20,508 nt of DNA, from positions 1 to 20,508 of IMG/VR virus record IMGVR_UViG_3300036770_001551. One strand, given 5' to 3'. The DNA comes from a virus. Positions 1 through 20,508 of this stretch are shown here, one piece after another. Each line of letters opens with the position of its first letter. The stretch's first letter is position 1. Below the pieces are notes generated by a model. That model was not told the DNA's origin and did no database searches. It saw nothing but the letters and a program-made list of their open reading frames with translations. The translations under genes were made by a program, and so were the position numbers.

Positions 1-3000
1 CTGCGCCTCCCGCTGCGCCGCCTGCAGAGACGCCTGCTAGGCCCCGCACTGCGCAACTTGAAGTACCTAGACTTAGTGGGGTGCCGCCCGATTTCGTCAT
101 GGAAGAAGAGGCGACTGCACCCCCTGCTGCACCCCCTGCTGGTCCGCCACCGGCAGCGCTCGCCGAGGCTGTAGATATCCTGAACCGCATTGACGCTGGA
201 ACTAGCTTTACTGCGGACAAGCTGCGAAGGGTAGCAAAGAACCTGGGGCTGGCTACGCCGGAAAACGCCGGCAGCATCACGCTGCTCAGCCAGATCCGCC
301 AAGCGGTGGCAGATGCACAAACGGCGACTACGCCTCCCGCTGCGCCTCCTGCTCAGCCTCCCGCTGCGCCTCCTGCTCAGCCTCCCGCTGGTCCGCCTGC
401 TGGTCCGCCTGCTGGTCCGCCTGCTGGTCCGTCGGCAACGGATCAAATACTTGAGTCTACTTCGCCAAGTGTGCGTGGCATCGCAGGCAGGGCGCTCGAC
501 GCCATTCGCAACTCCGCTGCATGGTCTTTAACCAAAGACGCGGTAATGCTGACCAGCTACATCGTCGACAATTTGAAGAAAATCGCACCTGCTGTTGGCC
601 GGCACGCGGAACGCCTTATGCGGCTCGACGGACAGCGTAACGGCATCAATGCCAACGAACTGCGCTTGGCTGACGGCATATTGCAGCCGTTCAAAACGCT
701 TTCTGATACCGAGTTCGAGTCGGCGATGAAGTTTATGCGGGAGTCTACGCTGGCAAATGAGTGGGGGTTCCCCCCTGCGCATGACCCCAGTTTGTATGAC
801 CCGCAGAGCCCAACTGCACAGGCGTTCGCGCAGCTTCCTGCGCCGGCGCAGAACGCGATCGAAGCGGCGTTTACGCATCAGTACGAACAAGGGCAAAAGA
901 AGATTTCGTTGGTAGCCGACAACATCAACGAGTTGGAGAAAAACCCAGCACTGCAAAACAAAGAGGGCTGGGAAGAGCAGATTCAGATGCTCAAAGAAAA
1001 CTTGCAGTCGATGCGAGAAGCCTTGTCCGGCCCGTATATCTCGCTGCAGGCTATCGGCAAGTACATCATCGTTGGTAAATCAGAAGAGTACCGAACACTT
1101 GAATCTGCCATCGCGGATAAAGATGTCGAGTCGCTAGGCTTCGATTCAATTGCCGAAGCGAAGCGGGAACTGGAGGCGATGAAGTCTGACGCTGACCACT
1201 TCGCGGTTGCGCCAGCAGACAGTCAGCGTGAAGCTCAGGCGGTCGAGAAAAAGTATCGGGAGCGATTCCAAGACTACACGACGCCAAACTTGTGGCACGA
1301 AAAGAACCAGAGCGTATTCACTTCTCTGGTGCCAATAGAAGCGGTCGCCGCGCTTCGAGAGCGTCTGCTTTCTGAAGGTGCGCGCAACCCTGATGCGCAA
1401 CTGACTTCGCAACTGCTCGCCGCGATCGACGAGTTGTACATTCGGTCGTTGGTTACCAGTGCTAGGAAAGCTGAACTGCGTCGCTACGGTTCGACGGATC
1501 TGACGCCAGACGGCATTTTCCGTGCGATGAGCGCGCAGATGATCGCCGACGCGCACCACATCGCCAACCTGCAGACCAATAAAGACGGCGCAGCGGCAGC
1601 CCAGCAGATGCTGGACGAGGCGCGCAAAGTCGGTGGTGACGTGGAGCGCACCGCAACGGAAATTTACGAGCGGTACCAAAACAGCTACACCTACGAAGCC
1701 AACCCGTTTGCGTCTGGGATTATGAACACCACGGCGCATATGCTTCTGCTTACCAAGCCCGCGTACTATCTGTACAACGCCACGCAGGTTCCGCTTTATG
1801 TTATCCCTAAGCTTATGGAGTATTTCCGAGTAAGGGATGCATGGCCCACTGTCTGGCGAAGCTACAAAAGCATACTTTCCGTTATGCGGGGTAGTGATCC
1901 GCTGTCGTTCAAGACGCTTGATAACGACTTGAACCAACGGACTGCGCTTATCCGGTTCCGCGATGAAGGGCAGTTGACCAACACAATGATGGTCATCGAT
2001 GCTGGCGGGGAGACAGTCGCCAGAGGGCGCGGCGCGAAAGACAAAGCCATGAAAGTGCTTAACGTCTTGCGATCGGCTGCGGCAAACCTCGAATTGTTGA
2101 ACAGAGCGGTGACGTTCCAGTCCGCGTATGAACTTGGCGTCAAGCAGCAGATCTCCAGCGCAGACTTCGCGAACCTCAAGTCGCAGGCTGCTGACACCAA
2201 CCTGACAGACGATCAGAGGAACGCAGCGCGCAGTCAGATAAACGCCATAACCAGTGCAGCCTACGAGAGGGCATTCCGGTTAACGAAAGAAACGCAGATC
2301 GACTATGGCAGCATGGAGCGCCCGTCCCTTATCGGTAAGACGAACGCACGGCGGGTCATTTTCCAGTTCCGCATGTTCCAGCTTGGACAGGCAGCGCTGC
2401 TCATCCGCACCGTCAAAAACTCTGGGCTGTCTACCCCTGAGAAGCGGGCAGCACTGCGCAGTCTGACGTTTTTGCTTGGGCACCACGCCGTTGTCGCTGG
2501 TGCTTGGGGCTTGCCCGCTATGTCGACGATCGCGTTTGTACTGAACGCGGCGCTAAGCGATGATGAGCCCTATGACATGGAATCCAGTCTACGGGAAGTG
2601 TTTGGCACTGGGCCAATGAGTGACTTGCTCATGTATGGGGCTCCTGCAGCGCTGTTTGGCGCGAACGTCTCGCAGAACCTGGGTATGGGGCAGACGTTCA
2701 GCTTGGTGCCGTTTGCGGACCTGACGCCGGATAGAGAGGGCGCAGAAGAATTGGTGCTGAACGGACTAGGCCCATCCGTTGGGCTTTTTTTGCAGGCTGC
2801 TAACGCTGCTGGACGCTTAAAGAACGACGACTACTATGGGTTTATAGCTGGCATGATGCCGGGCGGTATTAAGACTGCGCTTCAGGCGTTCCAAGAATCT
2901 AGCGAAGGCGTACTGAATGCGCGGGGCGATACGCTGATATCGCCGGAAGAAGTCACGACAGGGGACTCCATTCTGCGGTCGCTGGGTTTCACGACGCAGC

Positions 3001-3356
3001 GTGACTACGTTCGTCGGTTGGTTCGCTCGAAAACGGTTGCGTTTGAAACGCATTTCGACTCACGCACTTCGCAACTCAAAAATCGGTACGTCCGAGCCTT
3101 TGAGGCGAAGGACCGCGAAGAGATGAAAGCACTGCGAGACGAGTGGCGTGAATTACAGGACATCAAAGTAGACTATGGATTCCGCCGTCAACCTCTGACA
3201 AACTTGTTAAAAGAGCCGCAAGAGAAACGAAAACGTGAGCGCGAAACTGCAGGTGGCGTGCAGTACGATTCCGCCACGAGGCGGTTGGTGCTTGAATCTC
3301 TTGGCGAGCGGGCCGGGTACGCACGGGGTGGGTTGATACCACCAAGCATGCGATAG
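1..3356 (+). CDS. C-terminal part of a giant phage virion (ejection-type) protein, 5' truncated
   Basis: The frame is open to the left edge of the window. A GTG at 81 is possible, but the same Pro/Ala-rich reading continues upstream of it from base 3 without a stop, so the gene almost certainly begins outside the window. Numbering from that GTG, Pro-rich linkers lie near residues 12-25 and 85-118 and flank a small helical segment. The middle is charged and helical. Hydrophobic stretches lie near 545-580 and 795-830, with a shorter one near 850-865. The C-terminus is a basic helical region (QPLTNLLKEP) followed by a tail with ARGGLIPPS. Very large multi-helical proteins with such C-termini (the PLxRFG-type group) occur among late podovirus genes and are thought to be internal virion proteins ejected with the DNA. 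That role is inferred; no enzymatic motif was recognised. It sits directly upstream of the lysis genes. Confidence 0.7.
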   Translation, partial: APPAAPPAETPARPRTAQLEVPRLSGVPPDFVMEEEATAPPAAPPAGPPPAALAEAVDILNRIDAGTSFTADKLRRVAKNLGLATPENAGSITLLSQIRQAVADAQTATTPPAAPPAQPPAAPPAQPPAGPPAGPPAGPPAGPSATDQILESTSPSVRGIAGRALDAIRNSAAWSLTKDAVMLTSYIVDNLKKIAPAVGRHAERLMRLDGQRNGINANELRLADGILQPFKTLSDTEFESAMKFMRESTLANEWGFPPAHDPSLYDPQSPTAQAFAQLPAPAQNAIEAAFTHQYEQGQKKISLVADNINELEKNPALQNKEGWEEQIQMLKENLQSMREALSGPYISLQAIGKYIIVGKSEEYRTLESAIADKDVESLGFDSIAEAKRELEAMKSDADHFAVAPADSQREAQAVEKKYRERFQDYTTPNLWHEKNQSVFTSLVPIEAVAALRERLLSEGARNPDAQLTSQLLAAIDELYIRSLVTSARKAELRRYGSTDLTPDGIFRAMSAQMIADAHHIANLQTNKDGAAAAQQMLDEARKVGGDVERTATEIYERYQNSYTYEANPFASGIMNTTAHMLLLTKPAYYLYNATQVPLYVIPKLMEYFRVRDAWPTVWRSYKSILSVMRGSDPLSFKTLDNDLNQRTALIRFRDEGQLTNTMMVIDAGGETVARGRGAKDKAMKVLNVLRSAAANLELLNRAVTFQSAYELGVKQQISSADFANLKSQAADTNLTDDQRNAARSQINAITSAAYERAFRLTKETQIDYGSMERPSLIGKTNARRVIFQFRMFQLGQAALLIRTVKNSGLSTPEKRAALRSLTFLLGHHAVVAGAWGLPAMSTIAFVLNAALSDDEPYDMESSLREVFGTGPMSDLLMYGAPAALFGANVSQNLGMGQTFSLVPFADLTPDREGAEELVLNGLGPSVGLFLQAANAAGRLKNDDYYGFIAGMMPGGIKTALQAFQESSEGVLNARGDTLISPEEVTTGDSILRSLGFTTQRDYVRRLVRSKTVAFETHFDSRTSQLKNRYVRAFEAKDREEMKALRDEWRELQDIKVDYGFRRQPLTNLLKEPQEKRKRERETAGGVQYDSATRRLVLESLGERAGYARGGLIPPSMR
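333..431 (+). repeat. Tandem repeat encoding Pro/Ala/Gly-rich linker
   Basis: Two exact 24-base copies (333-356 and 357-380) encode PPAAPPAQ. They are followed by a part copy and then three exact 12-base copies (396-407, 408-419, 420-431) encoding PAGP-type units. Related Pro-rich coding occurs at 1-26 and around 118-150. The repeat is in frame and probably forms a flexible linker in the virion protein. Copy number is likely to vary between relatives by slippage. Confidence 0.9.
2768..2791 (+). terminator. Terminator-like hairpin plus T7 inside the virion gene
   Basis: Bases 2770-2774 (GCCCA) pair with 2780-2784 (TGGGC) across a 5-base loop. One or two more weak pairs can form outside, and seven T follow at 2785-2791. 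The layout is that of a weak intrinsic terminator on the sense strand. It encodes an ordinary GPSVGLFLQ stretch, so it may be chance. The core stem is only 5 base pairs. Confidence 0.3.
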
Positions 3357-3375
3357 TAAGCGAAAGGAGCTTGTT

Positions 3376-3564
3376 ATGAGCGTAGAAGTAGATCCGAAAG
3401 ACTGGTGGAAAAGCCGTACGGTTATCGCGAACCTCGCGGCCATCATTGTTGTAGGCATGACCGCTGCTGGGTTCGATGTCGAAGTCGGTGTAGTCGAAGT
3501 CGTCATCATAACTGTGATGAACATTGGACTTCGGTTTGCCACTAAAGCGCCTGTAAAGCTGTGA
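3376..3564 (+). CDS. Holin-like small membrane protein
   Basis: The protein has 62 residues. It begins with a short charged segment containing Trp-Trp, then a hydrophobic segment at about 18-33, a short acidic turn and a second hydrophobic segment at about 38-54, and ends in a basic tail. Two short membrane segments in a protein this small, beside spanin-like genes, fit a phage holin, which would form lesions in the inner membrane to start lysis. A strong Shine-Dalgarno (GAAAGGAG) lies just upstream of the ATG. The stop overlaps the GTG start of the next gene, suggesting translational coupling. The assignment rests on topology and context; it could be another small phage membrane protein. No endolysin gene is seen nearby. 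Confidence 0.6.
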   Translation: MSVEVDPKDWWKSRTVIANLAAIIVVGMTAAGFDVEVGVVEVVIITVMNIGLRFATKAPVKL

Positions 3565-3773
3565 ACTGGGCTCCGGTAGTATTTCTAGTGCTATCGGCGT
3601 TCGTTTTGTTCGCAGTGTGGGTACTGGCGCGAGCTTCGGCTCGTTCTGATACTGCGCTGGATGCCGTGCGTCGAGAGCAAGACGAACGAAAAGAAGCCGA
3701 CAAGATACGTCGTGATTTGGAGCGTGAGCCTGATCCTGTGGAGAAGCTGCGCGACAAGTGGTCGAGAGATTGA
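3561..3773 (+). CDS. Candidate inner-membrane spanin (Rz-like)
   Basis: The protein has 70 residues and a GTG start that overlaps the stop of the holin-like gene. One N-terminal membrane segment covers about residues 4-24. It is followed by a highly charged helical, probably coiled-coil, region ending in a KLRDKWSRD-type tail. The arrangement of one anchor plus a periplasmic coiled coil is that of Rz-type spanin subunits, which fuse inner and outer membranes at the end of Gram-negative lysis. The partner would be the lipoprotein encoded at 4032. The role is inferred from topology and position, and the protein is shorter than classical Rz. Confidence 0.5.
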   Translation: MNWAPVVFLVLSAFVLFAVWVLARASARSDTALDAVRREQDERKEADKIRRDLEREPDPVEKLRDKWSRD

Positions 3774-3799
3774 CTTTGAATTGTTAGGAGAAAGGCATC

Positions 3800-4021
3800 A
3801 TGCCGAATGGTCCGTCCGTTAAAAACATCCGTAAGCCGAAAGCCTCTGTCCAACCGAAGTCCACTGGTGGCGCAACTATGGCTATGCGCGGTAGTCGCTC
3901 AAAAATGGGAAGCGCAAAACCCGAGTCGATGATGGATGAAATGCCTGCGGTTAAGACTAAAAGCGGCAAGAAGAACGCCACCAAAACTGGTCGTAAGTTC
4001 CCTATGGGAATGAAGAAGTAG
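3800..4021 (+). CDS. Small, very basic hypothetical protein
   Basis: The protein has 73 residues, rich in Lys, Arg, Ser, Met and Gly, with almost no hydrophobic core and no recognised domain. It has a good ribosome binding site (AGGAGAAAGG) before the ATG. It is probably disordered and may bind nucleic acid or be a minor virion component, but nothing in the sequence settles this. It lies between the two spanin-like genes, an odd place for an unrelated protein. Confidence 0.65.
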   Translation: MPNGPSVKNIRKPKASVQPKSTGGATMAMRGSRSKMGSAKPESMMDEMPAVKTKSGKKNATKTGRKFPMGMKK

Positions 4022-4031
4022 GCAACGGCGT

Positions 4032-4223
4032 ATGAAGCAGCGTGTAGCACTGGTCGGACTGCTGGGGCTCCTTCTGAGCGCTTGCGCGACGGGGGGACGC
4101 GAGACTGACTTTTGCATAATTGCGCAGCCAGTTCTCGTGTCCAAGACAGATACGCTGACGGAAGAGACGGCGCGGCAGATCTTAGCTCACAATGAAGTGG
4201 GCCGGGCGTTGTGCGGTTGGTGA
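4032..4223 (+). CDS. Rz1-like lipoprotein (candidate outer-membrane spanin)
   Basis: The protein has 63 residues. A short basic N-terminus and a hydrophobic stretch end in a lipobox (LLSAC, Cys at residue 18), so the mature protein should be lipidated. The rest carries a pattern frequent in small phage lipoproteins of lysis cassettes: F-C-x-I-x-x-P, a Ser/Asp/Thr-rich turn, TARQILAHN and a terminal LCGW. The two mature Cys may pair. As a lipoprotein downstream of a coiled-coil membrane protein, it is a good candidate for the outer-membrane spanin subunit. The ribosome binding site is weak, so translation may depend on the gene just upstream. Confidence 0.6.
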   Translation: MKQRVALVGLLGLLLSACATGGRETDFCIIAQPVLVSKTDTLTEETARQILAHNEVGRALCGW

Positions 4224-4249
4224 TCGATACAGTAACTTTGGAGTGACTC

Positions 4250-4507
4250 ATGGGTAAGCAGACTAACTACAGCCCGACATTTCCCATGTTTCCGGGCGGT
4301 GCTGCCACGTTTTCAAATAGCGATACCGTTAACCTCCCCACGCCGTCCGTGATCTATGTCGGAAGCGGCGGTAACGTGAAAGTCACCACTGCTCAAGGCG
4401 ATGACGTGACGTTTGTTGGCGTGCTGTCCGGCTCCGTTGTGCCCGTACAGGTAATCCGTGTTTGGTCAACGGGCACGTCTGCGACTAACCTGCTGCGGAT
4501 CTACTAG
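4250..4507 (+). CDS. Spike base protein, RCAP_Rcc01079-like
   Basis: The protein has 85 residues. The body reads as a small beta-rich domain with the family-like pattern LP-x-x-S-x-x-IYVG-x-GG, then VTT-x-x-GDDVTF, then VVPV-x-VIRV and GT-x-A-T. This pattern is that of the small spike-base proteins named after Rhodobacter capsulatus gene transfer agent gene rcc01079, which help hold head spikes or fibres. It has a clear Shine-Dalgarno (GGAG). It ends two bases before the start of the large repeat protein, which makes that protein the likely spike or fibre attached to it. The family call was made by eye from the motif order. Confidence 0.65.
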   Translation: MGKQTNYSPTFPMFPGGAATFSNSDTVNLPTPSVIYVGSGGNVKVTTAQGDDVTFVGVLSGSVVPVQVIRVWSTGTSATNLLRIY

Positions 4508-4509
4508 CC

Positions 4510-6489
4510 ATGTCTTTCGGCTTCGCTTTCTCGCTTCCCGCCTACGGCACTTGGGGCTCGTCGGAGGTTTCTCCGATAGAACTGTTCGCCAATGGCGAGC
4601 AGGGTTTGTGGTACGACCCCACCGACATCACGACGCTTTATCAGGATGCTTCGGGGACAACGCCGGTCACCGCTGCTGGGCAGCGCGTTGGGCGCATCTT
4701 AGACCGCAGCGGAAATAACAATTACGCCAGCCAAGGCACCGTATCATTTCAGCCGTTTTATCAGGTCGGCCCAGCCCGCCTGACCATTGACCGCGTAGAC
4801 GACCGTTTGGTTGTGACCGTGCCTGTCGGCGGCTTTGTTGGGACCATGATCCTCTCGACCCCAGAGGGCACCGCAGCATACGGCGTCAACATCCCAGCAG
4901 GTTCATACGACATCGGCGGGCAAGGCGGCACACGTTTCCCCGGCTCGGCCATCACAGGCCAACTGATCCGAGACGGCGCACTGACGGATTCCCAGATCGC
5001 GCAGACCATCAACTGGATGCGAGCGCGGGGCGGCGGACTAAATTATGGATCAGTTAGCAGTTTCTCCGGTTATTGGCGAGATCAGACGCGAATCACTACG
5101 TTTCCGTTAGTAGACACGTCAGGCGGCACAAATTTCGCGAATGCGTGGCGCACTTGCAGTAGTCTAAGCTCTTTTCCGTTGCTCAATGTGTCAAATGGCA
5201 CGTCTTTTCAAGGCGCTTGGCTAGGATGCTCTAGCCTAACGTCGTTTCCGTTGTTAGATTTATCAAGCGCGACAAACTTTGAATCGGCATGGTCTGGATG
5301 CATAAATCTAACTTCGCTACCGTTGCTCAATGTGTCAAACGGAACAAATTTTGCTGTTTCTTGGGACAATTGCTTTTCACTGACTGCATTTCCTCAACTC
5401 GATGTTTCAGCCGGAACAACTTTTGCTTTTTCGTGGCGCACTTGCAGTAGTCTAAGCTCTTTTCCGTTGCTCAATGTGTCAAATGGCACGACCTTTCAGA
5501 GCGCATGGCAAAACTGCACCGGCCTCACGTCGTTTCCTGCGCTGGATATGAGCAGCGGCACCAACTTCACATCCACATGGCAAGGCTGCACCGGCCTAAC
5601 ATCGTTTCCTGCCGGCATTGATATATCAAGCGGAACAAACTTTTCAAACACATGGAACGGATGCACCGGCCTCACGTCGTTTCCGTTGCTGGACACGTCA
5701 AGCGGCACCAGCTTTGGTGGCGCGTGGGCAAACTGCACCGGATTGACGTCGTTTCCTTTGTTGGACACGTCAAGCAGCACAACTTTTGTATATACATGGC
5801 TCGGCTGCGTTAGTCTTACAAGTTTCCCGTTGCTAGACACGTCAAGCTGCACCAACTTTTTGGGTACATGGAATGATTGTTCTTCTTTGACTAGTTTTCC
5901 GCTTATTGACACAAGCAGCGGCACAAATTTTAATTCTTCTTGGTATGAGTGTGAAAACCTTATTAACTTCCCGTTGATAGATACTAGCGCAGGCACAAGT
6001 TTTGTTGCGACATGGATGAGATGCCGCGATCTTACCAGCATCCCTGCTCTTGATCTTAGCAGCGGAACAAATTTTCAACAGGCTTTTCAGGAATGCGAAA
6101 ACATTACAAGTTTTGGCCCGTTGGACATGAGCAGCGGGACAAATTTTGCCAACACTTGGCGGCGATGCTATGACCTGACTAGTTTTCCCGCCGTCAATTT
6201 CAGCAGCGGCACAACCTTTGCTGGAGCATGGCAAGAATGCACCAGCCTAGCCACATTTCCGGCCAATATGTTTGACACCGTGACGGCCACCAATTTCACA
6301 AACGCATTTCTGAACACCAACCTGAGCCAGACCAGCATCGACAACATCCTAGTCAGCATCGAGACGGCTGGCACCAGCAACGGGACGTTTAATCAGTCGG
6401 GCGGTAGTGCGCCGTCAGCGACCGGCGAGGCCGCGATTGATGCACTGCGGGCGAGGGGCTGGACTGTCGTGGTGACCGGAGGGTACTAA
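4510..6489 (+). CDS. Leucine-rich-repeat (BspA/DUF285-like) tail fibre or spike protein
   Basis: The protein has 659 residues in three parts. Residues about 20-100 match a conserved N-terminal segment of phage fibres (GLWYDPTDITTLYQDASG, then DRSGN), probably the virion attachment part. Residues about 195-604 are sixteen repeats of about 24 residues plus a degenerate seventeenth, with the pattern LTSFP-x-LD-x-SSGT-x-F-x-x-x-W-x-x-C. This is a shifted reading of the BspA-type/DUF285 leucine-rich repeat. The C-terminal 50 residues (SIDNIL, GGSAPSATGEAAIDALRARGW) form a cap often seen after such repeats in phage proteins. BspA-type repeats mediate surface binding, so a receptor-binding role is likely but inferred. 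No catalytic motif is seen. It follows the spike-base gene by two bases. Confidence 0.75.
   Translation: MSFGFAFSLPAYGTWGSSEVSPIELFANGEQGLWYDPTDITTLYQDASGTTPVTAAGQRVGRILDRSGNNNYASQGTVSFQPFYQVGPARLTIDRVDDRLVVTVPVGGFVGTMILSTPEGTAAYGVNIPAGSYDIGGQGGTRFPGSAITGQLIRDGALTDSQIAQTINWMRARGGGLNYGSVSSFSGYWRDQTRITTFPLVDTSGGTNFANAWRTCSSLSSFPLLNVSNGTSFQGAWLGCSSLTSFPLLDLSSATNFESAWSGCINLTSLPLLNVSNGTNFAVSWDNCFSLTAFPQLDVSAGTTFAFSWRTCSSLSSFPLLNVSNGTTFQSAWQNCTGLTSFPALDMSSGTNFTSTWQGCTGLTSFPAGIDISSGTNFSNTWNGCTGLTSFPLLDTSSGTSFGGAWANCTGLTSFPLLDTSSSTTFVYTWLGCVSLTSFPLLDTSSCTNFLGTWNDCSSLTSFPLIDTSSGTNFNSSWYECENLINFPLIDTSAGTSFVATWMRCRDLTSIPALDLSSGTNFQQAFQECENITSFGPLDMSSGTNFANTWRRCYDLTSFPAVNFSSGTTFAGAWQECTSLATFPANMFDTVTATNFTNAFLNTNLSQTSIDNILVSIETAGTSNGTFNQSGGSAPSATGEAAIDALRARGWTVVVTGGY
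5092..6321 (+). repeat. 72-base in-frame tandem repeat (LRR array)
   Basis: Sixteen units of 24 codons run in tandem (unit 8 has 25), followed by a degenerate unit at 6247-6321. Each unit encodes a Leu/Ile start, FP at positions 4-5, Ser/Gly/Thr in the middle, an aromatic residue (Trp in nearly all) at about 19 and Cys at about 22. Most units have diverged at DNA level, which points to an old array under protein-level selection, except the near-identical pair described separately. Confidence 0.9.
5144..5490 (+). repeat. Exact 59-base direct repeat pair inside the LRR array
   Basis: Bases 5144-5202 are repeated exactly at 5432-5490, 288 bases apart, which is exactly four 72-base units. The copies span the end of repeat 1 and most of repeat 2, and the end of repeat 5 and most of repeat 6. 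Other units differ at many silent sites, so this identity points to a recent four-unit duplication or a gene conversion. Confidence 0.9.
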
Positions 6490-6491
6490 TC

Positions 6492-6866
6492 ATGCTCAGT
6501 TGCGTACTCATCCTCCCTATCGATCAGGTCGAGACCGGCAACGCGGTCGGCGTCGCAATGGGCTGGGGTCCAAACAATTTCTCGGTCCCGCTGTCTGCCG
6601 ATGGCTATCTGCCAGCCACGCACTACGGCCTGCATTCGTGGGTTGAGCCGTGGTTTAAGGATCTCATCGAGAGCGGCGAATACCCACCGCAGTTGGCCGA
6701 ATCAGACATTACCGAGCAGCAGTATCAGGACATGCTGGCCGTGCTGGTCTACTCATTCTGGGATGACTATGTCGGGCACTGGGATGCCGTGCTTGCCGAA
6801 CAGGGATTGGAGATCGCGGACGAAGAGCCTGAGCCGGAACCGGAACCTGAGCCAGAGCTAAATTGA
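6492..6866 (+). CDS. Hypothetical protein with acidic Glu-Pro tail
   Basis: The protein has 124 residues and starts two bases after the stop of the fibre gene. The N-terminal half is hydrophobic to mixed (ILPIDQVETGNAV, then GWGPNNFSVPLS). The middle has several Trp and Tyr. The C-terminus is a run of alternating Glu-Pro. I do not recognise the family. Its position directly after a receptor-binding protein is where fibre assembly chaperones or secondary fibre proteins often lie, but the sequence gives no direct support. It is the last gene of the rightward block. Confidence 0.65.
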   Translation: MLSCVLILPIDQVETGNAVGVAMGWGPNNFSVPLSADGYLPATHYGLHSWVEPWFKDLIESGEYPPQLAESDITEQQYQDMLAVLVYSFWDDYVGHWDAVLAEQGLEIADEEPEPEPEPEPELN

Positions 6867-6870
6867 AGCG

Positions 6871-6898
6871 AAAAAAAGCCCCGGTGACTAGCCGGGGC
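6871..6898 (-). terminator. Intrinsic terminator for the leftward operon
   Basis: On the - strand, GCCCCGG and CCGGGGC (6892-6898 and 6878-6884) form a perfect 7-base-pair GC stem with a 7-base loop. Seven T follow (6871-6877 read on -). It lies about 45 bases past the last leftward gene, in the convergent gap. The same hairpin read rightward lacks a T tract, so it should act mainly on leftward transcripts. Confidence 0.8.
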
Positions 6899-6942
6899 AA
6901 CACCTAGAGTAGAGTCAGCGCATGGTAAGCGGTGGCTTAAAT

Positions 6943-7107
6943 TTAGGCAAGTCTCCAGACACGCACTCCCTTAATCCTATTTTCTATCACCGCTTTTGCT
7001 TTGACCTTGTAGTTGAACTTCGCGGCTAAACTCGCTGCTGTCTTAATAACAGGCCGGCTATCAAGCGTGGGGATGAAGAAACTATCCCCTACCGCCATGC
7101 CACCCAT
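6943..7107 (-). CDS. Small conserved phage hypothetical protein
   Basis: The protein has 54 residues from the ATG at 7107. An ATG at 7098 is an equally reasonable start, and the longest frame uses a GTG at 7134 that overlaps the preceding gene. The core reads GDSFFIPT, a central Ala/Lys-rich helix (ASLAAKFNYKVKAKAV), and a terminal IKGVRVWRL. Small proteins of this shape, opening with GDSFFVP and ending with a VRVWRL strand, are common next to phage replication genes and have no assigned function as far as I know. It is the last gene of the leftward operon, just before its terminator. No strong ribosome binding site is visible, so translation may be coupled to the primase-helicase gene. Confidence 0.6.
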   Translation of the reverse strand: MGGMAVGDSFFIPTLDSRPVIKTAASLAAKFNYKVKAKAVIENRIKGVRVWRLA

Positions 7108-7114
7108 CGCTACA

Positions 7115-10009
7115 TCAAGGTTCCACCGCAGCACGCTGCACGGCTCCAGCTAACGCTTTCTGGATAGCCTCGCTCTCGTCCTCAGAGCACCGGAACAACA
7201 GGCAGTCCGTAGGCGGTGCTACCAGCCCGGTGTCCGAGAGCAGGCGCTTCTTCTTAGGTCCCAGGTATCGGAACGGCGCGGAAGCGCTCTTGCACTCCTC
7301 CAGTGCCGTAGCCATCGTAAACTGCCGATCCACGCAGTAGTCCCTGAACGCCTTCTTGGCTATGTACATCATCGACGGCGTGCCAACCTCAAGCCGTGCA
7401 ACGACTCGACTGTTGCGAGGCTCGTGGAATACCGCAGACGCCGTAAACGGGTTCATCTCGTTCAGGTTCACGCCGACGATGCCGTTGTGGTTCTCCAGCA
7501 GGAAGTCACCCAGCAGCGAGTTCGAGTCGTGGGTTTCGTCCTTGATGACGTCCCTGTTGCCCAGCAGCTTCTTGATCGCCCACTGCTGCAGGTTCTCGAT
7601 GTCTAAATCATGCAACCCAAGAGACTGTGAAATGCGTCCAGCGACTAGCACGATCGCGATGACTGCGACGATGAATCGCTCCTCCATGCGCTTGCCGGCC
7701 TGCTGCCAGATGATATCCCGCTGCTTGTCGATCAGACGCTGCAGTCGATCTTTGTTCTTCACCAGCCACTGCGCGTACACGGGTCCGGCGACGCCGTAGT
7801 TGTCCATCATCCGCGCAAAGATCTTGTCGCCGTCTGGGATCTCTACCCGGTCGACCTCCAGTTCGATCATTCGCATGAGTTCGCCGTCAGCCCTAGCCTT
7901 CATTTTGGCTAGCTTGCTGACCATCGAGGCGTTGCTGTTCGAGACGTTGATCAGCGACCAGTAGGTGTTGTTCGACCGCAGGCGGTTGGTCTGCCCCTCC
8001 ATGCGGTCCTTGCCCTTGCCGTGCGTCGTCGCGTAGACCATGTCGGACACGTCTTCCGGGCGCAGGTTGGTCATCTCGTCAGACCCGGCGCACAGGTTGT
8101 TCAGCACGCCAAACTTGTGATCTCTGGCGTTCACGGTGTCCTTGGAGTTTATCAACGTCTCCCGAGGGTGGCCGAACACACTCATCGCGATCTGCGTAGC
8201 CGTCGTCTTACCCGTGCCCGACTCGTTGCTCAGCAGGTTAACCGTAACCCCAGCGATGCCGCTGAACGGAACCAGCGGAGATCCAAAGCCGCATAGCGCG
8301 GCGAACTGCAGCGGCTCCATGCCGGGTCGAGCCAAAGCGTTGATGACAGTCTTCCATTCTGTCAGTGAGCCGACAGGCTCGAACAGGTGGATGACTTCTG
8401 AGGTCGCGCTCGATGCTGGGTTGTGCAGGATCTTATTCGCCGTATACACCCGGTTGCCGACTACGAAACCGTCGCGCCGTGGTGTCCAACCAAACTGAAG
8501 CCGTGCTTCACGCGCTTTGCCACGCATCTGAAGATCTTTTGTGTAGCGTATTGCGTACGACATTATCAACTCCATCTGCTTCTTGCTGCCAGCGATGCCC
8601 TGTTTGCCGGCGGTTGTCTTGAACTTATCAGGAGAATGAATATCTGCCAATGGTATGGAAAATTCACGTTCACCGTCATGCGGTAGTATCAACTTGAACA
8701 CGACCACTTCGCCTGCCTGCGGATCGTTGAGGCGTTGTGTGGCGTAGAAGTCGTGCTCGTACACCAACTCTTCGCTCTTCTCGCCGTCCGCGTCCTCTCC
8801 CTGCTTGTAAACGCCACCGTGCTTGCCTCGAAAGTACGGGAACGGCGGCGAATAGTTGACGTTGGGTGGAGGGTTCAGCACCTCTGGCTTTTCAACTGTT
8901 TCGGCGGTCAGTTCGACTTCCGCGATCACGTCGATCTGCTCCGGGTCGACCTCCTGCACCTCGGCGCGCGCTATGGCCCGGCCCAGCACGATCGGGCTTT
9001 TGACATTGTGCGGGCAGCCTTCGCATAGCTCCGGTGCTTTGGTTCTGAATGTGGCGCAGGTGTGCGGGTATTCTGCACCAGACGCCTTGCGCTCTGTCTC
9101 GTTGTAGTCGTACTCCGGGTGCTTGCACGACATCTTGTGGATCGCGGTATCCCGGTCCTCGCAGTGCTGGGCGATGGACAGTGCGCTGTACCAGAGCGGT
9201 TCCGGCACGTTCTCCTGATCGAGCAGCACATGCTTGATCGCGTTGCATCCGGTGCCAGCCAAGCTCGACTTCGCGATGATCGAGAAGCGGGATATCTGAT
9301 TGCCCAGCAGCCCTTGCATGATGGGGCTGATAGGGGCCGCAGGGCGCTCGACTGGGCGCTTCTCGACAGGCGGGGCTACCTTCGTGCGCTGGAGCGCTTC
9401 AGCGAACTCCTGCAGCGTGATAGCGGTGCCGAACCGTAGGACATCGACATCGCGTGGAGCATCGAGATCCTTGAAATTGTGCGTGCCCGGTATGCGTAGC
9501 ACGCGCGCTGCGTCGTACAACGGCGTACCTGGGTCGTAGCCGAAGTCAAAGTGCTGCGCCACTGCCATGAAGTGCTTGGCGACTGGCATCCAGTCCTCAA
9601 CCTCGACTGCTTCTGCCAGCACCCAGTAAACGTGCAGGCCGTAGCCGCTCGACACAAGCGTCGGGTAGGGTATGCCCACCTGCGAGCAGAACTCGCCCAG
9701 TGCGGCGCGTGCGTCGTCCAGCGTGGAGTACTTTTTGTTGTCACCCCAGTCCAGATCCATGAAGAACGTCTTGATCCACCCGGCGTTGTCTGCCGTGCGG
9801 CGCTTCACATCACTGAATGTTGCTATTGAAAAGTAAGCTTCTTTCTTCTGCGAAACATACGAACGGACAACTCTAGGTATTTCGCGAACTTCATTTAGGA
9901 ATATATGAGTGGGTCTGTTTTCTTTTACCTTCCCACCTTCCAAGAAAAACACGCAGTACCTGCCGTAATGCGGCAGTACACTGCGTAGAAAGGTATCTAC
10001 GCGATTCAT
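7115..10009 (-). CDS. Primase-helicase: archaeo-eukaryotic primase fused to DUF927-like helicase
   Basis: The protein has 964 residues from the ATG at 10009. The N-terminal domain has archaeo-eukaryotic primase motifs: FFMDLDW with metal-binding Asp85 and Asp87, SGYGLH at 121-126, and RIPGTHN at 172-178. A Cys-rich segment near 310-335 (CATF, then CEGCPHN) may bind zinc. The C-terminal half has a P-loop (SNESGTGKTT, Lys601) and a Walker B-like segment (NLCAGSDEMT, near 640), as in DUF927-like helicases. It should prime and unwind DNA at the replication fork. The longest frame starts 36 bases earlier at 10045, but that ATG lies in the loop of an intrinsic terminator hairpin, and the 12 extra residues are encoded by the terminator. 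The first part of the gene (about 9790-9960) is visibly richer in A+T than the rest. It is the largest gene of the operon. Confidence 0.85.
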   Translation of the reverse strand: MNRVDTFLRSVLPHYGRYCVFFLEGGKVKENRPTHIFLNEVREIPRVVRSYVSQKKEAYFSIATFSDVKRRTADNAGWIKTFFMDLDWGDNKKYSTLDDARAALGEFCSQVGIPYPTLVSSGYGLHVYWVLAEAVEVEDWMPVAKHFMAVAQHFDFGYDPGTPLYDAARVLRIPGTHNFKDLDAPRDVDVLRFGTAITLQEFAEALQRTKVAPPVEKRPVERPAAPISPIMQGLLGNQISRFSIIAKSSLAGTGCNAIKHVLLDQENVPEPLWYSALSIAQHCEDRDTAIHKMSCKHPEYDYNETERKASGAEYPHTCATFRTKAPELCEGCPHNVKSPIVLGRAIARAEVQEVDPEQIDVIAEVELTAETVEKPEVLNPPPNVNYSPPFPYFRGKHGGVYKQGEDADGEKSEELVYEHDFYATQRLNDPQAGEVVVFKLILPHDGEREFSIPLADIHSPDKFKTTAGKQGIAGSKKQMELIMSYAIRYTKDLQMRGKAREARLQFGWTPRRDGFVVGNRVYTANKILHNPASSATSEVIHLFEPVGSLTEWKTVINALARPGMEPLQFAALCGFGSPLVPFSGIAGVTVNLLSNESGTGKTTATQIAMSVFGHPRETLINSKDTVNARDHKFGVLNNLCAGSDEMTNLRPEDVSDMVYATTHGKGKDRMEGQTNRLRSNNTYWSLINVSNSNASMVSKLAKMKARADGELMRMIELEVDRVEIPDGDKIFARMMDNYGVAGPVYAQWLVKNKDRLQRLIDKQRDIIWQQAGKRMEERFIVAVIAIVLVAGRISQSLGLHDLDIENLQQWAIKKLLGNRDVIKDETHDSNSLLGDFLLENHNGIVGVNLNEMNPFTASAVFHEPRNSRVVARLEVGTPSMMYIAKKAFRDYCVDRQFTMATALEECKSASAPFRYLGPKKKRLLSDTGLVAPPTDCLLFRCSEDESEAIQKALAGAVQRAAVEP

Positions 10010-10030
10010 GCTGCGCCCCCGAGGGTAAAA

Positions 10031-10053
10031 GGGCGAGGTTGTCATCCTCGCCC
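10031..10053 (-). terminator. Intrinsic terminator or attenuator before the primase-helicase gene
   Basis: On the - strand, GGGCGAGG and CCTCGCCC form a perfect 8-base-pair stem (10046-10053 with 10031-10038) around a 7-base loop, followed at once by TTTT (10027-10030). It lies between the candidate SSB gene and the primase-helicase gene. Incomplete termination here would give more SSB than primase. Confidence 0.65.
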
Positions 10054-10060
10054 TTCACAA

Positions 10061-10090
10061 ATATCAGCCAACCCGTTCGAGGGCTGATAT
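10061..10090 (-). other. Perfect inverted repeat overlapping the SSB stop codon
   Basis: ATATCAGCC (10061-10069) and GGCTGATAT (10082-10090) form a perfect 9-base-pair stem with a 12-base loop. On the - strand it begins at the last base of the upstream stop codon and lies just before the terminator hairpin. It could be a transcript-end stabiliser, the first of two tandem terminators (the following T tract is short), or an operator. Confidence 0.6.
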
Positions 10091-11058
10091 CAGTCGTCAG
10101 CCCAATCGTCGATCAGCGATTTCAGTTCATCCTCGCTATCGTCCTGCGGCTTAGCCGCAGCAGCCGGCTTCGTTCGCTTGGTCGGCTCAGCGAAGATAGC
10201 ATCAAGTTCTTCCTCGCTCTCCTCGACAACCGGCGCAGGCTTGGCAGCGCGCGTAGCTTTGGCAGTCTTAGCTGGCGGTGCTTCGACTTCGTCGTCCGCA
10301 TCATCCGCGAACGGCGTGCCTTCGACACTGCGATCTTGCCGCTTCATATCAAACGAGCGAGGTCCGATATGGTCGGCGACTTCGGAAGATTCCACAAGCC
10401 GATTCACGACTTCGAGTTCCTCCTTCGTGATCGGGCGAACTGCTTGGAACAGCAGTTTCGGCACCGGGCTCTTCACGTCGAATTTGAACTCGGTGATGAC
10501 CCGCTCGATGGCGATCTTGAAGCCCGCCAGTTTCCGGGCGTACTCCTGCAGGCTGCTGTACCGCCCTGCGCCTTCGCCAAAGATCGAGGTCGCTGGGATG
10601 TTGATTCCGTACACGCCACCTTCGATGTCGCCATCGAGCACGACTGCGAGCCGTGCGCTGTACCGGCAGGCGCGGCTGTTGTTCTTGCCGGAACCCTTGA
10701 TGTTCTGCGGGCAAGTCGCGCACGACTTGGCTTGCGGCTCCGGGGCCTTGCCTGCTGGCGAGACGCCGTCGTCAGACCAGCATACGGGCGAGGAGTCCAC
10801 GCCGTCGACATACTCACCGTCGTAAAACGTGCGCGCGAACGTGGGCGCAGCGCCGACAACGATGAAGTTCATGGAGCGGTCTTCGTTTACCGCCAGTTCC
10901 TGCCCGCCGACGATCATGCGGAACACGGAGCCCTTGATGCTGATCCGGCGGGAATCGCTTCCACCAGCCAGCGCAGCGGTCGTGGCACTGGCACCATTGT
11001 CAATCAGGTACGCAGGAATCCGCGCATCCGAGGCGAACAGACTCAGTTCTTTGCTCAT
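10090..11058 (-). CDS. Candidate single-stranded DNA-binding protein with Cys cluster and acidic tail
   Basis: The protein has 322 residues. Cys at 93, 113, 116 and 131 (the middle pair in CATCPQN) could bind zinc. The region about 35-240 is a mixed alpha/beta core. After about residue 245 it becomes a low-complexity Ala/Lys/Pro/Glu linker ending in a strongly acidic tail (DDSEDELKSLIDDWADD). A folded DNA-binding core, flexible linker and acidic tip is the usual layout of phage and bacterial SSBs. The gene lies next to the primase-helicase. I did not recognise a named family, so the function is inferred from architecture and context. The start overlaps the stop of the upstream HTH gene (ATGA). 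Two hairpins follow the stop. Confidence 0.6.
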   Translation of the reverse strand: MSKELSLFASDARIPAYLIDNGASATTAALAGGSDSRRISIKGSVFRMIVGGQELAVNEDRSMNFIVVGAAPTFARTFYDGEYVDGVDSSPVCWSDDGVSPAGKAPEPQAKSCATCPQNIKGSGKNNSRACRYSARLAVVLDGDIEGGVYGINIPATSIFGEGAGRYSSLQEYARKLAGFKIAIERVITEFKFDVKSPVPKLLFQAVRPITKEELEVVNRLVESSEVADHIGPRSFDMKRQDRSVEGTPFADDADDEVEAPPAKTAKATRAAKPAPVVEESEEELDAIFAEPTKRTKPAAAAKPQDDSEDELKSLIDDWADD

Positions 11059-11252
11059 TCTTCTACTCCGGGGTTATTGACCTGCTCGCTTTCAGATACG
11101 AAATTCTGAAGCGTGCTTTTCTTGAAGAACACCTTCCGACCGAGACGGACGAAAGGCAGTTTGCCCTCGCGCTTCAACTTGTGAATCGCTGCGGGCGACA
11201 GTCGCAGCATGTCTGCGGCTTCTTTCGTGGTGAGGATATCGATCTCGTTCAT
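11055..11252 (-). CDS. Excisionase-family helix-turn-helix protein
   Basis: The protein has 65 residues. It shows the HTH_17/excisionase pattern: LTTKEAADMLRLSPAAIHKL, then GKLPFVRLGRKVFF and a final helix. This is a winged HTH of the MerR/Xis type that binds DNA. It has a good Shine-Dalgarno (GGAG) and ATGA overlaps with both neighbouring genes, so it is embedded in the replication operon. It could be a regulator or an architectural protein. With no integrase in the window, a true excisionase role is unproven. Confidence 0.8.
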   Translation of the reverse strand: MNEIDILTTKEAADMLRLSPAAIHKLKREGKLPFVRLGRKVFFKKSTLQNFVSESEQVNNPGVEE

Positions 11253-11641
11253 TTGTTGCTCCGTCTCACAGTTATCGTGTATTCGCTATTGACATTTACG
11301 GGCGGTTTAGTGTCTGGGTTCTCCTCCAGAAACTGCTTCATGTTACCCTGATGGACACGCCGCTCCACCAGATCATAACCGTCAGGCCCGAGATCCACCA
11401 AGAAGTTTTTGAACTCATCCCAGTTGGCAGCCCAGTACCGCGTTTTGATAGAGCGGATGACGGTTCCGCTTTTGGTTTTCAGGCTTTCCGTGCCTGTTTC
11501 GTTGGCGATCTTCAGCAACGCGCCGCGAATGACATCGAGCTTAGCATCAAGCTCGCCGACCTGCTTCTCGTGCTCACGCACCAGAGCGTCCTTGGTATCG
11601 CGGATCTTGATGAACACTTTAACCAGTTTCTCAGTATCCAT
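11249..11641 (-). CDS. Conserved phage coiled-coil protein of unknown function
   Basis: The protein has 130 residues from the ATG at 11641, which has GGAG six bases upstream. The longest frame begins with a TTG five codons earlier and is less likely. The N-terminal third is a charged, probably coiled-coil helix. The rest reads SLKTKSGTVIRSIKTRYWAA, then a WDEFKNFL helix, ERRVHQGNMKQFLEENP and a final beta strand (EYTITVRR). I know this pattern as a protein common in phage replication regions, without firm function. The coiled coil loosely recalls Gam-like nuclease inhibitors, but that is only a guess. Confidence 0.75.
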   Translation of the reverse strand: MDTEKLVKVFIKIRDTKDALVREHEKQVGELDAKLDVIRGALLKIANETGTESLKTKSGTVIRSIKTRYWAANWDEFKNFLVDLGPDGYDLVERRVHQGNMKQFLEENPDTKPPVNVNSEYTITVRRSNK

Positions 11642-11657
11642 GTCGTGCTCCAGCAAT

Positions 11658-13211
11658 CTAGGTATGTATGGCTTCTTCGTACAGTGACGTTAGTAGTTTC
11701 TGTGTCACTTCGCGTGATTCTAGCGCATCATATAGTTTCTTTTCAACTGGTGATCCATATATTTTTATTATCGTCATTTTGTTCTTCTGCGACGGGCGGT
11801 TGATGCGCTCGTTCGCCTGCAACCACGTCTCGACAGACGCCACAGGCCCGAACCACACGATCGTATCCGCAGCCGTCAGCGTGACCCCGTGCGAGGCCGA
11901 CTGGGGCTGGATGACCAGCACCCGAGGATCTTCTGTCTGCTGGAAGTCATCGAATATTCGGCGTCGCGCATTCAGCGACACGGCACCACTGATCACTTCA
12001 GTGCTTATCCCAGCTTTGCGAAGCGCGTCCGTCACGATGTCGATCGCGTGCCTGAACGGAACAAACACAAGCGTCTTCGCCGTGGCGTTCTCGACGATGT
12101 CGATGACCTCCTGAATCCTAGCGCTCGCGTCGAACTGCACGACCTCGCCAGTATCGGAATACACCGCACCTGCTGACAGTTGCAGCAACTTGTTCATGCC
12201 CGCCGCTGCGTGGACTGCAGTGATCTGCTCGCCTGCTGCTTCAATCAACGCCCGCTTTTTCATCGCCGCGTAGAACTTCGCCTGCTGCGCGCTCAAAGGC
12301 ACCAGTCGCGTCTGGTACGTCACTGGCGGCAGGTCGAGGCAGTCTTCTTTGGTGAACCGGATCGCCGGCTGCAACGCGAGGTTCACCAGCTTCGTGGATC
12401 GGGGATGCGGTTCCCACCGAAACGCGGAGAGCTTGACCATGACCGCGTCGCGCCACGCGCCAAAAAACTTGGGAACATTCTGAGGTACGGTCATCTTCGC
12501 GAGGCCATAGGCATCCAGCGGCGACTGCGCGGCGGGCGTACCTGTCAGCATCCAGACTTTCGTGCTGGGCGTGATGAGGCTGTTGGTTGTTTTCCATCGC
12601 CGAGTCGTAGCAGTCTTAACGTAGTTCGCCTCATCGATGACGATCAGGTCGAACCCATACGCCGCGAGTTCCTTGCGAACAACTGGGACGCCGTCGTAGT
12701 TGATGATGACGAACTCGTAGTCACCCGCGAGCACCTTCTGCCGTTGTTCGCGAGATCCATGACAGATCGCCGCCGTGCGGTGCATGGCCGTGCGGAAGAT
12801 CTCATCGAGCCACGTCGGCATGACTGACACGGGGCAGAGCACCAAGACGCGGGTTACGTCCTTCTTGCGCAGCAGATAGTCTGCCGCCCAGATGACTGAC
12901 TTGGTTTTGCCAGTCCCTTGCGAGTTGAAGCAGAACGCCCTTGGGTGCGCGGCCAGAAACGCAGCAGTCGTTTTCTGGTGCTCGTAGGGTTTCTCAAATC
13001 CGGGCCAGTCGTACTCGCGTTCGATGGGCGCGAGCATTTTACGCACGCCAAGCGACGAGAGCTTGCGTGCGTTCTCCAGCGTCCAGTGAATCAGTACTTT
13101 GTGCAGGCCGTTGGTAGTCTGCCCAACGACTGCACTTTTTCCGATGTTGTTCGTAATCAGGTCAGGGGATTTTACCGTTAGCAGCACTGCCCGGTTGTCG
13201 ATTATTTGCAT
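11658..13211 (-). CDS. SNF2-type superfamily 2 helicase/ATPase
   Basis: The protein has 517 residues. It contains Q-motif-like YEHQKTTAAFL; motif I NSQGTGKTKS (Lys102); Ia VLVLCPVSV; motif II IDEAN (193-196, Asn where His is usual); motif III LTGTPA; and in the second lobe TLVFVPFRHAI, then SASHGVTLT and motif VI QANERINRPSQ near 470. This is the core of an SNF2-like DNA translocase with no extra domain. Phage versions are thought to act in replication, recombination or repair, perhaps fork remodelling. The last 45 residues and the first 30 are encoded by A+T-rich DNA unlike the centre. The ribosome binding site is weak. It precedes the coiled-coil protein gene by one base. Confidence 0.9.
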   Translation of the reverse strand: MQIIDNRAVLLTVKSPDLITNNIGKSAVVGQTTNGLHKVLIHWTLENARKLSSLGVRKMLAPIEREYDWPGFEKPYEHQKTTAAFLAAHPRAFCFNSQGTGKTKSVIWAADYLLRKKDVTRVLVLCPVSVMPTWLDEIFRTAMHRTAAICHGSREQRQKVLAGDYEFVIINYDGVPVVRKELAAYGFDLIVIDEANYVKTATTRRWKTTNSLITPSTKVWMLTGTPAAQSPLDAYGLAKMTVPQNVPKFFGAWRDAVMVKLSAFRWEPHPRSTKLVNLALQPAIRFTKEDCLDLPPVTYQTRLVPLSAQQAKFYAAMKKRALIEAAGEQITAVHAAAGMNKLLQLSAGAVYSDTGEVVQFDASARIQEVIDIVENATAKTLVFVPFRHAIDIVTDALRKAGISTEVISGAVSLNARRRIFDDFQQTEDPRVLVIQPQSASHGVTLTAADTIVWFGPVASVETWLQANERINRPSQKNKMTIIKIYGSPVEKKLYDALESREVTQKLLTSLYEEAIHT

Positions 13212-13239
13212 GACATACTCTAGGTTTCATCAAGGCGCA

Positions 13240-13497
13240 CTACTTTATTTTAGCGTTTTTTGTGCGCTTGTACGATCTATTTTTGTTGGCATCCACTGCG
13301 CGCAGATTGCCGCGCCCGTTGCCGCCGCCCTTCGATAGCGGGCGCTTGTGGTCGACATCCTTGCCGTCGCCCTTCTGGACGAGGCCTTCTTTTTTCAGTT
13401 GATACCGCGCACGGTTGCGGGCCGCGCGCCGCGCCTTCACTTCAGGCTGGCCGTCATACTTGCGTTCGAGGTCGTATCTGCGTGGGTTGCGGGGCAT
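13240..13497 (-). CDS. Small HNH endonuclease
   Basis: The protein has 85 residues from the ATG at 13497, preceded by GAGG. A GTG two codons upstream is the alternative. A basic N-terminal half rich in Arg is followed by the HNH motif DVDHKRPLSKGG, NL and a final Asn (ANKNRSYKR). The DH, NL and N residues of the metal site are present. There is no CxxC zinc pair around the motif. It should nick or cut DNA. It could be a free-standing homing nuclease or a housekeeping phage nuclease, and its in-operon position between the 87-residue protein and the helicase favours neither clearly. Confidence 0.85.
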   Translation of the reverse strand: MPRNPRRYDLERKYDGQPEVKARRAARNRARYQLKKEGLVQKGDGKDVDHKRPLSKGGGNGRGNLRAVDANKNRSYKRTKNAKIK

Positions 13498-13504
13498 ATG
13501 CACC

Positions 13505-13768
13505 TCAGTGAACAGTTGAAGATCCGTCTTCAGCTAGCGTATCAAAATATTGGTTGATCGAATCGACGATCCGCTGCGTTAGCGCTTCAATTTGTTTTAA
13601 CGACAGCAGTGTGGATCGCTGCCCACCCTGCACCCACAAGCCGCCATCAGGCAGTAGCATGACTTTGATGATGGCAATCGCGTTTATGTGGTCGAGCAGG
13701 GCGTCTTCAGGTGCTGTCACTTTGTCGAGCAGCGCCTTTACTGTTTCGTCGTCAATGTCGTTGAACAC
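13505..13768 (-). CDS. Hypothetical protein, 87 residues
   Basis: A GTG at 13768 is chosen as start because GGTGGAGG lies six bases upstream. It also leaves only a 31-base overlap with the upstream nuclease gene, whereas the longest frame would overlap by over 100 bases. The protein is mostly helical, with a central strand pair around LLPDGGLWVQGG and an acidic C-terminus. I do not recognise the family. Its place between two nuclease genes suggests a replication or repair accessory role at most. Confidence 0.6.
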   Translation of the reverse strand: MFNDIDDETVKALLDKVTAPEDALLDHINAIAIIKVMLLPDGGLWVQGGQRSTLLSLKQIEALTQRIVDSINQYFDTLAEDGSSTVH

Positions 13769-14433
13769 TTCGCGCCTCCACCGTTGTACTCGCACGTCGT
13801 GACTGGGCACCACTGCTTGCATAGTCCATTCTGTTTCGCCGGCCAACTGTCGTGCTCATCCGCCGCCGCCAGTAGGTCTGCATCGGCGCACCACTTTGCC
13901 CAGATAGCCGGTGCGTCCTCCACGTTGTACACGCTCTTCACCAGCACCTTGGCCGCAGTGAACAACAACGCACCGCGCACGACCTTCACGCTCGGAAAGT
14001 GCGCGAACGTCATTATCGCCATCAGTTCTAGCTGGCGTTTGTCCGGGTACTTGGCGCTGCCAGTCTTGTAGTCCACGCACCAAGCGAGTTTATCGTTAAC
14101 GACCAGCAGGTCTGCAACGCCACGGTACAGTGCGCTCTTGTCGAAGAACTTGACGGGCTGCATGTCGCGCGTGACGCCCATCTTGTACTCGCAGAGCTTG
14201 GCACCGGGCAGCGCTTTGAGTCGATCCAGCGCCGGTTGTAGCTTGCTGAGATCCTCCGGCAACGGCTCGTCGTACCCGACGTACCGCTCTGCTTTCTCGT
14301 GGACATAGTTCCCGTACAGGATCTGCTCTGACTGGGTGAACGGGATCAGGTTGAGCACCTTCTCGACGTGGTGCTTCCGGGGGCAGGTGTGGAACGACTT
14401 GATCGAACTGAACGACGTGGGCAGAACAGCCAT
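13738..14433 (-). CDS. PD-(D/E)XK nuclease, Cas4/RecB-like, possible Fe-S protein
   Basis: The protein has 231 residues. Motifs in order are SSIKSFHTCPRKH (Cys17), GNYVHEKAE (His45), GVADLLV (Asp108), VDYKTG (Asp121, Lys123) and Gln134. These match the RecB/Cas4 nuclease family active site (His, Asp, Asp-x-Lys, Gln). Three Cys near the C-terminus (205, 209, 214) together with Cys17 could hold a 4Fe-4S cluster as in Cas4 and AddB, although the spacing (C-x3-C-x4-C) differs from the usual C-x2-C-x5-C. Such phage proteins probably process DNA ends during recombination or degrade DNA. The start codon overlaps the polymerase stop by one base (TAATG). No CRISPR or helicase partner of the AddA type is present. 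Confidence 0.85.
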   Translation of the reverse strand: MAVLPTSFSSIKSFHTCPRKHHVEKVLNLIPFTQSEQILYGNYVHEKAERYVGYDEPLPEDLSKLQPALDRLKALPGAKLCEYKMGVTRDMQPVKFFDKSALYRGVADLLVVNDKLAWCVDYKTGSAKYPDKRQLELMAIMTFAHFPSVKVVRGALLFTAAKVLVKSVYNVEDAPAIWAKWCADADLLAAADEHDSWPAKQNGLCKQWCPVTTCEYNGGGAKCSTTLTTKQ

Positions 14434-16349
14434 TATTTCGCATCCCCGTAAGTGTCCGCGATGTCGCCTTTGCCCCAGGTTATCAACTCAGGGAACCACG
14501 AGACGCCTGCGCGCATCACGTCCAACATGTAGTCCAACGCCTCCTGCGCATGCTCCTCTGGCTCGACCAGAACGATCTCGTCGTGGACTGTATGCACGAC
14601 CGCGTAGCGCTTCTGCACAGTGAGGATCATATCTGCCATGACTTCGCGCGCGAGGTGCTGGACGCAGTTCTCCACCACCTTCGGCCCGGAGATGAACGTC
14701 TTCTTCGACCCGGTGCCGTACACCCAGCGCTTGCCGCCGCGTATCTCATCCGGCTCAGTGCGAAGGTCCGGGTAGTGTATGAACCCCTGCGGCGTCTTGA
14801 TGCCACCCTTCGCCGTGACGCACAACCCCCACGGGTCGAGTTTAACACCCCCCTTGCCTTGCGCGATCAACTTCAGGCACTCACCTGCTCGCGACCAACC
14901 GCGCACAATGGAAGCATAGCGAGCGCGCCAAACCGTCACGGTGTCCTTGCTCTCAGTTTCCGAAAGCTCGACGCCACCCATGATCCTAGCAATGTTACGA
15001 AATGTTACATGCCCAGCACCGAACTGAAGACCCAACTGGGCGACCTTGCCCAACTGGCGCTCCTTCGACGTAATGTCACCCGGTGTTTTCTTGAAAAGCT
15101 TCGCCGCGAAGTCACGGTACAGGTCCGCTTCGCCGGGATCTTCGTCGTACAGCGCCATGCTGGCCTTCACCTTCCACAGGTAATGGCTCATGCGCAACTC
15201 GATGCCAGACAAGTCCGCAACGACGACCTTGCTACCAGTCGGCGCACGCAGGCAGCGACGCAGCGCATCCGACAACTTGGGCCTCGATGGATCGACGCGC
15301 GCGAGGTTCTGCTGGTTGAGACCCATCGCCCCGCTCCAACGCCCGGTGTTGTCGGCCCCGTAGTAGTTCAGCGCGATCGGCATCGTGCCGCCCGTCGCAG
15401 CGGCCACCTCGAGGAAGTTCTGTATCCGGGTGCCAAGCATGGTGCTCTTGACGCCCAGTCTCGCGGCTGCCAGCGCCGCAACGTCCGGGTTCTCGTGCTC
15501 GACCAGCGACTGCATGCCCTCATCGGTCTTGGACAGGGCGGGGATCATCTTCTCTGGGTTGGCAGGGGAGGGCTTCATCGGCACCTCGACACCTTTCATC
15601 TTCAACAGGTTGCTGAAGTTCGCCGAACTCGCCAGCATCTTGCGCGCCTGCTCAATCGCCGCCTCGTCATCCTGCTCCGCGAACGGATAGATGTCGGTGC
15701 CGATCTCCAGCAACACCTTACGCTGCGCGGCAGCCAGCGCGTCCGCCGTGTTACGCAGCAGGTCCACATCCACTTCAAACGCCGGGCGCACCAGCATCTG
15801 GACGGTGGCATGGATCAGGCGCAGCGAGCGAGGGTCTACCAGCGGCAGCAGTTTCTTGAACAGTGCAAAGCAGATGTCGGTGTCGCGCTGGTTGTACGCT
15901 GTCATCGCCTCGCGCTCTGACTCAGTGAAGTCGGCGAGCCGCTTGCCCTTGGTGTTGGTCGCCTCAAGGTCGAGCTTGGAGCCCAACGAGAAGTGTTCAG
16001 CCAGTGCTTTGAGACTGCCACCTGCAGTCTTCGCAAGCCCAGCCTGCCGGGCCATCGCCAGCGTGCAGCCCCAGAGTTTAGGCGCAACACCCAGCCGCCA
16101 CGCCAGCAGCATCGAGTCGAACCCACTCATGTTGTGCCCGACGACGATACTCGTATCGACCGGCAGTGCTTCCAACGCCCAGCGCACGTTGCGCTCGCCG
16201 AAAAAGACTTCTGTGGGGCCGTCGTTGAACTTGATCGCAGCCGACTGGATCTCGGTGTCCGGGTGCAGGCAGTACACGATAGGATTCATAACCGACAGAC
16301 TATGCGTCTGCGACCAGTACGTCTCCAGATCAACCGTGATGATGTTCAA
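14433..16349 (-). CDS. polA: DNA polymerase, family A, with 3'-5' exonuclease domain
   Basis: The protein has 638 residues. The proofreading domain shows Exo I DLE (Asp7, Glu9), Exo II GHNMSGFD (Asp78) and Exo III YNQRD (Tyr152, Asp156). The polymerase domain shows motif A VVADLSGIELR (Asp379), motif B RQLGKVAQLGLQFG and motif C VHDE (Asp590). There is no 5'-3' exonuclease domain, as usual for phage replicative PolA. Aligning motif B with E. coli Pol I 754-767 puts Leu439 at the Phe762 position and Phe443 at the Tyr766 position. It should copy the phage genome with the primase-helicase. The start overlaps the VRR-NUC stop (ATGA), and the stop overlaps the Cas4-like start. Confidence 0.95.
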   Translation of the reverse strand: MNIITVDLETYWSQTHSLSVMNPIVYCLHPDTEIQSAAIKFNDGPTEVFFGERNVRWALEALPVDTSIVVGHNMSGFDSMLLAWRLGVAPKLWGCTLAMARQAGLAKTAGGSLKALAEHFSLGSKLDLEATNTKGKRLADFTESEREAMTAYNQRDTDICFALFKKLLPLVDPRSLRLIHATVQMLVRPAFEVDVDLLRNTADALAAAQRKVLLEIGTDIYPFAEQDDEAAIEQARKMLASSANFSNLLKMKGVEVPMKPSPANPEKMIPALSKTDEGMQSLVEHENPDVAALAAARLGVKSTMLGTRIQNFLEVAAATGGTMPIALNYYGADNTGRWSGAMGLNQQNLARVDPSRPKLSDALRRCLRAPTGSKVVVADLSGIELRMSHYLWKVKASMALYDEDPGEADLYRDFAAKLFKKTPGDITSKERQLGKVAQLGLQFGAGHVTFRNIARIMGGVELSETESKDTVTVWRARYASIVRGWSRAGECLKLIAQGKGGVKLDPWGLCVTAKGGIKTPQGFIHYPDLRTEPDEIRGGKRWVYGTGSKKTFISGPKVVENCVQHLAREVMADMILTVQKRYAVVHTVHDEIVLVEPEEHAQEALDYMLDVMRAGVSWFPELITWGKGDIADTYGDAK

Positions 16350-16645
16350 AGCAGTTCCTCTAGGATGCTGAGTAGTTCGTCGACGTTGTGCCGATCAATC
16401 ACCAGTGCGATGCCGTCAGCGTCGTCGATCTGTGCCAAGTTGTATTTTTGCAGTTCTGTTGGCGGGTTCTTGCTGGCGTCGTACTTCACCTCTATGCCGA
16501 TGAACCGCCCATTGTAGCATGCGACGATATCTGGCACCCCTGATCGACCGAATCCGTTGGCGACCGGGTAGAAGTAGTATGCACCCAGTGACTTCAGCTT
16601 TTTGACTACTTTCTCTTTTACTTTCTTCTCTGGCGTAGTCGCCAT
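16346..16645 (-). CDS. VRR-NUC domain nuclease
   Basis: The protein has 99 residues from the ATG at 16645, one base past the DUF3310 stop (TAACATG). A start ten codons upstream would overlap DUF3310. A basic N-terminal helix precedes the nuclease core GRSGVPDIVA (Asp39), GIEVK (Glu52, Lys54) and a Gln66 helix. This is the PD-(D/E)XK site of VRR-NUC proteins, a group linked to Holliday junction or flap cleavage. It probably resolves branched replication intermediates. Its ribosome binding region lies in a hairpin, suggesting coupling to DUF3310 translation. Confidence 0.88.
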   Translation of the reverse strand: MATTPEKKVKEKVVKKLKSLGAYYFYPVANGFGRSGVPDIVACYNGRFIGIEVKYDASKNPPTELQKYNLAQIDDADGIALVIDRHNVDELLSILEELL

Positions 16646-16646
16646 G

Positions 16647-16892
16647 TTATCCCCGATACTCGCGGGGATCATCACCTACTGCCATGCGCAACCACCAAAT
16701 GGCTTTGCGGAGATCCTCATCCCCACCCTTGTTACGTTCGCGCCAGATGTACTGTAGCGCCTGTTGCTTGCATCCCCCACGAAACTCTTCTTCTGTCAGT
16801 GACGCCCGCATCGCATCGACGCACTCGATGTCGCCTTGGTTATAGTGCAGTGGTCTGTCCACTACGTCAAAGTCATCACTTGTCACCAGCAT
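16647..16892 (-). CDS. DUF3310 family protein
   Basis: The protein has 81 residues from the ATG at 16892, with a GTG immediately before it as alternative. It matches the DUF3310 pattern: VVDRPLHYNQGDIECVDAM, a central helix, QQALQYIWRERNKGG and DLRKAIWWLRMAV. This small helical family is very common near phage replication genes. Its biochemical role is not established. The 48-codon open frame upstream overlaps its start. Confidence 0.88.
   Translation of the reverse strand: MLVTSDDFDVVDRPLHYNQGDIECVDAMRASLTEEEFRGGCKQQALQYIWRERNKGGDEDLRKAIWWLRMAVGDDPREYRG
16649..16669 (-). promoter_or_regulatory. Hairpin masking the VRR-NUC ribosome binding region
   Basis: ATCCCCG and CGGGGAT form a perfect 7-base-pair stem with a 7-base loop that ends three bases before the VRR-NUC start codon. 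It includes the end of DUF3310 with its stop codon alongside. A ribosome finishing DUF3310 would open the stem, so it may enforce translational coupling. No T tract follows, so it is not a terminator. Confidence 0.5.
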
Positions 16893-17022
16893 CACGCCTG
16901 ACCTCTGCTTCCAGTTTAGCCAACTTATTCATCAGCATATTGATCTCTATGCGGCGTTTAACGGCTGGGGCGAGTTGTTCCATAGCTGCGCGTATTCGTT
17001 TCAGCAGTTCTTCGTCTGTCAT
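16876..17022 (-). CDS. Possible 48-residue helical protein
   Basis: A short frame from an ATG at 17022 has AAAGGGAC just upstream. It encodes a charged, Leu/Ile-spaced helical protein (opening MTDEELLKRIRAAMEQL and ending in EAEVRRDAGDK). Without it, 62 bases between the zinc-ribbon gene and DUF3310 would be empty in an otherwise gap-free operon. It overlaps the zinc-ribbon gene by 65 bases and DUF3310 by 17 bases in other frames. I recognise no family. It is plausible but unproven. Confidence 0.45.
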   Translation of the reverse strand: MTDEELLKRIRAAMEQLAPAVKRRIEINMLMNKLAKLEAEVRRDAGDK

Positions 17023-17200
17023 GTTGTCCCTTTAGCTGCATAGTCAACTCGGCAACCTGTAGTTTAAGCCGAAACACTTCATCCCGCAGCTTGTCTATCT
17101 GCTCATCTGGCGTGAGGCCGTGATCAACGCATACCGCGCAATACTGATCGCCTCTGGCACCGGGGATCTTGTGGTAGCAGCGCAGGCAATAGGCTGTCAT
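16958..17200 (-). CDS. Zinc-ribbon plus coiled-coil small protein
   Basis: The protein has 80 residues. CLRC (residues 5-8) and CAVC (21-24) form a four-Cys zinc-ribbon pattern. A Leu/charge-patterned helix follows (about 30-58), then a basic, probably disordered tail. Its start overlaps the preceding stop (ATGA). It may contact DNA, RNA or a protein partner, but no specific function can be read. It belongs to the run of small leftward genes upstream of the replication module. Confidence 0.65.
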   Translation of the reverse strand: MTAYCLRCYHKIPGARGDQYCAVCVDHGLTPDEQIDKLRDEVFRLKLQVAELTMQLKGQHDRRRTAETNTRSYGTTRPSR

Positions 17201-17481
17201 CGCTGCTTAAACATCGCGTTGGTTTCGGCCAGCTCGGCCCGGAGTTTGTTGCGCTCGTCCATGAGACGGTCATGCATTTTGGTTGCGACATCCAGCAGGG
17301 CATTCAGGCGCTCGACCTCGGCGCGGAGGGTATCGCGCTCTGCTATGAGTGAGTCATAATGCGCAATCAGCGCCCGAAGCTGACTCGCATCAACTTTCAC
17401 GCGAGGCAATCCAACAGTCATGCCGGCGCTTTGAGTGTTGTAAGCGTCGCTTACAAGCCGGCGGAGCGTGTCATGGCTCAT
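17197..17481 (-). CDS. Coiled-coil hypothetical protein
   Basis: The protein has 94 residues. After an N-terminal segment with few features, residues about 32-90 form a long heptad-patterned helix (DTLRAEVERLNALLDVATK, then DERNKLRAELAE). It has no membrane segment or Cys motif. It overlaps the upstream gene by 11 bases and the downstream gene by ATGA. The downstream zinc-ribbon protein also has a coiled coil, so the two could pair; that is a guess. Confidence 0.6.
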   Translation of the reverse strand: MSHDTLRRLVSDAYNTQSAGMTVGLPRVKVDASQLRALIAHYDSLIAERDTLRAEVERLNALLDVATKMHDRLMDERNKLRAELAETNAMFKQR

Positions 17482-17977
17482 CTTTCAAATACCCCATGTC
17501 CATAATTGTTCCGCGTAGCGCCAGTGCGTAGCCATGCAAATCCCAGTCGGTTTTTCTGTTTTTTGATAGCCGCAACATGGCGGCGGCTATCTCAGCAACT
17601 ATGTTTAACGCCTCATCCATGTCCCGTACTGCGGAAACCATTCCGTTAAGCGCCACCTGATCTTTTGTGCGCCAGTTGCCAGGCGCGAGGGTAATTTCTC
17701 CAATTCGGAAGAGCGTCTCGGCCATACGCTCAGCATCGTTATAGATTTGTGCATAGCCTGCGCACGGGTCGCCGCCGTCCGGCATCATGCAATCTGGAAG
17801 AGTGGAAATGCTCTTGTTGCGCTCCGCCGTCAGCCGCTCGACCTCGGCGGTCAGGCGCTCGACCTCATCCTCTGCTTCGACAATCCGGTAGGCGCACTCG
17901 TCCAGATCGTCTTTTATCTTGTCCACAAGCGCAGCGGCGCGTTGTCGTTGTTCCAAATTTAATTTTACGTCGCTCAT
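17471..17977 (-). CDS. Hypothetical helical protein, 168 residues
   Basis: The ATG at 17977 is chosen because AGAGGAG lies seven bases upstream and it makes an ATGA overlap with the preceding stop. The frame extends seven codons further without support. The N-terminal 60 residues form a coiled coil (EAEDEVERLTAEVERL). A short Cys-containing loop (CMMPDGGDPC) follows, then a helical domain with conserved-looking Asp/Glu and Trp. I do not recognise the family. The paired Cys could form a disulfide or bind metal. Confidence 0.6.
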   Translation of the reverse strand: MSDVKLNLEQRQRAAALVDKIKDDLDECAYRIVEAEDEVERLTAEVERLTAERNKSISTLPDCMMPDGGDPCAGYAQIYNDAERMAETLFRIGEITLAPGNWRTKDQVALNGMVSAVRDMDEALNIVAEIAAAMLRLSKNRKTDWDLHGYALALRGTIMDMGYLKDEP

Positions 17978-18222
17978 CGCTTGCTCCTCTCGTGCCATGC
18001 GACAAGCGCATCCTGCGCGGCTGCGATCTGGTCTATTATTTCTTTATCCGTTGGTCGCGGATAGTCGAGTTGCCCGAGCATGTAGGCACACGCAGTATCT
18101 AGCGCAAGCTCTACCTGATCGAATAGCTCCTCCGGAAGTCCGGCGTTCGACGTCAGGCGCTCGATGTCCAACGACATCTCGCCACCGCAGCAGTTTTGTA
18201 GGCCGCATTCAGGGCATCTCAT
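17974..18222 (-). CDS. Small protein with N-terminal Cys knuckle
   Basis: The protein has 82 residues from the ATG at 18222, preceded by a strong GGAGGAG. The frame extends 13 codons further into the upstream gene without need. The N-terminus has CPEC followed by CC within the first 12 residues, a possible zinc knuckle. The rest is acidic and helical (LPEELFDQVELALDTAC, then DKEIIDQIAAAQDALVAW). No family is recognised. Confidence 0.6.
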   Translation of the reverse strand: MRCPECGLQNCCGGEMSLDIERLTSNAGLPEELFDQVELALDTACAYMLGQLDYPRPTDKEIIDQIAAAQDALVAWHERSKR

Positions 18223-18382
18223 CGTTCTGCTCCTCCTCTGCCATCTCAGCGACGGTCGCACCGCCGCATCCGCACCCGTAGCCGTCGCAGCACCAATACT
18301 GCTGGGCTCGGCGGGCGATGCGGTCCTCTGTGCGCAATTGGTCGTCGTCGGCGTCGTAGTCGTCTGCGTAGTCGTAGCGCAT
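18209..18382 (-). CDS. Tiny acidic, Cys-rich protein
   Basis: The protein has 57 residues. The ATG at 18382 overlaps the upstream stop (TGATG) and has a run of GAG repeats as Shine-Dalgarno. The N-terminus is Tyr/Asp-rich (YDYADDYDADDD). The middle is basic and helical. WCCDGYGCGCGG then packs four Cys into nine residues, suggesting metal binding. The tail is acidic. No family is recognised. Confidence 0.55.
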   Translation of the reverse strand: MRYDYADDYDADDDQLRTEDRIARRAQQYWCCDGYGCGCGGATVAEMAEEEQNDEMP

Positions 18383-18549
18383 CACTCCTCCTCCTCGATC
18401 TCTTGCACATCGACTCCGACGGTCAGCATGGCTCGCGCACAAAGCTCTGCCATCTGGTCGTTTGCGGCATCTAGGCTCACCGTTATAACAATGTCAGCGC
18501 CGCTAAATGACGGATCAGTGGGAACACAATGGACGTGATATCTGGGCAT
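18382..18549 (-). CDS. Small hypothetical protein, 55 residues
   Basis: The ATG at 18549 follows the upstream stop by two bases, with GGAGGAG before it. The sequence reads as a small beta-alpha-beta fold (YHVHCVP, DIVITVS, a helix around NDQMAELCARA, then VGVDVQEI). It ends in four Glu, whose codons supply the next gene's ribosome binding site. No family is recognised. Confidence 0.55.
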   Translation of the reverse strand: MPRYHVHCVPTDPSFSGADIVITVSLDAANDQMAELCARAMLTVGVDVQEIEEEE

Positions 18550-18551
18550 GA

Positions 18552-18812
18552 TCACTCCTCCATCGTCGACATGCGACGGATGCAAGCCCAGTCGCAGCGG
18601 CTCAGGTTAGGGTTATTTTGGCGATGCTCGCTCACGAGCCGGGCAATCTCGGCCCGCTCGGCAGCGTGCTGTTCATTGAGCGCGGCTTGCCGTTGGTTGT
18701 ACTCAATGCGCTCGTCGATCCTGCCGGGATCGAGCCATTCGAGGATCGCGCCGCCGAATATCGCGATGGTCAAAAGAGTAACGGCCAAAATCAGATCAGA
18801 TAGGTTGCTCAT
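18552..18812 (-). CDS. Single-pass membrane protein with coiled-coil domain
   Basis: The protein has 86 residues. One hydrophobic segment lies at about 6-24 (LILAVTLLTIAIFGGAIL). It is followed by a charged helix (DERIEYNQRQAALNEQHAAERAE, about 32-65) and a C-terminal segment with two Cys. The layout is spanin-like, but this gene lies in the leftward early-type operon far from the lysis genes. An early membrane function such as superinfection exclusion is possible, though this is only inference. Its start overlaps the preceding stop (ATGA). Confidence 0.6.
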   Translation of the reverse strand: MSNLSDLILAVTLLTIAIFGGAILEWLDPGRIDERIEYNQRQAALNEQHAAERAEIARLVSEHRQNNPNLSRCDWACIRRMSTMEE

Positions 18813-19498
18813 GACTCACTCCGTTCCGCGTACATATTGTAGTAGCCCGTTTGATCGGACATTTTCCAACGCAGTGCCATCACTGCGATGTCTGCATTAT
18901 TATAGGCTTCTTGTAGTTCTTTGCACTTCTTTTTTTCTGCGTCAGCCTGTTTGCTCCTATTCTTTCGCATCCTCGCTCTGTCTCGCAGGACTTTTTCGTC
19001 CTCGCACTGCTGACAGATGCTGCTGGCAAACCCATCAACCCGGCGGGCCATCTCGACGGCCAATCGACGGCCTCGGCACCGCCCGCAGATCTTCGACGCC
19101 TGAACGCCCAGCTTAAAAACCCAGCCAGATACCGTGCCTGCCGACACCGCGTAGCGTTCAGATAGCTCGCGCACCGTGCTGCGCTCGACCTCTGCCCGGA
19201 TCGCATCGAGGTCGCCATTGTGCTGCCGGCCCATAACGGATCGCGTGACATGGAACACGCCACCAGCGTCATCGTCCCCGGCTGGGGCCTCGCCGGGTTT
19301 GCTGATCACGCCCGCCCGAATCAGCCATCGCCTTGCGGTCTCCTTCGCAATCACGAAGTGCCTCGCCAATGCGTGCAGGTCGTTCTTCACTTCCCTTGCC
19401 TTAGCTCGCACAACGTCATCCCCCGGATAGCGCAGGTTCGGTGCAGGCCGTTTGGCCTGCACGTATTGGTTGTGGGGTTTGGTGATGCGCCCGATCAT
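18809..19498 (-). CDS. Double helix-turn-helix protein with C-terminal zinc motif
   Basis: The protein has 229 residues from the ATG at 19498, which overlaps the upstream stop (ATGA). The frame extends five codons more. Two HTH segments are visible: about residues 40-62 (LHALARHFVIAKETARRWLI) and 108-132 (VRELSERYAVSAGTVSGWVF). Then CGRC and CQQC, about 23 residues apart, form a four-Cys zinc site. A highly basic Lys/Arg helix (about 170-195) follows. It is probably a DNA-binding regulator or a replication accessory protein. I do not know a family with this exact order. Confidence 0.7.
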   Translation of the reverse strand: MIGRITKPHNQYVQAKRPAPNLRYPGDDVVRAKAREVKNDLHALARHFVIAKETARRWLIRAGVISKPGEAPAGDDDAGGVFHVTRSVMGRQHNGDLDAIRAEVERSTVRELSERYAVSAGTVSGWVFKLGVQASKICGRCRGRRLAVEMARRVDGFASSICQQCEDEKVLRDRARMRKNRSKQADAEKKKCKELQEAYNNADIAVMALRWKMSDQTGYYNMYAERSES

Positions 19499-20094
19499 GA
19501 GCAGATCGACCATACACGGCCCGTCATTGGCTTGCCGTCCAGTGTCATGCCAGAGCCAGCAGGTAGGATGTTGAGCGTGGTCCCGCCCGCCTTAACCGTC
19601 CGGGCCTCGCACAGTGAGCCCAGTGCGACGGTCCCAGCGATCGTGATCTGGCCGGCCTTGACGCGAAACACGACGTTAACCGTGGTCGAAAGGATCGGCG
19701 GTTCGGGCTTCACGGGCGGCTTAGGCGGCTGAACGGGCGGCGTCACGGGCTCTGCTGGGATCTGCCGCGAAACTGTGTTCGACCAACTGGAGCTTTCCCC
19801 GCCGTTGTTGGTCACGAGCGCCTGTATGCAGTAGGTTTTTCCAGTATCAAGGCCGGTGATCGTGCCGGACGTTGCAGGCATCGGAAATTCCTTCTCGCCC
19901 AGCTTCGTGCCGAACGCCCCACCCGTTTTGCAGATGCTCCACTTAACCCGCGTGCTTTTCAGCGCGTCGGGTCCAGAGGCGGGGATCGCCGATCCATCCA
20001 CCTGCTTGGTCGGCAACTGCCAGTTGATAGCGGCATCAGCCGCAAACACGCCCGCCGACACCGCACACAAACCAATTCCAATCAACTTTTTCAT
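19495..20094 (-). CDS. Exported protein with fibronectin-III-like domain
   Basis: The protein has 199 residues. A classical signal peptide (basic start, hydrophobic 4-15, VFA cleavage near residue 18) lacks a lipobox. Residues about 22-112 read as a fibronectin type III-like beta sandwich: INWQLP, VKWSIC, TITGLDTGKTYCIQALV and SSSWSNTV. A Pro-rich linker (about 113-132) joins a second beta domain (TTVNVVFRVKAGQITIAG) with two Cys. It should act in the periplasm or at the cell surface. It starts two bases after the upstream stop with an AGGT ribosome site. An early exported phage protein may block superinfection or alter the host surface; that role is inferred. Confidence 0.72.
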   Translation of the reverse strand: MKKLIGIGLCAVSAGVFAADAAINWQLPTKQVDGSAIPASGPDALKSTRVKWSICKTGGAFGTKLGEKEFPMPATSGTITGLDTGKTYCIQALVTNNGGESSSWSNTVSRQIPAEPVTPPVQPPKPPVKPEPPILSTTVNVVFRVKAGQITIAGTVALGSLCEARTVKAGGTTLNILPAGSGMTLDGKPMTGRVWSICS

Positions 20095-20096
20095 AA

Positions 20097-20444
20097 TTAC
20101 CTCGCGTGGACAACGTAGTAAATCTGGGACTTAGAAACCTCGAACTTCTCGGACAGCCGATCAACAGTCAGCATGTTCATATCTGCAACATGGTACGACC
20201 GCTGCTCTGCCAGCCGCTGGATCTCCCGGCGCACCGCAGCCAACACCACCCTCTGCTCCGCAGTCGGTTTGGCAACGCTAGCTGCCTCGGCGTTCAACTC
20301 CTCCTCTCGATCTCGCAGGTCAAGCAACTGCCAGTCGATGTCGAGAATTTTTTGTGCGAGCGTCAACTTGTCGCGCCACAATTGGCGGATCAACCGCCGG
20401 TCATCGTCAGTCAGCACCCTCATCGCTTTGCGGACGTAGCTCAT
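20097..20444 (-). CDS. Helical protein with C-terminal helix-turn-helix
   Basis: The protein has 115 residues. The ATG at 20444 overlaps the upstream stop (ATGA) and has GAGG seven bases before it. Residues about 10-85 are charged helices (DDDRRLIRQLWRDKLTLAQK, then DLRDREEELNAEAA). The last 25 residues read as an HTH (LTVDRLSEKFEVSKSQIYYV), ending almost at the C-terminus. It probably binds DNA and may be an early regulator. No family is recognised. Confidence 0.65.
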   Translation of the reverse strand: MSYVRKAMRVLTDDDRRLIRQLWRDKLTLAQKILDIDWQLLDLRDREEELNAEAASVAKPTAEQRVVLAAVRREIQRLAEQRSYHVADMNMLTVDRLSEKFEVSKSQIYYVVHAR

Positions 20445-20508
20445 GTCAGTGCCTCGTCATCGGTCGGGCCAGGTACGGTCAGAACGTACTGGCCGGGGGT
20501 CTGCCCCA
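20441..20508 (-). CDS. C-terminal end of a gene cut by the window edge
   Basis: A leftward frame is open from the right edge to a TGA at 20441-20443 and encodes GQTPGQYVLTVPGPTDDEALT as its last residues. The stop overlaps the next start as ATGA, like the other junctions in this operon. This pattern, plus a Shine-Dalgarno for the next gene inside it, supports it as real coding. Too little is visible to name it. Confidence 0.5.
   Translation of the reverse strand, partial: GQTPGQYVLTVPGPTDDEALT

Follow-up and report, generated by a model that had tools for sequence, protein, structure and literature searches.

How a phage might mount a leucine-rich repeat (LRR) fibre on its particle, and whether such a fibre would stand on the head or on the tail, are questions raised by two adjacent genes in the viral DNA analysed here. 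The window, by which we mean the whole stretch of DNA under analysis, is an entire IMG/VR virus record of 20,508 bases and is probably a genome fragment. Its plus strand carries a gene for an 85-aa spike base of the RCAP_Rcc01079 family (4250..4507, ATG 4250 to TAG 4507), followed by a gene for a 659-aa fibre (4510..6489, ATG 4510 to TAA 6489). The fibre ATG lies two bases after the TAG of the base gene, as given in the initial annotation. We consider it likely that the pair encodes a head spike of the type known from the gene transfer agent RcGTA, with a plugged LRR fibre that would most likely be the first part to contact the host.

The pair lies between lysis genes and replication genes, and the fragment contains no capsid gene. 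Rightward genes upstream encode a PLxRFG/DarB-like protein (81-3356) and, at 3376-4223, a weakly holin-like product and spanin-like ones, while a primase (7115-10045) and a polymerase (14433-16349) are encoded leftward. A terminator-like hairpin with a T-run (6878..6898, minus strand) separates the rightward genes from the leftward replication genes; the consensus scan that detected it returned 7 sites compared to a mean of 4.3 in shuffles. Behind the fibre gene is a gene for a 124-aa protein of unknown function (6492..6866, plus strand), the membership of which in the base and fibre module is uncertain; a 39% identical stretch is also present downstream of a base and LRR fibre in another locus, L135. 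Within the pair itself G+C is 0.46–0.52 in windows covering the repeat array and 0.54–0.60 in the other parts. The best named relatives of the polymerase are those of Pseudomonas phages Rollin, phiR18 and KPP25 and the Rhizobium RHph_TM phages (30–33% identity), and when the primase was used to look for phages closely related to that of the window, it led to two distant ones (L173 and L174). In L173 no base was detected by tblastn at 1e-3, and a 2,877-aa ORF occupies the side on which the window carries the base and fibre pair.

The Rcc01079-like character of the base, claimed in the initial annotation, is borne out by profile searches. With the NCBIfam model NF048002 ('spike base protein, RCAP_Rcc01079 family'; curated cut-off 28) it reaches 62 bits, and a profile built from 28 relatives finds the PDB chains 8cjz ('Spike Base Protein', 8.1e-10) and 6tb9 ('Head spike base Rcc01079', 2e-9). 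A GGAG seen by eye at 4240..4243 (plus strand) is a candidate ribosome-binding site of this gene. Base genes for comparison were gathered almost entirely by base sequence, the exceptions being L135 and L149, which were found through the LRR search; this gave 134 hits, of which 133 had downstream sequence and 107 remained after dereplication. Eight relatives of 60–66 kb each gave a single base match. The capsid genes of the window phage lie outside the fragment, and a second copy of the base is therefore possible.

The characterised member of the family suggests how the two proteins could fit together. According to the available text of PMC7296036, the RcGTA head spike consists of a base pentamer on a capsid pentamer together with one fibre, and the base is anchored at the vertex by its N-terminal arm. 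Only residues 2–10 of the fibre (IALGLGLGL) are resolved there, forming a five-point star in hydrophobic pockets of the five bases. The counterpart in the window is a putative docking peptide or plug, MSFGFAFSLP (4510..4539, plus strand), in which hydrophobic and small residues alternate and which is conserved in relatives. Its first nine residues, MSFGFAFSL, satisfy a strict plug pattern, for which we required that close to the N-terminus four hydrophobic residues take turns with small ones. A fifth hydrophobic position depends on retention of M1, and removal of M1 would leave four hydrophobic residues, compared to five in RcGTA. The plug region has a pLDDT below 50 in the fibre model described below.

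By analogy with RcGTA, we infer that a capsid vertex of the window phage would bear the small base in five copies, fastened by their N-terminal arms. The proposed capsid-binding arm, TNYSPTFPMFPG (4262..4297, plus strand), is near-invariant in 17 close relatives. One fibre would be inserted per base pentamer, probably through its first ten or so residues, the side chains of F3, F5, F7 and L9 (and possibly M1) entering pockets of the five base subunits.

The plug is a frequent, though not universal, feature of the gene after the base. Admitting starts from 25 bases before to 30 after the base stop, the strict pattern was found in the next ORF after 64 of the 133 base genes, with 63 next ORFs lacking it and six loci having no adjacent ORF; the corresponding counts for the 107 dereplicated loci are 49, 52 and six. 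One of the 49, a small AMKQ-type protein in L062, was removed to give a set of 48. A count that sets adjacent ORFs against the others gave the strict pattern in 63 of 127 ORFs directly behind a base. Elsewhere in the same loci it is present in 25 non-adjacent ORFs (6,206 ORFs of at least 60 aa in all), and six of these 25, in L013, L014, L015, L109, L136 and L140, themselves look like fibres. A looser pattern occurs in 67 of 101 next genes in 102 viral loci, compared to 137 of 4,063 other ORFs. In 24 loci of bacterial genomes, to which only the base had led, it occurs in 10 of 22 next genes compared to 20 of 1,009 other ORFs, although two of the ten (L123 and L129) look like chance and a Fisher value is a guide only, since ORFs are not independent. 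L055 and L057, whose contigs end in or at the base, were left out of the counts with the looser pattern.

Some of the 63 next ORFs without the strict pattern resemble variant plugs (starts like MSFGTAFALP or MAFGAGFGFP). In 18 loci, including L062, which passes the strict pattern, the gene after the base encodes an AMKQ-type protein of 43–68 aa, and in L040–L043 it has an unrelated N-terminus; some bases therefore precede another kind of gene. Among seven isolates the plug is clear in RcapNL and P8625, doubtful in Elemovirus and MW202828, and not found in RcMcLean, Cr30 and RHph_Y25. The expectation that the pair would recur in other phages was thus only partly confirmed: a base followed by a plug fibre recurs in many loci but not in all, and a base followed by an LRR fibre was seen in the window, L135 and L149.

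Behind the plug, similarity between fibres falls away sharply. Mean pairwise ungapped identity among 47 dereplicated plug fibres of at least 60 aa (1,081 pairs; one shorter fibre was left out) is 56% over residues 2–10, 16% over residues 13–24 and 10% over residues 31–60, while mean DNA identity in the 48 plug fibres drops from 0.63 over the first 30 nt to 0.33 and next to 0.29. The distal parts are not all unrelated. When 44 fibres are stripped of their first 25 residues they form five groups by any blastp hit, or 13 if a hit has to span at least half the length of the longer protein. In three of five near-relative pairs compared, DNA similarity ends 32–53 nt into the fibre gene. The bases of L003 and L009 are 99% identical, and their DNA is approximately 96% identical through the base gene and on to nt 32 of the fibre gene; beyond this point the fibres (274 and 414 aa) have no blastp match, and 88–97% similarity is found downstream in pieces. 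The corresponding end points are 53 nt in L022/L023 and 41 nt in L014/L015. Not every seam lies at the plug: in L034/L036 and L035/L037 similarity extends 242 and 108 nt into the fibre gene, respectively. Tandem fibres in L013 and L015 are related over much of their length. We conclude that related phages keep the plug and swap what stands behind it. The plug would divide a fixed part (capsid and base) from a variable part (fibre body), of which the window carries an LRR version.

It is conceivable that the conserved start is instead a feature of the DNA or RNA at the gene junction, such as a recombination or translation signal, and this would fit with the position of the tagged ORF, which begins between 14 bases before and 9 after the base stop in the 48 dereplicated loci (among the starts from 25 bases before to 30 after that were admitted), as well as with break points that in some pairs lie just behind the conserved start. 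However, the residue pattern holds while the underlying 30 nt are so modestly conserved, the alternation of hydrophobic and small residues is preserved whether the former are F, L, I or V, and in L014, which has two adjacent fibres, the second has the same start without lying beside the base, the sole blastp match between the two being residues 1–16. Together with the RcGTA structure, in which the peptide is seen bound (available text of PMC7296036), these observations make such a signal a very improbable explanation. Recent recombination was likewise rejected as the cause of the conserved tag in the set as a whole, given the 0.63 identity, and was retained for the three near-relative pairs L003/L009, L022/L023 and L014/L015.

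The initial annotation had described a phage-fibre N-terminus, and an EQG-WYDPSD module is indeed present at about residues 22–79 (4573..4746; plus strand, as for all parts of the fibre gene) and is common to other phage proteins, but it is not a shared feature of fibres adjacent to a base. This module was considered as the base-docking element and rejected, as base-adjacent fibres share the plug and not the module, and as the module occurs without the plug and without a detected base in L143, where no base was found in the record by single-sequence search or in the locus by profile. In L143 the module and the LRR body sit on a different N-terminus, and the LRR body therefore moves between mountings. 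Between module and repeats the model places a small beta-rich domain (about residues 90–176; 4777..5037), which was also aligned in L143, L146, L148, L135, L141, L137 and L154.

The remainder of the fibre is a repeat array (5074..6297) and a C-terminal cap (6298..6486; NLSQTSIDNILVSI...TVTGGY in part) that has relatives in viral loci. The array has a self-identity of 0.505 at a lag of 24 residues, whereas 200 shuffles averaged 0.086 and reached 0.117 at most, and a repeat pattern of the LTSFPLLDTSSGTNF kind recovers 16 units of 24 residues compared to none in 200 shuffles. An AlphaFold model from the single sequence (pLDDT 58) gave mixed hits, none in the PDB at E 0.001, and was replaced by an AF2 model built from 12 aligned sequences (pLDDT 76.6, pTM 0.66), in which the cap reaches pLDDT 90–97 by blocks of ten. 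All 21 Foldseek hits of this model to the PDB at E 1e-3 or better are LRR ectodomains (best E 6.5e-6), although TM-scores are only 0.13–0.24 with high rmsd over the whole array; VIA-align gave Z 23.3 to 4u08 and Z 19.8 to 4fs7 (rmsd 3.4 over 364 residues). With regard to a right-handed beta-helix body, the listed matches of the better model are LRR proteins and those of the poorer one are mixed, with none at E 0.001, and the structure searches leave some room for folds other than LRR.

The leucine-rich repeats of the initial annotation are supported as a predicted fold, and its 'BspA-type' label fits that fold, but the fibre had no match to Pfam LRR_5 (PF13306) above the gathering score and no hit to DUF285 (PF03382) at E 1; a further search for the latter also gave none, with control genomes silent too. 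We regard the body as LRR by its modelled fold and not as a proven member of LRR_5 or DUF285. Nor is an LRR body as unusual a choice for a phage as had been suggested, as the cassette is present in 34 viral loci and LRR names are given to many phage proteins in BFVD, the top hits among its viral models including several named BspA-like, LRR or 26-residue-repeat.

These 34 loci (two from one contig) were found with the last 100 aa of the fibre, and 33 were examined, L155 being left out as it shares a contig with L154. Nine of them break off without reaching the gene start, and a base lies directly upstream in two of the other 24, detected by profile in L135 (2e-13) and L149 (8e-7). The LRR fibres of L135, L136 and L140 begin with a strict plug, while that of L149 starts MVNAIIIGNCIAVGAG and has no strict plug. 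The occurrence of the cassette on many N-termini in many phages would fit with a vertex fibre whose LRR body has no specific target or adheres to mucus, to particles or to other virions, and the head fibres of phage 7-7-1 are reported in phage-to-phage contacts (available text of PMC12796354). We consider it unlikely that the body serves such ends rather than binding the host, because the head-spike fibre of RcGTA binds capsule (PMC10218006, in its available part) and because bodies are swapped between near relatives, as expected of parts that determine host range. The LRR solenoid behind its short module would then most likely provide a first, reversible contact with the host surface, although receptor contact by this body is something we infer. 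The initial annotation is thus supported in the base family, the LRR-type body and the coupling of the two genes, and the adsorption role it proposed is plausible by analogy with RcGTA head spikes, which bind capsule (PMC10218006, PMC7296036), but docking is assigned to residues 1–10 and not to the EQG-WYDPSD module.

Whether the spike stands on the head is best judged from relatives that retain their structural genes. In a 63 kb relative (L169–L172) three or four genes stand between the portal gene and that for the major capsid protein (PF25209, 1.1e-13), which is followed by an endonuclease gene, a gene for 175 aa, the base and the tagged fibre. Of 73 viral loci in which roughly 3 kb precede the base (shorter ones were left out), 65 have the same capsid protein upstream (78–100% identical to that of L169 4940-5851), at a median distance, measured to an approximate base start, of 738 bases; these 65 loci share ancestry and are therefore not independent. 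An SPTFP arm is present in the base of all 65 and in none of the eight loci without the capsid gene, six of which have distant bases. It takes the form TN[YPF]SPTFP in 63 of the 65, the other two being TQYSPTFP and THPSPTFP. Two bases in loci without the capsid gene, L044 and L048, are approximately 70% identical to that of the window over the matched part, on a quite different N-terminal part without SPTFP, and still adjoin plug fibres (MAFGFGFAVP and MAFGFGFGFP). This pattern is consistent with a base whose arm serves the capsid and whose socket receives the fibre, and the N-terminal arm of the base would hold the capsid as in RcGTA.

As the base follows a capsid gene in most loci and the SPTFP arm tracks that gene, the window pair is probably a head spike. 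The alternative is that base and fibre belong to the tail, the plug working alike on a tail structure. PHROG 12296, which the base matches at 2.8e-13, is named 'tail fiber protein', a name that some records also give to the base; the base of P8625 lies among tail genes, that of RcapNL is close to a gene annotated as baseplate hub and tail lysozyme, and the window pair is not beside capsid genes. Against this stand the capsid gene before the base, the distribution of the SPTFP arm and the identity of the family's characterised member as a capsid-vertex spike (available text of PMC7296036), and we regard a tail location as distinctly unlikely. On the gene order of relatives and on homology a head spike is more likely than a tail fibre. 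The window base has a TNYSPTFP arm, and the window phage is therefore predicted to have a capsid of the L169 type.

More tentatively, and at somewhat less than even chances, we propose that a peptide of approximately ten residues is a general plug for interchangeable vertex fibres, used in at least two bacterial phyla by phages as well as by gene transfer agents. The base would be a two-way adaptor with a constant socket and an arm that varies with the capsid, whole fibre bodies would be exchanged at the seam that follows the plug, and phages with two tagged fibres (L013, L014 and L015) would build virions with mixed vertices. The titles and opening parts of abstracts that made up the literature searched did not describe the plug outside RcGTA, or its use by phages as a general connector. 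A peptide interaction solved in one gene transfer agent appears to be a widespread connector between fixed capsids and exchangeable host-contact fibres. The simple signature of a base gene followed by a start such as MSFGFGFGFP can serve to find head fibres that at present bear hypothetical or tail-protein labels, and a short peptide and the purified base, itself small, make it possible to test the exchange of head fibres.

Among known systems the repeat body has its own set of relatives. The predicted solenoid resembles 4fs7 of Bacteroides ovatus, which we take to be a BspA-like bacterial LRR surface protein, and differs from BspA-like proteins in its 24-residue unit of the type CxxLTSFPLLDTSSGTNFxxxW as well as in the Pfam results. 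The same repeat type occurs in LRR proteins of Synechococcus phages S-CBWM1 and S-SKS1 and Nonlabens phage P12024S, which are 43–44% identical over 49–73% of the fibre. These alignments start at residue 171 or later, and the N-termini therefore differ or lie outside the alignment.

For the pair as a whole the closest counterpart is the Rcc01079 base and Rcc01080 fibre of RcGTA (PDB 6tb9, 6tba; available text of PMC7296036), with which it shares the base family, the neighbouring genes and a fibre N-terminus of alternating hydrophobic and small residues. It differs from RcGTA in a plug that is dominated by Phe and not Leu, with four clear positions (plus M1) compared to five, in a fibre body that is an LRR array, and in the swapping of bodies among relatives with the window's kind of base. 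In phages, a similar pairing is found in Rhodobacter phage RcapNL (gp29–gp30) and Verrucomicrobia phage P8625 (gp23–gp24), where the base is directly followed by genes starting MGLGLGIGLGL and MIGLGLDLSL, respectively, although the RcapNL fibre has only 144 aa and the P8625 protein, of 584 aa, is concanavalin-like in its record. Phages 7-7-1, phiCb13 and phiCbK offer a comparison of a different kind. In the available text of PMC12796354 no Rcc01079-type base is seen for them, and the 7-7-1 vertex has a linker protein 2, the Ig-type domain of which is hypothesised to reach into the fibre density. The proposed spike would resemble theirs in that these phages carry one fibre per capsid vertex and use it in early contact with the host.

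Within the window, the LRR array of the fibre contains two similar stretches of 227 nt each (window 5095–5321 and 5383–5609), which are 73% identical at an offset of 288 nt (four units) and include one long identical run, probably reflecting a fairly recent duplication inside the array. Among the related loci gathered by base or LRR searches, L013 (1644–3497), L014 (6260–8918) and L015 (6260–8111) each carry two fibre genes in tandem behind one base. Both tandem fibres start with MALGFGLALTSYRK. Between the two L014 bodies, blastp detected no match past residue 16; it is possible that these tandem genes provide mixed or alternative vertex fibres.

At 18 loci (L010, L011, L027, L061–L066, L068–L072 and L075–L078) the gene immediately following the base encodes a protein of 43–68 aa with a DDHGLTDAEIEAMKQARYDKW-like stretch, the L011 copy being incomplete as it ends at the contig end. 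Tagged proteins of 73–101 aa with the N-terminus MLIGINLKL lie behind the bases of L049–L054, and a 67-aa tagged protein starting MGLSLGNGLAFLGFG is encoded at L137 (1356–1559), where the profile search detected no base and the next gene encodes a 917-aa LRR protein. These very short tagged proteins may act as adaptors for a further fibre. The gene next to the base in L119 (about 4213–4340) has a signal-peptide-like beginning, with IGVGVGVGVG only after it; either a leader that is cleaved off precedes the plug, or the start of the gene was misassigned.

The bases of L044 (about 6001–6231) and L048 (about 5464–5691) have a core close to that of the window's base and a different N-terminal part, and neither locus has the clade's capsid gene upstream; here the base domain seems to have been grafted onto another anchor.

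Two further window ORFs lie near the base–fibre pair. A basic 73-aa ORF rich in lysine and methionine (window 3800–4021), between two spanin-like genes, had no convincing family match. Downstream of the fibre gene, window 6492–6866 encodes a protein of 124 aa that carries an EPEPEP tail; a stretch 39% identical to it occurs in L135 (5706–6008), likewise downstream of a base and LRR fibre.
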